64,000 bases of DNA. Source: Metallosphaera hakonensis JCM 8857 = DSM 7519. Its GTDB lineage: Archaea; Thermoproteota; Thermoprotei_A; Sulfolobales; Sulfolobaceae. Where the stretch lies: the NCBI RefSeq assembly GCF_003201675.2, contig NZ_CP029287.2:1116001-1180000 (forward strand). The letters are read 5' to 3'. Positions 1 through 64,000 of the stretch are shown here, piece after piece. The first letter of the stretch is position 1. Each line of letters opens with the position of its first letter. The notes beneath the pieces were generated by a model. The model searched no databases. It was given only the letters and a program-made list of their open reading frames with translations, and was not told the origin of the DNA. Position numbers and translations under genes: made by a program.

Positions 1-212
1 GCTTCTCCCTCAATTTTGGATCTATCAATCTTTAGAAAGTAAGTTGCTTTTTTAAAATTACACGGAAAATTGATAGGATAATTCTTAACGTGTTCCCTAA
101 GGACATAACCTCTTCCAAGCCTTATCTGATCTGAGTCTGCCGGAGGGATGTAACTCATGCCAGATAGATAAATTGCCCAAGTTAAATCATTGTCTCCAAA
201 ATCTACAAACAT
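1..212 (-). CDS. Partial hypothetical protein (5' part, runs off window)
   Basis: An open frame starts with ATG at 212 and reads leftward with no stop to the window edge, giving about 70 residues (starting MFVDFGDNDLTWAIYLSG). It contains a proline-rich stretch (YIPPADSD) and a basic segment. A TATA-like element on the minus strand (rc of about 231-240, GATATTTAGT) lies about 20-30 bases before the ATG, fitting a leaderless transcript. I do not recognise the family. The coding reading is supported by plausible amino acid composition, the promoter and the absence of stops over the whole stretch, but the gene is truncated by the window so length and domain content are unknown. Confidence 0.5.
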   Translation of the reverse strand, partial: MFVDFGDNDLTWAIYLSGMSYIPPADSDQIRLGRGYVLREHVKNYPINFPCNFKKATYFLKIDRSKIEGE

Positions 213-822
213 GAAAAGGTTTCAGGATTACTAAATATCCAGTCTACCAAAAGAGGATACGAACTTATTTAAGGAAGATCTCATTTTATGTGGTGTAATG
301 TTTTAGTTCAGCTACCCTGGGCTAGCGGATAGTCCATTATCGTCTCACGAGAGTAACTTCCCGCTTATCTTAGTAACAATTTAATAATCTCCATAGCAAA
401 AGTTCAGTTGAACGGAACTACTCGGTCACGCTCCGCAAAGGAGAAGGGTTGCGGAGTACCTATCCTTCACATGCTTGAATTCGCCCAGCCCTTAGCCTAT
501 CACCCAGCTCTTTCAGTCGAGTTTTATGATAAGCTAGCTTCTCTTACTTGAAGATTCTTTAGTGACATGACTATCCACATGAAGTAGACTCCGACTCTAT
601 TCCCCCTAGGCAATTATCAGTTCTTCTCAATCTCATCTTATTGTCTCTTCATCCTACCCATAGAAATATGATCTTTTAGAAATATATAATTTAAGCTTTT
701 CTCACTATTCTTAAATACGTATCTACGGTATGTTTTCACGATTTGATAATTTTTGCTTATATAGCAACTATCAACAACTAGGAGTGAAACTCCTTATTAA
801 TATATAGTTACATATTGTAAAG
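213..822. other. 610-base gap with a strong hairpin and a possible transposon remnant
   Basis: No intact gene is visible. On the minus strand around 540-463 a short frame reads YHKTRLKELGDRLRAG and then stops; its style resembles the tail of a transposase (TnpB-like) but the match is from memory and weak. Just beyond it lies an 8-base perfect inverted repeat, CTCCGCAA (431-438) and TTGCGGAG (449-456), with a 10-base loop, and a smaller palindrome GTTCAGTTGAAC near 402-413. The stretch could be a decayed IS200/IS605-type end, or an unannotated structured RNA. The last 30 bases hold the promoter of the next operon. Confidence 0.35.
797..806 (+). promoter_or_regulatory. TATA box of the molybdenum hydroxylase operon
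   Basis: TTAATATATA lies 17-26 bases before the ATG at 823, the spacing expected when transcription begins at or next to the start codon in Sulfolobales. No ribosome binding site precedes that ATG, in keeping with a leaderless first gene. Confidence 0.6.
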
Positions 823-1665
823 ATGTATCCTGCACAAGTGGGGTATTACAAACCCGAGAGCCTAGGAGAAGCGTTGGATTTTCTTGAGAAACATGAGTCC
901 AAGATTATAGCAGGCGGGCAGAGTCTAATACCAATGTTGAAGTTGAGGATTCTAAACCCCAAATATCTCGTGGACATTGGTGACCTCAAGGAGCTGTCCT
1001 TCATCAGGGAAGGAGATGTTATATCGATTGGGGCTACAACCAGACACAGCGAATTGGTGTCTAAAAGATTACCTGGTGCTGAGATAATCCAAGAAACTGC
1101 GTCAAAAGTGGGCGATGTACAAGTTAGGAATATGGGCACGGTCGGAGGGAGCGTAAGTAACGCTGACCCCTCGGCGGATTACCCAGCAATGTTTTCCGCA
1201 TTGGAAGCAACGATGGTAATAAGGTCTAAGGCTGGGACCAGAGAGGTCAATGCACTGGACTTCTTCAAGGGACCGTTCAATACCGCCCTTGGACAATCGG
1301 ACATCTTAGAACAAGTCAAGGTGAAGCCTTTGAGAGGATATAAACAAGTTTATAGGAAAATTGTAAGGAGAGCGGGAGACTTCGCATTGGTTGGTCTCGC
1401 ATTGGTCCTGAAGGCTAATGCTGGTGTAGTGGAGGACGTAAGGATTGCCTTCACCGGAGTTAGTGATAAACCTTACAGGGCAATTAAGGCTGAGGAGGCC
1501 CTCAGAGGCTCAAAGCTGGATAGCTCCAGCATCTCCAAGGCCTCAGAGATCGCAGTTGAGGGAGTAAACCCTCCATCTGATTCACGGGGATCTTCCATGT
1601 ATAGAAAGGAAGTAATGAAAAGGTTGTTAAGAAATACCCTGGAGGAGATGAAAGATGCTAGCTGA
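823..1665 (+). CDS. Molybdenum hydroxylase, FAD-binding medium subunit
   Basis: A 280-residue FAD subunit of the xanthine oxidase / CO dehydrogenase family. The two flavin-binding signatures are visible: AGGQSLIP near residue 31 and [17 protein letters not shown] near residue 105; the C-terminal part (from about residue 170) is the CO-dehydrogenase flavoprotein C domain. It passes electrons from the 2Fe-2S subunit to an acceptor. First gene of a three-gene operon with an 11-base overlap to the next gene; leaderless start after a good TATA box. In other Sulfolobales this gene set encodes an aldehyde (glyceraldehyde) oxidoreductase of the non-phosphorylating Entner-Doudoroff route; the substrate here is inferred, not shown. 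Confidence 0.93.
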
Positions 1666-2143
1666 ACCTGGACAAAGGGTCAAGATAAAGGTAAAAGTAA
1701 ACGGTGTGGAGTACGAGGAAGAGGTAGAGCCCAGGAAATTACTAGTGGACTTCCTGAGAGAGAACTTGAACCTCACGGGAACAAAGATAGGATGCGATAC
1801 AACAACCTGTGGGGCATGTACAGTATTGGTTAACGGAAAGTCTGTAAAGTCGTGTACAATGCTTGCAGTTCAGGCCAACAACAAGGAAGTGGTAACTATC
1901 GAGGGTTTATCTACGGACTCGAGGTTGAGCGTAGTTCAGCAGGCCTTCAAGGACAACTTCGCCTTACAATGCGGGTTCTGCACCGCTGGAATGATAGTCC
2001 AAGCACACTATATCCTTAAGGAGAAGAAGCCATTGAGTGAGGAAGAGGTCAGGGACCTCATTCATGGAAATATCTGCCGTTGCACAGGTTATCAGAACAT
2101 TGTTAATGCCATAATGGACGCTAGCAGGAGGATGGGAGCATGA
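1655..2143 (+). CDS. Molybdenum hydroxylase, 2Fe-2S small subunit
   Basis: A 162-residue two-cluster ferredoxin subunit. The N-terminal plant-type 2Fe-2S motif is seen as [16 protein letters not shown] near residue 47 with a further Cys (SCTMLA), and the C-terminal helical 2Fe-2S domain as CGFCTAGM near residue 109 and [10 protein letters not shown] near residue 142. Length is normal for the family. It transfers electrons from the Mo centre of the large subunit to the FAD subunit. It overlaps the FAD gene by 11 bases and the large-subunit gene by the 4-base ATGA arrangement, so the three are translationally coupled. No Tat signal is visible, so the enzyme is cytoplasmic. Confidence 0.95.
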
Positions 2144-4371
2144 GCTACAGCGGAAAGTCCGTTAAAAGATTATATGACGATAAGTTTGTTACAGGCCGAA
2201 GCACATATGTGGACGATATAAAGACCAATGCGCTTTACGCCGGCTTTGTGAGGAGTAATATGGCCCACGGAAAAATCAAGGCAATCAACGTTGACGATGC
2301 CATGAAGATGAATGGAGTAGTAGCAGTATTCACAGGAAATGAGCTGAATCAAATTATCAAGGGTGGAATAGGACCTTGGACCACATATATTGACCCTAGA
2401 CCTTGGAAAATTCCGCTATGGAGATTCGCACAGGGAGAGACCAAGTATAATGGGGAACCGGTTGCAATGGTGATAGCCAGCGATAAATACACTGCCGAAG
2501 ACGCAGTGAAGGCTATAAACGTAGAGATCGAGCCCTTGGACGCTGTGATTGGCATGGATGAGGCCAAACAGGACAAGGTTCTGGTTCACAAGGAACTAGG
2601 TACCAACTTTGGATTCGTTGGAGATTTCAATGCTGGGGACGCCGATAAGGCACTCTCATCGGCTGACAGGAAAGTAGAGGTGGAGATAGCTAATAACAGA
2701 TTGATCCCGTCACCTATGGAACCCAGGGGAATCATTTCTCAGTATGATGGAGTTAACTTAACAATATGGTACTCCACCCAGATCCCTCATTTCGCGAGAT
2801 CAGAATTCAGCAGAATCTTTGGGTTACCTGAAAGTAGGATAAGAGTAGTCATGCCGGATGTAGGTGGAGGATTTGGAAGTAAGGCCCACATAATACCAGA
2901 GGAGCTTGCGGTCATAGCAGCTTCCATGAGACTGGGGAAGGCGGTAAGATGGACAGCAACTAGAACTGAGGAGATGATGGCAACCAATTCAAGACATAAC
3001 GTATTCAAGGGAGAGATAGGATTCAAGAATGACGGAACCTTAGTTGCAATAAAGGGTACGCTGGACGTGGAACTCGGGGCTTACCTAACTTACACTGAGG
3101 GACTTCAACCCACTATTATACCTCCCATGATTCCAGGTCCCTATAGAGTGAGGGACTTAGCCATAAAAAGCAGGGCAATATACACCAATACTATACCCAT
3201 TACCATGTACAGGGGTGCCAGTAGACCTGAGGCTACATTTATAATTGAGAGAATAATTAGCACGGTTGCCGACGAACTTGGAATGGATGACGTTGAAGTT
3301 AGGCTGAGAAACCTGGTGAGAGAAGACCAAATGCCCTACACAAATCCGTTTGGCCTCAAGTATGACACTGGAGATTACCCCACCCTTCTCAAGGAAGGAG
3401 TCAGGGTAATGGAATATCAAAAGATGAAGGAGTGGGCTGCTGAGGAAAGGAAGAAGGGGAAGAAAGTTGGGGTTGGGCTAGCCTACTACCTTGAGATCTG
3501 TGGATTTGGACCCTACGAGTTCTCCGAGACCAGGGTAACAGACGACGGTAGCGTCATAGTGTCCATTGGTGGAACTCCCCACGGTCAAGGTACGGAGACT
3601 GCTATTGCACAATTGGTTGCAGATGAGTTGCAGATACCCATAGAGAGGATCAAGATAACATGGGGAGATAGCGAAGCTGTACCAGCGGGAACAGGTACAT
3701 ATGGCTCTAGGACTCTGGCCATAGCTGGAAGCGCAGCAATTTCTTCAAGCAGGCAAGTCCTAGAAAAGATGAAACGTGTGGCTGCTAGGTCAATGAAGGC
3801 CGACGTGGAGGAGATAGATTACAAAAACGGTGAATTCGTCCATAAGAAGGATGGAAGGAAAATGACGTGGAATGAGGTGGCTAAAGAGGCGTACTCAGGG
3901 AGAGAGCCAGGATTATCGGCCAGCGTAATGCTGGAGGGTGATGTAACGTTCCCGTATGGAGTACATATGGCAGTTGTGGAGGTAGACGACTATGGTATAG
4001 CGAGAGTAAAGGAATACAGAGCCTACGACGATATTGGGAGAGTAATAAACCCGGCTCTGGCTGAAGGTCAAGTACACGGTGGCGGAACCCAGGCCGTAGG
4101 ACAGGCACTTTATGAACTTGCCATCATAAATGAGAACGGGCAACTCGCGGTGACGTATGCCGATTATTACGTTCCTACAGCAGTTGAAGCACCGAAATTT
4201 AAGAGCTATTTCGCTGAGAAATATCATCCCTCAGCATACCTTACCAAGAGCAAAGGTGTAGGAGAGGCCTCGCTAATCGTAGGGCCCGCTGCTATAGTAA
4301 GAGCCCTAGAAGACGCCACTGGAAAGAGATTTAACAAAACTCCGGTAACACCAGAGGATATTCTGAAATAA
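2140..4371 (+). CDS. Molybdenum hydroxylase, large Mo-binding subunit (aldehyde oxidoreductase type)
   Basis: A 743-residue catalytic subunit carrying the molybdopterin-cytosine-dinucleotide cofactor. Visible signatures: GGGFGSK near residue 242, the active-site loop [10 protein letters not shown] near residue 355, [11 protein letters not shown] near residue 477, and the catalytic glutamate in [12 protein letters not shown] near residue 707. The loop lacks the CSFR sequence of genuine (form I) CO dehydrogenase, so an aldehyde or related oxidation is more likely than CO oxidation. ATGA overlap with the small-subunit gene. In Sulfolobus acidocaldarius a homologous trimer oxidises glyceraldehyde; that role is inferred by family. 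A T-rich stretch follows the stop. Confidence 0.92.
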
Positions 4372-4394
4372 TTTGTCTTTTTTTCTTTATTTTT
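4372..4394 (+). terminator. T-rich archaeal terminator after the Mo hydroxylase operon
   Basis: The stop codon at 4371 is followed at once by a run of T with few interruptions (TTTGTCTTTTTTTCTTT), the usual form of intrinsic termination in archaea; no hairpin is needed or seen. Confidence 0.55.
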
Positions 4395-4649
4395 AAAATA
4401 ATAAGGTTGCCACAGAGATCTCTTAATTATTTCATTCTTCTCAAATCCCTCTAAATAGGGATACTTCCTAAAATTTCCCTTATCTATACACTACGTATGA
4501 GTTCTAAAAGGCGCAGAGCTGTCCATAGAGTTAACTATAAATCACTATAAATACACACTTTCTTTCACTATTGTATTTCCATTTGTTAGCTTTCTATCAA
4601 ACTAAGCAAAATTTATAAGATTAAACATTCTATAATATCTTGTGATAAC

Positions 4650-4853
4650 ATGAAAGTCAAAGAAATCTGTTCATGTTCCATACTTGCGATCTTGGGCGTT
4701 TCCATAATCATAGCGGGAATTCTAGGGAAGATATCGTATTTCAGCAGTTCTCCCGATGCCCCCTTCTATATAGGTATCCTATTATTAACTGCAGCGTCGT
4801 TCATAGGATTCTCAATGAAGAGCCCAGATTCACGAGAGGAACCCTGGCCTTAA
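4650..4853 (+). CDS. Small two-helix membrane protein, function unknown
   Basis: A 67-residue protein with two predicted membrane segments (about residues 10-28 and 38-55) separated by a short loop (GKISYFSSSPDAP) and an acidic, proline-ended tail. There is a TATA-like ATTTATAAG about 30 bases before the ATG and no ribosome binding site, so the gene looks leaderless and independently transcribed. A second frame over the same bases (4673-4864) has a less convincing composition. I do not recognise the family. It lies between the Mo hydroxylase operon and the sulerythrin operon, in the same direction as both. Confidence 0.5.
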   Translation: MKVKEICSCSILAILGVSIIIAGILGKISYFSSSPDAPFYIGILLLTAASFIGFSMKSPDSREEPWP

Positions 4854-4906
4854 ACTCAGTTTAAATTAGAGTAACTCCTAAATACAATGAACACTAGACT
4901 CGAAAC

Positions 4907-4928
4907 TTTTTTATATTACCTTATATCA
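4907..4928 (+). promoter_or_regulatory. Promoter of the sulerythrin operon
   Basis: An AT-rich element CTTTTTTATATTACCTTATA precedes the ATG at 4945. Either of two TATA-like cores (TTTTTATATT or CCTTATATC) would place the transcript start within about 10 bases of the start codon. Confidence 0.5.
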
Positions 4929-4944
4929 CTATATTTTAGAGACT

Positions 4945-5376
4945 ATGAAGAGCCTTAAAGGGACCAAAACAGAACAAAACTTCAAGCATGGATTTATGGG
5001 AGAAGCAATGGCTAACAGAAGGTATCTCTATTTCGCTAAGAAGGCTGATGAAGAGGGATTCCCAGAACTGGCCGGCCTCCTGAGAAGCATTGCTGAAGGG
5101 GAAACAGCTCATGCGTTTGGACACCTCGATTTCATAAGACAAGGTGGTTCAGTGGATCCAGCTACCGACAAGCCCATAGGAACAATAGAGGAAATGTTGG
5201 AGTCAGCAATAGCCGGAGAAACCTACGAGTGGACTCAGATGTACCCCGGTTTTGCAAAGACCGCAAGAGAGGAAGGTTTTGACGAGGCCGGAGAGTGGTT
5301 CGAGACCCTAGCCAGGGCTGAGAAGAGCCACGCTGAGAAGTTCCAGAACGCACTTAAGATGGTAAAAGGGAGCTAA
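4945..5376 (+). CDS. Sulerythrin (rubrerythrin without rubredoxin domain)
   Basis: A 143-residue diiron four-helix protein. Both ligand pairs typical of rubrerythrin are visible: a Glu on helix 1 ([12 protein letters not shown]) with [10 protein letters not shown] near residue 52, and [12 protein letters not shown] near residue 90 with [11 protein letters not shown] near residue 125. The C-terminal rubredoxin domain found in many rubrerythrins is absent, as in sulerythrin of Sulfolobus tokodaii. Family members reduce peroxide and protect from oxidative stress; here the electron donor is probably encoded next door. It is the first gene of an operon with an Fe-S oxidoreductase (1 base gap) and a DUF3501-like protein. 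Confidence 0.93.
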
Positions 5377-5377
5377 A

Positions 5378-6577
5378 TTGTATACCTTAAATAAAGATAA
5401 TTCCTCTTTTTTCGATTCTAATAAATTACAATCAGAATTCATAAGACAGGCTAGCGTATGTCATGGATGTAGGTTATGTTTTAATTACTGTCCTTCCTTC
5501 CCAAAAATGTTTCAATACACGGATAAGAAGGGACCCACAAAGCTTACCTTGGAGGACCTCTTTGACGTAGCATCGGACTGCTTTCACTGCAACATGTGCT
5601 TCGTCAACTGTCCCTATACCCCGCCCCATGAGTTCAATATGGATTTCCCACATCTCATGGCATGGGCCTGGTTATACTACAAGAGTAAAACAGGTCTCTC
5701 TTTAAGGGACAGACTCTTCGAGATGTTAGACGCTGCTACTTTGGTTAGACCCATAGCTAAGAAGTTTCTTGATGGCGGAAAGGAGTTCATGGGTATAAGC
5801 CCTGATGCGCCATCACTGAGATTGGCTGATAGGGGCTTCCTAAAGAGCGTCAAGCCGAAGAAAATAAGCAATCCAGTAGCCAAAGTAGTACTCTTCCATA
5901 CTTGCCTAGTTGAAAACTTTTATCCTGAAATAGGTGAAGACCTAGTTGAGGTATTCAACGCCTTAAACATTGAAGTAGCTGTTGATAACTTCCCGTGTTG
6001 TGGAGCTCCAATGCTTGACGTTGGTGATGCTGATAGATTGAAGAAAAATGCCGAGAGGAACTACCGCATGTTAATGGAATATGTCAATAAAGGTTACGAT
6101 ATAGTGTCCCCTATACCTACCTGCACTCTTTTCTTAACCAAGGAGTACAAATACGTTCTAGATAGGGAGCCAATCAAGGTTTATGATTCCATGGAATACT
6201 TGATGAAGTTAAAGAAAGAGGGTAAAATTGATTGGAAGGGAGAAATCCCCAAGAACGTGTTCTATCATACCCCGTGCCATCTGAAACACCTTAAGGTAGG
6301 TCTGCCAGGCGTTCAGGCCATGAGATCTCTCAAGCTTAAGGTGGACATTTCGAACATGGGTTGTTCTGGGATTGATGGAGGATGGGGATTAAGGAATTAC
6401 GGAAAAGCTAAGGCAGTTGGGGCAAAGATGATGGAGGCCTTCGCCAATAGTAAGGCCGATATTTTAGCTACGGAATGTCCTTTAGCAGGTCTTCAAATAG
6501 AGAAGGCCTCGGGAAGGAAGGCCGTTCATCCCATCTCGCTCCTGAAAGAGGTGATCAAAAATAATTCAGGTAAATGA
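5378..6577 (+). CDS. Fe-S oxidoreductase with two 4Fe-4S and two CCG domains (GlpC/HdrD-like)
   Basis: A 399-residue soluble protein starting at TTG one base after the sulerythrin stop. Two 4Fe-4S motifs are visible near the N-terminus (CHGCRLCFNYCP around residue 28 and CFHCNMCFVNCPY around residue 68), followed by two cysteine-rich CCG-type domains (FPCCGAP near residue 207, HTPCHLKHL near residue 300 and a variant second motif MGCSGIDGGWG near residue 330). The fold is that of GlpC and heterodisulfide reductase subunit D. The first ATG in frame lies after the first cluster, which is why TTG is chosen. Context suggests it passes electrons to sulerythrin; physiological donor unknown. Confidence 0.85.
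   Translation: MYTLNKDNSSFFDSNKLQSEFIRQASVCHGCRLCFNYCPSFPKMFQYTDKKGPTKLTLEDLFDVASDCFHCNMCFVNCPYTPPHEFNMDFPHLMAWAWLYYKSKTGLSLRDRLFEMLDAATLVRPIAKKFLDGGKEFMGISPDAPSLRLADRGFLKSVKPKKISNPVAKVVLFHTCLVENFYPEIGEDLVEVFNALNIEVAVDNFPCCGAPMLDVGDADRLKKNAERNYRMLMEYVNKGYDIVSPIPTCTLFLTKEYKYVLDREPIKVYDSMEYLMKLKKEGKIDWKGEIPKNVFYHTPCHLKHLKVGLPGVQAMRSLKLKVDISNMGCSGIDGGWGLRNYGKAKAVGAKMMEAFANSKADILATECPLAGLQIEKASGRKAVHPISLLKEVIKNNSGK
6548..6555 (+). promoter_or_regulatory. Perfect ribosome binding site of the DUF3501-like gene
   Basis: GAGGTGAT, complementary to the end of Sulfolobales 16S rRNA, lies inside the 3' end of the Fe-S oxidoreductase gene. It is followed 5 bases later by ATA (6561) and 8 bases later by ATT (6564), not by ATG, GTG or TTG in the reading frame of the downstream gene. 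Confidence 0.6.
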
Positions 6578-7118
6578 AATTCTTCCTTGGAAGGAATACG
6601 AGAAAATTAGACTTGAGAGAGTCAGAAGGTCAGCTCAATTAAAGAGAGGAAGGAGAATAGAGCTAGGAGACAGGTTATCAATCCTTTTTGAGAACAAGGA
6701 TACTGTGCTTCAACAAATCCAAGAGATGGTCTATCTAGATAGACTGAGCAGACCTGAAGACATAAAGAGAGAAATAGAAATCTATAGTTCCATACTTCCC
6801 TGTAATGGGAAGATTAAGGCTAGCCTTTATATCTATGCGGAGAACGAGGAGGACCTGAGAAAAGTCTTTAGAACTTTGCCAAAAATCTATGACAGTATTT
6901 TTCTGAAGATAGGTGATAAACTAATTAAGGGAGAACCTGAAGCGGGAAGGGAACAGGGAGACGAGTTCAGCACGGTACAATTTCTAACATTTGATCTAGA
7001 GAACTCCAGGGACACAAACATGGAGGTCCTTGTGGTTCACGAAAATTATAGGATTAGAGCTAAAGTAGATGAAAACCTAGCGAAACAACTGATTGAAGAA
7101 GCCTACCAAGAATGCTAG
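6561..7118 (+). CDS. DUF3501-like protein with apparent non-AUG start
   Basis: Reading this frame from just after an in-frame TGA (6552-6554) gives EILPWKEYEKIRLERVRR, then ELGDRLSILFENKDTVLQQI and EMVYLDRLSRPEDI, which is the pattern of DUF3501 proteins; these are commonly found next to rubrerythrin and GlpC-like Fe-S proteins, exactly as here. Conserved sequence begins well upstream of the first GTG (6705), so a 137-residue product from 6705 would lose the conserved N-terminus. No ATG, GTG or TTG exists in the 150 bases between the in-frame stop and 6705 in this frame. The best start by ribosome-binding-site spacing is ATA at 6561 (alternatively ATT at 6564), giving about 185 residues. Role: unknown redox or peroxide-linked function. 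Confidence 0.7.
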   Translation: MIQVNEILPWKEYEKIRLERVRRSAQLKRGRRIELGDRLSILFENKDTVLQQIQEMVYLDRLSRPEDIKREIEIYSSILPCNGKIKASLYIYAENEEDLRKVFRTLPKIYDSIFLKIGDKLIKGEPEAGREQGDEFSTVQFLTFDLENSRDTNMEVLVVHENYRIRAKVDENLAKQLIEEAYQEC

Positions 7119-7481
7119 TAAAGTGACGAGAGGTTCAAGGCAGGGTAAATGTTTTCACAATAAATTTAATAGTTCTGTGCATCGTTTCATAAAGAACCAC
7201 TTTAGTTTTCATCACGCAAAGTAACTAAAGTGGTCATTCAAACTATTTTATCCAAATTGCTTGAAACTTTTTACTGATTAGATTTTAGTGAGGTATTTGT
7301 GGCACTAAAAACGTCCTCACTCTTCAATTACACTTAGTCGTAGTCTAAAGCGTAACCTAGCATCTAAAGTCACTCAATTTATCAGAGAAGGTTAAGTTGT
7401 CCTTTAAAGCCTCAGGAAGTGTAATTATTCCTGTAAAAATTCTCGCCACTTATCCTACTATCAAAAGCAAGGGCGAGAAAA
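7119..7481. other. 363-base gap with a long perfect inverted repeat
   Basis: No gene was recognised between the convergent DUF3501-like and DUF1404-like genes. The stretch is AT-rich and carries a 12-base perfect inverted repeat listed separately. Confidence 0.5.
7196..7234. repeat. 12-base perfect inverted repeat (hairpin)
   Basis: ACCACTTTAGTT (7196-7207) and AACTAAAGTGGT (7223-7234) are exact reverse complements separated by 15 bases. It lies between two convergent operons and could act as a bidirectional transcript end, an RNA processing site or a miniature transposable-element relic. Confidence 0.7.
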
Positions 7482-8033
7482 CTAATTTAGTAATTTCCTT
7501 AGAGTATATCCCAGTACTCCGAAAAGTATAGCGTTCATTATTCCGAACATGAGATAGGAAACTTCTACTAACTGACTAACAGTATATGGAGAGAAAGGTA
7601 CGTCTGGAGGAGAATAGACCGGATATCCTAAGATGAGTAAGACACCCAATGTAGTATCTCCAATCATGTAGAGTACGAAGAGAGCACCCTTTATTACATT
7701 TCCAATTTGTTTTAGAGTTCCTCCAAGAAGGAGTCCACCAAGTATCATTGAAGCGTAGTCCACGAATGTCCATGAAAGGTTCACCCCAGACTCCACAAAA
7801 AAGTAAGGTAAATGAAACAATATTGGCGGAATAACTGCAGGTATAACAAGGATTTTACTGAACCTAAAAAGGGAGAATCCTGCTAAAATCCCAGCAAAAT
7901 ATAGAGAGTAATGCGATACCATCAAAATAAGAGGATTTTCTCGAAGAACTTGAAGGGTCAAGGGATTTACAGTAAAAACAACAATTGCTACAGAAGTAGC
8001 AAGATAAAAAAATTTTGACTTGTAACTTATCAT
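7482..8033 (-). CDS. DUF1404-like membrane protein at the end of the sox operon
   Basis: A 183-residue very hydrophobic protein with about six membrane segments. The segment VSHYSLYFAGILAGF near residue 40 and a conserved His-Leu-Pro (FHLPYFF) resemble DUF1404 proteins of Sulfolobales, a family with no known biochemical role; this assignment is from memory. Its start is 4 bases after the soxC stop, on the same strand, so it belongs to the soxA-B-C transcript. A role in haem or quinol-oxidase assembly, or as an accessory subunit, is a guess from position only. Confidence 0.6.
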   Translation of the reverse strand: MISYKSKFFYLATSVAIVVFTVNPLTLQVLRENPLILMVSHYSLYFAGILAGFSLFRFSKILVIPAVIPPILFHLPYFFVESGVNLSWTFVDYASMILGGLLLGGTLKQIGNVIKGALFVLYMIGDTTLGVLLILGYPVYSPPDVPFSPYTVSQLVEVSYLMFGIMNAILFGVLGYTLRKLLN

Positions 8034-8037
8034 CCAC

Positions 8038-9723
8038 TCACCTTACATACACGATGTAATGATAAAGCTGAATCGCTATCCCCCAAAGGAAAAGCAAAAT
8101 CCCTAGATCCATACCTGCATAGGTTGCTTGTGGTCCCACGAAAGGCAACTTCCACATTATGGCAGTCTGTATCGCAGTTACCACTAGAATTGCGGGAAGA
8201 GCGAATATGGCAATGGTCTTTCTGAACTTAACCTCCTCCCAACTTAGAGTACCCGTTGTTCTTGAAACCTTTACTCTCATACCGGAGGCCATTCTATATA
8301 TCATGAAACCTGCTAAAGCTCCCAGTGGAAACATCATTACCATATTGATCATAGCTGGATGCATTAGCCACATCCCGAAGCTACCTGCAAATAGCAACGA
8401 CGCTACGGCAGTACCCAGTATGGATGTTGGCCCAATTTTTGGAACAGTTTCAGGTGTATTAAGAGAAGGTGAGGACTTTGTGCTTTTTTGTCTCCCCGTT
8501 GCAAGAATAACTATTCCAATTATTACCGCTGGTATCCCTAAGATTTCAATCTGCTGAGATGTTGGAGCGGGAACTCCTGGAGCCAGATATCCCCATACAC
8601 TTAATTCTATGAGGGACACCCATGCCACGGTCATAATCCATGTCCAGAACTTTCTGTTCCTAAGGAACATATACTCGCTGTTTTCGAAGAAAGGCATAAG
8701 GATTATGACTAGAAGTAGGACTGTCAATATGGATAGAGCCTGGGCCGGACTCATAGCCTGCCCATTGGGAAGCTCAAAGTCCACGAACTTATACAGGAAA
8801 AGGAAGAACCAAGGTGGATATGGTTGGGTTGATAAGGCAGCTGCGGTACCTGGTTCTGGAGCTGGGTAAGGATTAATTACTATTGGTAGTCCGTTTATGT
8901 TGGCTAGAAGATCGGGTACGAAAAGGATTATTCCCCAAGTCATAAGCACAATTGAAAGCATATATACAACGTTTCTTGGCCACCATTCATTAAACTTGGA
9001 CCACTCCTCCTTGGTGTAAAATGCCGGAACCTTGGGTTTCTCCTTTGCAGATGGCGTCATTCCATATCTTTCAGACATCAGGAAGTGAATGCCAAATAGG
9101 ACACCTATCAGAAACACCATTATAATGTGCCATCCTAGAAGTCTATCGAAAAGTTGAGACTTGACTAGGGGATTACTTGCTGTTGCCGCATCTCCTCCGG
9201 GTCCAAATAGCCAGTTTGCAATTGTAGTCGCACCAGGGAATCCAGTACCCACAAGAAGACTCTCCCCAATGTTTATCGCATTAACTCCCAAAACATCGCT
9301 TACAAGGCTGTATCCGAAGAACGAAGCTCCCATGGTTAATGCTAAGAGAAGGACACCGGTCACCCACTGTAGCTCCCTGGGCTTCTTATATGCACCCTTG
9401 TAGAAGTTCCTAAACATGTGAATGTATGCTAGGATGATCATTATGTAGGCCCCGTAAAGATGACTAAACAAAATAACGGAGCCAAAGGGGACGGTATTTA
9501 TAATGGCCTGGGTCTGGGGGTAAGGATTAGCGGGCATGTAATACAAAAGCAGAAAGAGACCCGTAATCACTGTATAAATGAAAGCTCCAGAGACCATAGC
9601 TCCAAGCCAATAGGAGATGTTGTACATGTAATCGGGTGTTTTGAAAAACGGAGCCTCAGTTACTCCTACTCTATCTAAGATTTGATCGATTAATCCCTTC
9701 TTCTTTTCTTGGGTTTCGGTCAT
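8038..9723 (-). CDS. soxC: SoxC-like cytochrome b of the SoxABCD quinol oxidase
   Basis: A 561-residue membrane protein with the fold of cytochrome b. The N-terminal half (after a cytosolic stretch of about 35 residues) carries haem-ligand histidines in FSHLYGAYIMIILAYIHMFRN near residue 90-106 and LGWHIIMVFLIGVLFGIHF near residue 198-213, in the two-helix, two-histidine arrangement. The C-terminal half continues with quinone-site-like PYPPWFFLFLYKF near residue 305 and several extra helices. In Sulfolobus acidocaldarius SoxC is part of the SoxABCD terminal quinol oxidase. The start codon abuts the soxB stop (TAAATG). Confidence 0.92.
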   Translation of the reverse strand: MTETQEKKKGLIDQILDRVGVTEAPFFKTPDYMYNISYWLGAMVSGAFIYTVITGLFLLLYYMPANPYPQTQAIINTVPFGSVILFSHLYGAYIMIILAYIHMFRNFYKGAYKKPRELQWVTGVLLLALTMGASFFGYSLVSDVLGVNAINIGESLLVGTGFPGATTIANWLFGPGGDAATASNPLVKSQLFDRLLGWHIIMVFLIGVLFGIHFLMSERYGMTPSAKEKPKVPAFYTKEEWSKFNEWWPRNVVYMLSIVLMTWGIILFVPDLLANINGLPIVINPYPAPEPGTAAALSTQPYPPWFFLFLYKFVDFELPNGQAMSPAQALSILTVLLLVIILMPFFENSEYMFLRNRKFWTWIMTVAWVSLIELSVWGYLAPGVPAPTSQQIEILGIPAVIIGIVILATGRQKSTKSSPSLNTPETVPKIGPTSILGTAVASLLFAGSFGMWLMHPAMINMVMMFPLGALAGFMIYRMASGMRVKVSRTTGTLSWEEVKFRKTIAIFALPAILVVTAIQTAIMWKLPFVGPQATYAGMDLGILLFLWGIAIQLYHYIVYVR

Positions 9724-11364
9724 TTACTTCAACCTCCTGAGTTGAGAAGTTTTACCGTTTACGTTGTTATTAAGACTAAGTTTGAAATTATTAAAAATTT
9801 CTCCCTTTTCTTCTTGTATTGCCAGTGAGATTGAAGGAGTCGATGTATTCGCAGAAACTCCAATGGTCCTAGAGCTAGAATACGTCAGGAACTCTACTAA
9901 CGCGGATCCTATTGTCATGACTATCCCCGCAATACCTATTTCCGCCAGTAGCGATATGGAAAGATTATAGGGGTAGAAAGTAGTGGGATACGCTATCACC
10001 CTTCTCAACATACCCATATACCCTTCCATGCTCATGAGATAGCCCACTATAACAAAGGGAATCGTCCAGATAAGTATCCCCGCATTCATTATTTTTGACG
10101 CCGACTTACTATAATCAAATCCAGGCCTCATGGTCCTCAGGAGATCTAGGAACACGGCCGTGAACCCCATCAATATTAACGTCCATATAACTAAGTGGAA
10201 GTGACCCACTACGTAGTAGGTATTGTGGACGATAGGGTTTATGGGGAACATAGGCAATGGAACAGCTTGTACTCCACCTAGAATGAAACCTATTAACGCC
10301 ATTAGAGTGGCCATTCCCACAGGATCCTTGAAATTATAGCCCTTACTGGTTAAGACTGTGAGTCCGAGGTTAAGGACTGTGAGTCCTGAACCTGATGCCA
10401 AAACCAATGTTGAAAGGTTTATCCAGAGCCTAACCGGAACTGGGATAGGGAAAGTCTGAAGATGGTGAACCCAGATTAACATGGATCCAATTGCCAGGAG
10501 GTAAATATTCCACCTAGCCCATTTCTCGCTGAAGAGTGGCCTACCCGAAAACTTGGGTACAAAGTAGTAAAGAGCACCGAATAGAGGAAAAGGCACGTAG
10601 TAGACCACTGGGTGTCCATAGAACCAGAAGAGGACTAACCAAAGAAGGGTATTTATGGGAACTCCTGCCAGAATATTTAATGTGTACCAAAGTTCTCCAG
10701 CAGTTAAAGCTGGTAAGGTTAAGGCGATAATCACGGCAAAGGCGACTCCGTAAGCTGAGAAGATCCCAAGTTTCTGACCCTTGGGTTTAGTTGCATAGGC
10801 GTCGCTAACTAGATTCACAGTAGCTATTGTCTGGGCTAAGGAACTGATTGCCAATGCCAAATAAGCTATACCCATCAATGGGCCGTGATAGTTAAGGAAT
10901 GCATGGAAATTGGAGTTGTCCTCAATAGCCAGTGGCGGGTACATATACCAACCCATGTCCGGGCCTCCAAGCAATGCGAAAATTAATCCTGCGTTGGCGA
11001 TCCAGAACATGGAGCTCATGAGTTTAGTCCTCCTAATGGACATTCCATCCTTGTACATGGAATAAGCTATTACCGATATCGCAGCAAATGGCACCAACCC
11101 CAACATAGCTGACCAGCCGTGTAAAGTCAGAAAGGCATAATACGTTACGCCTACCTCAGGGTTGTTAGCCGGATAGGTCAAATATGTCCTTAAGTTCATT
11201 GCAGCCATTCCCACTATGGCCAGCCAAGCCAAGGAACCGGCGAAGTATTGCCAAATCACTCCTGAAGTAGTTGATGGAAATAGGACAGACTTCACTTTAG
11301 ATGGAGAAAAAACACTAAGATAACTTGAAACCATTTTCAGTATATCCTTAACTTGGAGGCTCAA
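9724..11364 (-). CDS. soxB: SoxB-like haem-copper oxidase subunit I
   Basis: A 546-residue catalytic subunit. Ligands of the two haems and CuB are visible: LHGWSAMLG near residue 82 (low-spin haem), YGHPVVYYVPFP near residue 248 (CuB), WVHHLQTFP near residue 300 (CuB His-His), and VVGHFHLVIW near residue 390 (both haems). About 12 membrane helices are expected. It reduces O2 to water with electrons from quinol. The start is TTG at 11364, immediately after the soxA TGA, with GAGGTG six bases ahead; an overlapping ATG is out of frame. Together with soxA and soxC it forms the respiratory complex. Confidence 0.95.
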   Translation of the reverse strand: MSLQVKDILKMVSSYLSVFSPSKVKSVLFPSTTSGVIWQYFAGSLAWLAIVGMAAMNLRTYLTYPANNPEVGVTYYAFLTLHGWSAMLGLVPFAAISVIAYSMYKDGMSIRRTKLMSSMFWIANAGLIFALLGGPDMGWYMYPPLAIEDNSNFHAFLNYHGPLMGIAYLALAISSLAQTIATVNLVSDAYATKPKGQKLGIFSAYGVAFAVIIALTLPALTAGELWYTLNILAGVPINTLLWLVLFWFYGHPVVYYVPFPLFGALYYFVPKFSGRPLFSEKWARWNIYLLAIGSMLIWVHHLQTFPIPVPVRLWINLSTLVLASGSGLTVLNLGLTVLTSKGYNFKDPVGMATLMALIGFILGGVQAVPLPMFPINPIVHNTYYVVGHFHLVIWTLILMGFTAVFLDLLRTMRPGFDYSKSASKIMNAGILIWTIPFVIVGYLMSMEGYMGMLRRVIAYPTTFYPYNLSISLLAEIGIAGIVMTIGSALVEFLTYSSSRTIGVSANTSTPSISLAIQEEKGEIFNNFKLSLNNNVNGKTSQLRRLK

Positions 11365-11898
11365 TCATAACACCTCAAGAGTACCAGTCATGTAGGAGAA
11401 ATCATACCCGGCTAACTCGGGTTCTCTCCAAGTGTAATTCCCAGGGTGAGTTGGGGCAACAAAGTAAACGTAACTTGGCTCATTGGGTATGGCATTCACG
11501 TTCACTACTCCATCTGGGAGCCTTATGAAGAATCCGGTAATTACCTGAGGTGAGTTGAGAATAATGGTAATGGGCTCACCGGGCTGAGCTACGATCACGT
11601 TGGGCACAAAGACATCAGAAAAGGTACCGTTCTGTTTCGCTGTCATATTTACTACCAGTATTCCGTTTATGACCTCTGAGGTTCTATTTGCTGGTGGTGA
11701 ACTTTCGAATGCCTTTACCGCTACTTGCGCCTGTTCCGGTAGCCCTGAAAACAGGGGAAGCCCATACCTTATGCTTGTGCTGGAACCATTGGTAACCTCT
11801 ATCACTGACCACGAGAAGAAGACCGCTACCATTATTAACATTACAATAAACCACGCGAGTTCCGCGTGGTGAGTTATCTTCTCCTTAAAATCAGCCAA
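11365..11898 (-). CDS. soxA: SoxA-like oxidase subunit II lacking the CuA site
   Basis: A 177-residue subunit II with a single N-terminal membrane anchor (about residues 14-35) and an extracytoplasmic cupredoxin-like domain (VIVAQPGEPITIIL near residue 105, HPGNYTWREPELAG near residue 150). The protein contains no cysteine at all, so the CuA centre is missing; this is the mark of a quinol oxidase, not a cytochrome c oxidase. First gene of the minus-strand operon soxA-soxB-soxC-DUF1404, which diverges from soxL across an AT-rich 269-base gap. Confidence 0.9.
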   Translation of the reverse strand: MADFKEKITHHAELAWFIVMLIMVAVFFSWSVIEVTNGSSTSIRYGLPLFSGLPEQAQVAVKAFESSPPANRTSEVINGILVVNMTAKQNGTFSDVFVPNVIVAQPGEPITIILNSPQVITGFFIRLPDGVVNVNAIPNEPSYVYFVAPTHPGNYTWREPELAGYDFSYMTGTLEVL

Positions 11899-12167
11899 TC
11901 TTTAACACCCTTTTATCATTCTAAAATGATGGAGAAACCCCCTTTTTAACTTTTCTATTTTAACTTAATTTAAGTTTAACTTGCTTACCTTTTTTAGTTT
12001 TATAAATAGTTTTAACATTAACGTAAATTAACTAAAACTACCTCACGCAATATAATAATTTCTTATACATTTTTATTTAGTTTTTATGTAAAAGATCAAG
12101 AGAGATATATTTGATAAGATCTATTATAACAAAATATTTAAACCTTTCAGGCTAGAAAATATTTAGT
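11899..12167. promoter_or_regulatory. Divergent promoter region between soxA and soxL
   Basis: A very AT-rich 269-base spacer with several T-runs. ATATTTAAAC (12134-12143) is the TATA box facing soxL. The soxA promoter cannot be fixed; candidates are the AT-rich blocks around 11930-11960. Repeated TTTAACTT-like words (11945-11980) could be a binding site for a regulator, but this is only a visual impression. Confidence 0.5.
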
Positions 12168-13151
12168 GTGACATTTATGGGTAGGCATTTCGCTTTAAAG
12201 AGAGACGATTTTATCTTTGCCTCTAGACTGATAAGGAAGATGAGGGATCCAAAAACTAAATTTGATGAGAGGAAGTTTGCAGAGAAGGGTAGAGATTACC
12301 TATACAATTACGCTGAAGAAAAGGTAGGACCACTTAACCCAGGTAGGAGAATGTTCCTTAAGGGCATACTAATAGGGATAGGAGCTTTGGCAGTAGCTAG
12401 CGCCGTGCCTGTGATTTCCTATCTAAACCAACCTCCAGTGTACATAAAGAACTTCCCCTGGATTATAATAGTGGATTCTGATGGGAACCCAATAGAGGCA
12501 AGCAAGCTAGCTGTGAACGATCCATCCATTCTCCTATTCCAATACCCCATGGAAGGAGACATAACTTTCCTACTTAACATGGGAGATGCCAACGATAATC
12601 CGGTGTCAATACCTGCCACCACCGTGGTCATTCCTGAGGATGGAAGCACATACACCTTCCCAGGAGGGGTTGGGCCGAACAATTCAATAGTGGCGTATAG
12701 TGCAATTTGCCAACATCTAGGTTGTCAACCTCCCGAGATTCATTTCTATCCTCCGAAATACCTGGCACCAGGCGGCACAGTTCCGAACTTTTTACCGCCT
12801 GTAGCTTATCAGGCAGCCCAGAGCGCCAATGCAGCCTCGGTAATTCACTGCGATTGCCATGGCTCCACCTATGACCCTTGGAAAGGAGCAGCCGTGCTTA
12901 CCGGACCTACTCAGAGGCCTTTACCTTACGTTGAACTTTATTGGGATCAAAACACCGACTATCTCTATGCGATAGGAATGAACTTGAGAGCACCGGTAAT
13001 TATGGGTCAACCCTCAGACCTAGCCAGCTTTGCCTACCTTTCCTCTTATAACGAACAGACTGGATGTCCTAAGATGCTCCTAACTAAGGGACAAGCGCCA
13101 TCTCAGTGCTATTCAAAGCTTAATAATGAGGGTGACACTTTCTCGTCTTAG
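12168..13151 (+). CDS. soxL: SoxL-like Rieske iron-sulfur protein
   Basis: A 327-residue Rieske 2Fe-2S protein. A twin-arginine stretch (GRRMFLKG near residue 60) is followed by a membrane anchor (about residues 66-86), so the domain is exported by the Tat route. Cluster ligands are seen as CQHLGCQ near residue 180 and HCDCHGSTYDPWKGA near residue 225. Start: GTG at 12168 sits at the expected leaderless distance from the TATA box; ATG at 12177 (three codons in) is an equally good choice. It is the electron-transfer partner of the divergently encoded Sox complex and is followed by two tiny membrane genes. Confidence 0.92.
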   Translation: MTFMGRHFALKRDDFIFASRLIRKMRDPKTKFDERKFAEKGRDYLYNYAEEKVGPLNPGRRMFLKGILIGIGALAVASAVPVISYLNQPPVYIKNFPWIIIVDSDGNPIEASKLAVNDPSILLFQYPMEGDITFLLNMGDANDNPVSIPATTVVIPEDGSTYTFPGGVGPNNSIVAYSAICQHLGCQPPEIHFYPPKYLAPGGTVPNFLPPVAYQAAQSANAASVIHCDCHGSTYDPWKGAAVLTGPTQRPLPYVELYWDQNTDYLYAIGMNLRAPVIMGQPSDLASFAYLSSYNEQTGCPKMLLTKGQAPSQCYSKLNNEGDTFSS

Positions 13152-13160
13152 GGTGATAGA

Positions 13161-13268
13161 ATGACAAAACTTGGATTTATGATACTTGCAATGATATTTG
13201 GAGGAACTGCAGGGATAGCGTTCTTCATAGCGTTCAACATGATATGGAATACCTCCCCAATAAGGTGA
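13161..13268 (+). CDS. 35-residue single-helix membrane protein (SoxD-like candidate)
   Basis: A short gene ten bases after soxL. It has a clear ribosome binding site (GGGTGAT, 13151-13157) before ATG at 13161 and encodes one hydrophobic helix (residues about 5-26, rich in Gly/Ala/Phe/Ile) with a short polar tail ending TSPIR. Sox-type oxidases of Sulfolobales include a very small hydrophobic subunit, SoxD; size, position and hydrophobicity fit, but no motif proves it. It overlaps no other gene and is followed after 5 bases by another small membrane gene with its own binding site (GGTGA). Confidence 0.6.
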   Translation: MTKLGFMILAMIFGGTAGIAFFIAFNMIWNTSPIR

Positions 13269-13273
13269 ACGCC

Positions 13274-13459
13274 ATGAATGAGAAACTGATTACCCTACTT
13301 GCCTCTCTAGGGATAATATTCTTCGTTTTAATTTCAATACCTTTCAATCTATTCTCAGGACTATCTCTAGGTGTAGGAACATCGATAGAGATAGCTGTAG
13401 CAATCTACATTATCCTAATGTCTGGTATATTCATATTCATTTTTAAAAAAGTAAATTGA
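13274..13459 (+). CDS. 61-residue two-helix membrane protein of the sox region
   Basis: Start chosen at ATG 13274 because GGTGA (13264-13268) lies at a proper distance before it and because an upstream in-frame ATG (13244) would fall inside the preceding small gene. The product, starting MNEKLITLLASLG, has two hydrophobic segments (about residues 5-25 and 37-57) and ends in a basic tail (FKKVN). Likely part of the same transcript as soxL. It may be a second small oxidase subunit of the SoxD/D' kind; the family assignment is a guess by position. Confidence 0.55.
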   Translation: MNEKLITLLASLGIIFFVLISIPFNLFSGLSLGVGTSIEIAVAIYIILMSGIFIFIFKKVN

Positions 13460-13466
13460 TTTTATT

Positions 13467-13805
13467 TTATAAATTTGAAATGAAATTAAGGGCTAAATAA
13501 GATTTGTTGTCTCCAACCTTCATCTCGTCGTGGCAAACGTCCACTGGCCATAAGTAAGCTATGACATCTCTCGCTTTACGTTTTACTGATATTAAGGCGT
13601 ATACTTCGATGAAAGCACTTTCGTTATCAATCATTTTCAAGCTATAGTAGCACTGCTCGATTAGCCGTTATGCTACCTGTAAGGTCAAAAGTGTGAGGTG
13701 ACCTAAGATTTCACGTGGACTTGAGTACAAAAGATTTGGATGATGGGCAAGTCTTAGAACTTCTTCATTGATACGATAAAGATAATTACGAGATATGTAT
13801 AACAC
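13467..13805 (-). pseudogene. Unknown gene split by one in-frame TAA
   Basis: On the minus strand a 113-codon frame starting with GTG at 13805 is open to 13467 except for one TAA at 13670-13668. Part 1 (45 codons) reads INEEVLRLAHHPNLLYSSP and EILGHLTLLTLQVA; part 2 continues in the same frame as RLIEQCYYSLKMIDNESAF, then EVYALISVKRKARDVIAYL and WPVDVCHDEMKVGDN. Amphipathic helical composition is kept on both sides of the stop, which suggests a recently inactivated gene, not random sequence. Part 2 alone could begin at ATG 13634 (55 residues). Family not recognised. No obvious promoter or binding site. Confidence 0.45.
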
Positions 13806-13935
13806 TTAAGTTTAAGTCTTCTGATAGAAATTTGTATTCGCGCATTGTAAGCCGGGAGAAATTAAATAAGCCCTTAAAACTCTGATCAAGGAACTTTCAT
13901 GTAAACTTTATTAGTTTAAGGATTAAATCTAAATA

Positions 13936-14358
13936 ATGAGAGCCATGAGTCTGGAGAATAAGGTTTATAGACTAATGGATTTGGTTAGTAGGCACAACTA
14001 CGTGACAGGCCTTTCAATGCTCGAGATATTAACATTGATAGGTCTGTACTCTGCAGGAATGGCTATACCTATTTTCAATTTAGGCCTACAAGGTTCGGCC
14101 ATAACTGCACACATATACGGTGCAATAACAATTGCCATACTTGGTATTCTAATCCTTGCTGCAGCCATGAGAACTAATGAGCTAAAACTTAAGGCGATTT
14201 CGTTGTTAAACGTTCTATTCATTCTAGTTGCTGCATTCGAGGGCCTATTCTACTTTGGAGGATTCGTAGATCCCTCCTACGCTCTGGGAATGGCAGTGGG
14301 ATTCGTGGGGACCCTATTCTCGACATCGGGAATACTATTCTACTGTTTATCTCACTGA
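13936..14358 (+). CDS. Four-helix membrane protein, first of a tandem pair
   Basis: A 140-residue protein with four hydrophobic segments (about residues 23-43, 50-75, 86-107, 112-135). The segment LLNVLFILVAAFEGLFYFGG near residue 93 matches LLNVLFIAIAAAGGLLFYS in the gene that follows, so the two are paralogues. An AT-rich promoter-like region (TTTATTAGTTTAAGG, about 13908-13922) precedes it. ATG at 13945 (third in-frame Met region, MSLENK) is an alternative start. I do not recognise a named family. It lies downstream of the sox gene block. Confidence 0.6.
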   Translation: MRAMSLENKVYRLMDLVSRHNYVTGLSMLEILTLIGLYSAGMAIPIFNLGLQGSAITAHIYGAITIAILGILILAAAMRTNELKLKAISLLNVLFILVAAFEGLFYFGGFVDPSYALGMAVGFVGTLFSTSGILFYCLSH

Positions 14359-14399
14359 AAGAAAACATAAAATTTTTTAAAACCTTATTTTCTACATAT

Positions 14400-14804
14400 A
14401 TGTGGGTAGTTATGTCTCTGATCGGAGTGGGACCTAAATCTAGAATCACAATGAATTTAGCTATAGTCGAGACCTTGTTCATGACCGGCGCTTTCATTGC
14501 TGGAGCTGCTGCCCTTCTTTATGATAAGTTCCCCATAACTGAGAGCTGGCAATCATTTATATTATCGGCCCATATCAGTTTCGCAATGCTTACGGCGTTC
14601 TTCGGGCTGGCTCTCTACACATCCACTGCTAAGGAGAGCCGACGAGGACTTAGGATTCTTGGACTGCTCAACGTTTTGTTTATTGCGATCGCTGCAGCTG
14701 GAGGACTGCTTTTCTACAGCACCATAGATTACATATACTCCTATATTATGGCACTTTCCTTCGTAGGAGCATATATTTGCTCCACTGCATGTATCTTCTA
14801 TTAG
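14400..14804 (+). CDS. Four-helix membrane protein, second of a tandem pair
   Basis: A 134-residue paralogue of the preceding protein, with four hydrophobic segments (about residues 17-37, 46-66, 78-100, 107-130) and the shared LLNVLFI...AA..GLLFY core near residue 88. It has its own AT-rich element (AAATTTTTTAAAACC, about 14369-14383) about 20-25 bases before ATG 14400, so it may be leaderless; ATG at 14412 is also possible. The pair may form a hetero-oligomer in the membrane. Function unknown. Confidence 0.6.
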   Translation: MWVVMSLIGVGPKSRITMNLAIVETLFMTGAFIAGAAALLYDKFPITESWQSFILSAHISFAMLTAFFGLALYTSTAKESRRGLRILGLLNVLFIAIAAAGGLLFYSTIDYIYSYIMALSFVGAYICSTACIFY

Positions 14805-14907
14805 CTTTAGTTAATACATTATTTTTTAAAAATTCAGTTAAAAAGACACATTAAGTTAAGTAACAAAACTTTAAAAGTTAAAAAGACAATATTAATAAAG
14901 AAGAAGA

Positions 14908-15210
14908 ATGGGTTTCGAGATTATTCCAGGATTGAAAGCCGTGTATAGAATTGATGGGGAAGAGATGAAGAAAGTTGTAGGGGAAGATGTGAAAATTGAT
15001 CTGGTTAAATTAAGAAAATTTCTCATGGAGAACTTTGAAATTGGCAAGGAGGAAGCTGAGAAACTTGATATGGGAGACTTCTTGGGTTTCGCCATGATCT
15101 TAGATGACCTTGGTATAGCGTTAATGGGAAATTACGTTATTTTCGTCGATGCGCTAAAAACTAACTGGAACAAAGTCCTAGAAGCGTTCCAGGAGGCGTT
15201 AATACAATGA
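14908..15210 (+). CDS. DUF2173-like (roadblock-type) small soluble protein
   Basis: A 100-residue acidic protein. Its C-terminal half (GFAMILDDLGIALMGNYVIF near residue 62, then VDALKTNWNKVLEAF) follows the pattern seen at the end of DUF2173 proteins, where a NVGVFVETSKAD-like strand is typical; the assignment is from memory. The ATGA overlap with the next gene, which has a related N-terminal domain, points to a co-translated pair. DUF2173 proteins are roadblock-fold and of unknown function, found in sulfur-metabolising prokaryotes. TTAAAAAGACAATATTAAT just upstream is a plausible promoter. Confidence 0.5.
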   Translation: MGFEIIPGLKAVYRIDGEEMKKVVGEDVKIDLVKLRKFLMENFEIGKEEAEKLDMGDFLGFAMILDDLGIALMGNYVIFVDALKTNWNKVLEAFQEALIQ

Positions 15211-15662
15211 AAATAAAAGGATACCTGGGACACATAAAGGTAGACGATCAGTGGAAAGTAGTAGAGAAGGTTAATGTTGAGGACAGACTAGCTGAGATTC
15301 TGAAATTCAATGTAGAAAAGGGAAATCAAGAGGCGAGGGAACTGGGTTTCAAGAAGATGAACGGGTTCGCCATGATGGGAAGTAAAAGGAGCTTAGCCTT
15401 CATGAAAGGTGAGGCTGTGGTCGTTGAGACCAGCAAGGCTGACTGGCAAGAACTTTTCGTGCATTACGTTTACATGAAGGGATGGTTGATCCTAGGGGTA
15501 GTTCTCCTGGCACTGTCCATTGCCCTCTATTATATGAGTTTCGCTACAACCTATCTAGATTATTTCGCGCCACTCCCTAGATTATACCTTCCCACTATAC
15601 TTCTCATTATATCCCTTATTATGATTCCTTCCTCTAAAACAAGATACACGTATAGGCTCTAA
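15207..15662 (+). CDS. DUF2173-like domain fused to two membrane helices
   Basis: A 151-residue protein whose first 90 residues resemble the preceding gene product (NGFAMMGSKRSLAFMKGEAV near residue 51, then VETSKADWQELF), and whose last 60 residues hold two membrane helices (about residues 92-112 and 124-143) and a basic tail. The VVETSKADWQEL string is close to the DUF2173 signature. Start ATG overlaps the upstream stop (ATGA). Likely a membrane-anchored partner of the soluble protein. It converges on the next gene with a 4-base 3' overlap. Confidence 0.5.
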   Translation: MKIKGYLGHIKVDDQWKVVEKVNVEDRLAEILKFNVEKGNQEARELGFKKMNGFAMMGSKRSLAFMKGEAVVVETSKADWQELFVHYVYMKGWLILGVVLLALSIALYYMSFATTYLDYFAPLPRLYLPTILLIISLIMIPSSKTRYTYRL

Positions 15663-16219
15663 GTTGATTCCCTTTTATAGAAGTTCACTATTTTTGTCAT
15701 CTCTACGTACGAATACATCCCTCCTACAGTTATTACTATTGCGAACGGTATAACTCCGAAGATTAGATAGACTGGTATGGATATTGCGAGGATAATGGAA
15801 GATACCTTTAGGCCTCTAGAACCGAATTCATCACTGAGTCTGACTAGTTCCAAAGAATATTCGAATAAATAACTTAGAATTAAAAGAGAACCAACCAATT
15901 CTATTATCGAAAATAAGTTTATATAAACTTCCAGCTCTACGAGTACTGAAGATATAAAAGCTAGAACAAGACCCACAATTAAAACGGAATATAGTTTCAC
16001 TGAAAGACTATACTTTTCCCCGAGAGATGAGAATGATTTCCGATTTAACCAAGCAAACAAAAAAAGCATAACATAAGATATTATGAGAGGTATAAAGTAG
16101 AGAATCGAACCTCTACTTTCGATTGACATTCCCAAGAACGTCGAATACAGAATCAGTGCTAGCGATCCTCTCCTAATACCGTCGTACAGAGAGACATTAA
16201 GCCTAGGCTTTCTTGGCAT
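15659..16219 (-). CDS. Membrane protein of about five helices, DUF973-like at most
   Basis: A 186-residue integral membrane protein with a short basic N-terminus (MPRKPRLNVSLYDGIRRG) and about five hydrophobic segments. The start is placed at ATG 16219; a GTG four codons upstream (16231) is less likely. GIRRGSLALI near residue 14 and the general layout recall DUF973 proteins of Sulfolobales, but this is a weak resemblance. Monocistronic, convergent with the DUF2173-like pair. Function unknown. Confidence 0.55.
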   Translation of the reverse strand: MPRKPRLNVSLYDGIRRGSLALILYSTFLGMSIESRGSILYFIPLIISYVMLFLFAWLNRKSFSSLGEKYSLSVKLYSVLIVGLVLAFISSVLVELEVYINLFSIIELVGSLLILSYLFEYSLELVRLSDEFGSRGLKVSSIILAISIPVYLIFGVIPFAIVITVGGMYSYVEMTKIVNFYKREST

Positions 16220-16421
16220 CTTAAATAACACTAAAAAATTATAAGGTTATATAACTATAAGATAGTGCTCTCCCGAAGTCTATGTCTAGTTTATGCTGTT
16301 GAACTTTCTTCTCCCCGATATCCATAAAGTTTTATAAGTGTTGTTCCTAGACATAGATTATATCTATAAGGAAATTTATCTTTGAGCCTATAAAAGAGAA
16401 ATAATAAAAAGATGGGGAAAA

Positions 16422-17558
16422 TTAGCCCCTCAACTCCATGGGGACCACTTCTCTCTTTATGGGACCAACGTATAAGGCCCTTGGCCTTATCAATCTATGC
16501 TGGTCCTCCACATACTCTATCACGTGGGCGGTCCATCCTAACGTTCTGGAAAGAGCAAACAGAGATGTGAACATGTAAACTGGGAACCCAAGAGAATAGA
16601 AGACGATCCCTGAATAGAAGTCCGTATTAGGATAGATGTGTTTCTCGCTGAAGTTCTCAACTCCAAGCTCCTCGACTTTCTGTGCAATTTCGAAGAACTT
16701 TCTAGCTTCAGCGCTCTTCTCCGACAACAACTTAGCATATTTCTTGAATATCTTGGCTCTTGGATCATATGTTTTGTAGACCCTGTGCCCAAATCCCATT
16801 AACCTTGATTTTTGTTCAATAACCTTCTTCTTGAACCAAGTCTCAGTCATCTCCGGTTCTCCTATCTCAACAAATTGCTTGAAGGCCTCCTCTGCAGCAC
16901 CGCCATGAAGTGGACCCTTTAGCGCTGCCAGAGCGGCCACAACGCACGAGTAAATGTCTGAAAGGGTAGATGAAGTCACAAGAGCTGCAGTCGTCGAGGC
17001 AGGCACTTCATGATCTGCGTAAAGTATAAGTGAGGCATCCATAGCTTTAACTTCCTCAATGGTTGGGGTCCTTGAAAATGAGGCCCTAAGAAAACTCTTG
17101 GCAAAGCTCTCTGATGGCTCGGGTATAACAGGCTTCTTTCCCTCCTTTGCCCTTAATACGTTTGCGACTACGGTGGAGGCTCTAGCTATCAACTTAATAG
17201 CGTTGTCCCTGTTTGTACTCTTGTTCCATAGCATGCCATAAATCGAGGAAAGAGCTGAGAAGGCCGTCTCCATCATACCCACTGCATCGGAGTCCCTAGG
17301 CAGTGAATATATCATGTCCAGCACCTGCTGAGGTATCTCGTATGCCTCATCTATTGATGCCTTAAGTCTTTGAAGTTGGAGTTTAGTTGGTAAATCGCCA
17401 TATAACATAAGATGAATTACTTCCTCGAAGCTCGTGTGTTCCACTAAGTCCTCTATGTCATATCCTCCATATCTCAGTATGCCATTTTCTCCGTCAATAT
17501 ACGTTAGCGCAGTCGTCTTAATGAAGACGTTTTCTAGTCCTCTACTTATCTGACTCAT
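16422..17558 (-). CDS. gltA: Citrate synthase / 2-methylcitrate synthase
   Basis: A 378-residue citrate synthase of the archaeal type. Catalytic residues are seen as GPLHGGAAEEA near residue 225, GFGHRVYKTYDPRAKIFK near residue 262 and the Asp of EYVEDQHRLIRPRA near residue 355. Start placed at ATG 17558 (MSQISRGLENVF) because it has a binding site (GAGTGAT) and follows the CBS gene stop by one base; a start six codons upstream would overlap that gene. Archaeal enzymes often accept both acetyl- and propionyl-CoA, and the neighbours prpB and prpD suggest use in the methylcitrate cycle. Confidence 0.95.
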   Translation of the reverse strand: MSQISRGLENVFIKTTALTYIDGENGILRYGGYDIEDLVEHTSFEEVIHLMLYGDLPTKLQLQRLKASIDEAYEIPQQVLDMIYSLPRDSDAVGMMETAFSALSSIYGMLWNKSTNRDNAIKLIARASTVVANVLRAKEGKKPVIPEPSESFAKSFLRASFSRTPTIEEVKAMDASLILYADHEVPASTTAALVTSSTLSDIYSCVVAALAALKGPLHGGAAEEAFKQFVEIGEPEMTETWFKKKVIEQKSRLMGFGHRVYKTYDPRAKIFKKYAKLLSEKSAEARKFFEIAQKVEELGVENFSEKHIYPNTDFYSGIVFYSLGFPVYMFTSLFALSRTLGWTAHVIEYVEDQHRLIRPRALYVGPIKREVVPMELRG

Positions 17559-17559
17559 C

Positions 17560-17985
17560 TCAATCACTCCCCACATATTCGTCTTTCTCTATTTCCGAAA
17601 TTGCCTTCAAAACATGGGTCTCTCTTATTATATCCCTCACTGATATTACCCCCTTCAACTTCCCATCACGATCAACTACAATCAAATGACGAAGATTCCT
17701 CTCTGCCATTTTCTTCACTGCAGTGTAAACTGTATCGTCCTCCCTTACCGTAACTAAATCCTTCATTGTACCGAACTCCTCAACAGGTTGATGAACGCTG
17801 ATCCCCTTGGCTATACCCCTAATTATGTCCCTTTCAGTAATTATCCCCGCTAACTTACCGCCCTCTGTAATTATAACTGAGCCCATGTTATGTGAAGCCA
17901 TAAGCTCAATGGCCTTTATCACTGGCGTGCCTCTCTCCACAGAGACCAGGTTTTTACTTATTAGATGCTTTACAATACTCGCCAT
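17560..17985 (-). CDS. Tandem CBS-domain protein
   Basis: A 141-residue protein made of two CBS domains (about residues 8-60 and 75-128). Both have the usual ending motif: AGIITERDIIRGIAKG near residue 45 and KGVISVRDIIRET near residue 110. CBS pairs bind adenosine nucleotides or SAM and act as energy sensors. Located between prpB and citrate synthase genes on the same strand, one base before the latter, so it may regulate the operon enzymes; which ligand it binds is not known. Confidence 0.9.
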   Translation of the reverse strand: MASIVKHLISKNLVSVERGTPVIKAIELMASHNMGSVIITEGGKLAGIITERDIIRGIAKGISVHQPVEEFGTMKDLVTVREDDTVYTAVKKMAERNLRHLIVVDRDGKLKGVISVRDIIRETHVLKAISEIEKDEYVGSD

Positions 17986-18018
17986 AACTTATATAATACA
18001 TTTCGATAATAATAAAAG

Positions 18019-18843
18019 TTATGCTAGTTCTTTATCTAACTTCTCGTAATAGTCATAATGAATTACTTCATACTGTTCCTTTCTAGTCATCATTTTATCC
18101 ATGAGACTTCTTTGAGTTCCCTCATCAAGTAAAGTCTTCAATGCCTCTTGCATGGCCTTAGCAGCCACTCTGAAAATGGTTACAGGAAAGATTACGTACG
18201 TGTAACCCATTTCCTTAAATTCCTGAGCGGTTATGAGGGGAGTCTTGCCAAATTCCGTCATGTTAGCGAGCAGAGGTGCGTTAACTGCCTTTGCGAACTC
18301 CCTAAATTCGTCCTTGGACTGAAGGGCTTCTGGGAATATAATGTCAGCTCCGGCGTCTAGATAGGACTTGGCTCTCTCTATGGCGTCCTGTAGACCCAGA
18401 ACTGCCCTGGAATCTACTCTAGCTATTATCTTGGCGTTCTTTCTAGCTCTCAGTGCGGCCTTGATCTTGGACACCATTTCCCTATTGGGTATGACTTCCT
18501 TACCGTCTAGATGACCACATTTCTTAGGCATACGCTGATCCTCAATCTGTATGGCATCAGCTCCGGCTCTCTCCAGAAGTGATACGGTTCTATACACATT
18601 TAAAGCCTCGCCGAAGCCGGTATCCGCGTCGACGATCATGGGGATAGACGTGACCTCTCTGATCCTCCTTACCATATCCACTAACTCATAGAGATCGATT
18701 ATTCCAATATCTGGAAGACCAAAAGACGAAGTCAGCGCTCCTCCAGATAAGTAAACCGCTTTGAATCCTACCCTTTCAGCCAGAAGAGCGGTAAAGGGGT
18801 TGAAGATCCCTGGGACTACTGTGAACTCTTTACCAAGCGACAA
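18019..18843 (-). CDS. prpB: 2-methylisocitrate lyase family protein (PrpB-like)
   Basis: A 274-residue TIM-barrel protein of the PEP mutase / isocitrate lyase superfamily. Seen: the N-terminal PGIFNPFTALLAERVGFKAV, the metal-binding DADTGFGEALNV near residue 82, and the loop KKCGHLDGKEV near residue 125 with the catalytic cysteine typical of methylisocitrate lyases. It cleaves 2-methylisocitrate to pyruvate and succinate. It overlaps prpD by 14 bases. Alternative: oxaloacetate decarboxylase-like or other PEP-mutase family member, less likely given the neighbours. Confidence 0.88.
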   Translation of the reverse strand: MSLGKEFTVVPGIFNPFTALLAERVGFKAVYLSGGALTSSFGLPDIGIIDLYELVDMVRRIREVTSIPMIVDADTGFGEALNVYRTVSLLERAGADAIQIEDQRMPKKCGHLDGKEVIPNREMVSKIKAALRARKNAKIIARVDSRAVLGLQDAIERAKSYLDAGADIIFPEALQSKDEFREFAKAVNAPLLANMTEFGKTPLITAQEFKEMGYTYVIFPVTIFRVAAKAMQEALKTLLDEGTQRSLMDKMMTRKEQYEVIHYDYYEKLDKELA

Positions 18844-20116
18844 TGTCCTTCACCTCGTGGTTCTCTAGGTCCCAGATCCTCCCTATTAATTCTTTACTTA
18901 AACCTAACCTCAAGGCCTTCTCCTCTAATTCCTTATCGCTCATGGGATTTTTGTAGTGGCCCCTGGGCACCCTTATCTCGTCAGAGAAAGTACCTGCACT
19001 GGTTTTCACGGTTATTCTAGTTGGAAGCTCCGTAGGGTAAATCTTAGTGTACTCTTGATTCTCCACAACCTCCACCTTTCTCATGACCTCCATTACCTTA
19101 GGGTTCCCAATCAAGTTATAGGCATCGAGCCAGAACCTACCTGTGATAAGTGACACAGCGACAATAAACGGTAAGCTGTGGTCCGCAGTCTCCTTATTTC
19201 TAGGGTCCCACTTACCTTCGTCTGCCAGTATGGTCTTCCCTGCCTCATAGGTCTCTACAGTTACCTTGATTATATCTCCCCTTATCATTTCCTTAAGTCT
19301 TAGACCTATCTCCACTGCGGCCTGAGCGTGATACTCCACCGGATATTTCTTAATATACGTCTGCAAGATTTTCTCCCTTCCCATGCTTTTGAAGGGAGTA
19401 TCGGACATGTCAGGTGCGACAACGTTCTTGAATCCCATTTTGCCCGAGAAAGGTGTGGATGGTCCAGTAAATCCAGACTTGGCCAGAAGAGCTGCGAACA
19501 CCGAATTCCTGACTGCCTCAGCTGCGGCTCCAGCTTTCCACATACTTAAACTTCCAGAACGGGTTTCCCTAAGGGCTATGTGGGGTATCAGGGAAATGGA
19601 GATGGCGTTAATTAGTTGCTCCTTGTTCAACCCCAACGCTGCACCCAAAGCTGCGGTCGCTCCCACCTGAAGGAAGTTCACATGATCAAATCCCTTTTTC
19701 CTTAAGGACGTGGAGTCGCATAGCCTAGTGGAGATCTCGTAACCCAAGACTATCGCCCTTATGAGTTCCTTTCCATTTAAGTGGGGATCTATTGCCAACA
19801 GACCTCCTATCATATCTGAGGGGTGTAAGGGCTCCAGTGACAGATAGGTGTCATTGAAATCGAGGTACCTAATTAGGAGAGTATTGTAGAACGCTGCCAC
19901 ATCAGGAGCTGAAGTACCTCCCCCTAATAAGAGTCCCAGACCACTAAAGGAGGGAAGAGCGTCCCTTAATGCCTTGGCTGGAGGCGAGTTCTGAGATGAG
20001 TAAGCAACGGCCAATGAGTCTATGATCCTTCTTTTGGCCTCATGAATTGAAGGCTCCGGTATGTCCGAAAAAGAAGTGGAAGAGACTAAATCTGAGAAGA
20101 GTTCGGCTAGTTCCAT
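18830..20116 (-). CDS. prpD: 2-methylcitrate dehydratase (PrpD family)
   Basis: A 428-residue MmgE/PrpD family protein. Typical features: the RRIIDSLAVAYSS start (residue 29), the RYLDFNDTYLS motif near residue 84, HPSDMIGGLLA near residue 97, the LRKKGFDHVNFLQVGATAAL stretch near residue 138, and the ending region with GHYKNPMSDKELEEKA near residue 385. PrpD dehydrates 2-methylcitrate to 2-methyl-cis-aconitate. First gene of the minus-strand operon prpD-prpB-CBS-gltA, which together covers methylcitrate synthesis, dehydration and cleavage. Confidence 0.9.
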   Translation of the reverse strand: MELAELFSDLVSSTSFSDIPEPSIHEAKRRIIDSLAVAYSSQNSPPAKALRDALPSFSGLGLLLGGGTSAPDVAAFYNTLLIRYLDFNDTYLSLEPLHPSDMIGGLLAIDPHLNGKELIRAIVLGYEISTRLCDSTSLRKKGFDHVNFLQVGATAALGAALGLNKEQLINAISISLIPHIALRETRSGSLSMWKAGAAAEAVRNSVFAALLAKSGFTGPSTPFSGKMGFKNVVAPDMSDTPFKSMGREKILQTYIKKYPVEYHAQAAVEIGLRLKEMIRGDIIKVTVETYEAGKTILADEGKWDPRNKETADHSLPFIVAVSLITGRFWLDAYNLIGNPKVMEVMRKVEVVENQEYTKIYPTELPTRITVKTSAGTFSDEIRVPRGHYKNPMSDKELEEKALRLGLSKELIGRIWDLENHEVKDIVAW

Positions 20117-20196
20117 GTTTTGACTTCTTCATGCTAGATTTAAAGCATTACTGAAAAACAGAAAGAAATCCAGAAATACTTAAACAAAGTAGCAAT

Positions 20197-22449
20197 CTAA
20201 ATTGCTATTGTTTTGCGCTTGTGAATCTGTTCCAAGACGAACTCGGGAGTTATGGGCACCTCAATCCTATCCATGGGACCTATGGCGTCCTCAAGAGCGT
20301 TAGCCAAAACGGCGTAGGGCACCGTGGCACCTCCCTCCGCAACTCCCTTAGTTCCAAGTGGGGTAAAGGGAGAGGGAGAAACTAGATGCTTGATCTCCAT
20401 CTTAGGGACCTCCAGCGCCGATGGAAGCCAATAGTCTGCCAGGTTAGTTTGCTGAGGGAGGCCTGACACATATCTTATTACCTCGTAAAGAGACGCCCCT
20501 ATTCCCATCGCTGACCCACCCATGAGCTGACCGTCCACAATGACCGGGTTTATGATATTTCCACTATCGCTTACTATCACATACTTCTTGATTTTAATGA
20601 ACCCTGTTTCAGGATCGATCTCAATTATTGCACCGTGTGCATTAACTCCGTAGGTTGAGGAGAAGTTGACTCTCCTCATGTCGTCGGCTACATTCACATT
20701 GGGAGAGTTGAATACCTCAGTGGCCTCTATGCCCATGTCGTCTAAGGGAGAATGATACCTGTTATAGACCAAGTTGGCTACCTCGTCCATGGTCAGAACC
20801 CTTTGTCCCACTTTTATCACTCCATCCTTGATATCCACTCTATCGAGCTCCACGTTGAGTATCTGGGATACCAGTTCCCTTATCCTGTCCTTGAGCTTAA
20901 GGGAGGCCTTATATACGGCGCTAAGGGACACGACGGAGAATCTGCTACCATAAAACCCAGTTCCTGGAGGCCCGGCTGTGTCACCTAGAACTACCCTAAT
21001 CTTTTCCATGGGTACTCCGAGCACGTGGGAAACTACCTGAGAGACGGAAGTTTCGTGTCCTGTACCCATGGAATTGGTACTTAGAAACACAGTAACATCT
21101 CCACTGCTATCCATTTTGATATAGACCCCCTCGTAATAGGGAGTCCTAGCCTTTTTCACAACGAGGGTTTGAAAGGCGAGAGACGAACCTGGTTCCAAGG
21201 CGAAAGCTACTCCGAGCCCGGTTAGACCGGGACCCTTATCTCCCAGCGCATCTTTAAGAACTTCCAGCGACTTAACGTAATCACCGCTATCGTATATTGC
21301 CCCCGTAATTGTGGTGTGAGGGAGGGACTTGATGAAGTTCAGCCTCCTTATCTCCCATTGCCCCAACCCAGTCTCTCTTGAAACCGAGCTAACCATATTC
21401 TCTAAGACTAAGACTGCAGGAGGAATTCCCAGCCCACGGTATGGCCCAGTGGGTGGCATATTAGTTAGCACTCCCCTAACACTGAATCTCAGATAACGAA
21501 CGTTATACGCTCCCGTGAGGTGATAGATTTGCCTAAGAATTGGGAGAGGTTGATAGGTGTGCATATACGCTCCGAAGTTCTCAAGGAGATCAACTTCCAT
21601 TCCAAGGACCTCTCCGTCCCTATACATTATTTTTGCCCGATACTCCCTATCCGGCCCATGAACGGCCGAAATTACGTGTTCGGTTCTAGTCTCTACGTAC
21701 TTCACAGGTCTACCAGTTACAATTGAGGCCATGGTCGCCAATACCATCGGCTTGAGGAATATCTTACCTCCAAATCCTCCACCCGAGTCGGGTACTTTGA
21801 TTCTAATTTTACTTTTAGAAATCTGAAAAATTATACTGAGTGCGGTTCTAAATACCTGTGGAACCTGAGTGTTGGCGTAAACAGTGAGGCTACCGTCCAC
21901 GGGAGAGTAGTCTGCGATTACCCCGTTGGTTTCCATGGGCATGGGCGAAATCCTATTCACCCTAAACGTTTTCTCCAACGTCTTATACCCGCTAGGAGGT
22001 ACGCCGTATTCAAAGACGTCCTGATAAACGATGTTGGTTCCAATCTCAGGGTGAACTAAATTCGAGCCTGTCAAGGCATCGCGAGCAGATTCTACCGGAG
22101 GGAGGGGTTCATAGTCAATCTCCACTCTCTCCTTCAGGTCTTCCACCTCGTATCTATCTCTTCCCACTACCAAGGCTACCGGCTCGCCCACGTATCTAAC
22201 CTCGTCTACAGCCAAGGGATACTCCTTGGGTGCCGATTCGTAAAAGAAATTGGGAAGGGGATTGGTTTTAAGGTCCGATTGTGTGATTACGTCTACCTTA
22301 TTGGAGCTCAAGGAGAACTTGGCCCTGGGGTATGGAGACCTAATAACCCCAAGGAAGAGTTCTCCGGGCAAATGAATGTCGTCGATGAATCTTCCTCTTC
22401 CGGAGATGAACCTGGGATCCTCTACCCTCCTCACCGGCTTACCTATCAT
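20197..22449 (-). CDS. Solitary molybdenum hydroxylase large subunit with variant active-site loop
   Basis: A 750-residue Mo-binding subunit of the xanthine/aldehyde oxidase family. It shows the N-terminal GKPVRRVEDPRFISGRGRF, GGGFGGKIFLKP near residue 220, STNSMGTGHETSVSQV near residue 460 and the catalytic Glu in GVAEGGATVPYA near residue 718. The active-site loop reads PYRGLGIPPAV in place of the usual YRGAGRPEA, so the substrate arginine position is changed. No FAD or 2Fe-2S subunit gene is adjacent; partners may be those at 823-2143 or elsewhere. ATGA overlap with the acyl-CoA dehydrogenase gene before it. Substrate unknown. Confidence 0.85.
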   Translation of the reverse strand: MIGKPVRRVEDPRFISGRGRFIDDIHLPGELFLGVIRSPYPRAKFSLSSNKVDVITQSDLKTNPLPNFFYESAPKEYPLAVDEVRYVGEPVALVVGRDRYEVEDLKERVEIDYEPLPPVESARDALTGSNLVHPEIGTNIVYQDVFEYGVPPSGYKTLEKTFRVNRISPMPMETNGVIADYSPVDGSLTVYANTQVPQVFRTALSIIFQISKSKIRIKVPDSGGGFGGKIFLKPMVLATMASIVTGRPVKYVETRTEHVISAVHGPDREYRAKIMYRDGEVLGMEVDLLENFGAYMHTYQPLPILRQIYHLTGAYNVRYLRFSVRGVLTNMPPTGPYRGLGIPPAVLVLENMVSSVSRETGLGQWEIRRLNFIKSLPHTTITGAIYDSGDYVKSLEVLKDALGDKGPGLTGLGVAFALEPGSSLAFQTLVVKKARTPYYEGVYIKMDSSGDVTVFLSTNSMGTGHETSVSQVVSHVLGVPMEKIRVVLGDTAGPPGTGFYGSRFSVVSLSAVYKASLKLKDRIRELVSQILNVELDRVDIKDGVIKVGQRVLTMDEVANLVYNRYHSPLDDMGIEATEVFNSPNVNVADDMRRVNFSSTYGVNAHGAIIEIDPETGFIKIKKYVIVSDSGNIINPVIVDGQLMGGSAMGIGASLYEVIRYVSGLPQQTNLADYWLPSALEVPKMEIKHLVSPSPFTPLGTKGVAEGGATVPYAVLANALEDAIGPMDRIEVPITPEFVLEQIHKRKTIAI

Positions 22450-23642
22450 ACGTTAATCCCCATGAATTTCCTATAGAAGTGCCTCGCGGCTGACACTCTC
22501 TGAATATCATTGGTTCCCTCATAGGTTTTGAGTATCTGAATATCCCTTAACATTCTTTCAAGCCCAGTGGAGGTTGTAACTCCATATCCCCCGTGAGCGG
22601 TCATGGCCCTTAAGACTACTCTCTCCGCAGCCTCCGTGGCGAAGAACTTAGCCAATGATGCAGCCATTATGTATTCGTTTTCCATCCCTTTCTTGAAGAG
22701 CGTGCCAGCCCAATAAACCAGGAGTCTGGACGTAGTTAGGTCAGCCATGGACTCAGAGACTTTCTGCTGAACCATCTGAAATGAGGCAATGCTCTGTCCG
22801 AAGCTTTTCCTATCAGCGGAATATCTCACCATTTTCTCGAGGGCGGCCTGAGCTATACCTAAGGCCTGAGAAGCGACTATTGTCCTCGCGTAATCGAAGG
22901 AGGAGACCGCGTATTTGAATCCATGACCGACCTCCCCCACAATGTTCTCCTCTGGGACTTTTACTTCGTTTAATGAAATCTCAGTAGTGTGGGAAGCCTT
23001 GAGACCAGTGGTGTCTATTCTTCCCTCCACTTTGAATCCTGGAAAATCCTTCTCGATAACGAACATAGTTATCCCCTTCCATCTCTGTTCCAAGGGAGGG
23101 GAAGTTCTAGCGGTAACTATGATGTAATCGGCTAAATCCCCGCTGGTGATGAATATCTTCTTACCAGTGATAACGTAATGTCCATTTATCTTCTTGGCAG
23201 TGGATGTCATGCCTGCCACATCCGTACCTGCACCGGGTTCTGTGTTAGCGAAGGCGGCTATCTTGTCCCCTCTTGCAATGGGAGGTATATATCTATCTTT
23301 CAGGTCCTTGTTTCCAAATCTAAGTAAGGCACTAGTGAACATCCAGTTGATCAGAAAGAAAGTGGACAGGGATGGCCATACTCTACTCATTTCTTCGGTG
23401 GCGACCAGAAGAGAAAGGTAGTCTCCACCGGCGCCACCATATTCCGCGGGGACGTCAAGTCCATTTAGTCCCAGTTCCTTTATCTTTTCCCTTACTTCGC
23501 CTAGGTCTCCGCTCCTCTCACCTTGATCTACCTTACTCTGAACTTCCCTCTCCAGAAATTCCCTGATAGTGGTACGTAAAAGCTCGTGATCTTGATCGAG
23601 GTCTATCTTGAAGTCCTCTATGGTCTTGAATGGAAAGACCAT
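22446..23642 (-). CDS. Acyl-CoA dehydrogenase
   Basis: A 398-residue FAD enzyme of the acyl-CoA dehydrogenase family. Visible: AFANTEPGAGTDVAGMTSTA near residue 130, IFITSGDLAD near residue 165, YSADRKSFGQSIASFQMVQ near residue 285, and the catalytic glutamate in ILKTYEGTNDIQRVSAARHF near residue 370. Start placed at ATG 23642 because AGGTGAG lies just before; an in-frame GTG three codons upstream abuts the previous stop. Middle gene of an operon aminotransferase - acyl-CoA dehydrogenase - Mo hydroxylase. Substrate not determinable. Confidence 0.93.
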   Translation of the reverse strand: MVFPFKTIEDFKIDLDQDHELLRTTIREFLEREVQSKVDQGERSGDLGEVREKIKELGLNGLDVPAEYGGAGGDYLSLLVATEEMSRVWPSLSTFFLINWMFTSALLRFGNKDLKDRYIPPIARGDKIAAFANTEPGAGTDVAGMTSTAKKINGHYVITGKKIFITSGDLADYIIVTARTSPPLEQRWKGITMFVIEKDFPGFKVEGRIDTTGLKASHTTEISLNEVKVPEENIVGEVGHGFKYAVSSFDYARTIVASQALGIAQAALEKMVRYSADRKSFGQSIASFQMVQQKVSESMADLTTSRLLVYWAGTLFKKGMENEYIMAASLAKFFATEAAERVVLRAMTAHGGYGVTTSTGLERMLRDIQILKTYEGTNDIQRVSAARHFYRKFMGINV

Positions 23643-23651
23643 CTTTCTCAC

Positions 23652-24905
23652 CTACAGGTTCTCTATTTCCTGCTTTATTATAGAACTACCTCTACTTGCT
23701 AGCTCGTCCTCTATGACCAGAGGAGGTAATAATCTCACTACAGATTCTCCTGCACCTATGGCCAGGACTCCTCTCGTGAAGGAATTCATTAATACTCTCT
23801 CCAGGCCCTCTTCGAAGGGTTTGTCCTGTTTTCTAAGATCCACTCCAATCATGAGTCCCTTCCCCCTCACTTCATCAATGTATTTAGATTTAGTTGAGTT
23901 TAAGATATCCATGATAATTTTGCCCCTCTCATTCACCCTACTGAGAAGTAAGGGGACTTCTTCCAGAACTACCTCGGCTGCGGCTAAGGCCAACGGATTT
24001 CCGCCGAAGGTATTGGCATGGGATCCCTTGGGAAGATCCATGACCTCGCTCCTACCCACCACTGCTCCCAGAGGTAACCCTCCTCCTAAAGCTTTAGCTA
24101 AGCAGATGAGGTCCGGCTCGACGTTGAAGTGCTCAAAGGCGAACATCCTTCCTGTTCTGCCGATCCCAGTTTGAACTTCATCTAGAATTAAGAGAATCCC
24201 GTGTTTCCTTGCAATCTTCTCCAGACCCTGCATAAACTCCGTGGGAGGTATCACTATCCCGCCCTCTCCTTGTATGGGTTCTAGGAGGAATCCTGCAACA
24301 TCGTTGGGATCAACCATCTTTCTAAGTATCCAGTCCTCCAGGTAGCTTAGAATAGCTGAAGCACAGTCATCGCGACAAATGGGGTTGTGTCTGTCAGGAT
24401 ATGGGACCAACAACGTTGAGGGGAGGAGCGGAGAGAACATGGATCTCTGAACGTATTTACTTGAGGTGAAGGACATGGAACCGAAGGTTCTCCCGTGAAA
24501 GGAATTGGTAAATCCTATTACGTATTGTCTTCTAGTGTGACCTCTGGCTATTTTCAAGCTTGCCTCAACACTCTCCGTTCCACTGTTGGTGTAAAATACT
24601 TTCCCCTGAAATGGTACCATGGAAACAAGCTTCCTTGCAACTCTTACGGCCAGATCATAATAGAAATCCGTTAAGCTGTAATGAAAGAACTTACTCATTT
24701 GCTCCTGGACAGCGCTTATTACTTTTTCGTTTCCATGGCCTAAAGCCATCACACCTATCCCAGCATTCATGTCAATGTACTCCTTTCCCTCCACATCGTA
24801 AACCAAGGAACCCTTAGCTCTCTCTATAACCAGGGGATACCATCTGCTAAAGGATTGCATGAGGTACTTGGAGTCTTCCTCTATAATGCTTAAAGCCTTG
24901 TTCAT
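23652..24905 (-). CDS. Class III (omega) aminotransferase, GabT-like
   Basis: A 417-residue PLP enzyme. Seen: the cofactor region FYTNSGTESVEASLKIAR near residue 107, SFHGRTFGSMSFTSS near residue 137, ILDEVQTGIGRTG near residue 240 (Asp that holds the pyridine nitrogen) and the PLP lysine in CLAKALGGGLPLGAV near residue 270. Families with this pattern act on 4-aminobutyrate, acetylornithine, beta-alanine or similar omega-amines. Operon with an acyl-CoA dehydrogenase and a Mo hydroxylase suggests degradation of an amino-acid-derived acid; product aldehyde could be the Mo enzyme's substrate (inference). Confidence 0.9.
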   Translation of the reverse strand: MNKALSIIEEDSKYLMQSFSRWYPLVIERAKGSLVYDVEGKEYIDMNAGIGVMALGHGNEKVISAVQEQMSKFFHYSLTDFYYDLAVRVARKLVSMVPFQGKVFYTNSGTESVEASLKIARGHTRRQYVIGFTNSFHGRTFGSMSFTSSKYVQRSMFSPLLPSTLLVPYPDRHNPICRDDCASAILSYLEDWILRKMVDPNDVAGFLLEPIQGEGGIVIPPTEFMQGLEKIARKHGILLILDEVQTGIGRTGRMFAFEHFNVEPDLICLAKALGGGLPLGAVVGRSEVMDLPKGSHANTFGGNPLALAAAEVVLEEVPLLLSRVNERGKIIMDILNSTKSKYIDEVRGKGLMIGVDLRKQDKPFEEGLERVLMNSFTRGVLAIGAGESVVRLLPPLVIEDELASRGSSIIKQEIENL

Positions 24906-25085
24906 GAATATATATTTGTCATTATCGATATAAATCTACTCATCAAAAATTACATGTGAAAAAAGGATACTTGGAGGAAAGATTCTAGATACTCATAGCT
25001 TTTCGTACGATGAAATTTTTAAACCGCATTTGAAACCTTTGGAATCATCACGATAATTTTATAACTTTCTAAATAATATAATTTT

Positions 25086-26249
25086 ATGGACTTCTCGTTT
25101 TCTGAGGAGGAGACCCTATTTCGTGAAAACCTGAGGGAGTTCCTTCAGAAAGAGCTCAGACCAATCATTACCAGAATAGACAAAGAGGGAATACCCCATG
25201 AGTTTGTTAAGAAGGCCTCATCCCTGGGAATTTGGGCCATGACAGTATCCCAGGAAGTGGGAGGGCAAGGCGCTGGATTCCTCATGAGTACAATTGCCTC
25301 CGAGGAAATAGCTAGGGCAGATTTCAGCATGGCCACTGCAGTTCTTTTCCTTCTGGAAAGCGGGTGGGGTTACGTTCTAGACAAGTACGGGTCTAAGAAC
25401 CTAAGAGAGGAGGTGCTTCCAAAGGTTACCTCTGGGGATTGGTTCCTTGGAGTGGCCTCCACGGAGCCCTCGGGAGGGAGCGATGTTGCTGGAATAAGAA
25501 CCGTTGCCACCAAGAGAGACAGCGCTTTCGTTCTGAATGGACAGAAGATATACATAAGTGGAGTACTCGAAGCGGAGAGATGGGGAGGTGGTCACTTAAC
25601 GCTGGCCAAGACAGATCCAGGGGCAGGTCATAGGGGTATCTCCATGTTTTACGTTCCCACTTCTACTAAAGGAATTGAAGTCTCAAAAATCGAGAACATG
25701 GGGAGAATGGGGATTTCCACCGGGATAATGAGGTACGCAAACGTTGAGATTTCCCAGAACAACTTGGTCGGTCAATTAAATAAGGGGTTCTATTATGCCA
25801 TGGATGGGTTTAATCACGCTAGAGTTCTGGTCGCCGGTGCGTGCATAGGAGCAGCCGAGGCGATCCTTGAGACAGGGATTGAATACATCAAGCAGAGAGA
25901 GGTGTTCTCAACGAAATTGAAAGACTACGAAGCGATAAGTTTCGAGGCAGCTGAGCTAAGAACACGTCTGGAGATGGCGAAGTTGCTCAACTATAAGGCA
26001 GCGTGGATGATGGATAGAAATCCCGATTCCCAGGAAACGGCAATGCTAGCTGCCATGAGTAAGCTTACTGCCCCCCAGGTAGCCTTTGACATCTCAAAGG
26101 CAGTAATGATGTGGATGGGAGCTTACGGGTACTCCAAGGACGCCCTTATTGAAATGGGATTCAGGGGGATAGTGTCGTATTTGGTCGGAGCCGAGGGTGC
26201 AATGAACGTTATGAAACTAATAATAGCTAAGAGATTGTTTCAGGACTAA
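25086..26249 (+). CDS. Acyl-CoA dehydrogenase (divergent)
   Basis: A 387-residue acyl-CoA dehydrogenase. It has GVASTEPSGGSDVAGIRTVA near residue 121 and the standard N-terminal helical domain. The active-site region is unusual: in place of IYEGTNEIQR it reads LVGAEGAMNVMKLIIAKR near residue 367; a Glu is kept at the catalytic place but the flanking residues differ. First gene of the acyl-CoA island; TATA-like ATAATTTTATAAC lies about 20-30 bases before the ATG, fitting a leaderless transcript. Confidence 0.9.
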   Translation: MDFSFSEEETLFRENLREFLQKELRPIITRIDKEGIPHEFVKKASSLGIWAMTVSQEVGGQGAGFLMSTIASEEIARADFSMATAVLFLLESGWGYVLDKYGSKNLREEVLPKVTSGDWFLGVASTEPSGGSDVAGIRTVATKRDSAFVLNGQKIYISGVLEAERWGGGHLTLAKTDPGAGHRGISMFYVPTSTKGIEVSKIENMGRMGISTGIMRYANVEISQNNLVGQLNKGFYYAMDGFNHARVLVAGACIGAAEAILETGIEYIKQREVFSTKLKDYEAISFEAAELRTRLEMAKLLNYKAAWMMDRNPDSQETAMLAAMSKLTAPQVAFDISKAVMMWMGAYGYSKDALIEMGFRGIVSYLVGAEGAMNVMKLIIAKRLFQD

Positions 26250-26275
26250 GTTACCGTGTTTCTTATTTTCTTAAA

Positions 26276-26629
26276 CTAATGGCCGCTAAATGACAGAGCA
26301 GTGGCTATTGCCACAACTTTTCCCTCCGAATTAAGGACCTTAATTCTATATAATGAAATCGTCTTGCCCAGGGATTCGGGCCACGCTTCAGCAATCAGTT
26401 TTTCCCCAAGTGGTACAGGTCGCCTATAGTGGACTTCAACGTTCAGGGCTACTGCCTTTCTCTCTTGATTGCTAATAACTTCAAAAGCGGAATCTATGAG
26501 GGCAAAGATCACAGCACCATGCACGGTACCGTGAATGTTCCCGTGATCCTCGGTCGTTAACATTGACATTCTCACATATCCCTTCCGTTCTTCCTCTTTC
26601 CTTATCCCTAATCTATCGGGGAAATTCAT
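26276..26629 (-). CDS. Hotdog-fold acyl-CoA thioesterase (PaaI-like)
   Basis: A 117-residue single hotdog domain. The motif HGNIHGTVHGAVIFALIDSA near residue 29 with the catalytic acidic residue on the central helix is that of PaaI-type thioesterases. It is encoded opposite to, and between, two acyl-CoA dehydrogenase genes. Likely hydrolyses short or stalled acyl-CoA intermediates to recover CoA. Substrate not determinable. Confidence 0.85.
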   Translation of the reverse strand: MNFPDRLGIRKEEERKGYVRMSMLTTEDHGNIHGTVHGAVIFALIDSAFEVISNQERKAVALNVEVHYRRPVPLGEKLIAEAWPESLGKTISLYRIKVLNSEGKVVAIATALSFSGH

Positions 26630-26714
26630 GGCTAACTCGAATAAGTCCCAAAATTAAATCTTACTTTTCTACTAAACGATGTAAAATACACATTTAAATA
26701 GGATTAAATCTATA

Positions 26715-27809
26715 ATGATTAATAGATGGGAACTAATGGATGAACTTCTAGTTTCTACTGTTTCGGACTTCGCCAGGAGGGAGATAGCTAAGGTTGCGGA
26801 GAAAATAGACATGGAGGACTTTTACCCTAGGGAACTGATCTACAAGATGGGGGAACTGGGAATCCTAGATCCTCTGCACTTTGGAGCAAGTCTCCTCGAC
26901 GCAATGCTTTGCCTTATTGAGATAGCCAGGATAAGCGGATCTGTTGCCCTCATACAGGACGTGCAGGGAGAGCTTGTTAACGCTCCATTAAGGAAATACG
27001 GGAAAGGTTTAGAGGAACTAACAGATGAGCTAGCCAAGGGGAGGATTATAGGCTCTTTTGCATTGAGCGAACCATGTTGTGGCTCTGATACTACCGCTCT
27101 TAAAACTACGGCAAAGAAAGTCAGAGACGAGTGGAGAATAAACGGAGAGAAGATGTGGATAACTCAGGGCCTTTACGCCAACGTTTTCCTTGTGGCGGCC
27201 AGGGACCCAGACAACAAGATTTCGGCCTTCTTGATAAGGGACTCTCAATGCGTTGAGAGAGAAAAGGTTGAAGTGGAAGGGAACAGGGGAACTGGGACAG
27301 CTAAACTCAGGTTCTCAGAATGCGAGGCTGAGCTCATAGGTAACTGGGAGGTGATAAAATACGCCTTAAACATAGGACGAATAGCAATCTCAGCACTTTC
27401 CTTGGGTTTGTCCATAGGTTCGATGGAGGAAGCCTTGATGTGGGCAAGGGAAAGGCAATCCTTTGGGAAGAAACTCATTGAACATCAGGGCATACAGTGG
27501 ATGTTCTCCGACTCTATGGCTGAGATTTTATCTGTCAGAGCACTACTAGAGACCGCAGTTAATGCCTTCTCTAAGAACTGGAAGGAGTCGGAATACATCG
27601 TATCGTCACTGAAACTGTTATCCTCTAGAATTGCTAACCAGATCGTAGATAGAATGGTTCAGATCCTCGGCGGTATGGGGTACGCTAAATCAACGAGAGT
27701 GGAGAGAGCCCATAGAGACGTCAGGCTAACCAGAATAGGGGAAGGGACGGACGAAGTTCAGAGAATTATACTATCCCGACACCTAGAAAAAGTTCTTAAT
27801 TCGCTTTAA
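26715..27809 (+). CDS. Acyl-CoA dehydrogenase (short, 364 residues)
   Basis: Third acyl-CoA dehydrogenase of the region. Seen: SFALSEPCCGSDTTALKTTA near residue 114, KMWITQGLYANVFLVAARD near residue 145, WARERQSFGKKLIEHQGIQW near residue 241 and the catalytic Glu in RIGEGTDEVQRIILSRHL near residue 340. At 364 residues it is at the short end for the family. Its TATA-like element (ATTTAAATAGG) sits about 25 bases before the ATG. No electron-transfer flavoprotein gene is present in the window. Confidence 0.92.
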   Translation: MINRWELMDELLVSTVSDFARREIAKVAEKIDMEDFYPRELIYKMGELGILDPLHFGASLLDAMLCLIEIARISGSVALIQDVQGELVNAPLRKYGKGLEELTDELAKGRIIGSFALSEPCCGSDTTALKTTAKKVRDEWRINGEKMWITQGLYANVFLVAARDPDNKISAFLIRDSQCVEREKVEVEGNRGTGTAKLRFSECEAELIGNWEVIKYALNIGRIAISALSLGLSIGSMEEALMWARERQSFGKKLIEHQGIQWMFSDSMAEILSVRALLETAVNAFSKNWKESEYIVSSLKLLSSRIANQIVDRMVQILGGMGYAKSTRVERAHRDVRLTRIGEGTDEVQRIILSRHLEKVLNSL

Positions 27810-27874
27810 TCTTGTCTTAGATTCATTTAAATCTTTTTTACTGTATTTTTATAGTGTTCTAAAAGTTAGGAAAA

Positions 27875-27882
27875 TTTATATA
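27875..27882 (+). promoter_or_regulatory. TATA box of the thiolase-fold / DUF35 operon
   Basis: TTTATATA within AAAATTTATATAGTATTT lies 32-39 bases before the GTG start at 27914, so transcription would begin about 10 bases upstream of the start codon. The preceding T-rich stretch (27828-27850) would terminate the acyl-CoA dehydrogenase transcript. Confidence 0.55.
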
Positions 27883-27913
27883 GTATTTAAAACATAATGA
27901 TTGTAGTGAGATT

Positions 27914-29032
27914 GTGGAGAACGTGGGCATAGTAGGAATCGGTTGGTATGGCTTCTCCACCCACGTCCATGACCTATCTTTCAGGGAAATGATGTTTGAA
28001 GCTGCACAACGTGCTTTTTATGACGCTGGAGGGATGAATCCTAGGGAACAGGTGGATGCCTTCATCTCATGTCAGGAGGATTTCTGGGAGGGCATCGCAA
28101 TTTCCGACGAATTCGCACCAGACCCCATAGGTGGGTCAATGAGACCTACCATGACAGTCGCGGGAGACGGAGTTCAAGGCTTGGCCCACGGCATCATGCT
28201 TGTGAACTCCGGTGTAGCTGACGTCGTAGTAGTCGAATCCCACGCGAAACCAAGCGATATTATGACTCTCCCCGAAGTGGTGGAACTGGCCATGGACCCA
28301 CTGTACGTTAGGAGAGCTAAGATACCCAATTATCACTTCATTGCGGGTCTAGACGCCATGAATTTCATGCATAGAACCGGCGTAACCAGGGAGGACTTGG
28401 CTGAAGTGGTAATTAAAAACAGGTCTAACGGCCTAAAAACAGGAAGAGCCCCCTATGCATCTCTCATGACAAGGAATGATGTACTCAACCAAGAGATGGT
28501 TGTGGAACCATTATCCCAGGTTGATATTGCCCGTCCAGTTGACGCTTCAATAGTGATCGTTTTGGCGTCGGAGACCTTTGCAAGGAAGTTCAACGATACA
28601 CCTATCTGGATCACCGGAATAGGATTCGCCACGGATAACTCCAACTTAGAGCTGGCCAATCTTGGGGAGGCAGGATACCTTAGAAAGGCATCAGCCACGG
28701 CGTTCCAAATGGCCAAGATCGAGTCACCACTGAAGGTTAACGGAGTGTTCGTAGATGATAGGTATAGCTATAAGGAACTACAGCACCTCGAGGCCATTGG
28801 TATTATGGATGTAGCAGAGAAGTTGAGGCAGGGATACTTTCACAGTGGAAGCTACTTACCAGTGAACCCAAAGGGAGGCCATCTAGCTAAGGGTTACCCA
28901 CTCGAAGCTTCAGGTCTATCCCTAGTTCTGGACGCAGTGGAGTACCTGAGGGAGGGACAAGAGGCAGCCATAGTGGGGAGCTGGAGAGGGATACCCACTT
29001 TCACTGGAGGTGTGGTGGTGATGCAGAGATGA
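27914..29032 (+). CDS. Thiolase-fold protein without catalytic cysteine (SCP2-thiolase / Ltp2-like)
   Basis: A 372-residue thiolase-superfamily protein starting at GTG. At the place where thiolases carry the nucleophile (CxSG) it reads TVAGDGVQGLAHG near residue 79, with no Cys; the second half has DDRYSYKELQHLEAIG near residue 278 in place of the His motif, and the C-terminal region has no Cys-Gly motif. It therefore cannot work as a normal thiolase. Relatives such as Ltp2 pair with DUF35 proteins and cleave beta-hydroxyacyl-CoA by a retro-aldol reaction. Overlaps the next thiolase-fold gene by ATGA. Aldolase role is inference. Confidence 0.8.
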   Translation: MENVGIVGIGWYGFSTHVHDLSFREMMFEAAQRAFYDAGGMNPREQVDAFISCQEDFWEGIAISDEFAPDPIGGSMRPTMTVAGDGVQGLAHGIMLVNSGVADVVVVESHAKPSDIMTLPEVVELAMDPLYVRRAKIPNYHFIAGLDAMNFMHRTGVTREDLAEVVIKNRSNGLKTGRAPYASLMTRNDVLNQEMVVEPLSQVDIARPVDASIVIVLASETFARKFNDTPIWITGIGFATDNSNLELANLGEAGYLRKASATAFQMAKIESPLKVNGVFVDDRYSYKELQHLEAIGIMDVAEKLRQGYFHSGSYLPVNPKGGHLAKGYPLEASGLSLVLDAVEYLREGQEAAIVGSWRGIPTFTGGVVVMQR

Positions 29033-30204
29033 AGACCAACTTGAAGTACAGGAAAGTTGCGGCAATAGGTGCTGGAATGACGCAGTTTAGGAGGAGGGTT
29101 TTGGACACTCCACAGGAAATGGCTTGGGAGGCATCAAGGAAAGCTCTCGATGAGGCTGGACTTGAATTGAAAGACATCGACTGCGTGGTCATAGGCAGTG
29201 CACCAGACGCATTCGACGGTGTACACATGAAGGGTGAGTACTTAGCCCACGGAGCCGGAGGAATTGGAAAGCCAGTGAGTAGAGTCTACGTAGGAGGGGC
29301 AACAGGGGTGATGACAGCGATCTCTGGTTGGTACCATGTGGCAAGTGGGATGTGCAAGAAGGTATTAGCAGTGGCTGAGGAGAAAATGAGTCCAGGAAGG
29401 CCTCATCCCCAGGCCGTGTTTAGATATATCTGGGATCCTATCACTGAGAAACCGCTGAACCCAAATCTGATCTGGATTTTCGCCATGGAAATGCATAGAT
29501 ATATGTTCGTGAATAAGGTGAGCAAGGAAGAAATTGCCCTAGTCTCGGTGAAAAACAAGAGGAACGCCTCCAATAACCCTTACGCGCAACTTGGAGGAGA
29601 GATAACTGTGGACGACGTTCTAAGGAGCGAAGTACTAGTATGGCCCGTACAGCTCTTAGACGTGAGTCCAGTTAGCGATGGCGCTGCTGCTATGGTTTTC
29701 GTGGATGGAGACATCGCTAGGAGATATACAGATATTCCAATATGGGTAGAAGGAGTGGGATGGACCTTGGACAACACGTCCTGGCCAGGACGAGAATTGG
29801 CTTACCCTAGGTACCTCGAGAACGCGGCTAGGATGGCGTATACGATAGCTGGCATAGAGAGGCCACAGAAAGAGATAGATGTAGTTGAACCCTATGATCC
29901 CTTTGATTACAAGGAACTCCATCATTTAGAAGGGCTATTGTTGGCAAGGAAGGGAGAAGCTCCACTCCTACTGAAGGAGGGCTACTTCGATAGGGACGGG
30001 GAAATACCCAGTAGTCCCTCTGGAGGACTCTTAGGCGTGGGAAACCCCATTGCTGCTGCCGGGCTAATGAAGGTAATCAGTATCTATTGGCAACTCAAGG
30101 GAACCGCAGGTAAGATGCAAGTCAAGAAACCAGTCCACACCGGAGTAGCTCAAGCCTGGGGAGACCTGATGCAGGCCTCTACTGTTATCGTCATGAGAAA
30201 TTAA
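29029..30204 (+). CDS. Second thiolase-fold protein without catalytic cysteine (SCP2-thiolase / Ltp2-like)
   Basis: A 391-residue thiolase-superfamily protein. The nucleophile position reads VYVGGATGVMTAISGWYH near residue 85, without Cys; the later motif reads VEPYDPFDYKELHHLEGLLL near residue 284, matching the tyrosine/aspartate-containing segment of Ltp2-type aldolases better than the NCF/His motif of thiolases; the end (AWGDLMQASTVIVM) also has no Cys. N-terminal KVAAIGAGMTQF is standard. ATGA overlap with the gene before, and 9 bases to the DUF35 gene after. The two thiolase-fold proteins may form a heterodimer or two separate pairs with the two DUF35 proteins. Confidence 0.82.
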   Translation: MKTNLKYRKVAAIGAGMTQFRRRVLDTPQEMAWEASRKALDEAGLELKDIDCVVIGSAPDAFDGVHMKGEYLAHGAGGIGKPVSRVYVGGATGVMTAISGWYHVASGMCKKVLAVAEEKMSPGRPHPQAVFRYIWDPITEKPLNPNLIWIFAMEMHRYMFVNKVSKEEIALVSVKNKRNASNNPYAQLGGEITVDDVLRSEVLVWPVQLLDVSPVSDGAAAMVFVDGDIARRYTDIPIWVEGVGWTLDNTSWPGRELAYPRYLENAARMAYTIAGIERPQKEIDVVEPYDPFDYKELHHLEGLLLARKGEAPLLLKEGYFDRDGEIPSSPSGGLLGVGNPIAAAGLMKVISIYWQLKGTAGKMQVKKPVHTGVAQAWGDLMQASTVIVMRN

Positions 30205-30213
30205 GGTGAGATC

Positions 30214-30711
30214 ATGGTTCACCCGTTAAAAGAAGAGGAAATGAAGGAGCACGAAACAGTGTCCCACAAACCCGAGGCTAAGTACTCCTACACGGCTGGA
30301 CAGGCCCTGAGCGCCTTCCTTTTGGGACTTAAACAGGGGAAGATAATTGGGAGGAAGTGCCCCAAATGTGGGAGAGTATACGTCCCACCGAGGATGTACT
30401 GCGAGGATTGCTTCTATCCCACATCCCAATGGATAGAGGTTCAGGATGAGGGAATAGTTATGACAGCCGTTGCAAGTTTCATCTCCTGGACTAGGGACAG
30501 ACTTGAGGAACCGGAGATAGTGGGCACAATAAGGCTTTTCCCCTCCTCTGCTAGAGATTACGTATATCCAGGGCTTTTCCATAGGATATGTTGTTCCTTC
30601 GATGACGTGAAGACCATGAGAATATTGGGCAAGATGGTTAAGGCCAAATGGAGACCCCAAGAGAAGAGAGTAGGCAGTGTAGATGACATAGAATGCTTTG
30701 AGGTGATATGA
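30214..30711 (+). CDS. DUF35 zinc-ribbon / OB-fold protein A
   Basis: A 165-residue protein with a basic-acidic N-terminal tail, a rubredoxin-like zinc ribbon (KCPKCGRVYVPPRMYCEDCF, about residues 49-68) and a C-terminal OB-fold that binds acyl-CoA in related proteins. Good binding site (AAGGTGAG) before ATG 30214. DUF35 proteins are obligate partners of thiolase-fold enzymes in archaeal mevalonate complexes and in steroid side-chain aldolases (ChsH2 with Ltp2). The zinc ribbon DNA (30328-30414) is identical to that in the next gene although the rest is not. Confidence 0.88.
   Translation: MVHPLKEEEMKEHETVSHKPEAKYSYTAGQALSAFLLGLKQGKIIGRKCPKCGRVYVPPRMYCEDCFYPTSQWIEVQDEGIVMTAVASFISWTRDRLEEPEIVGTIRLFPSSARDYVYPGLFHRICCSFDDVKTMRILGKMVKAKWRPQEKRVGSVDDIECFEVI
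30328..30414 (+). repeat. 87-base identical block, copy 1
   Basis: This block is identical base for base to 30826-30912. It encodes 29 residues, from LKQGKIIGRKC to YCEDCF, the zinc ribbon of both DUF35 genes. The flanks differ at once on both sides (A versus G just before apart from three matching G, T versus A just after). Confidence 0.95.
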
Positions 30712-30714
30712 ACG
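30700..30714 (+). promoter_or_regulatory. Ribosome binding site and displaced start of DUF35 protein B
   Basis: A perfect GAGGTGAT (30700-30707) is followed directly by ATGA (30708-30711), which overlaps the stop of DUF35 A exactly as in the other coupled gene pairs here. The ATG frame ends after five codons (MNVVG). Dropping one A at 30711-30712 would join the ATG to the frame of DUF35 B, adding TSWDKVGKESELLSWKDV at its N-terminus. Confidence 0.6.
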
Positions 30715-30765
30715 TCGTGGGATAAGGTTGGGAAAGAAAGCGAACTCCTGTCATGGAAAGACGTT

Positions 30766-31137
30766 ATGGAGGTTGATAGATACGTCTACACCCTGGGGAT
30801 AGATGGAGAGACCTTCATGCAGGGGCTTAAACAGGGGAAGATAATTGGGAGGAAGTGCCCCAAATGTGGGAGAGTATACGTCCCACCGAGGATGTACTGC
30901 GAGGATTGCTTCATCGAGAACAAAGATTACATCGAAGTACATGAACCATATCTCGACTCCTATACTGTGATTCACTACGATAACAGGGGGGCAAGACTTG
31001 AACCCTTAACCATTGGTCTTGTGAGATTTAAAGGGGTCTCAGGAGGTTTACTAGCTTTGGTCGATGGGAAGCCAGAGATTGGGAGAAAGGTTGAAATCGA
31101 GAGTTTCGATATACCTCTAAGGGTAAAGGTTGTATGA
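30766..31137 (+). CDS. DUF35 zinc-ribbon / OB-fold protein B (possible start frameshift)
   Basis: From ATG 30766 the product is 123 residues with the zinc ribbon (about residues 27-46, identical to protein A) and an OB-fold (SYTVIHYDNRGARLEPLTIG near residue 65). The frame is open back to the TGA of DUF35 A; the upstream 18 codons read TSWDKVGKESELLSWKDV, which looks like the natural N-terminus of DUF35 proteins. The start that would make it is one base out of frame (see the entry at 30700-30714). So this gene is either N-terminally shortened, starts at a non-AUG codon (ACG 30712), or carries a sequencing error. ATGA overlap with the following ligase gene. Confidence 0.8.
   Translation: MEVDRYVYTLGIDGETFMQGLKQGKIIGRKCPKCGRVYVPPRMYCEDCFIENKDYIEVHEPYLDSYTVIHYDNRGARLEPLTIGLVRFKGVSGGLLALVDGKPEIGRKVEIESFDIPLRVKVV
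30826..30912 (+). repeat. 87-base identical block, copy 2
   Basis: Second copy of the identical zinc-ribbon block, 498 bases downstream of the first and in the same reading frame. Full identity at synonymous positions points to recent duplication or gene conversion. Confidence 0.95.
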
Positions 31138-32960
31138 TATGGAAGCCTGATAGGGAGTGGTTAGAGGAGAGTAATATTGGCAAATGGCTCCAGGAGAACG
31201 GCCAAAATCTAGCCCAGTTTCAGGAGTCTACTTGGAGACAACCACAACTTTTTTGGCCTACTTTCCTTGATAAGATAGGAGTCAATTTCAGTAAAAAACC
31301 AGAGAGGGTACTGGATCTCTCCCAAGGCAAAGAGAGGGCAAAATGGTTCGTTGGTGCGAGACTAAACGTGTCGAATATGTTAGATGACTCTCCTGAACCA
31401 TTTGTGACCTCCATGGACGAGGAGGGGTACATCAAAACCTTTTCCAGGTCAGAGACCCTTCAATGGGCCAAATCTATCTCGAGCTGGCTAAAGAGAAACG
31501 GTTTATCCAAGGGTGATCGAGTGGGAGTTTACATGCCCATGACCGCAGAGATCGTTCCCATAATCCTTGGAATAGTGAGGGCGGGAATGGTCGTAGTGCC
31601 ACTCTTCTCGGGCTATGGAAAGGAACCTATCAAGGTGAGGATGGAAGACAGCCAGACTAAGGCAATCTTCACCGTGGACACCTACGCGAGGAAGGGGAAG
31701 GAGATTGAACCCTTTAGAAATCTTGAAGATCTTAAAATACTGAAAATTGCTCTAATGAAAAAACATGAACTCAAAGAATACATAAATCTAAGAGAGGTAG
31801 TAAAGGAAGGTGGAGATGGATACGAGGAGACGGAATCTGAGGATCCGTTAATGATAATTTACACTTCTGGGACCACCGGGAAACCCAAGGGATGCGTTCA
31901 CGTGCACGCCGGTTTTCCCGTTAAGGCTGCTGCAGATATGTACTTTCACTTCGACCTTAGAAAAGATGACACCATAACTTGGATATCAGACATGGGCTGG
32001 ATGATGGGGCCATGGTTACTTTTTGGGGCACTACTTCTCAGGGGGAAGATAGCCTTACTAGACGGATTCCCCTCTACAGATGTCCTGGGTAGATTCGTGG
32101 ACTTGCTGAATGTGAGAGTTCTAGGATTATCTGCCAGCTTGATTAGGAGTTTGAAATCCACTGACCCAAACATGAAACTCGATGTGAGAATAGTTGGAAA
32201 TACGGGAGAACCCATAGATCCAGAGAACTGGAAATGGATCCATGAAGCGACAAGCTCACCTGTTATTAATTACTCAGGTGGAACCGAAATCTCAGGGGGT
32301 ATCCTCGGAAACTACGTAGTCAAGGAGATTAAACCTTCCGCGTTTAACGGCGAGTCCCCAGGAATCAAGGCTGATATATTTGATGAAACAGGGGCCCCTG
32401 CACCTCCAAATCAAGAGGGAGAATTGGTGATATTGAGCGTGTGGCCTGGCATGACAAGGGGGTTCTGGAGTGATATGGAAAGATACCTTTCCACTTACTG
32501 GTCAAGATGGAAGGGAGTATGGGTTCACGGAGATCTGGCGCTAAGAGATGAGGAAGGGTTTTTCTTCATAGTGGGGAGGAGCGACGATACCATAAAGATA
32601 TCGGGCAAGAGGGTAGGGCCTGGAGAAATTGAAGCCGTACTTAATTCCCATAAAGAGGTCATAGAGAGCGCCTGTGTAGGCATACCGGATCCGGTGAAAG
32701 GAGAGAGAATAATATGTCTTGCAGTACCAAAGGATTGGAACTCGATCCTAGAGGATGAGCTCCTAAAGTTCCTAGAAGAACGCTTAGGGAAGGCTATAGC
32801 GCCCTCCGCCGTGAAGCTGGTTCCAGAATTACCTAAGACCCGTAATGCGAAGATAATGAGGAGGTTAATACGAAACACTGTCCTTAAGAGGGATCTAGGC
32901 GATACATCTTCGCTTGAAAACCCACAGTCGTTAGAATATATAAAAAAGATATTGCCTTGA
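31134..32960 (+). CDS. AMP-forming acyl-CoA synthetase
   Basis: A 608-residue adenylate-forming ligase of the acetyl/propionyl-CoA synthetase branch. Core motifs: IIYTSGTTGKPKGCVHVH near residue 241, DMGWMMGPW near residue 285, NYSGGTEISGG near residue 378, HGDLALRDEEGFFFIVGR near residue 465 followed by DDTIKISGKRVGPGEIE, and the C-terminal catalytic lysine in LPKTRNAKIMRR near residue 565. It activates a carboxylic acid to its CoA ester with ATP. Coupled to DUF35 B by an ATGA overlap, so it probably loads the substrate of this pathway. Chain preference cannot be read from the sequence. Confidence 0.93.
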   Translation: MIWKPDREWLEESNIGKWLQENGQNLAQFQESTWRQPQLFWPTFLDKIGVNFSKKPERVLDLSQGKERAKWFVGARLNVSNMLDDSPEPFVTSMDEEGYIKTFSRSETLQWAKSISSWLKRNGLSKGDRVGVYMPMTAEIVPIILGIVRAGMVVVPLFSGYGKEPIKVRMEDSQTKAIFTVDTYARKGKEIEPFRNLEDLKILKIALMKKHELKEYINLREVVKEGGDGYEETESEDPLMIIYTSGTTGKPKGCVHVHAGFPVKAAADMYFHFDLRKDDTITWISDMGWMMGPWLLFGALLLRGKIALLDGFPSTDVLGRFVDLLNVRVLGLSASLIRSLKSTDPNMKLDVRIVGNTGEPIDPENWKWIHEATSSPVINYSGGTEISGGILGNYVVKEIKPSAFNGESPGIKADIFDETGAPAPPNQEGELVILSVWPGMTRGFWSDMERYLSTYWSRWKGVWVHGDLALRDEEGFFFIVGRSDDTIKISGKRVGPGEIEAVLNSHKEVIESACVGIPDPVKGERIICLAVPKDWNSILEDELLKFLEERLGKAIAPSAVKLVPELPKTRNAKIMRRLIRNTVLKRDLGDTSSLENPQSLEYIKKILP

Positions 32961-32962
32961 GG

Positions 32963-33169
32963 CTACATGTAGAGAGGATCTAATCTTATTCTACTGCTGC
33001 CCTGGTATACGTAAAGGTCCTTGGGATCTTCGTCCTGAGTCCTCTTATGGGAGCCGTCGCAGAATGGCTTGTTGTTGGATAGACCGCACGCGCATATCCA
33101 TAGGGTTTCGCCGCTGTTGGTTTTTACCTGATACGGAACGTTTCTGTCGTGTCTGACGAGTCTGGCCAT
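32963..33169 (-). CDS. CDGSH-type iron-sulfur protein
   Basis: A 68-residue small protein with the CDGSH signature, seen as WICACGLSNNKPFCDGSH near residue 25-42; the three Cys and one His bind a 2Fe-2S cluster. Family members serve in electron transfer or redox sensing. It converges on the ligase gene (2-base gap) and diverges from the HxlR regulator. Length is typical for prokaryotic single-domain members. Confidence 0.9.
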   Translation of the reverse strand: MARLVRHDRNVPYQVKTNSGETLWICACGLSNNKPFCDGSHKRTQDEDPKDLYVYQGSSRIRLDPLYM

Positions 33170-33234
33170 TTTATTTCTTAAAGCAGATTTCGATGATAAA
33201 TTATATAAGACTGAGGTTACCCATGGTAAAGTAG

Positions 33235-33579
33235 ATGACCTCTATACCACGTGATGAACTAAATAGGACTACGTGCCCCATTGTGGAAACAATAAAGATC
33301 ATAGGTACCGAGGCCAGGCTATTGGTGCTAAGGTACCTCTTCGATGGACCTAAAGGATTCAATCAGTTACTAAGAGATACTGGCCTCAGTTCCAAGACCT
33401 TATCTTCCACTCTCAAATTCATGGAAGATGTGGGAATAGTGGAAAGAAGGATAGTCTCTACCAGACCCTTCAAAGTGGAGTACATACTTACCGATAAGGG
33501 AAAGGAGTTGGAGACCATATTCAAGGTAATGGGACAATGGGGAGAAAAGTGGGTTTTAGAGAAAGTTAAGATTCCTTAG
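33235..33579 (+). CDS. HxlR-type winged-helix transcription regulator
   Basis: A 114-residue HxlR family protein. The N-terminal conserved cysteine ([13 protein letters not shown] near residue 13), the helix-turn-helix ([20 protein letters not shown] near residue 41) and the wing ([20 protein letters not shown] near residue 66) are clear. TTATATAAG about 30 bases upstream serves as TATA box. It lies at the end of the acyl-CoA island and may control it or respond to a redox or aldehyde signal, as some HxlR proteins do; that link is inferred from position only. Its 3' end overlaps the thioesterase gene by 14 bases. Confidence 0.88.
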
Positions 33580-33997
33580 TTATCTTCCTCCCCCTTATTA
33601 TATACCATGTTCCTAAACCCTTCGCCCCGAGTTTTCCATCAGCATCTCTTAGCTCAATATCCACGATAACTGCCGTGTAGCCCTTCCTGAGAATTGATGC
33701 GCGACAAGAGAAGGGTCCCTTATACATGGGTTCAAGGAAGTTCACCTTAAGTTCCTGAGTAACTTGGTCGTCACCATCGTTAATACTGGCAACGGCGATA
33801 CCACCCGTGAAGTCCATGATAGTCATTATCATCCCTCCATTCAGAACTCCTCCGCGTCGAGTTATCTCGAATTTATAGGGTACTTCTACCACGGCTTCTC
33901 CGTCCTTTATTCCCCTAATTTTAGCCTCAAGCATTCTGAACACGGGGTCACCTTCCTCTAGATATGACTGTATCTCATGCAACGATTGAAATCTCAT
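33566..33997 (-). CDS. Hotdog-fold thioesterase (PaaI-like)
   Basis: A 143-residue hotdog protein. The motif [20 protein letters not shown] near residue 48 is the PaaI-type central helix with the acidic catalytic residue; [20 protein letters not shown] near residue 80 is the typical strand pair. Convergent with hxlR. TTATATAAA-like element (rc of about 34050-34062) stands before its ATG. Second thioesterase of the acyl-CoA island; substrate unknown. Confidence 0.82.
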
Positions 33998-34095
33998 GAC
34001 AAGAACATTGCAACTTTATTTATAAAAATGTTAGTCTCTTTATACGTTTACAGTAAAATTATATAAAATACGTGATCAATCACGTTCCCGCCTAA

Positions 34096-34494
34096 CTAGA
34101 TCTGTGGACCCGGTAGTAGGGATAGGGGACCGGGACCTGCTAACAGTAATAGGAGCGAACCAGCTAAGAATAGAAGATCAAGGTCGTATCCTGGATTCGT
34201 AATCGATGGCAGGGGTTTCTTCATCTTTACTACACTCACTATAGTTGTCCCGAGGAAAAATAACGTTAGCACTGAACTTACTAGAAGATAAGCCGTGCCT
34301 AATATTATCAATAATCCTCCTGCAAGTTCTATAATTAACGAAATATCCACAAAAACCTTGGGTATACCAATTTGTTTCATCATCTCTTTAACCTGTTTGT
34401 TCATTGTGATTTTTGGGAAAGAGTGGGGAATCAACGATATTCCAAAAAATAACCTAAAAACCAACATTCCTACTGATCCGAATATATCGATCAT
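34096..34494 (-). CDS. DoxX family membrane protein
   Basis: A 132-residue four-helix membrane protein. GMLVFRLFFGISLIPHSFPK near residue 8 and SLIIELAGGLLIILG near residue 51 are the usual DoxX pattern. Members are small quinone- or redox-linked membrane proteins; DoxD/DoxA relatives in Acidianus belong to thiosulfate:quinone oxidoreductase, but this is a shorter, general DoxX. Stands alone on the minus strand. Confidence 0.75.
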   Translation of the reverse strand: MIDIFGSVGMLVFRLFFGISLIPHSFPKITMNKQVKEMMKQIGIPKVFVDISLIIELAGGLLIILGTAYLLVSSVLTLFFLGTTIVSVVKMKKPLPSITNPGYDLDLLFLAGSLLLLLAGPGPLSLLPGPQI

Positions 34495-34667
34495 TTAACT
34501 TTACCTCCTATAGCTACTTTACTTTTTACAGCTTATAAACTAACACGTGAAGTGAAAGATAGGAGATTACTCCAAGGTAAGTGGGTTTCAACAGAAATGA
34601 AAATAATCAGTTATATTCATTTATGTAATTATATAGGTTAATATGGTTTAATAGGGGTCTGGAAGCG

Positions 34668-35204
34668 TCAAGGTTTAAGACTTCTCTTAGACTTTCTGAT
34701 CTCCCAACGCGAGAAAGGATAAAGAACGGCAGTAGCTAAGGCCATCCAATATGTAATTGTGGGGTAACTCACGACTTCGGCTACGGCCTGACCGCCTCTC
34801 ACATTAGCAGTAAATGTCTCTGTCCCCCACAGGAAAAACGGATATTGTATGGGCACGCCAAGCAGTGTTGGAACAAACTTGAAAAGGACGTAAATTAGAA
34901 TAGGGTCAAGAATGTACAGAACTGGGAACCAGAACATAGTGGAGAAAATCTTGGGATTTCCTCTCATTGCCTGAATAGCGTAGCCTACTGCAATTATGAA
35001 AACGTAAAGTCTGAACGCAGTAAGGAGAAAGGTAAGCACATCCGAGAGTAGAAGCCGTGTACCCAAGAAATAAATCAATACCTGGAATGGAGAGTCCTCT
35101 ATGGTTACAATTTGACCCACGCTGTAGTACCACCATGGAAATGGGATCAAGGAAATCAATGCAACAAGAACGTAGTAGATTGAGGTTATCTTATTCTGGA
35201 TCAT
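34668..35204 (-). CDS. Membrane protein of about five helices, unknown
   Basis: A 178-residue integral membrane protein with hydrophobic segments at about residues 7-25, 36-58, 62-85, 90-110 and 145-165 and a basic end (IRKSKRSLKP). Its ATG overlaps the stop of the upstream gene (ATGA), so it is co-translated with a small anchored extracytoplasmic protein. Not recognised. The pair could be a two-component membrane complex; nothing in the sequence tells its task. Confidence 0.6.
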   Translation of the reverse strand: MIQNKITSIYYVLVALISLIPFPWWYYSVGQIVTIEDSPFQVLIYFLGTRLLLSDVLTFLLTAFRLYVFIIAVGYAIQAMRGNPKIFSTMFWFPVLYILDPILIYVLFKFVPTLLGVPIQYPFFLWGTETFTANVRGGQAVAEVVSYPTITYWMALATAVLYPFSRWEIRKSKRSLKP

Positions 35205-35605
35205 AAGTTCACGCTCTCTGTGAAGTTGAACGTGCCTATCCCGACATATAGGGTAATGTTTTCTTGTCTAGCTTGAGCTAACGAGTAAAATTCCTTGGAG
35301 TTACTTATGAGGATTGTGAAGTTTCCGGTCTCCATTGGAGGGACAGTAACGGACTTCTGTAAGGTTACATATTGTCCCGTCGCATTGTAAACGTGAATTG
35401 AAAGATTAAATGGATTATAAATGGAGAATGTTAGATTATGTTGAGTTTCAGAGACTGTCTGTATTTTGACACGGAACAAGGAATCCTTTAACTCTGTTAT
35501 CTGTTTCACGCTACCTAAAACTAAGGACTTCACGTTAAGAAGAAGTACAAATGCAATCAGGAAGGCCAACGCAATAAGCACTGCAGACAACTTTACCGCA
35601 TCCAT
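35201..35605 (-). CDS. N-terminally anchored secreted-domain protein, unknown
   Basis: A 134-residue protein with one N-terminal hydrophobic anchor (about residues 6-26, KLSAVLIALAFLIAFVLLL) and a beta-rich, Asn/Thr-rich extracytoplasmic part (HNLTFSIYNPFNLSIHVYN near residue 55) with several N-glycosylation sequons, usual for Sulfolobales surface proteins. ATGA overlap with the next membrane protein gene. Family not recognised; the N-terminus recalls archaeal class III signal peptides only loosely. Confidence 0.6.
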   Translation of the reverse strand: MDAVKLSAVLIALAFLIAFVLLLNVKSLVLGSVKQITELKDSLFRVKIQTVSETQHNLTFSIYNPFNLSIHVYNATGQYVTLQKSVTVPPMETGNFTILISNSKEFYSLAQARQENITLYVGIGTFNFTESVNL

Positions 35606-35710
35606 CTATATCCTTGTAAATAATAACTTGAAGAAATATATAAACCGAATGTATACTCTATTTAGATGGAGAATTAGAGCTAGCCCGTAGATTCAACCTT
35701 GAGCAGCACC

Positions 35711-36091
35711 TCAACATTCCTTTGGGATCTCTAACTTCCTTAGAAGATGTTTCAATTTACTAAATCCACTGTAACTATGATTCCTAAGCCCACCGCTCAT
35801 GTTACTTGGGATATGCATTAATTCGTGAGTAAGAACGTAGGCTTTATCCTGACAGGAAAGGGAGTCATATCTTTCGGAAATCACTTCAACAATGTAAAGG
35901 GTATTAGTTTCAAGAACGTACCTCCATTGACTGGGTAAGGAGAACGTTCTTGCATAAGCTTTGGTCTTCGAACCGTAACTTCTGATAAATACCACTTTAT
36001 CCAAGTCTACTCCCATTTGGAGCTTATTGTTAATCATTGAGGCTATATTACGGACATCGTCAGCCAAACTGAATTTCAACCCTTGCCCCAT
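35711..36091 (-). CDS. Small HELMH zinc metallopeptidase-like protein
   Basis: A 126-residue protein with a zinc-protease motif: YVLTHELMHIPSNMSGGLRN near residue 85, containing HExxH and a later His (NHSYSGF) that may be the third ligand. The first half has alternating strands and a helix (DDVRNIASMINNKLQMG). Members of this kind of small putative metallopeptidase occur in archaea and some phages; no substrate is known. No partner gene overlaps it. Start ATG gives MGQGLKFSLADD. Confidence 0.7.
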   Translation of the reverse strand: MGQGLKFSLADDVRNIASMINNKLQMGVDLDKVVFIRSYGSKTKAYARTFSLPSQWRYVLETNTLYIVEVISERYDSLSCQDKAYVLTHELMHIPSNMSGGLRNHSYSGFSKLKHLLRKLEIPKEC

Positions 36092-36518
36092 TGCTCTTAC
36101 CCCTAAGCCTCCATATCAAAGTCATATACTCTTTGACGAATAACTAAACTAGTATTGTACATAAAATCTCTACGGGCGGTTCAGGTTTTCATTGAGATTT
36201 CTAACACATGATAACACAGATCAAATTAAAGAAAACTGTTAAGCACACGTCCTACCTGACAGGCTTGTCAGCGTTCAGTAAAATTGGATATAAACCTTAA
36301 ATAAACTGAATTTATACTTTTCTCTGATTGTTTATTAATTTATAAATTATTCAATATTCTGTGCATCAAAAATCGTGGTGAAGTCCCCAAGAACTTCTCA
36401 ACACTTAATTATCTATAATTGAGAAGCTTATCCAATGTTCAAAATGTGATGTGAGGTATGAAGATTTCTCCAAACCACAATTGCTATCATAAAGAGGAAT
36501 CTAATTGGCGGACAAATA
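36092..36518. other. 427-base gap with two short inverted repeats
   Basis: AT-rich, no intact gene seen. CTGACAGGCTTGTCAG near 36256-36271 is a near-perfect palindrome, and CTTCTCAA (36394-36401) pairs with TTGAGAAG (36419-36426). A short frame just after, reading IQCSKCDVRYEDF, has a zinc-ribbon look but is stopped on both sides; it may be debris of a transposase or other gene. Confidence 0.35.
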
Positions 36519-36914
36519 CTAGTGTTGTGAAACGTTTTGAATTCCTAGGCTAACCTTGGTTATTTTCTTACCATTAAACCTGAATATCATTTCCCTTTCA
36601 CTTCTTACTTCCCTGTCAGACACAACAATCAATATGCTTCTTCTTAACTCTCTCTTTAATTTTAATACGCTCTCTAGATCCAGAGCATCCCTTTTTTCAG
36701 ATAGCTTCTTGAGGTTTTCTACAAGCGAAGTTACGGAATCACTATCAGAGATGGGGAACACCTTGGACTCGTTAAACTCCACTATACTATTGTCATCCAT
36801 GATAAATATAACGTCCGCTATCCCAAATACCTTCAGAACCCTAGAGATTAGCCTGGAGATCGAAGCTTTCCCCACCCTACTGTTCAGATCTATGGCTATT
36901 AATGGCCTTAACAT
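36519..36914 (-). CDS. Small VWA-like domain protein
   Basis: A 131-residue protein, start placed at ATG 36914 (MLRPLIAIDL) because a TATA box (rc of 36935-36944) lies about 21-30 bases ahead; an in-frame TTG three codons earlier is less likely. Alternating hydrophobic strands and helices (LIAIDLNSRVGKAS near residue 5, ADVIFIMDDNSIVEF near residue 34, SILIVVSDRE near residue 90) fit a von Willebrand factor A-like Rossmann fold, with DLNSR in the place of a DxSxS metal site. Function unknown; assignment is tentative. Confidence 0.45.
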   Translation of the reverse strand: MLRPLIAIDLNSRVGKASISRLISRVLKVFGIADVIFIMDDNSIVEFNESKVFPISDSDSVTSLVENLKKLSEKRDALDLESVLKLKRELRRSILIVVSDREVRSEREMIFRFNGKKITKVSLGIQNVSQH

Positions 36915-37069
36915 GGGGTTCAAGGGAACTTGTTATTTATATAACTTTTCCAAGTTTACCATTACATTTGAGTTTAAACTGAGTTTAAAATGAGAAGATT
37001 GGAGGCTCGCTATATAGATTTGCAGATAACTTCATTTTCAGGTGAAACACACAACTATACCTGACAAGT

Positions 37070-38230
37070 CTACTCTCCCCCCACGAGAATCTCGTCTTTC
37101 CAGAACTTAGCGAAGAAGTATAGGCTTACCAAAAGGACCGGTATTGTTAGTAATCCGAACGTGATCGAAAGCCCTATGTAGTTCGACAAGTAGCCAACTG
37201 CCGCCGGAACAGCAATAAATAAGAAATTATTATACGCAAGAAAATAGGAATTCACTGCATTTCTCTCTTCCTTAGACGTGGCTCTTTGTATCATAATAGT
37301 GGACATGGGGAACACAGAGCCGTGTGGGACCCCTAATAACGCCATTAATACTAGGAAAACAGAATATGATGGGGATACTATAGTTCCAGCCAGAGTTATC
37401 ATAGTTATCAATATCGAGATTAGCATTGGGAGACGTAGTGAACGGAAGGGTTTGATGGTCATATAAAGCCTTGTAAGAAAGGACATAGTGAAGAATGGAA
37501 TATAGGTCGAGTACGCAAGATCGCTGGGAACGTGAAATCTGTCCACAGCTAAGATTGTGAGAAACGCGGTTATTGCAGCAAAAGGAACATTATAGGTCGT
37601 TATTGCGAGGATTGAAGATATGAAACCCTTATTTCTAAGGGCCTTGGAACCCCTCACTTCCTTTTTAGTGTCAGGAAATCTCACTGTCCAAGATAGTACA
37701 AAACCCAGGACAGCGAGTGGAATGAAGGCCAGAAAAACAAAATTATAAGAAAATTTACTTAAAATAAAGGTTTCATAAGCGGGACCTAAAATAAGACTAA
37801 TACTTAGACTGGCCGAGTACAATGCTAGAAGTCTTTCGGCTGCTTTTCTATCATTCACTAGGGAAGCTGCAGTGATCAGGTTTGGCATTATCATCCCGAA
37901 AGCTAGACCTATTACTGCCGATAAAATCCATATGCTCACGTAACTGGAGAAATAGAACAGTGGGAGAAGGGAAACCACGACTAAATTAGAAATAATGAAT
38001 ACTTTTCGCCTTATGGAAGGGTTCAGGCCAGGGTTTATGTAAGACGTTGCTAGGAAGGTCGTCGCAAACATAACCGCGGTGATTATTCCAACCAAAGTGT
38101 TAGAGAATCCCAGCTGATACTTAGAGAATGGCCCTATGGTAGTGGTAACCATGTTGTTTGTGGCCCTAGCAGCGATAGTCATTAGGGACAACGTGAGCGC
38201 TATATATATCAGGGATGTGTCTCTCCTCAA
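37070..38230 (-). CDS. Major facilitator superfamily transporter
   Basis: A 386-residue protein with about 12 hydrophobic segments. The middle loop (about residues 185-200) is basic and charged, dividing it in two six-helix halves; GLAFGMIMPNLITAASLVND near residue 113 is MFS-like. Substrate unknown. Monocistronic on minus; the upstream gap (38231-38321) holds AT-rich promoter sequence. Confidence 0.82.
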   Translation of the reverse strand: MRRDTSLIYIALTLSLMTIAARATNNMVTTTIGPFSKYQLGFSNTLVGIITAVMFATTFLATSYINPGLNPSIRRKVFIISNLVVVSLLPLFYFSSYVSIWILSAVIGLAFGMIMPNLITAASLVNDRKAAERLLALYSASLSISLILGPAYETFILSKFSYNFVFLAFIPLAVLGFVLSWTVRFPDTKKEVRGSKALRNKGFISSILAITTYNVPFAAITAFLTILAVDRFHVPSDLAYSTYIPFFTMSFLTRLYMTIKPFRSLRLPMLISILITMITLAGTIVSPSYSVFLVLMALLGVPHGSVFPMSTIMIQRATSKEERNAVNSYFLAYNNFLFIAVPAAVGYLSNYIGLSITFGLLTIPVLLVSLYFFAKFWKDEILVGGE

Positions 38231-38321
38231 CTCGATCTAACTCATTATAATCACGACTTAAAAAACTTGATATTAGATTAAACTTTTTAACGGATGTATA
38301 TGACTAATATAACATTAATAT

Positions 38322-40502
38322 CTAATTTAATTTGTATTTATCTAAAATAAACGAAAGTGCCTCCTTCAGCTTGGTCTCCACTATTTTGCTCGGGATTCCC
38401 AGGGAGATCCCTGCATGATACCAACTTTTTCCCTGAAACGACCTCGACACTAGGCAAGCTAGGGACTGCTCATCTACATCAAATTTTGACTCTGTGAAGT
38501 ATTTTTCACTCAACCTATGTACGGATTCGGCAACAGAGTTATAGGGGAGTTCCCCATTCAGATAGGCTCTTATTTTCCTCACATAGAGATCCGGCATGTC
38601 TACCCCCAAACCCACAGATGGAGTTGACCTCAACAGAGAGACTATTACTCTGGGGTCCATGTTGAAGTAAACCTGGTGTGAGGTTCTTAATAATTTGTCC
38701 TTCAGTAAAAGCGATAGGCTATCCACTATCTTACGTGCGGTATCACTAATCGGCTTAATAACGATCACGGAGTAACCGCCTAAACTTTCGTTCTTTTTTG
38801 AGGCCAGATATACTGGGATATACCCATTTTTGGTCCAGAACTTGACCACGTCGTAGTTGGCCTGAAAGGAAGAGCCTATCCAATCTAGGTTTTCCTCTTT
38901 TGCCCTGTTCTCAACGTTTCTAAGCATCTGTGTCCCTATCCCCTGGCCCTGAAGGTTGGGTACTACAGCTATTCTCATAACCCGCCAACCCTTAAATTTG
39001 GAGAACTCCATTGCTCTCCAATATTTTATGAGGCGGTGGGGAATCAGATGACCTAGATTCTCTTCTCCTTGCAGGATCGATTTCACTGCCTCCTCGGTTA
39101 GGTCACCTTCCTCGACTATTTGGGTTACTCCAACGTCAGTCTCAGCAACGAATATCTTTTGAAAGGTGAAATCGCCGAGCATCATGAGATCGTCGGGACT
39201 ATTTCTGTAATGAGCCGTTACCAAAATCCCGTAAACTTTCCTTAATTTGGCTTCGTCATGAAATAACTGATCAGGAGAAATTTCAACTACTTGGCCAACA
39301 TGATTCTCCCCATCAGCCTCAACATCCAGAAGAAACGTGTCGTATAGGAACTTCTCAATTGGATCTCCCTTACTGTACCTTACTGGGGAGTCTAGCTTAA
39401 GTCTCTGAATATCGTGATCCCCTTCATATTTGTCGAGAAATCTGAGGAAGATTTTTCCTGATCCCTCATATCCATGAACAGTGGTTACTAAGGCTACTTT
39501 ATCCCAACGTCTCAATACGTAATCAATGAACTCCTTGCCTAATGACGCGGCTTCGTCAACTATGATTAGGTCTCCGTGATAATCTCTAGCCAATTCTGGG
39601 GGAAGCCATCTGATTCTGCTGTCGCCAACTTCTAAGGACAATATCTTCCCGTCCTTGGATGTGACTCGTCTATATCTCTTCCCAAGAGCGTTCAAAGAGA
39701 GTTCTGAGAACTTCATTATCTCCGCCCCCGACCAGTAAGTGGGAGATGTCACTACTACTGTCAAGGGGAATCTGCTAAGTTCAATGAGCAAAGGTAGTGA
39801 GAGGCCCATGACAGAACTCTTTCCCCTCCCCCTAGAGGCAGTAATTACTAGTAATTTTTTCCCATCTTCAAGTAGAAAATCAACTTCGTCGAGCACCTTT
39901 ACCTGGTCGTCTGTATAGCACAATCTAGCTAGTTCTGGGTACCTGCCAATCTTAGTTCTCTTGGGCTTAGAAACCTCAGCGCTTGAGAAAGGCCTCAAAA
40001 GAAGCTCTCCATCGTGGTAGTAAACTATGCCCCTATGCTCTTTCAACTTCCTCCTTATCCTCTCTTCAAATAGGTCCGCAACTTTTCCGTTCCGGGTTAA
40101 GGTGGATTTATACAGTTTATTCTCATGCAACTTATCCGTATAGATTAATATCAAGCCTCCTCCCCTGACAGTCTCTATGGCTCTAGAAATGTAAGATGGC
40201 CTGAAATCATCAATCGCGTCAATTATGACCATATCGAAGGTGCTTCCTAGATACTTTTCTGAGGAGGAGTAATCTACATCCACTGGACGCAGAAATGATT
40301 CAAACCAGGCTAACCTTCGCTTGCTTCCCTCCTTCCAAGGGTGAAAGTAATAGGCAACTGAGGGTTTAGGATTGATCTTGATAAAGGTATTGAGGACTTT
40401 CGCTAAGAATTCTTGATACTCTCCCTCGACTAATACCAGGTTCCTATATTTGCCCGTTTGGGCGTCCGCTAGCATTTCATCCAAGTTAGAGGGTGACTTC
40501 AT
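38322..40502 (-). CDS. tmcA: tRNA(Met) cytidine acetyltransferase TmcA, copy 1
   Basis: A 726-residue enzyme that makes N4-acetylcytidine in RNA with acetyl-CoA and ATP. Domains in order: an N-terminal domain (about 1-190), a RecA-like helicase/ATPase with Walker A TASRGRGKSS near residue 221 and Walker B LIIVDEAAS near residue 317, a GNAT acetyltransferase with VPNLQGQGIGTQML near residue 528, and a C-terminal tail domain. All motifs are intact. It overlaps the 2-hydroxyacid dehydrogenase gene by 17 bases. A second full-length paralogue lies at 50892-53180. Confidence 0.93.
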   Translation of the reverse strand: MKSPSNLDEMLADAQTGKYRNLVLVEGEYQEFLAKVLNTFIKINPKPSVAYYFHPWKEGSKRRLAWFESFLRPVDVDYSSSEKYLGSTFDMVIIDAIDDFRPSYISRAIETVRGGGLILIYTDKLHENKLYKSTLTRNGKVADLFEERIRRKLKEHRGIVYYHDGELLLRPFSSAEVSKPKRTKIGRYPELARLCYTDDQVKVLDEVDFLLEDGKKLLVITASRGRGKSSVMGLSLPLLIELSRFPLTVVVTSPTYWSGAEIMKFSELSLNALGKRYRRVTSKDGKILSLEVGDSRIRWLPPELARDYHGDLIIVDEAASLGKEFIDYVLRRWDKVALVTTVHGYEGSGKIFLRFLDKYEGDHDIQRLKLDSPVRYSKGDPIEKFLYDTFLLDVEADGENHVGQVVEISPDQLFHDEAKLRKVYGILVTAHYRNSPDDLMMLGDFTFQKIFVAETDVGVTQIVEEGDLTEEAVKSILQGEENLGHLIPHRLIKYWRAMEFSKFKGWRVMRIAVVPNLQGQGIGTQMLRNVENRAKEENLDWIGSSFQANYDVVKFWTKNGYIPVYLASKKNESLGGYSVIVIKPISDTARKIVDSLSLLLKDKLLRTSHQVYFNMDPRVIVSLLRSTPSVGLGVDMPDLYVRKIRAYLNGELPYNSVAESVHRLSEKYFTESKFDVDEQSLACLVSRSFQGKSWYHAGISLGIPSKIVETKLKEALSFILDKYKLN

Positions 40503-41433
40503 AAAGCGGGCTCTCTCCTCTAAGACAGTTGATGAGGTTCTTCACGGCAACCTCGGCCATCTTTTCGCGAGTCTCCCTAGTGGCACTCCCGAGGTGTGGC
40601 GTAAGAACTACATTGGAGAACTTGGTAAGTGGATCGTCTGGACCCAAGGGTTCCTTCTCAAAAACATCCAGCGCAGCACCCGCGATCTTACCCTCAGACA
40701 AAACCTTGACCAGATCAGCTTGATTAATTATGGCTCCCCTTGATGCGTTTATGAGAAATGCTGAACTTTTCATTTTGGTTAATTTCGAGTAGTCCAACAT
40801 GTGATAGGTGTCCTTGTTCAAGTCCACAGTAACAACGAGGAAATCAGATTGGGAGAGCAGACTATCTAGGTCAACATACCTCGCATCTACATCATGTTGT
40901 CTTCTGCTATTGAAGATCACGTTCATATCAAAGCCCTTAGCTCTCTTGAGAACTGCCTTTCCTATTCTCCCCATACCCAGGATTCCCAACGTACTATGAC
41001 TTATCTCCTTACCTAACATGAACTCGGGATACCACGGAACATTCCAGCCTCCAGACCTAATCATTCTATCTCCCTCTACTATCCTCCTACTAACGGCTAT
41101 CATTAGCCCAAAGATCAGATCTGCGGTGGCGTCAGTTAGGACCTCTGGGGTGTAAGTTACTCTGATCCCACGTGCCTTAGCATAGGGCACATCAATATGA
41201 TCATAACCAACGCTATAGGTACTAATTACTTTAAGCTCCCTTCCCGCATCAATTACCTCTTTGTCTATTTTCTCTGTTAGAGTTACAATTATACCATCTT
41301 TATCGCTTATCTTTGATAATATCCATGATTTAGGAGGGGCATCAATCCCATCCCACATCTCAACTTCGGCTAACTGCTTTAACATGTCTAGCCAAGATCC
41401 AGGCAATCTCCTAGTAACCAAGATCTTATACAT
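40486..41433 (-). CDS. D-2-hydroxyacid dehydrogenase (glyoxylate/hydroxypyruvate reductase type)
   Basis: A 315-residue NAD(P)-dependent enzyme. Nucleotide-binding LGILGMGRIGKAVLKRAKG near residue 149; catalytic Arg in NASRGAIINQ near residue 230, Glu in ALDVFEKEPLGPDDP near residue 257 and His in LTPHLGSATRETREKM near residue 279. Length and pattern resemble archaeal glyoxylate reductase rather than D-3-phosphoglycerate dehydrogenase, which carries extra domains. First gene of a two-gene unit with tmcA copy 1. Confidence 0.9.
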   Translation of the reverse strand: MYKILVTRRLPGSWLDMLKQLAEVEMWDGIDAPPKSWILSKISDKDGIIVTLTEKIDKEVIDAGRELKVISTYSVGYDHIDVPYAKARGIRVTYTPEVLTDATADLIFGLMIAVSRRIVEGDRMIRSGGWNVPWYPEFMLGKEISHSTLGILGMGRIGKAVLKRAKGFDMNVIFNSRRQHDVDARYVDLDSLLSQSDFLVVTVDLNKDTYHMLDYSKLTKMKSSAFLINASRGAIINQADLVKVLSEGKIAGAALDVFEKEPLGPDDPLTKFSNVVLTPHLGSATRETREKMAEVAVKNLINCLRGESPLYEVTL

Positions 41434-41751
41434 GTTTTTCGATTGGTAACATGATCATTAAACCTTAATATAAGGATATTAATCGCTAGACTCGAGAAAG
41501 GGTTTGGCTTGATTATAATCAAACTTGACAAGCAAAATTCTCTTACCGACTATTTACCTTTATACACCTGATGGCAAAGGAGTAAAAGAAAGTGCAAAAG
41601 ATAAGCTTCAGGACTTTTCTAAACTACGGCCAACGTTATACTTGCTGAGACTTTAAAGAGCAATGTAACCTTCTCTAATACATTGAGCGGCTTTGGATCT
41701 AACATTGCACTTTAGACTATGACTAAGTATATATGAATTCTGGATATCTAG
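41434..41751. other. 318-base gap with the promoter of an MFS gene
   Basis: No gene seen. AGTATATAT (41726-41734) is a TATA box 18-26 bases before ATG 41752. The rest is AT-rich without clear repeats. Confidence 0.45.
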
Positions 41752-42966
41752 ATGGATTTATTAACGGTTCGTTTGTATCAAGTCTCTGAAATGAAACCGT
41801 ACATCCATGCCACGTTAGCCTCAACTGTTGCGTGGGCAGGGAACATTTATGATCTATTAATAATTACCTACGTCTACAGTTACATAGAGAAGACCTTTGG
41901 TATTAGTTACACGTTGGTGTCTCTTCTTTTCTCCTTAGGTTTACTGGGGAGAGTTGTTGGGGGAACTTTATTCGGAAGGTTAGCCGACAAGTACGGAAGA
42001 AAGCCTATCTTAATGCTTACAACTCTTGGCTATTCATTATTTCATGGAATAATGGCGTTTTCGCCAGACCTGCCCGTGCTTTTCGTATCAAGAACCCTAG
42101 AGGGAATTTTTATGGGAGGAGAATGGACCGCTGGCACTATCGTAGCCTATGAGAGTGCCCCAGTGTCCATCAGAGGAATACTTACGGGAATAGTTCAATC
42201 TGGGTACGGGATTGGATACGCCTTCACTGGACTTACATATCTATTTTTCTCTTCTACGATGTCCCAGGACTGGAGGCTCTTCCTTGCTACTGGAGCCTTC
42301 CCCATATTACTTGTCCCTTACATGAAACTCAAAGTTCCAGAATCCAGAGCCTCCTTTATTAAGACCGTAAGGGTGAGATACAGGGATTACAGTAACTTGA
42401 TCTTAAAATCCACTATGGCCATGTCGGGTATGTTTATAGCGTATTTCTCTGTCTTTGGGAATTATCCAACCTTCGCAATTAAATTGATCAATATGACTCC
42501 ATCTGAGCTCGGTCTGACTCTCCTTGTTTCAAATCTTTTCCTTGCCTTTTCATTTATATTATTTGGAAGACTTGCGGATAGGGTTAATATTAGGAAACTA
42601 ATATATGGTGCACTGGTCACGCTTTCGTTATCTTTAATATTTACTGTACCAGGATTCATTCAAGTCGGTAGTCTGACTTCAATCATTTCCACTGTTATTT
42701 ACGCATCGTCTTGCGGTTTCTGGCCTTTGATTCCTCTTCTTCTCGCTCACTCGGTTCCCACAGAAATAAGAGGACTTCTATCTGGAATGTCCTATAACAT
42801 AGGTGGACTAATGGGAGGAATTACTGAGGTATTAACTGGGATCTCTATGGAGTACCTCGGAGTTTTAGGTATGGCTAAGGTCATAGATGTCCTTAATATA
42901 TTAGCATTCATAACTGTCTTTATCTCTGTAATTTCGTGGCCAAGGGCCTCGATCCAAAATCAGTGA
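41752..42966 (+). CDS. MFS transporter (metabolite:H+ symporter type)
   Basis: A 404-residue, 12-helix transporter. The signature loop between helices 2 and 3 reads GRLADKYGRKPIL near residue 76 and is repeated in weaker form as GRLADRVNIRKL near residue 274; SRTLEGIFMGGEWTAG near residue 112 is typical of the sugar/metabolite:proton symporter group. Leaderless start at 41752 after a clear TATA box; ATG at 41791 is an alternative. Substrate unknown. Confidence 0.85.
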   Translation: MDLLTVRLYQVSEMKPYIHATLASTVAWAGNIYDLLIITYVYSYIEKTFGISYTLVSLLFSLGLLGRVVGGTLFGRLADKYGRKPILMLTTLGYSLFHGIMAFSPDLPVLFVSRTLEGIFMGGEWTAGTIVAYESAPVSIRGILTGIVQSGYGIGYAFTGLTYLFFSSTMSQDWRLFLATGAFPILLVPYMKLKVPESRASFIKTVRVRYRDYSNLILKSTMAMSGMFIAYFSVFGNYPTFAIKLINMTPSELGLTLLVSNLFLAFSFILFGRLADRVNIRKLIYGALVTLSLSLIFTVPGFIQVGSLTSIISTVIYASSCGFWPLIPLLLAHSVPTEIRGLLSGMSYNIGGLMGGITEVLTGISMEYLGVLGMAKVIDVLNILAFITVFISVISWPRASIQNQ

Positions 42967-43265
42967 ACCATTTATTAGCCAAACCGTTCTGCCTTAACGT
43001 ATTTACATAGTGATCAGCCCCTGCTCTATAACGTAAAATCTAGATCTCTACTTATCTCACTGGAGAATCACAATAGGATTTGAGGGTTTTCCCAATCTAA
43101 TCATTGACCATTTGATCTATTTTCTAGAAATACAAACCCAACCATAAGTCTTAGGCCATATCTCTTCGGGGCTTGCAGGTATCCTTTAATGGGATGAGGC
43201 TTTAAACAATCGAACCCTGAACATGTATAAAGTAGATTTATAACCTAGTTATATGATAAAAAAGT
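42967..43265. other. 299-base gap, nothing recognised apart from a promoter
   Basis: No coding sequence or repeat was recognised. TTTATAACCTAGTTATATGA around 43238-43257 holds the likely TATA box of the next MFS gene. Confidence 0.4.
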
Positions 43266-44588
43266 ATGGATGTTGTAGATAAAGTAGATAAAGCCGTATG
43301 GACTAGCACTCACTCACTGCTTTTTGCCTCCTTGGGATTGGGTTTCTTCATGTGGGGAACAATTAGTACAATTGCGCCGCTCTTTTACCCGTCCATCAAT
43401 AACGTGTTCTTCATTATTGTGCCAATAATCGCAACGTTAGCGGGTAATCTAGTATTCCCGCTTATTTCAGATAAACTATATGGAAGAAAGAAGACCTTCA
43501 TGATTACCATGTCTATGTATGGAATAGGGGCCGGTGTCATCGCCACTTCAGCCATAATATCGCAGGTAACCGGAATACCAATTACCTCTACTCCCTTACT
43601 TCTAACCCTTACGACGGGCATCGTACTTGGAGTCCTGGGAGTTGAGGGAGAAGTACCGGTGATGTTGTCCTACGCAGCCGAAATGATGCCGCTCAAAAAG
43701 AGGGATCAAGTCCTCATACTTGCCCCTAATTTTGACAACGTAGGGGCAATGATAGCGTCAGCTGTCGTCATGGTTTCATTTCTATTCAATAATACAACGC
43801 TCGAATTGCTCTCGTTGTCCCTGACTGCACTAGCTGGGCTGATATTCCTTATTGTTGTGAGGCTGAGACTACCAGAATCCATTCGATGGTTATACAACAA
43901 GGGCCTTAGGGAGAAAGCTGAGAAAGAGGTCACGAAGTTAGGTAATAGAATACAGGAAGTCCCAGAGAACAGAGACATCCGAGGTTTAAGTTTAATATCC
44001 AGATATTGGTTCCTAGTCGCCATAGCAGTCTCCCAGTATCTGACATATGGTCTAATGGCGTTTTACATAGGCGACTTCTACTTTCCAAACCTTGAAAATC
44101 TCATAGTATTCGTTGCAAACGTAGGAGCCAGTGCTGCCGGTTTCTTAGCGGGACTTATGATTGGTAAGATGAAAAGCAGGAAGTTCTCCTTGTTCTCATT
44201 CGTTGGGGGAACTGTAACAATTTTGGGAATTCTCTTCACAATTGATACAGTATCCAAAAACATGGACCTATTTTACACTCTCCTACTGCTTAATATGGCC
44301 TTCAGTGAATTCGGATGGGCCGTGAGGACCATATATGAGCCCCTGATTTTACCTACAAACAATAGGGCTTTCCTTATAGGGCTTGTGAGAGTTTTCCCAA
44401 TTACCTTGAGCTCGATATCCGTCTATTTCACGAGTTATCTCAATTCTCCGTTCCTCTATGTAGCCTATAACACTGCTCTTTGGGCTATTGGGGCAGTAGC
44501 CGCATTAACCTGGTACTTTAAGGGGTATGACGTGAACATGACGCCGGTTGAAGTCGCGTCTCAGAACAAAGTCGACAGGATCAACTGA
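43266..44588 (+). CDS. MFS transporter
   Basis: A 440-residue, 12-helix transporter. The loop motif appears as SDKLYGRKKTFMI near residue 69, and RLRLPESIRWLYNKGLREKA near residue 199 matches the PESPRWL motif of the sugar-porter/metabolite symporter group. Longer N-terminal tail than the previous gene. Followed after 58 bases by a universal stress protein gene on the same strand. A T-run (ATTTTTTAAT, about 44591) after the stop may end the transcript. Confidence 0.83.
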   Translation: MDVVDKVDKAVWTSTHSLLFASLGLGFFMWGTISTIAPLFYPSINNVFFIIVPIIATLAGNLVFPLISDKLYGRKKTFMITMSMYGIGAGVIATSAIISQVTGIPITSTPLLLTLTTGIVLGVLGVEGEVPVMLSYAAEMMPLKKRDQVLILAPNFDNVGAMIASAVVMVSFLFNNTTLELLSLSLTALAGLIFLIVVRLRLPESIRWLYNKGLREKAEKEVTKLGNRIQEVPENRDIRGLSLISRYWFLVAIAVSQYLTYGLMAFYIGDFYFPNLENLIVFVANVGASAAGFLAGLMIGKMKSRKFSLFSFVGGTVTILGILFTIDTVSKNMDLFYTLLLLNMAFSEFGWAVRTIYEPLILPTNNRAFLIGLVRVFPITLSSISVYFTSYLNSPFLYVAYNTALWAIGAVAALTWYFKGYDVNMTPVEVASQNKVDRIN

Positions 44589-44646
44589 TCATTTTTTAAT
44601 AACCATGATAGAATATTCATATACCCCTTTATCTATATGAATATTT

Positions 44647-45039
44647 ATGAAGATTGTATTAGCATATGACGGATCTGATCACGCCAAGAAGGCCCTACTT
44701 TTTACGTTAAAGTTAATGAGAGAGGTTGATGAACTTTACCTGGTCTCAGTGGTCAAAGAAATTCCAAGAAGCCCTGAACAGGTTATCCTGGAAAGTAGCA
44801 AGAAAGCTGAGGAGGCACTAGACGCGATCAAGAACGAGATAGAAGGGTACAAGGTTACCACTAAGGTTTTAGAGGCACCTGATGTTGCATCCTCTGTTAT
44901 TGAATACTGCAATAAAATTGAGTGCGACTTAATTGTGTCAGGAAGTAGGGGTCTTACCGGGCTAAAGAAAATAGTCTTGGGTAGCGTTTCTAACGCCCTA
45001 ATTAGTAAGTCAGATGTACCAGTTTTGGTTGTGAAATGA
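44647..45039 (+). CDS. Universal stress protein (UspA family)
   Basis: A 130-residue single Usp domain. N-terminal KIVLAYDGSDHAKKAL with the ATP-binding Asp, and the C-terminal ATP loop GSRGLTGLKKIVLGSVS near residue 99, of the G-2x-G-9x-G(S) kind, are intact, so it probably binds ATP. Stands alone, with TATA-like TTATCTATATGAATATTTA ahead of the ATG. Confidence 0.9.
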   Translation: MKIVLAYDGSDHAKKALLFTLKLMREVDELYLVSVVKEIPRSPEQVILESSKKAEEALDAIKNEIEGYKVTTKVLEAPDVASSVIEYCNKIECDLIVSGSRGLTGLKKIVLGSVSNALISKSDVPVLVVK

Positions 45040-45080
45040 CTTAGATATATCTTTTTTAGTCTAAAAACCGATATTCCCTT

Positions 45081-46027
<947 letters not shown>

Positions 46028-46031
<4 letters not shown>

Positions 46032-46795
46032 TGGACAGACTTTACGCCTTATACATGAGAGAAGCCAAGAGGATCTTCAGAAGTATATACATGTGGATAA
46101 TGTTGATCTCCCAGCCCGTAATGTGGCTGGTGTTCTTCGGAAGTAGTTTCTCGGGAGTCCCATCTCAGGTCTTAACGAGTTTCTTTCATACAACTAACTA
46201 TATTGCGTTCATATTACCCGGTGAACTTTCGATCTCTATGTTATTCGTGGGAATGTTCAGTTCCATGAGCTTAATACAAGACAAACGATTCGGATATTTG
46301 AAAAGAGTACTCATTACCCCCACGCCTAAGTACGATGTCTTCCTGGCAAAAACCCTTGGAGGAATGACTAGAGGTCTATTGCAGGTTCCAATATTACTTC
46401 TAGCCAGTTATCTACTTGGGGTAAGGCTAGACTTGAACGCTATGTCCCTGGCAGTCCTGTTTCTCTCCCTAGCCTTCGTGGGCATTGGTTTCTCGTCATT
46501 ATATTCCATGTTCACGTTGAAGACAGCTGATTGGCAGGCGCCTGGCGTTATATCGAATTTGATAAATCTTCCCTTAATGTTTTCCAGCACGGCCCTCTTT
46601 CCAAAGGCGTTCTTCCCAGGATGGCTCAAGCTCGTGAGCGATGTAAATCCCTTAACATACGCCGCCGAACTAAATAGGGGCATGCTGCTGTACAACGATC
46701 CCTCGTGGAATTATCTTGGATATCTAGCTATATTTGCCCTTGTGATGGTTGTTCTTGGAAGCGTACTAACTAACAAGTACCTTAACGCTGAGTAG
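46028..46795 (+). CDS. ABC-2 type exporter permease
   Basis: A 255-residue membrane protein with six predicted helices and the ABC-2 pattern (LIQDKRFGYLKRVLITPTPK near residue 80, then SVNPLTYAAE-like VNPLTYAAELNRGM near residue 209). Works with the ATPase encoded just before; likely drug, lipid or polysaccharide export. Its stop is followed by a convergent amino acid permease gene 22 bases on. Confidence 0.88.
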
Positions 46796-46817
46796 CTGAA
46801 GAGAAATAGAGCGTTTC

Positions 46818-48218
46818 TTACATTGGGACTTTCTTCTTCAATCTCTCCATATACTCCTCTATGGTTATAACTTGGTTATTTTCATCCACGACTAAAGACC
46901 CAGGTTTCCCCTTCCTTCCAATTAACGCATACCACACTCCTATAATTAATAGGATAGCTACAATGGCGTACATGGAGAACATATCCGGCAACGGAAGGGA
47001 CTGGCTAACGCCCCACACATTTATTCCAGTGGCTGCTAATGGGATTAGAAGAGTATTCCAAGATAGTTGTCCAATCCTATAATAAAAGACAGGGACTCCA
47101 AATCCATCAATTATTCTACCTGTGAGCCAGAATATTCCAGTAATAACGCTAACATCAGCGAACGCCGTGGCTACTCCTAAACCAAAGATTGAAAATATAA
47201 CCACCAGCGTAGAGAGGCCTCCAATCATCATTGTTGCTATTAGTGGTTCGCCGCTCTTAGTCGTCTTAGATAGAAACAGTGGAGCGGCCTTCTCCCTCGA
47301 AAGATTAAACAAAATTCTCGCCGAGCCTAAAGTAGTTCCAATGTTAGATGCTAGCAGACTATTAGCAGCTAAGACAAGGGCAATAAACATGGGTATCCTT
47401 CCATATTGAAACATCTCATAAATAAGGGGCTGTGGGGAATTGGCGAGTGAGGACAAGGAACCGCTCCAAAGGGCCACTAGGGCATAGGTACCTAAAAACA
47501 TAGCTATTCCACCTATTAGCAACGATAGCCACATACCTTGGGTTATGGTCTTCAAGGGCTTCTTTGCCTCCTCTCCCAGATAAGTTGCAGCCCCTGCCCC
47601 CGAAATACTCACCATAGAAAGTACAAATGCCTGGGCAATATCACTACTACTCACGCCTGCAGGGGTGAAGTACTCAGGATGAAATGGCTTAGTCAAGGAC
47701 AACGCGAAGAGGCCCAACAGTAGGATCACTTCTGCGGTTGCACTAATAGTAACCACGTATCCGAGAAGCTTCTTAATGTCGGTCAGTGAAATTAGAGTGG
47801 GATAGGCTAAGCCGAGGGCGATGATTAAAGGTTCGAGCCACCACGGAGTTGCTATGCCAGCCACCTGAAAGCCGATACTTACTAGAAGGTAGAGAGTTAT
47901 TGCATTTACCGCGTTTAGGAGAGAGTAGGCAAAAACTTCGGTTAACGCCTCGAAGAAAGATATTATCTTTCTTCTCCAGGCACTATACCCGAAAGTATAA
48001 TACCCGCCGGGTGACGCAACCCTTTTTGTATAACTCGTCAAGCTATAAATCCAAAGAGCGCTCCCCAATAGAGCTAGTAATGTGGTAAATACCACTGAAT
48101 GACCTGCGTAGAGTATAGCAGCCGTAGAGGTAGACACAACACTTCCCAATGGCGCAGTAACTGCCATTGCTTGGCCATAGGTTTCCTTAAGAGAAATTAC
48201 GCCCCGACCTAACCTCAT
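46818..48218 (-). CDS. APC-superfamily amino acid permease
   Basis: A 466-residue transporter with about 12 helices. GVISLKETYGQAMAVTAPLG near residue 5 begins helix 1 as in APC permeases, and SISGAGAATYLGEEAKKPLK near residue 201 matches the conserved GxE/EEAKNP segment; ILFNLSREKAAPLFLSKTTK near residue 303 is also typical. Moves amino acids or polyamines across the membrane; substrate unknown. Monocistronic. Confidence 0.88.
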   Translation of the reverse strand: MRLGRGVISLKETYGQAMAVTAPLGSVVSTSTAAILYAGHSVVFTTLLALLGSALWIYSLTSYTKRVASPGGYYTFGYSAWRRKIISFFEALTEVFAYSLLNAVNAITLYLLVSIGFQVAGIATPWWLEPLIIALGLAYPTLISLTDIKKLLGYVVTISATAEVILLLGLFALSLTKPFHPEYFTPAGVSSSDIAQAFVLSMVSISGAGAATYLGEEAKKPLKTITQGMWLSLLIGGIAMFLGTYALVALWSGSLSSLANSPQPLIYEMFQYGRIPMFIALVLAANSLLASNIGTTLGSARILFNLSREKAAPLFLSKTTKSGEPLIATMMIGGLSTLVVIFSIFGLGVATAFADVSVITGIFWLTGRIIDGFGVPVFYYRIGQLSWNTLLIPLAATGINVWGVSQSLPLPDMFSMYAIVAILLIIGVWYALIGRKGKPGSLVVDENNQVITIEEYMERLKKKVPM

Positions 48219-48408
48219 GATCTCCCTAAAAGCTTTTCGATCCTGAAAGTTTAAAAAATTTCCCTGGTAGAAATGAGCACCTTCATTAAAGCTTAAAGGC
48301 TGATCCCCTTAAAAAGTTGAGATCTGGCTTAAAGGGAAAAAATAAAGTTTTGCGTTACAAGGACCTAGATAAGAAACATTTTACAGCATCAACGAATAGA
48401 TGACTATA

Positions 48409-48726
48409 TTATGTCGTTGCGGATTGGCTAATTAACTCTGTCATTGTCTTAATTACCTCATCGAATCTCGCTTTCATCTCTGGAGGAAAGGGTTTTTTCG
48501 GCTGAATACTTTTTAATTGCTCTAATCCATCTTTTAGATAAATTTTTAATTTATTGAAATCTGAGGAATAATATGCATTTTTCACAGATTTTATAATAGA
48601 TTTTATCTTATTATAGTCTTCCTGTGATATGTTTCCCTCTCTCAAGAGGTAAGTTTCCATGTCGGCAACGATCAGCGGAAATTGCAGGTCTATTAGCTTC
48701 CACACCTTGGATATAAACTCCTCCAT
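48409..48726 (-). CDS. Small all-helical protein, unknown
   Basis: A 105-residue charged, helical protein starting MEEFISKVWKLID. Start placed at ATG 48726 because the TATA element TTTATAACC (rc of 48755-48763) lies about 29-37 bases ahead; an in-frame TTG three codons upstream is less likely. KPFPPEMKARFDEVIKTMTE near residue 78 forms the last helix. I do not recognise a family. Composition is clearly protein-like. Confidence 0.5.
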   Translation of the reverse strand: MEEFISKVWKLIDLQFPLIVADMETYLLREGNISQEDYNKIKSIIKSVKNAYYSSDFNKLKIYLKDGLEQLKSIQPKKPFPPEMKARFDEVIKTMTELISQSATT

Positions 48727-49259
48727 GAACTTCAAGAAATGCTTACATCATAAGGTTATAAATCCCCCTATCTAGTTTAGTGTTGAATCAATCTTAGTCA
48801 GATAGGGTAAAAACACTTGACTTCTAAAGGACCTCGATTCTTCTGATCTTGGTAGACTAGTTTGATAACATCTTTGTCCCTTGTCCTCTCAGTTACTATG
48901 TAGAATTACCGCAACCTAACGGATGGACTTTCCTGCTTAACTGCATCAATATGCCCATGGAAAAGCCATACCCTCAAGGATTAATCACACCCTATAAGCC
49001 CGAGTCCAGTACTCATACCTTGCCCAAGATGTGGATGTGCATCTCAGCATCTCAATAACACATCCACCATTCTAGACTATTATTTAGAATATTAAAACAG
49101 AAATTTACAATCTTTCCTATAAGAGAGCGTTTATCTCCACTCTTAAGAATAAGAAATCCTTTCCCATCGCTTTCGTATAGGTAAAGTCTTACATCATGGA
49201 AACCATGATTAATAATGTCGTCAAGTGAAATTTTTAATACTTCTATTAGATCTTATATA
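48727..49259. other. 533-base gap with gene debris
   Basis: On the minus strand 49253-49052 is an open frame (FHDVRLYLYESDGKGFLILK, then SGDKRSLIGKIVNFCFN) without any ATG, GTG or TTG start; it overlaps the promoter of the ParA-like gene and looks like a decayed gene. On the plus strand near 49005-49060 a short frame has a zinc-ribbon look (IPCPRCGCASQ). Both are too short and broken to name. Confidence 0.35.
49231..49240 (+). promoter_or_regulatory. TATA box of the ParA-like gene
   Basis: TTTTTAATAC lies 20-29 bases before ATG 49260. It sits inside the longer reading frame that would start at 49215, which supports 49260 as the real, leaderless start. Confidence 0.5.
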
Positions 49260-49850
49260 ATGTTGATAAAGATTAACGTCTTAGGAGTGAAGGAGGGGGT
49301 TGGAAAGACCACAGTCTCCATCTCCCTGGGTAAGAAGCTTTCAAAATTTGGGAAAACTTTAGTTGTTGATAAAACCCCCACTTGTGGACTCTGGAGAAAA
49401 TTTGAAAATAAGAACGAGATATGGTGCGAGGACACCCTATGTATACTGAAATTATTCAAGCAACCTTTCAGGATCAATGAAAAAGAACTTGAGATAGCCA
49501 TAGACAAATTAGCAAAAATATATCGCAGAACCTGGGATTACGTCGTTATCGATAATTTCTCATGTGCAGTTCCAGATAATCCTATTATTAAAATCGATAT
49601 GGACTCCTTTCCAGTCTTTGTTACGGATCCCTTAAATATTAAGGTTACATTAGAATATAGTAACAATTTTTATTTTCGCTATGGACTTATAGTCAATCAG
49701 GCATTTGATTCCTTTAAGATATTACCTGAAGTAGCTAAACTATTTCAATTTAGTCTAGTGATTCCTATCATAAATGAGGAAAAAATTGTAGACTATCTTG
49801 AACCTATGGTTACTGACTTGAGAGAACGGACGAACTTTACATTTATTTAG
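49260..49850 (+). CDS. Solitary ParA/MinD-like ATPase
   Basis: A 196-residue P-loop ATPase. The deviant Walker A motif GVKEGVGKTTV (residues 9-19) keeps the signature lysine of ParA/MinD proteins; LVVDKTPTCGLW near residue 34 is the switch I region and DYVVIDNFS near residue 92 the Walker B. It is shorter than chromosomal ParA (about 250) and has no ParB-like partner beside it. It may be a plasmid- or provirus-derived remnant, or position another cargo. The region just before it contains gene debris, in keeping with an acquired locus. Confidence 0.75.
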   Translation: MLIKINVLGVKEGVGKTTVSISLGKKLSKFGKTLVVDKTPTCGLWRKFENKNEIWCEDTLCILKLFKQPFRINEKELEIAIDKLAKIYRRTWDYVVIDNFSCAVPDNPIIKIDMDSFPVFVTDPLNIKVTLEYSNNFYFRYGLIVNQAFDSFKILPEVAKLFQFSLVIPIINEEKIVDYLEPMVTDLRERTNFTFI

Positions 49851-50087
49851 AACAGAGGCACTAAATCTATTTTGTTGACTCTAGAAAATATTCATTGAAG
49901 TTACTTAAAATGAACTTAAAATCAAATTCTATGTTTAATAAACATATTAAAAGTTAAATAGAGAAAACTATGATGTTAGTTCGTAGTCCCGGCAACTTAG
50001 ACCCAACTACCTCTACCGCACTCTGTCCCATTTGTTAAGTATGTGTCCATTAAACTATTTTACCAAGCTAGTTAGCTAGATTATCAC

Positions 50088-50864
50088 ATGATATACTCTC
50101 TAGGTATAGTTGCATCTGCACTAGCCGGTCTAACGGTTGTACTAGGAGGTATAGTTGAAGGCTATGGCTATGGTCTGTCTCTAGGAACTAAGTGGCCCTA
50201 TACAAGGGATATTCACCAGGTTGCAATAAAAGGTGATCCTGAGGCGCTTCACAGGATTAGTGCTACCGTAGTTGGACTCATTTCTCTGGCTTTTCTAATA
50301 ATGTCTCCCTCCTTCATTACAGCGATCGGTTTCGTTGCAGTAATATTCACAGCACTACTAGGTATGGCCACGCTTTACGTGTTAGCTGGGAAACTGCCTT
50401 CGTTTTTCCAAGGTTTACACGATATCGCGGCATACACAACTTTCGTTACTTATCTTCTAATTTTCCTTGAGGGACTCGGGTATCACGTAAACATAATCCA
50501 GTTCTTAGAGGAGGCCATTATTCCTCCTCACTTCCTCTATTTCGTGATTTTCATGGGTGGAGTAGTGACTGGACTTAGGAGGATGTCGAGACCTATCGGC
50601 CAAGTGAGAAAACCTCAAGGTAAAATCCAGTGGGCGTGGGCAATACATGGGATTCTCGCAGTTATCTTTGTCCTGGCGGTAATCTATCTCCACTTCTGGC
50701 TCACATTATTATTTACTGTCCTTGAGATAGGTGCGGGGCTCTGGGTCTACAGATCAATAAATAGAAACCCTGAAAAGCCGGGAATGTCCATAGGGTTTCA
50801 TCAATTGTTCTCCCTTCTCACAGTAGTGGCTATAATCCTGAACTCCCTAGCTATAGTTGCCTAA
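50088..50864 (+). CDS. Membrane protein, possible CtaA/COX15-type haem A synthase
   Basis: A 258-residue protein with about eight hydrophobic segments. Conserved-looking histidines at helix ends (EALHRISATVVGL near residue 53, GLHDIAAYTTF near residue 110, WAIHGILAV near residue 186, IGFHQLFSLL near residue 238) recall the haem ligands of CtaA/COX15 proteins, which oxidise haem O to haem A for terminal oxidases. Identification is by this pattern only; it could also be another b-type haem membrane protein. Monocistronic. Confidence 0.5.
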   Translation: MIYSLGIVASALAGLTVVLGGIVEGYGYGLSLGTKWPYTRDIHQVAIKGDPEALHRISATVVGLISLAFLIMSPSFITAIGFVAVIFTALLGMATLYVLAGKLPSFFQGLHDIAAYTTFVTYLLIFLEGLGYHVNIIQFLEEAIIPPHFLYFVIFMGGVVTGLRRMSRPIGQVRKPQGKIQWAWAIHGILAVIFVLAVIYLHFWLTLLFTVLEIGAGLWVYRSINRNPEKPGMSIGFHQLFSLLTVVAIILNSLAIVA

Positions 50865-50891
50865 TCAGGTGAGATGCATCATATCATTTTT

Positions 50892-53180
50892 TCATCGTGT
50901 TGTGAATTCATCATCTAAAGAGTCCAGGGAAATCCCAATATCTGATTCCTCGTCAAGGTTATAATATTTTTTAGCCAAGATTTGAACGGCTTCGTGAATG
51001 GCTTCGGTGGAACTTGTCCTACCTTTTCCTATTACGGTGTTCAGATAGGACCAAGGCATACCTTGAAGAACCTTGGCTAGAAGAACCTTCTCGAGATCCT
51101 CATCCAACTTCCAGTCTCTATTCCCATCCCAGAAGTACTTGAGAGTGAGGACGTGAATGCCGTCCGCTGAGGACTCGTAGGGACTAGTTCCCTGAAGGAA
51201 GGCCACTATCTTGGCCAGGTGAATCTTGTTCAATTTAATCTCAGAATGAGCCCTGGAACCCTCCAAAAGAATTGCTGCAACCTCAGGAGTCATGTTAAAG
51301 TATACATCGTGAATAGTGTTGAGAAGCTTTTCCTTGAAAACATGTGAGGCTATTCCCATTATTTTCCTTGAGATTTGACTTATGGGCTTAACCACGACTA
51401 CAGGGAAATCTCCGAATTTCTCGTTCCTCTTCGGAGAAACGTGAACAGGAGTAAAGCCGTTTCTTACCCAAAACTTGAGCACCTTCCTATCACCCATGAA
51501 CGACGAACCTACCCAGTCAATTCCCTGAGTTTCTGCGTCTTCAATTACCATCCTCAAAAGTTGACTTCCGAACCCCTTATCTTGTAATTCTGGTAACGTT
51601 GCTATCCTGACTATTCGCCATCCCTTAAGTTTTCCGATCTCCCTTATCCTAGCGTGTTTAAGTAACCTGTCCGGTATTAAGTCACCATCAAATGTTCCAC
51701 CCTTTAATGCCAGATCTATCATGGAGTCGGGAAGATTACCCTCCTCAGAAATTTGGGTCACCGATATGAAACCGCCTTCTGTCCTAATTCCCTTCAGTAT
51801 ATGATGTGGGCCGTCACCCATAATCATTAAGTCGTCGGGATTGTTCCTATAATGGGCTATTACCAAAATTCCGTATACTTGAGCCAGTTGATTATCGTCG
51901 GTGAAAAGCTTCTCTTTATCCAGTGTCAGAAATTCCACTGAGTCAAGACTTCCAGTCCTAATAGGTTCTGGGTTTAGGAGGAGAGCGTCATATAGCCACA
52001 TCTCCACTGGATCTCCCTCGGCATAACGCAATGGTTTGCTCATGGTAAGCCATCTTGTCCACGCCTTCTTCTCCTCTAATACCGATCTGAGATATCGTAG
52101 AAAAGCCTTACCTGAGCCCTCATAACCATAAACTGTGGAGACAAAAACTACTTTACGCCACCTATTAGCGTATTGTGCCAAGAAGTTAATACCGATTGCC
52201 GCAGCCTCGTCTACCACCAGGAAGTCCCCATCTTCCCCAATGGCAGTCTCGGGAGAGACGAAGACTACAGAGAAATGGTCTCCCCTAACGGCCCTTATTA
52301 TCCCCAAATCGGACATCTCCACTTCATTGGGTACCTTTAGAACGTCCAACCCCCTCTTAGCGAATTCCATTATCTGGGAGGCTGATGCCAAGGAGGGAGC
52401 AGTTATGACTACTCTGACCCTTTCCCTAGTCGAATCTGCAATAAGGGCAGCAATACCTAAACCCGTAACTGCGCTCTTTCCTCTTCCCCTTGGAGCAGTG
52501 ATAACTAGCATTCTCTTACCTCCCCTTTGAAGAATCCTGAATTCTTCCAGGACTCTATCCTGTTCATCAGTTAAGCAGAGATCATGGAGTTCCTTGGGAA
52601 AGAACATGCTCTTCAGGGGTTTCTTCTCGGTGGTAGGTTTGACTTCACCAACGAATCTATTTACATGATACTCCGTATCAATTGAGAAAATACCCTGATG
52701 CTCCTTCAGCTTTCTTCTAAATCTCTCTTCATAGAAATTGTAGACGACGCCATTTCTTGCAATGGAGTTTCTGAATATCTTGTTTTCAGTCAAGTTATCG
52801 GTATACATGACAATAAGTCCTCCTCCACTCGTTAGGTCTACGAGTCTTCCAATGTAATTAGGTTGAAAATTGTCCACCAAATCTAGAACAACAAGGTCAT
52901 ACGTTTTACCTAGGTAGTATTCTGAGCTCGAGTAATCTATGTCGTCGAACTTTCCCAAAAGATCGCGTAGATTCGAAAGCCTTTCCTTTGATCCGGTAGC
53001 CCACGGATGAAACGCGTATGCAGTCCTGGATCCGCCTACAACATCTTTATAGATGGACAGTACGGCTCTGAGTTCATCTAAGTAATCTTTCTTCTCGATG
53101 AAGACAAGGTTTCTATAAAACCTAGTCCTAGAATCTACCAGTGATTCCCTCAACGCCTTAAAGAAATCGTCCCTTTCCAT
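50892..53180 (-). CDS. tmcA: tRNA(Met) cytidine acetyltransferase TmcA, copy 2
   Basis: A 762-residue paralogue of the protein at 38322-40502, with the same domain order: N-terminal domain, ATPase (Walker A TAPRGRGKSAV near residue 236, Walker B FLVVDEAAAIG near residue 328), GNAT domain (LPELQDKGFGSQLL near residue 545) and tail. All catalytic motifs are intact. The C-terminus carries an extra acidic tail (DEESDIGISLDSLDDEFTTR). Last gene of a tight operon with a MazG-like gene (4-base gap) and an unknown gene. Copies may differ in RNA substrate (tRNA, rRNA, others); this is inference. Confidence 0.92.
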   Translation of the reverse strand: MERDDFFKALRESLVDSRTRFYRNLVFIEKKDYLDELRAVLSIYKDVVGGSRTAYAFHPWATGSKERLSNLRDLLGKFDDIDYSSSEYYLGKTYDLVVLDLVDNFQPNYIGRLVDLTSGGGLIVMYTDNLTENKIFRNSIARNGVVYNFYEERFRRKLKEHQGIFSIDTEYHVNRFVGEVKPTTEKKPLKSMFFPKELHDLCLTDEQDRVLEEFRILQRGGKRMLVITAPRGRGKSAVTGLGIAALIADSTRERVRVVITAPSLASASQIMEFAKRGLDVLKVPNEVEMSDLGIIRAVRGDHFSVVFVSPETAIGEDGDFLVVDEAAAIGINFLAQYANRWRKVVFVSTVYGYEGSGKAFLRYLRSVLEEKKAWTRWLTMSKPLRYAEGDPVEMWLYDALLLNPEPIRTGSLDSVEFLTLDKEKLFTDDNQLAQVYGILVIAHYRNNPDDLMIMGDGPHHILKGIRTEGGFISVTQISEEGNLPDSMIDLALKGGTFDGDLIPDRLLKHARIREIGKLKGWRIVRIATLPELQDKGFGSQLLRMVIEDAETQGIDWVGSSFMGDRKVLKFWVRNGFTPVHVSPKRNEKFGDFPVVVVKPISQISRKIMGIASHVFKEKLLNTIHDVYFNMTPEVAAILLEGSRAHSEIKLNKIHLAKIVAFLQGTSPYESSADGIHVLTLKYFWDGNRDWKLDEDLEKVLLAKVLQGMPWSYLNTVIGKGRTSSTEAIHEAVQILAKKYYNLDEESDIGISLDSLDDEFTTR

Positions 53181-53184
53181 CCTG

Positions 53185-53430
53185 TCACAATCCGTATTTC
53201 TTCTTTAAAGCTTCTTCCACATCGACTCCTATCAAGTTAGCGATAGAGATCGCCCAAGCTATGACGTCCGCCAACTCCTCCTCTATTGAACCCCTTTTTC
53301 CCTCAAGTAAGGCCTCAGCGAGTTCTCCTACCTCCTCTGTGAACCAAGTGAACGTTCCAAAGATTCCTCTCTCTTGGTCTTTTTGAAAATACATCTGTTT
53401 TAACCTAGACTGTAAATCCCTTATCTCCAA
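53185..53430 (-). CDS. MazG-type nucleotide pyrophosphohydrolase
   Basis: An 81-residue small MazG/dUTPase-superfamily protein. The metal-binding pattern EExxE(12-28)ExxD is seen as WFTEEVGELAEALLEG near residue 30 and IEEELADVIAWA near residue 49. Start is TTG at 53430 (reading MEIRDLQSRLKQMY), which restores the usual N-terminus of the family; it overlaps the upstream gene by 26 bases. ATG at 53394 is the alternative but would drop conserved sequence. Probably removes non-canonical nucleotides. Confidence 0.88.
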   Translation of the reverse strand: MEIRDLQSRLKQMYFQKDQERGIFGTFTWFTEEVGELAEALLEGKRGSIEEELADVIAWAISIANLIGVDVEEALKKKYGL

Positions 53431-53779
53431 CTCTCATCTCACTCCTGATAAGCTGTATGTCATCCTCAGTTAGGTATATAACTAGTTTCTTGAGAACTTC
53501 CCCGCTCCTATCCACAAAGAGAATAATGATGGATTTGGACTTTGATATGCTGTTAAGGAACATCGCATCTATGAAATATTCAACGTATAGGGGATCGTCC
53601 TCTTTATCCAATATTATATTCCTTAGTAGAACATTGTTCCCTTCCCTGTCGATCTCAAGTTCTATAGGAGCGCTGTCGATCAGGGGGAGATCTTGTGAAA
53701 CGCAAACAACTTCATTATTTCTATAGGGAATGCAACTGCCCTCGTCAACCTTGTCCAGGAAATCCCTAGATATTTGCAA
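53405..53779 (-). CDS. Unknown 124-residue acidic protein upstream of MazG and TmcA
   Basis: A 124-residue soluble protein, alpha/beta in composition (SIIILFVDRSGEVLKKLVIY near residue 83, then LTEDDIQLIRSEMRVG). Contains two Cys in the first third. It starts the minus-strand operon with mazG and tmcA and overlaps mazG by 26 bases. Family not recognised. Its ATG lies 43 bases from the divergent gamma-glutamyltransferase gene. Confidence 0.6.
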   Translation of the reverse strand: MQISRDFLDKVDEGSCIPYRNNEVVCVSQDLPLIDSAPIELEIDREGNNVLLRNIILDKEDDPLYVEYFIDAMFLNSISKSKSIIILFVDRSGEVLKKLVIYLTEDDIQLIRSEMRVGDKGFTV

Positions 53780-53821
53780 TACTCATCTAAGGTTTATTTG
53801 CCTGGCTGTTATTAAGGAAAT

Positions 53822-55249
53822 ATGCCTACAGCTGCAGGTAAAAGGATAGTTGCCTCTCAAAATTACTTGGCCACATATGTGGGAGCCAAGGTACTTGAAG
53901 AAGGCGGTAACGCTTTCGATGCGGCCATAGCAACCAGTGCAGTACTATCGGTTGTGATTCCCCATACTAGCGGTCTTGGAGGAGACGGTCTATTACTTGC
54001 TAAAACACCAGAAGGGATAATTGCTTTCAATTCTACAGGTTGGGCTCCGAGAGGCATTGGAGATGCCCAAATACCACCCCGTAGTCCCAGATCAATAGTA
54101 ATCCCTGGCTTAGTTGAACTTTGGCACATGATGGAGGATTACACCACAATGGATCTGAGGAAATTACTGGAGCCGGCCGTAAAGCTAACAGTAAATGGAT
54201 TTCATGTTGGAAGAGGCCTTCATCACGCTATAGTCAACTCTGAGAAGCTTAGCCCTGAATGGCAATCTCTCTATGGTAACAAGAGATTTGGAGATACGAT
54301 TAGAGTTAGAGGAGTTGGGGAAGTTCTAAAGAGGATTGCCAACGATCCTAGGTCCTTTTATGAAGGAGAGATAGCTGAGGAGCTCGTTGAAGGTCTAAGG
54401 AAAAAGGGAGTTCCTGTGGAATTGGACGATTTCAAACAATTCCGAGGAGAAAGGGTTAACTTGGTCAACATTAACTACAAAGGGTACTCCATCCAGGAGT
54501 TTCCTCCCAACACTCAAGGCATAACAGCCCTCGAAATACTGAAAATGGTTGAGATGACCGAAATTAACAAACTACCATATAATGATGTAAAGAGAATAAA
54601 TGAGCATGTAAGAATTTCAGCTCTTGCCTACGAAGATCGTGACCAGTATATTGCTGACCCGAGGTTTAGCCCTGCACCTAACTTTCTGCTGGACAACAAC
54701 TACTTGATTCAAAGGTTAATGGAAGTAGGAATGGAGGCTAAGGTAAACCCTGATGGGGACACCACTTTCTTTGTAGTGGCTGACGAGGAAAATCAGGTTG
54801 GAATGATTCAGAGTCTCTTTCAGCCCTTCGGTTCAGGGATAGTTGTTAAGGATATAGTTTTCAACAATCGCGCCGACAACTTCACTGAAGGAAGGAACAA
54901 GCCGGAGGGTAGAAAAAGACCCTTACACACTCTCTCCATACTTTACGCTGAAGGAAAAAACGAGGAATTAATAATAGGATGTGCTGGAGGGGATTTAAGA
55001 CCACAAATTCATTCTGAGGTCCTCGAGTACTATGTGGATTACATGATGGAGATTGACGAAGCCGTAAATGCCCCAAGGTTCATGTTCACTGGCAACAAGG
55101 TTATAGCTGAGAGTAGGCTTGGGACACCGTCAACCAAGTTGGAACCCTACTCACCACAAGTTGGAATTGTACAAGCTCTAAAGACGAAGAAAGGAGTTCA
55201 TATAGCAGTAGCAGACCCTAGAAGTGAGGGTGTGTCAATACCCGTCTGA
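53822..55249 (+). CDS. ggt: Gamma-glutamyltransferase-like Ntn hydrolase
   Basis: A 475-residue member of the gamma-glutamyltranspeptidase family. The N-terminal region has SQNYLATYVGAKVLEEGGNA and AFDAAIATSAVLSVVIPHTSG (first 50 residues), and the autocleavage site with nucleophile Thr is DGDTTFFVVADEENQ near residue 305; GCAGGDLRPQIHSEVL near residue 383 is the glycine-rich binding motif. No signal peptide, so it is cytoplasmic, and it is shorter than bacterial GGT. Archaeal members may act on other gamma-glutamyl or cephalosporin-like amides; real substrate unknown. Confidence 0.9.
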   Translation: MPTAAGKRIVASQNYLATYVGAKVLEEGGNAFDAAIATSAVLSVVIPHTSGLGGDGLLLAKTPEGIIAFNSTGWAPRGIGDAQIPPRSPRSIVIPGLVELWHMMEDYTTMDLRKLLEPAVKLTVNGFHVGRGLHHAIVNSEKLSPEWQSLYGNKRFGDTIRVRGVGEVLKRIANDPRSFYEGEIAEELVEGLRKKGVPVELDDFKQFRGERVNLVNINYKGYSIQEFPPNTQGITALEILKMVEMTEINKLPYNDVKRINEHVRISALAYEDRDQYIADPRFSPAPNFLLDNNYLIQRLMEVGMEAKVNPDGDTTFFVVADEENQVGMIQSLFQPFGSGIVVKDIVFNNRADNFTEGRNKPEGRKRPLHTLSILYAEGKNEELIIGCAGGDLRPQIHSEVLEYYVDYMMEIDEAVNAPRFMFTGNKVIAESRLGTPSTKLEPYSPQVGIVQALKTKKGVHIAVADPRSEGVSIPV

Positions 55250-55346
55250 CCTTTTGCTCTCTAATGGAATTTAGTTTTTATGATAGATTCAAATTCAAGA
55301 GACATTGAAGCCCCATACTTTTAACCCTTACAGAATATAATTAAAC

Positions 55347-56711
55347 ATGGGAAAACTCTTCGGTACTGACGGAGTAAGAGGAATAATAAATCAGGAGTTA
55401 ACCGTAGATTTGGCACAGGGATTAGGTAGAGCAATAGGAACGTTTTTCGGTGAGGGGAGCATAATTTTACTGGGAAGGGACGCTAGAGCCGGCGGAGATA
55501 TGTTGGCTAGGGCAGTTGAAAGCGGTTTATTGAGCGCTGGTATTAGAGTCTATGAGGGCGGTTTCGCTCCTACTCCCGCGTTACAGTATGCAGTTAAGAC
55601 CTTAGGTTACGATGGTGGGGTAATTATAACTGCTAGTCACAATCCACGAGAACATAACGGAATAAAGGTCTTGGATAGAGACGGTGTGGAGGTTGCTAGA
55701 GAGAAAGAGGATGCAATAGAAGAAATTTACTTTTCTAAGAGATTTAATGCAATCCCTTGGAACAGGTTGACGTACGATGTTAAAAGAGATGAAAGAGTAA
55801 TCGATACTTACGTAAATGGAATTCTTTCTCATGTAGATATTGAAAAAATAAGGTCCAAGAACTTTAAGGTCCTTATTGACGGAGCTAATAGCGTAGGCTC
55901 GATCTCCACTCCAATAGTGGCGAGAATGCTAGGATGCAAGGTATACACTCTTAATGCTAACTTGGATCCCACATTTCCTGCCAGGAACCCTGAACCCACA
56001 ATGGATACTCTTAAGGAAACTGCTAAGATCGCTAGTTCACTGAATGTGGACCTAGCAGTGGCCCATGATGGGGACGCAGATAGGGCAATTTTCATGGATT
56101 CCAAGGGAAGAGTTCAATGGGGGGATAGAAGTGGCACTCTACTTAGCTGGTGGGCCTCGACCAAGGAGAAGTTCCCCAGGAGAATATTTACCGCAGTTTC
56201 AAGTTCCTCCTTGGTTCAAGAGTATCTCTCCAAGTTCGAGATAGAGGTCGTTTGGACTAAGGTGGGGAGTGTTGACATAGCCAGGAGGCTTATTCAAGAT
56301 AAGGGGTTAGCCGGATTTGAGGAGAACGGCGGTTTCATTTACCCAGCCCATCAATATGTACGTGACGGCGCCATGAGCTTCTCCCTTATGTTGGAAATGA
56401 TGGCCTCTGAGGGCATCACTTCAGCGGATCTATTCGATCGACTTCCCAAATATCATTTAGTTAAGACGAAGGTAGACATCAAACCTGGAATGGATATCTC
56501 AAGGATTTATGAGACGGTGGAAAGGGAACTGGGAGCCGGAAATCAGGTAGTTAAAATAGACGGAGTCAAAATAATAGGCAAAGATTTCTGGGTATTAGTG
56601 AGGAAGAGCGGGACCGAACCCATAATCAGGATAATGGCAGAGGCTAAGGACGAGGGAGTTGCTGATAGGCTTGTAACTCAAGTTAAGAGTGTAATTGGTG
56701 TACACGCATGA
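55347..56711 (+). CDS. Phosphohexomutase (phosphoglucosamine / phosphoglucomutase, GlmM-like)
   Basis: A 454-residue alpha-D-phosphohexomutase. Start motif [12 protein letters not shown], phosphoserine loop [16 protein letters not shown] near residue 93, metal loop [13 protein letters not shown] near residue 240, sugar loop [10 protein letters not shown] near residue 325 and phosphate loop [14 protein letters not shown] near residue 417. Interconverts hexose (or hexosamine) 6- and 1-phosphates. ATGA overlap with a Trm112-like gene. Leaderless start is likely (ACAGAATATAATTAAAC about 10-25 bases before). Confidence 0.93.
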
Positions 56712-57091
56712 AGTATAGACTCATGGACATTCTGGCTTGCCCCATGTGTAAGCACTTCCACCTAGAGCTCTATGTCTTTCAAGAGAGAGAAGAACCGAAG
56801 AGGGAGATCAGCGGTAAAGTACCGCTATGCGAGATCTATTGCAGTTACAAGAACGCTGAGGTAAAATCTCTTGATAATCCTCCGTGCCAGGAATGTATAA
56901 AGAAGGAAATAGTAGAGGGACTGTTGGTTTGTCCATCATGCAATAGATGGTATCCCATAATAGACGAAATCCCGAGGATGTTACCAGACAAGTTAAGAAA
57001 AAGAGATGATTTAGAATTTCTTAGAAAGTATAGTTCGAAAATACCTCAGAAGGTCTTAGATAGCGGGCTCCCCTTCAATCTTAAGCAATGA
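56708..57091 (+). CDS. Trm112-like zinc protein
   Basis: A 127-residue Trm112-family protein. N-terminal [20 protein letters not shown] and C-terminal [20 protein letters not shown] (near residue 77) form the split zinc-ribbon; an additional cysteine-rich insert (CEIYCSY...CQECIKK) lies between. Trm112 activates methyltransferases that modify tRNA, rRNA and release factor. Longer than bacterial YcaR (about 60). Coupled with the phosphohexomutase gene through an ATGA overlap; functional link unknown. Confidence 0.85.
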
Positions 57092-57161
57092 GCCAGAACT
57101 TGGGTAAAGATTAAAATGAACTTATTAATGGCCAATTCCTAAGTTTCTTTGGTGTAACATA

Positions 57162-57581
57162 ATGGAAGGCTCATTCATTAGTAACTTAGATGAGTGGATT
57201 AAGATGCAGAAGAACTTGCTGGCTACCATAAAGGACATGGAGAAAAAAGAGGAGGGAGCAGAAGAGGACAGACTTGACCTGATTCTCGCATCAAGGGTAG
57301 CTTTTCAACACATGATGAGAACTCTCAAGGCTTTTGATCAATGGTTACAGGACCCCATGATTATTAAGCATATGCCTAGGGAGATGCTGGAGGACGTGAA
57401 GAGGACCAGCTGGGCTATATTGGAACAACTTCTAGAGCTCGATGTAAGACATACCAGCCAAGCTAAAGAGCTGATAACTAAGCTCGGTAAAGAAGGTAAG
57501 CTTGATCCGTTAATTTGGAGTAGACCACCGGTCGAGGAACAGACTAACCAGCCAAGAAGAGGCACCTTCACGACCATGTGA
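57162..57581 (+). CDS. DUF2153-like helical protein
   Basis: A 139-residue all-helical, charged protein ([20 protein letters not shown] near residue 15, [20 protein letters not shown] near residue 46, [12 protein letters not shown] near residue 71) with a proline-rich tail. This matches my memory of the DUF2153 family, restricted to Sulfolobales and relatives, with unknown function. ACTTATTAAT about 30-40 bases before the ATG may serve as TATA box. Confidence 0.7.
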
Positions 57582-57631
57582 GTTTTCCTCCAGACTCACG
57601 CTACAAGAAACAAAATTTTAGGCAAAACAAT

Positions 57632-58111
57632 TTATCTTCTTCTACGTCTATCGGATCTTAGTTTCAGGTTATATTCCTGATCTATTGAAACTATCTTAGA
57701 CTTAAGTTCCGTAATTACGGCGTTGACGGTATTGATAAAATTCTCGTCTAGCAACTGCTTGTTAGCCGTAAGCGCCTCTTCACCGTCATTAGTTAGTTTC
57801 AATTTTTTTGTTTGATCGCTCTCTACGTATCCGAGATAGAGCAAAGACGTTATGTCCTCCTTGGCGGTCGGGCTGATCAAGTTGTTTCCGAGGGTATTGA
57901 ACTGATGTCCTAAATTCAAACCCTTTTGCGATCCTTCGTATAGAAGGGTAATTAATCCCTTCTCCGTGACCCCTCCAAGCGCTTTGATTATATAGAGCAG
58001 TTGGAGTTTCCTTTTATCTTCTTTAAGAATTGATGGCGAAATAACTTGTTTTGATGTAGCCTTCAATTCCTTGGATTTGCTCGGTTGGCCTCCCTGATTT
58101 GGTTGAGACAT
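57632..58111 (-). CDS. Winged-helix-like protein with basic tail, unknown
   Basis: A 159-residue protein. A polar, Gln/Ser/Lys-rich N-terminal tail (about 30 residues) is followed by helices and a possible winged-helix (KLQLLYIIKALGGVTEKGLI near residue 35, SLLYLGYVESDQTKKLKLTN near residue 89, then DGEEAL), a coiled helix and a C-terminal run of arginines (DRRRRR). DNA or RNA binding is plausible. 4 bases downstream of the hexulose-phosphate synthase gene and so probably co-transcribed. Name unknown. Confidence 0.65.
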   Translation of the reverse strand: MSQPNQGGQPSKSKELKATSKQVISPSILKEDKRKLQLLYIIKALGGVTEKGLITLLYEGSQKGLNLGHQFNTLGNNLISPTAKEDITSLLYLGYVESDQTKKLKLTNDGEEALTANKQLLDENFINTVNAVITELKSKIVSIDQEYNLKLRSDRRRRR

Positions 58112-58115
58112 TTAA

Positions 58116-58805
58116 TCACCGTGTAGCTATAGTACTGGTGGATAAGATTTTAATTATTTCCTCAGCCACTTTTCTTGGGGCGTTACTTTTAGTTATCGCT
58201 CCACCTACAACATAAATTGAAATAGGTAACTCTACTAGGTCATTTATGTTCTTAGGGCTTAGGCCTCCAGCCACCGAAACTATCCCGTATTTTCCGGTTT
58301 CCCTAATCTCGTCCTTAAGGTCAGCCACGGTCACTCCTCTCTTCCTCTGAACATCTAATCCAATGTGAAAACCTACTATGTCCACGCCCAAGCTGTAAAG
58401 TTGTTTGGCTCTATCAACTGTATTCTTTACTCCAATTAAGTCTGCTTGAACTAATATATCTAGTTCTTTAGCCTTCTTTACAGCACTTTCAACTGTGGAA
58501 TCGTCCATAGCCCCTAGGACGGTCATAATGTTGGATCTTCCTCTATACGCAATTTCCACCTCGACATCCCCTGCGTCAGCTGTCTTAGTGTCCGCTAGAA
58601 CAATCTTGCCTAGCTCTCTCAACTTCAATAATCCTCTTATGCCTTCAGCCTTAACTAGTGGTGTACCTGCCTCTATGATAACGTTCTCGAGATCTGAAAC
58701 CTTCCTTGCTACTACCAATGCATCATTAATATCAATGAAATCTAGTGCAACCTGAAGAAACTTGGTTCGTCTCAACGTTTCCAATAACTCGGATCTCATA
58801 CTCAA
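58116..58805 (-). CDS. 3-hexulose-6-phosphate synthase / OMP decarboxylase family protein
   Basis: A 229-residue TIM-barrel protein. LQVALDFIDINDALVVARKV near residue 17, IIEAGTPLVKAEGIRGLLKL near residue 43, VLADTKTADAGDVEVE near residue 68 (catalytic Asp-Lys-Asp set) and VSVAGGLSPKNINDL near residue 175 follow the hexulose-phosphate synthase pattern. In archaea this enzyme runs in reverse to make ribulose 5-phosphate and formaldehyde from hexulose 6-phosphate, replacing the pentose phosphate path. No hexulose isomerase gene is fused or adjacent. Confidence 0.85.
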   Translation of the reverse strand: MSMRSELLETLRRTKFLQVALDFIDINDALVVARKVSDLENVIIEAGTPLVKAEGIRGLLKLRELGKIVLADTKTADAGDVEVEIAYRGRSNIMTVLGAMDDSTVESAVKKAKELDILVQADLIGVKNTVDRAKQLYSLGVDIVGFHIGLDVQRKRGVTVADLKDEIRETGKYGIVSVAGGLSPKNINDLVELPISIYVVGGAITKSNAPRKVAEEIIKILSTSTIATR

Positions 58806-58891
58806 TGTATCTACTTCGTGGTAATAATTAAGCTAACCTGCAATGGTTTTTTATTCTACGCCAGAGAATCATTGTTACTGTGATTTCCTAA

Positions 58892-60487
58892 GTGACAAAG
58901 TACGTCATAGTGACCGGAGGAGTTCTCTCCAGTGTGGGCAAGGGTACAGTTTCTGCATCTATTGGCCTAATACTCAAGAACATGGGTTTTAACGTAAGCG
59001 TGATAAAGGTTGACCCATACATCAACGTTGACGCAGGTACCATGAATCCCTACATGCACGGTGAAGTTTTCGTAACTGAGGATGGAGCTGAAACAGATCT
59101 GGACTTGGGACATTACGAAAGGTTTCTAAATATAAACATGAGCAAACATAACAATATCACTGCAGGGAAGGTCTACTTTGAGGTAATAAGGAAAGAAAGA
59201 GAGGGCAAGTACATAGGTCAAACTGTTCAGATAATCCCCCACGTAACTGATGAAATAAAAAGCATGGTGAGAAAGGTTGCCGAGGTCGAGAAAGCTGATA
59301 TAGTGATAGTGGAAATTGGTGGTACGGTTGGGGATATTGAAAGTCTTCCCTTCCTTGAGGCAATGAGGGAATTGAGGTTAGAGGAAGACGAGCACAGCGT
59401 TATATTTGTTCATGTGGCGCTGGTGGAGTACCTCTCTGTAACAGGTGAGCTCAAAACTAAACCGTTGCAACATAGCGTTCAAGAGCTAAGGAGGATAGGA
59501 ATTCAACCGGACCTTGTTGTAGCTAGGTCCATTGTGGAACTCGACGATGATACGAAAAAGAAAATAGCGTTGTTTACTAACGTGAGACCGGAATACATTT
59601 TCTCAAGTTATGACGTGCAAACAGCATATGAAGTTCCCTTAGTTCTAGATAAGCAGGGAATGGGAGAAAAATTACTAAACAAGCTCAAGTTACCAGCTAG
59701 CACACCCAACTTCGACGAATGGAAGAAGTTTGTAGAGGCCGTGAAAAGAAAAGAGGGTAGGAGAGTCAAAATAGCCCTAGTAGGTAAGTACACCAAACTA
59801 AAGGATAGTTATCTCAGTATAAAGGAGGCAATTTATCATGCCTCAGCTGCCCTAGGGGTGATTCCGGAGTTACTCTGGATAGAATCTTCTGACCTGGAGA
59901 AAGAGAACCCAGAACACCTACTAAAGCAAACTGAGGGAATAATAGTTCTGCCAGGCTTTGGATCCAGGGGAACTGAGGGCAAGATCAAAGCAATACATTT
60001 CGCTAGAACAAACAACGTTCCATTTCTTGGAATATGCTATGGACTTCAACTTGCTGTAGTAGAGTTCGCCAGAAACGTTCTTGGTCTTCATCAGGCCAAC
60101 AGTACAGAGATAGATCCAAACACACCAGATCCAGTTATAACGCTTCTTGATGAACAAAAGAAGGTTACTCAATTTGGAGGAACAATGAGACTGGGAGCGC
60201 AAAAGATAAATCTAGTTAAGGACACGTTAGCTCATTCTCTATATGAGGCAGACTCCGTGTATGAAAGGCACAGACATAGATATGAGGTAAATCCTTCCTA
60301 TGTAGACCTACTTCAGAAAAACGGACTTACAATATCGGGAGTAAGCGAGGACGGTTTAGTGGAGATAATTGAACTTAAGGACCATAGATTCTTCTTGGCT
60401 ACCCAGGCTCATCCAGAGTTTAAGAGCAGACCTCTCAAACCAGCTCCAATGTTTCTAGGTTTCCTCAAGGCTATTATTATGAGTTAA
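58892..60487 (+). CDS. pyrG: CTP synthase
   Basis: A 531-residue two-domain enzyme making CTP from UTP, ATP and glutamine. Synthetase domain: [17 protein letters not shown] near residue 9 and [20 protein letters not shown] near residue 45. Glutaminase domain: [13 protein letters not shown] near residue 354, nucleophile Cys in [16 protein letters not shown] near residue 382 and the His-Glu in [10 protein letters not shown] near residue 508. Start is GTG at 58892 ([11 protein letters not shown]). The 3' end overlaps the convergent ArsR gene by 33 bases. Confidence 0.96.
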
Positions 60488-60802
60488 TGAAATTACTATT
60501 TTAGTGTACTTGGCTTTGACCAGTTTTTTCAATCCTTTATTTCCTTCAGTGTATCGTATTTCTACCAATCCAGAGCTTTCCAGGAGAGCCACCTGCGAAC
60601 TCACGTTTCCTTTAGTCATGTGTAACTCTTCGCTTAGCTCGGTTATACTCTTCTCTCCTTCCGAAACTAATCTCATGATATTAATTCTTGTAATAGAAGA
60701 TAACGCTTCAGTCACTTTAATGATGTCCTCCAAGTCCGAGACTACAAGCTCCATGAACATATTCTTTATTGTTATCATTTCATAAGAATTTGCTCCTAAC
60801 AT
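60455..60802 (-). CDS. ArsR-type winged-helix regulator
   Basis: A 115-residue (or 107 if ATG 60778 is used) transcription regulator. Helix-turn-helix: [20 protein letters not shown] near residue 34 and [20 protein letters not shown] near residue 54, then wing [20 protein letters not shown] near residue 78. No metal-binding Cys cluster, so not a metal sensor of the classic kind. Its 3' end overlaps pyrG by 33 bases, so antisense interference between the two is possible. Target genes unknown. Confidence 0.8.
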
Positions 60803-61001
60803 TGGTAGGGATGTCTACTTTGCACGTAACTACTAGAACGTTACTTTCCTTGGTCCTCGGCACGGTTCTTCAGAAACTCATCACAAGTCCGTTTACTAGG
60901 AAGTAGGGTAACTGGAAGATACTTAGTTGCTCACGCCATTTAATTAAGCACGTCATTCTTTTATAGTGGTTAAGTGAAATGGATGGGGAGGAGGTATAAT
61001 T
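60803..61001. promoter_or_regulatory. Upstream region of the Sm protein gene
   Basis: The 199-base gap holds a ribosome binding site (GAGGAGGT, about 60988-60996) right before the TTG start at 61002, and ATTCTTTTATAGTGG near 60956-60970 as a possible TATA region. Nothing else recognised. Confidence 0.45.
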
Positions 61002-61265
61002 TTGCAGGCAAAGGTAGAGAATCCTTTGAAAAGCTTAAGGATGGCTACAAATAAGATAGTCCTTGTGAAATTAAAAGATGGTTCTGAATATATAGGCAAG
61101 ATGGAACAATCCGATGGCACTATGAACCTTGTTCTAAGAGATTGTACGGAGATGAGGGAAGGAACAGCTGATCCCATAGCAAAATACGGTAGAGTTCTGA
61201 TAAGAGGAAGTAACGTTTTGTTTGTCAGTGTAGACTACGAGACTATCATTAACTCAGGCAAGTAA
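61002..61265 (+). CDS. Archaeal Sm-like (LSm/SmAP) RNA-binding protein
   Basis: An 87-residue Sm fold protein. Sm1 motif: [20 protein letters not shown] with the following [12 protein letters not shown] (residues about 18-50); Sm2 motif: [18 protein letters not shown] near residue 62. Start is TTG at 61002 with GAGGAGGT ahead; the ATG at residue 14 would cut the VENPLKSLR helix present in homologues. Forms ring heptamers that bind U-rich RNA. Thirty-three bases before the SAM synthetase gene, probably one transcript. Confidence 0.93.
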
Positions 61266-61298
61266 TTTTTTAAAATTGGTAAGGCAGTTGAGGGTGAA

Positions 61299-62516
61299 AT
61301 GAAAAACATTAACATAGAATCCTTTAGAACCTTGGAGCCGGACTCGTTACCGGTCGAATTAGCAGAGAGAAAAGGAACAGGTCATCCAGACTATATTGCT
61401 GACTCGGCGTCAGAAGAGGCCAGCAGAAAACTTTCTCTTTATTATCTGAAAACCTTCGGAACTATATTACATCACAACCTGGATAAGACTCTACTTGTTG
61501 GTGGTCAGGCTTCGCCTAGGTTTAAGGGGGGCGATGTTATTCATCCAATTTATATAGTGGTTTCGGGAAGAGCTACGACGGAGGTTAGAACAAATGATGG
61601 TATTGAAAACATACCCGTTGGAACAATTATTATGGATAGCGTTAAGACGTGGATCAAAGACAACTTTAGGTTTCTAGATCCCGAAAAGCACGTAATTGTT
61701 GACTACAAAATAGGAAAGGGATCAGCAGATCTCGTGGGGATCTTCGACAAAGGCAAGAAATCAGTTCCCTTATCCAACGATACTAGCTTCGGAGTGGGTT
61801 TTGCACCTTACTCAAAGCTGGAGCAATTAGTTTTCCAGACTGAGAGATTGCTTAACTCAAAGAAGCTCAAAACTGAGCTCCCTGAAGTGGGAGAAGACAT
61901 AAAGGTAATGGGGTTGAGGAGAGAGAAAGACGTTACTCTAACCATAGCAATGGCTGCGATAAGCCCCATTATTGAGGACAAAAACCATTACTTCTCCATT
62001 AAAGAGCAAGTGAAGGAGAAAGTTCTAAATTTGGCTTCCGAAATAGTTCCTGACCTAAACGTTAAGGTTAATGTCAATACGGGAGATAGGGAAGATCAGG
62101 GAATACTATATCTAACAGTGACAGGGACATCTGCGGAGCACGGTGACGACGGTATGACAGGGAGAGGTAATAGGGGAATAGGTCTCATAACTCCCATGAG
62201 ACCAATGTCCCTAGAAGCTACAGCAGGGAAGAACCCAGTAAACCATGTGGGCAAGCTTTACAACATTGTTGCCAACCTAATTGCTAAGAAAGCTTCGGAG
62301 CAAGTAAAGGACGTGAGGAACGTTCAGATTGAGGTGTTAGGTCAGATAGGAAGACCAATCAATGATCCACTAATAGTTAACGTCGAGGTATCCACTCATT
62401 CAGGGAAGATAACCTCGGAAACCAAGGCCGAAATCTCCGGGATAGCTGAGGAATATCTAGATTCGTTCGACAAGATAACTCAAATGATCCTGGAAGGAAA
62501 AGTCATGCTATTCTGA
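61299..62516 (+). CDS. mat: S-adenosylmethionine synthetase, archaeal type
   Basis: A 405-residue archaeal methionine adenosyltransferase, which differs strongly from bacterial MetK. Seen: [20 protein letters not shown] near residue 19, [20 protein letters not shown] near residue 80, [20 protein letters not shown] near residue 283 and [13 protein letters not shown] near residue 309. Makes SAM from methionine and ATP. Start ATG 61299 follows GAGGGTGAA. The stop lies only 15 bases before the left end of the transposable element, which thus sits directly behind this gene. Confidence 0.95.
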
Positions 62517-62522
62517 ATCTGG

Positions 62523-62531
62523 ATCTGTATT
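62523..62531 (+). repeat. Target site duplication, left copy
   Basis: ATCTGTATT lies directly before the left terminal repeat. Its first seven bases recur directly after the right terminal repeat (63994-64000), where the window ends; so a duplication of at least 7 and perhaps 9 bases. Confidence 0.75.
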
Positions 62532-62550
62532 CAGTGGTGTTACACCAATT
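62532..62550 (+). repeat. Left terminal inverted repeat
   Basis: CAGTGGTGTTACACCAATT; pairs with 63975-63993 except at position 11. The core TGGTGTTACACCA is itself nearly palindromic. Confidence 0.8.
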
Positions 62551-62692
62551 TTACTCATTAAGAGGAAATTTCTTAAACACGGTTATATCTCTCGTTAAGT
62601 TGGAGAAATACGTTCAATTACGATGTAATGAACGAGAAAGATTGAATTAATTGCGAAGAAAGCGAGAGGAGACGTGTTTTCCCGCGTGCTGT

Positions 62693-62712
62693 AATACTAA
62701 ATGTCTAGTATT
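62693..62712. repeat. Short inverted repeat in the left arm of the element
   Basis: AATACTA (62693-62699) and TAGTATT (62706-62712) form a 7-base stem with a 6-base loop, about 60 bases before the transposase start. It could shield the transposase from outside transcription, as in other IS elements; this is a guess. Confidence 0.5.
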
Positions 62713-62771
62713 ATCAAGTGGGGTGGAGTTGAGGGAGAAAAGATTTAAGCGAGGGACCCCAGAGCCCCAAT

Positions 62772-63773
62772 ATGCAAACCATGTTAAGCGGAGTACAAGT
62801 TCCCGTGTACTCCCAAGAGAGGTTGGAGTCCCTCGCTCAAGTTATGGCATTGGAGCAGTTTAAACTTATCTCCCCCAATCCCGAGAAGCTGGTCCAGGCA
62901 GCTCCTTCCCTACTTCAGGGGAACAGGGGGAAGGACTACGTGTACCTCACGAGGTTGGGAGAGGGGTTGGGCTCGCTTGTGGGCAAGACCTTCACGTTCT
63001 GGGACCAGTGCGGGAAGGTGGGTAAGGGGAAGTTCGGGACCGTGCTTGCAGTCGACGAGAGCGGGCTCACGGTGGGGGAGAAGGGGGAGTTGGAGGCCTT
63101 GAGGGATGGAGTTGGGCTCATCCCGTGGAGGAGGAAGGGAGTGAAGGCCAGGAGCGTGGACTTAGTTCACCCAGTGAGGTGTTCCCTCATGCTCCAGTTC
63201 GCCGACCTGAGAGGAGAGAGCCCTTCCCTCTTCCTCCTCCACTCGGTGCAAGAGGTCGTGAAGCACGTGGAGGTAGATTACGTGCTCGCAGACGCGGGTT
63301 TCCTCAACTTCCAGGTACTGAGGGAGATGCCCGTGAAGGTCGTGGTGAGGGGGAAGTCCGGGTTGAAGGGCTTTCAGCAGCTCTCCTCCCTTCGTCTCCA
63401 GGAGAGCGTAAGGAAGGTGGAAGACAGGACTTACGTGGCGTACAGGGAGCTGGAGCTCGACGGCCTCTACTACTACGACGTGGTCTACGTGAAGGACAAG
63501 GAGAGGCCCAGGCACTTCACCTTCGTCACCAACTTCAAGGGCGACCCCTACACCATAGCTGAACTCTACAGGCTAAGGTGGCAGATCGAGGAGGGCTTCA
63601 AGGTAAGGAAGGCCAGGATAGAGCTGGTGAGGAAGCTCAGGAACAAGGTCTTCCTCTTCCTCTACTACACGATACTGGACAACGCGTGGAACCTGTTCAA
63701 CCGTGTCGTCTTCGGCTACATCACTCCAGGCAAGAAGTTCATCTCCTTCGACTCCTTCATCAAACTTCTCTAA
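62772..63773 (+). CDS. IS4-family DDE transposase
   Basis: A 333-residue transposase. The catalytic acids are placed as D95 in LAVDESGLT, D174 in VLADAGFLN, and E273 within the IS4 signature Y266-x2-R269-x3-E273-x6-K280 (segment LYRLRWQIEEGFKVRK). All are intact, so the protein is probably active. Start ATG 62772 (MQTMLSGVQVPVYS). Codon use favours G and C in third positions (many CTC, GTG, AAG, TAC), unlike the neighbouring host genes, which suggests recent arrival. Followed by a stable hairpin. Confidence 0.92.
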   Translation: MQTMLSGVQVPVYSQERLESLAQVMALEQFKLISPNPEKLVQAAPSLLQGNRGKDYVYLTRLGEGLGSLVGKTFTFWDQCGKVGKGKFGTVLAVDESGLTVGEKGELEALRDGVGLIPWRRKGVKARSVDLVHPVRCSLMLQFADLRGESPSLFLLHSVQEVVKHVEVDYVLADAGFLNFQVLREMPVKVVVRGKSGLKGFQQLSSLRLQESVRKVEDRTYVAYRELELDGLYYYDVVYVKDKERPRHFTFVTNFKGDPYTIAELYRLRWQIEEGFKVRKARIELVRKLRNKVFLFLYYTILDNAWNLFNRVVFGYITPGKKFISFDSFIKLL

Positions 63774-63779
63774 AAACCG

Positions 63780-63807
63780 GGGCGTGCAGGGTGGGCTATG
63801 CACGCCC
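63780..63807 (+). terminator. GC-rich hairpin after the transposase gene
   Basis: GGGCGTGCA (63780-63788) and TGCACGCCC (63799-63807) are perfect reverse complements with a 10-base loop, starting six bases after the transposase stop. May end the transposase transcript or form part of an older element end. Confidence 0.6.
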
Positions 63808-63974
63808 TCCCAACCACGTGAGAAAAATTCAGAATCCACTGATCCTGATCGAATATACTGGCTAAATATGTCTAAAAATACTTAAACATGTTATGTTTCA
63901 TTATGTTTAATCAATATTTACTCTATATCAATCAATGATTAAAAGTACAAACTATATATCATCTAGATGAACTT

Positions 63975-63993
63975 AATTGGTGAAACACCACTG
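63975..63993 (-). repeat. Right terminal inverted repeat
   Basis: AATTGGTGAAACACCACTG; inverse of 62532-62550 with one mismatch. Directly followed by ATCTGTA, the second copy of the target duplication, cut by the window end. Confidence 0.8.
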
Positions 63994-64000
63994 ATCTGTA

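Follow-up and report, generated by a model that had tools for sequence, protein, structure and literature searches.

Introduction

Concerted evolution limited to one domain of a protein is already known, and the closest described systems differ from the present locus in instructive ways. The mtrA-1 and mtrA-2 genes of Methanococcales and Methanomicrobiales (PMC4632066) are, like the genes described here, archaeal paralogues of the same operon in which recurrent conversion has homogenised one part within each species and left the rest different; there, however, a whole catalytic domain is involved, whereas here the block is about 30 codons long, smaller than one domain, with barely alignable flanks, and it lies in a different phylum and protein family. 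A survey of prokaryotic concerted evolution that covered 26 genes (PMC6053082) reported the same signature, with paralogues closer within a species than orthologues at both synonymous and non-synonymous sites, but its seven archaeal cases are all from methanogens and it includes no Sulfolobales, DUF35 or sulfocyanin gene; the survey was directed at genes, and so short a block may go undetected in that kind of screen. In RF1 and RF2 (PMC4530459), conversion was likewise confined to domain 3, a region with the same function in both paralogues, although that case comprises two separate ancient events, without continuing genus-wide homogenisation.

Proteins of the DUF35/ChsH2 type, as reported for SSO2064 (3IRB, PMC2954200), the thiolase/HMGCS complex (6ESQ), ChsH2-Ltp2 (6OK1), Shy-Sal (PMC12329534) and PhlB (PMC6392133), combine a zinc ribbon with an OB-fold and occur beside thiolases, as do those studied here, but each of these reports describes one kind of DUF35 per complex. 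No description of conversion between two DUF35 genes was found in the DUF35/ChsH2 literature that we searched, nor any report of concerted evolution in DUF35 or in Metallosphaera. What appears unusual in the block shared by two neighbouring DUF35 genes of Metallosphaera is its small size, its fixed edges and its uniformity across the genus.

Results

Two adjacent DUF35 genes in a thiolase operon

The window, a 64-kb stretch of the single 2.54-Mb contig of Metallosphaera hakonensis, contains the following genes around the locus:

27914..29032, + strand: second thiolase-like protein, same operon (NCBIfam NF004722, E 1e-181)
29029..30204, + strand: thiolase, same operon, presumed DUF35 partner (NCBIfam NF004721, E 6e-240)
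30214..30711, + strand: gene A, DUF35/ChsH2-type zinc ribbon and OB-fold, 165 aa (Pfam zf-ChsH2, 6e-11)
30712..31137, + strand: gene B, DUF35/ChsH2-type, orthologue of Sulfolobus SSO2064 (PDB 3IRB) (Pfam zf-ChsH2, 9e-13; 3irb, E 4e-39)
31134..32960, + strand: acyl-CoA/acetyl-CoA synthetase-like gene, downstream (Pfam AMP-binding, 1e-56)

Both genes encode the rubredoxin-like CxxC...CxxC zinc ribbon (PF12172), with scores of 42.4 bits for A and 48.2 bits for B against a cutoff of 23.2. For the C-terminal OB-fold (PF01796), B scores 24.4 bits, below the curated cutoff of 27.1, and A has no Pfam match; the fold was instead recognised from a model of A whose match to DUF35 structures extends over most of its length, and from the alignment of B with 3IRB over its length. 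Gene A has a conserved C-terminal tail that is lacking in gene B of Sulfolobaceae. Judging from their operon neighbours, which are thiolases, proteins A and B would be expected to act as subunits binding these thiolases.

The start of gene B has a feature of its own. Its first ATG lies at 30766, yet conservation in relatives begins at an ACG codon at 30712, which we regard as a candidate start codon. Four other Metallosphaera and the relatives in Sulfolobus have ATG at this codon, and ACG is present both here and in one further genome (G005, L006); codons 2-18 after the ACG (SWDK.GKESELL.WKDVMEV; 30712-30765) are kept, with synonymous changes.

An exact repeat with sharp edges

An exact-repeat search of the whole window found one pair of repeats of at least 25 bp, an 87-bp segment present once in each DUF35 gene:

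30314..30327, + strand: 5' edge of copy A, codons 36-38, with 5 differences from copy B
30328..30414, + strand: converted block copy A, codons 39-67 of gene A (LKQGKIIGRKCPKCGRVYVPPRMYCEDCF), four zinc cysteines; exact repeat, concerted in six species
30415..30825, + strand: unconverted spacer between the blocks (gene A OB-fold and tail, gene B N-terminus)
30826..30912, + strand: converted block copy B, the same 29 codons in gene B; exact repeat

The two copies lie 498 bp apart on the + strand in the same reading frame and contain all four zinc cysteines (C49, C52, C63 and C66, gene A numbering). A search of the whole genome recovered these two copies and no third. The 45-nt flanks are 47% identical between A and B on one side and 29% on the other, and at the background A/B identity of about 40% the probability of an 87-match run arising by chance is negligible. 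The search thus bears out an earlier note on this DNA, which had reported 87 identical bases at 30328-30414 and 30826-30912, every synonymous position included. Its further remark that the sequences diverge at once on both sides holds for the 3' side, and for the 5' side apart from 14 partly matching bases (101 nt at 95%). The equivalent of 30314..30327 falls within the identical tract in most other Metallosphaera and outside it here.

To place the block on the protein, a single-sequence structure model of gene A (pLDDT 41) was replaced by an alignment-based model (pLDDT 86.6; PDB matches 3irb, 6esq, 6ok1 and 9myr), whose best structural match is 3IRB, followed by the thiolase/HMG-CoA synthase, ChsH2-Ltp2 and Shy-Sal complexes. 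In this model the block spans the end of helix 29-40, strand 44-48 and the knuckles up to Cys66-Phe67, and ends before strand 72-76; in SSO2064 the ribbon comprises residues 43-76, with Cys49, 52, 63 and 66 (PMC2954200). Because it stops short of the last ribbon strand, the block as modelled is the best-conserved stretch of the protein rather than exactly the zinc-ribbon domain.

The same block in six Metallosphaera species

Both genes were collected from six Metallosphaera genomes, one per species, as well as from other Sulfolobaceae and other archaea. Loci of the genus match records of M. javensis (L033) and M. yellowstonensis (L034), in keeping with the placement of the host in Metallosphaera. 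An exact A/B repeat of 87-104 bp occupies the same position in all six Metallosphaera genomes, running in each from codon 34-39 of gene A to codon 67 (68 in one species), and beyond these shared edges A/B identity falls to 36-47% just to the left and 24-38% just to the right. Over the 87-bp core the two copies show no difference within any of the six genomes, and none of 169 degenerate codons differs (95% upper bound 1.8%). Any two species, by comparison, differ at 11-21 of the 87 core bases, mostly synonymously, with 8-16 of the 24-28 comparable synonymous codons changed. The expectation that ribbons should resemble each other within a genome more than they resemble their orthologues was thereby confirmed.

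Without exception, these changes occur in both copies. Among the 32 core columns that vary across the six species, 23 are third codon positions, and amino-acid replacements also travel jointly (K/R at 40 and 51, P/T at 50, M/L at 61, V/I at 55), with species-specific changes common to both copies at residues 40, 41, 45, 50, 51, 54, 55, 61 and 65. Each of the six species has private states that are present in both copies, which requires one transfer or more in every terminal lineage. The earlier reading of recent gene conversion was therefore correct as to conversion, while "recent" understates a process that has been repeated. For the most closely related pair of species (G003 and G004), 10 of 28 synonymous codons differ in the core (36%) versus 35 of 80 in the A flank (44%), and the mean age of the last homogenisation is roughly 5% of the G003/G004 split or less, a proportion of our own that is uncorrected for multiple hits.

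Phylogeny and distribution of the pair

In a tree of the flank proteins from 14 genomes across Sulfolobaceae, A and B each form one clade with support of 100/100, whereas in a tree of the ribbon DNA the two copies from one genome group together; separate A and B clades in the ribbon DNA were rejected with all rows kept (delta lnL 215.6, AU p 5e-65). Taken together, these opposing topologies indicate that the pair is ancient and that the block was homogenised secondarily and repeatedly. A recent duplication was rejected: tandem DUF35 pairs were recovered at 95 loci (some of them duplicates), deep archaeal lineages included, and with the fully supported flank clades this makes the duplication older than the species compared. 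Among the 95 tandem pairs, homogenisation of the ribbon is seen in Metallosphaera only. Elsewhere, codons for the same amino acid match in 565 of 1147 cases across 81 pairs, or about half, which is the background level.

Two other loci of this survey are worth recording. In Thermoproteus sp. AZ2, a metagenome-assembled genome (L050), a 76-bp exact block joins positions 6623-6698 and 7063-7138, in the C-terminal tails of both DUF35 genes. This shared segment is the tail that gene B of Sulfolobaceae lacks, and not the ribbon. In the ribbon of a second locus (L069), 14 of 15 shared codons are alike but the exact stretch is only 24 bp, and codon bias may explain it.

Sulfocyanin genes and other repeats

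As a control, 464 kb of this genome were scanned, which revealed tandem sulfocyanin (SoxE) genes with differing N-termini and a 475-bp identical block (G000:C1:1069500-1070920, L120). Sulfocyanin pairs in three Metallosphaera genomes (L120, L185 and L186) share exact blocks of 475-488 bp within each genome, and over 420 aligned columns the copies show 0 differences within a genome and 101-108 between genomes. On sequence comparison, this pair is a second, larger case of domain-limited concerted evolution, and conversion between neighbouring paralogues looks like a habit of Metallosphaera.

Local repeats occur in other gene clusters as well. A cluster of genes for small membrane or secreted proteins (G000:C1:1286291-1293242, L128) contains many local identical blocks of 30-243 bp with divergent flanks, and three paralogues at G000:C1:1049567-1058700 (L119, L120) share patchy identical blocks of 35-455 bp and are possibly converting too.

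Base composition of the block

In Metallosphaera, GC3 averages 0.70 in the block versus 0.57 and 0.49 in the rest of the genes, and the ribbon exceeds its own flanks by 0.12 in A and 0.20 in B; in non-converting relatives the corresponding differences are 0.00 and +0.01 (GC3 0.34/0.34 and 0.33/0.33 in 16 non-converting Sulfolobaceae, the ribbon being no richer). With amino-acid content and local codon usage taken into account, each of the six species still shows a positive excess, though a small one (z 0.7-2.8); the species are related and so not independent observations. The sulfocyanin domains of converting pairs deviate weakly in the same direction. The raised GC3 of the ribbon weakly hints at GC-biased conversion.

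Discussion

Recurrent conversion of a sub-domain block

We conclude, with a probability of about 0.92, that the A/B block has been under repeated non-allelic gene conversion, that is, concerted evolution, in Metallosphaera; the process is probably ongoing. In the sequence of events that we propose, two ancient adjacent DUF35 paralogues would have undergone a first transfer, mostly from A to B, that equalised about 100 bp of the ribbon. That stretch would then have been the only one sufficiently alike for strand exchange between the genes, which lie 498 bp apart on the same strand, such that later mutations in either copy would be erased or copied across, and the block would evolve as one unit per species while the flanks stayed diverged. 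The block would end where homology runs out, and selection probably also helps to fix its limits by removing tracts that bring along the wrong OB-fold or N-terminus. The recombination step may be RadA-type pairing, or annealing or template switching between direct repeats. As to direction, Metallosphaera copies have the outgroup A state at diagnostic residues 36, 47, 59 and 61 and the B state at residue 50, and these few sites suggest that A was probably the main donor in the founding transfer and that exchange later ran both ways.

Whether the two ribbons need to be identical is a separate question. Both might have to fit the same partner surface or CoA site, with selection keeping them identical and favouring conversion, an explanation that we consider unlikely. 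It draws on the four cysteines and 29 codons common to both genes, species-specific amino-acid changes included, on the CtSal/CtShy complex, in which the DUF35 zinc finger shapes the active site of the partner (PMC12329534), and on the survey in which, of 26 genes showing long-lasting concerted evolution, 22 code for subunits of stable complexes (PMC6053082). However, protein-level selection cannot equalise synonymous codons, and conversion is required in any case. In the solved CtShy-CtSal structure, moreover, the main contact is made by the N-terminal helix and the OB subdomain, largely outside the block (PMC12329534). In 16 other Sulfolobaceae genomes with the same gene pair, the ribbon proteins are 59-78% identical (about 22-41% of residues differ) and the ribbon DNA of A and B, which does not convert there, is about 60-76% identical, so identity is not needed for the system to work. 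Together with the homogenised tail of Thermoproteus AZ2 and the like behaviour of the sulfocyanin pairs, these differing ribbons speak for homology, and against a requirement to match, as what determines the block, and they leave the earlier proposal that the segment must match a common partner unsupported. Conversion that is limited by homology and filtered by selection is a sufficient explanation; selection may still eliminate some tracts or act in favour of the result, and in Metallosphaera it could favour identity of the protein block.

An element acting at the DNA or RNA level, such as a binding or recombination site, could constrain the 87 bases in both genes and would account for the identity of every synonymous position and the shared edges, but such an element should be conserved between species, and with 32 of 87 positions variable among the six this is very improbable. 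Still less credible is a single recent conversion or cassette transfer confined to this species: it would explain the perfect identity seen here, synonymous sites included, but is refuted by the six-species comparison, where five other species are identical within themselves at the same position with other sequences. Least probable of all, and for practical purposes excluded, is a collapsed or copied repeat of the kind that short repeats can produce in draft genomes, as the locus lies here on a single contig and six separate genomes show different sequences with the same edges and intact flanks.

A possible fusion product in a sister lineage

Recurrent conversion between direct repeats in matching frames would sometimes be accompanied by deletion of the 498-bp unit, comprising the spacer at 30415..30825 and one block, that a crossover can remove, joining the A N-terminus to the B OB-fold. 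A gene with this arrangement was found in a sister lineage belonging to another Sulfolobaceae genus (G009, a draft assembly), whose thiolase is 88-90% identical to the Metallosphaera orthologues. Its locus has exactly one DUF35 gene (contig 21: 5115-5561; L159/L183), with the A/B join inside the block: residues 1-36 share 67-75% identity with A, the ribbon resembles that of Metallosphaera in type, and the remainder shares 56-62% identity with B. A search of the G009 genome did not recover the A tail at any other place, a weak result given that the search had no positive control. The chimera is either the predicted deletion or an assembly collapse, and we treat it as a lead; whichever its origin, it suggests that near-identical ribbons were present in the G009 lineage too.

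Implications

Prokaryotic protein genes rarely show long-lasting concerted evolution of one of their parts. A wider reading of our results, which we put forward tentatively and at less than even odds, is that very frequent conversion over short tracts generally maintains the similarity of tandem paralogues in Metallosphaera. Such conversion would be able to use as little as about 90-100 bp of homology between genes some 0.5 kb from each other, and it may be GC-biased; sub-domain blocks would evolve as units across the genus, and an occasional crossover in the block would fuse two genes into an A/B chimera, as in G009. The very short, sharply bounded, genus-wide block described here is usable for work on minimal homology, tract length and the rate of non-allelic conversion in Sulfolobales. 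It further offers a natural setting in which to test archaea for GC-biased conversion; the main study of this bias in prokaryotes could not assess it there, as its sole archaeal dataset (Sulfolobus) showed little recombination (PMC4450053). Finally, blocks such as this one illustrate that short conserved domains can mislead gene trees.
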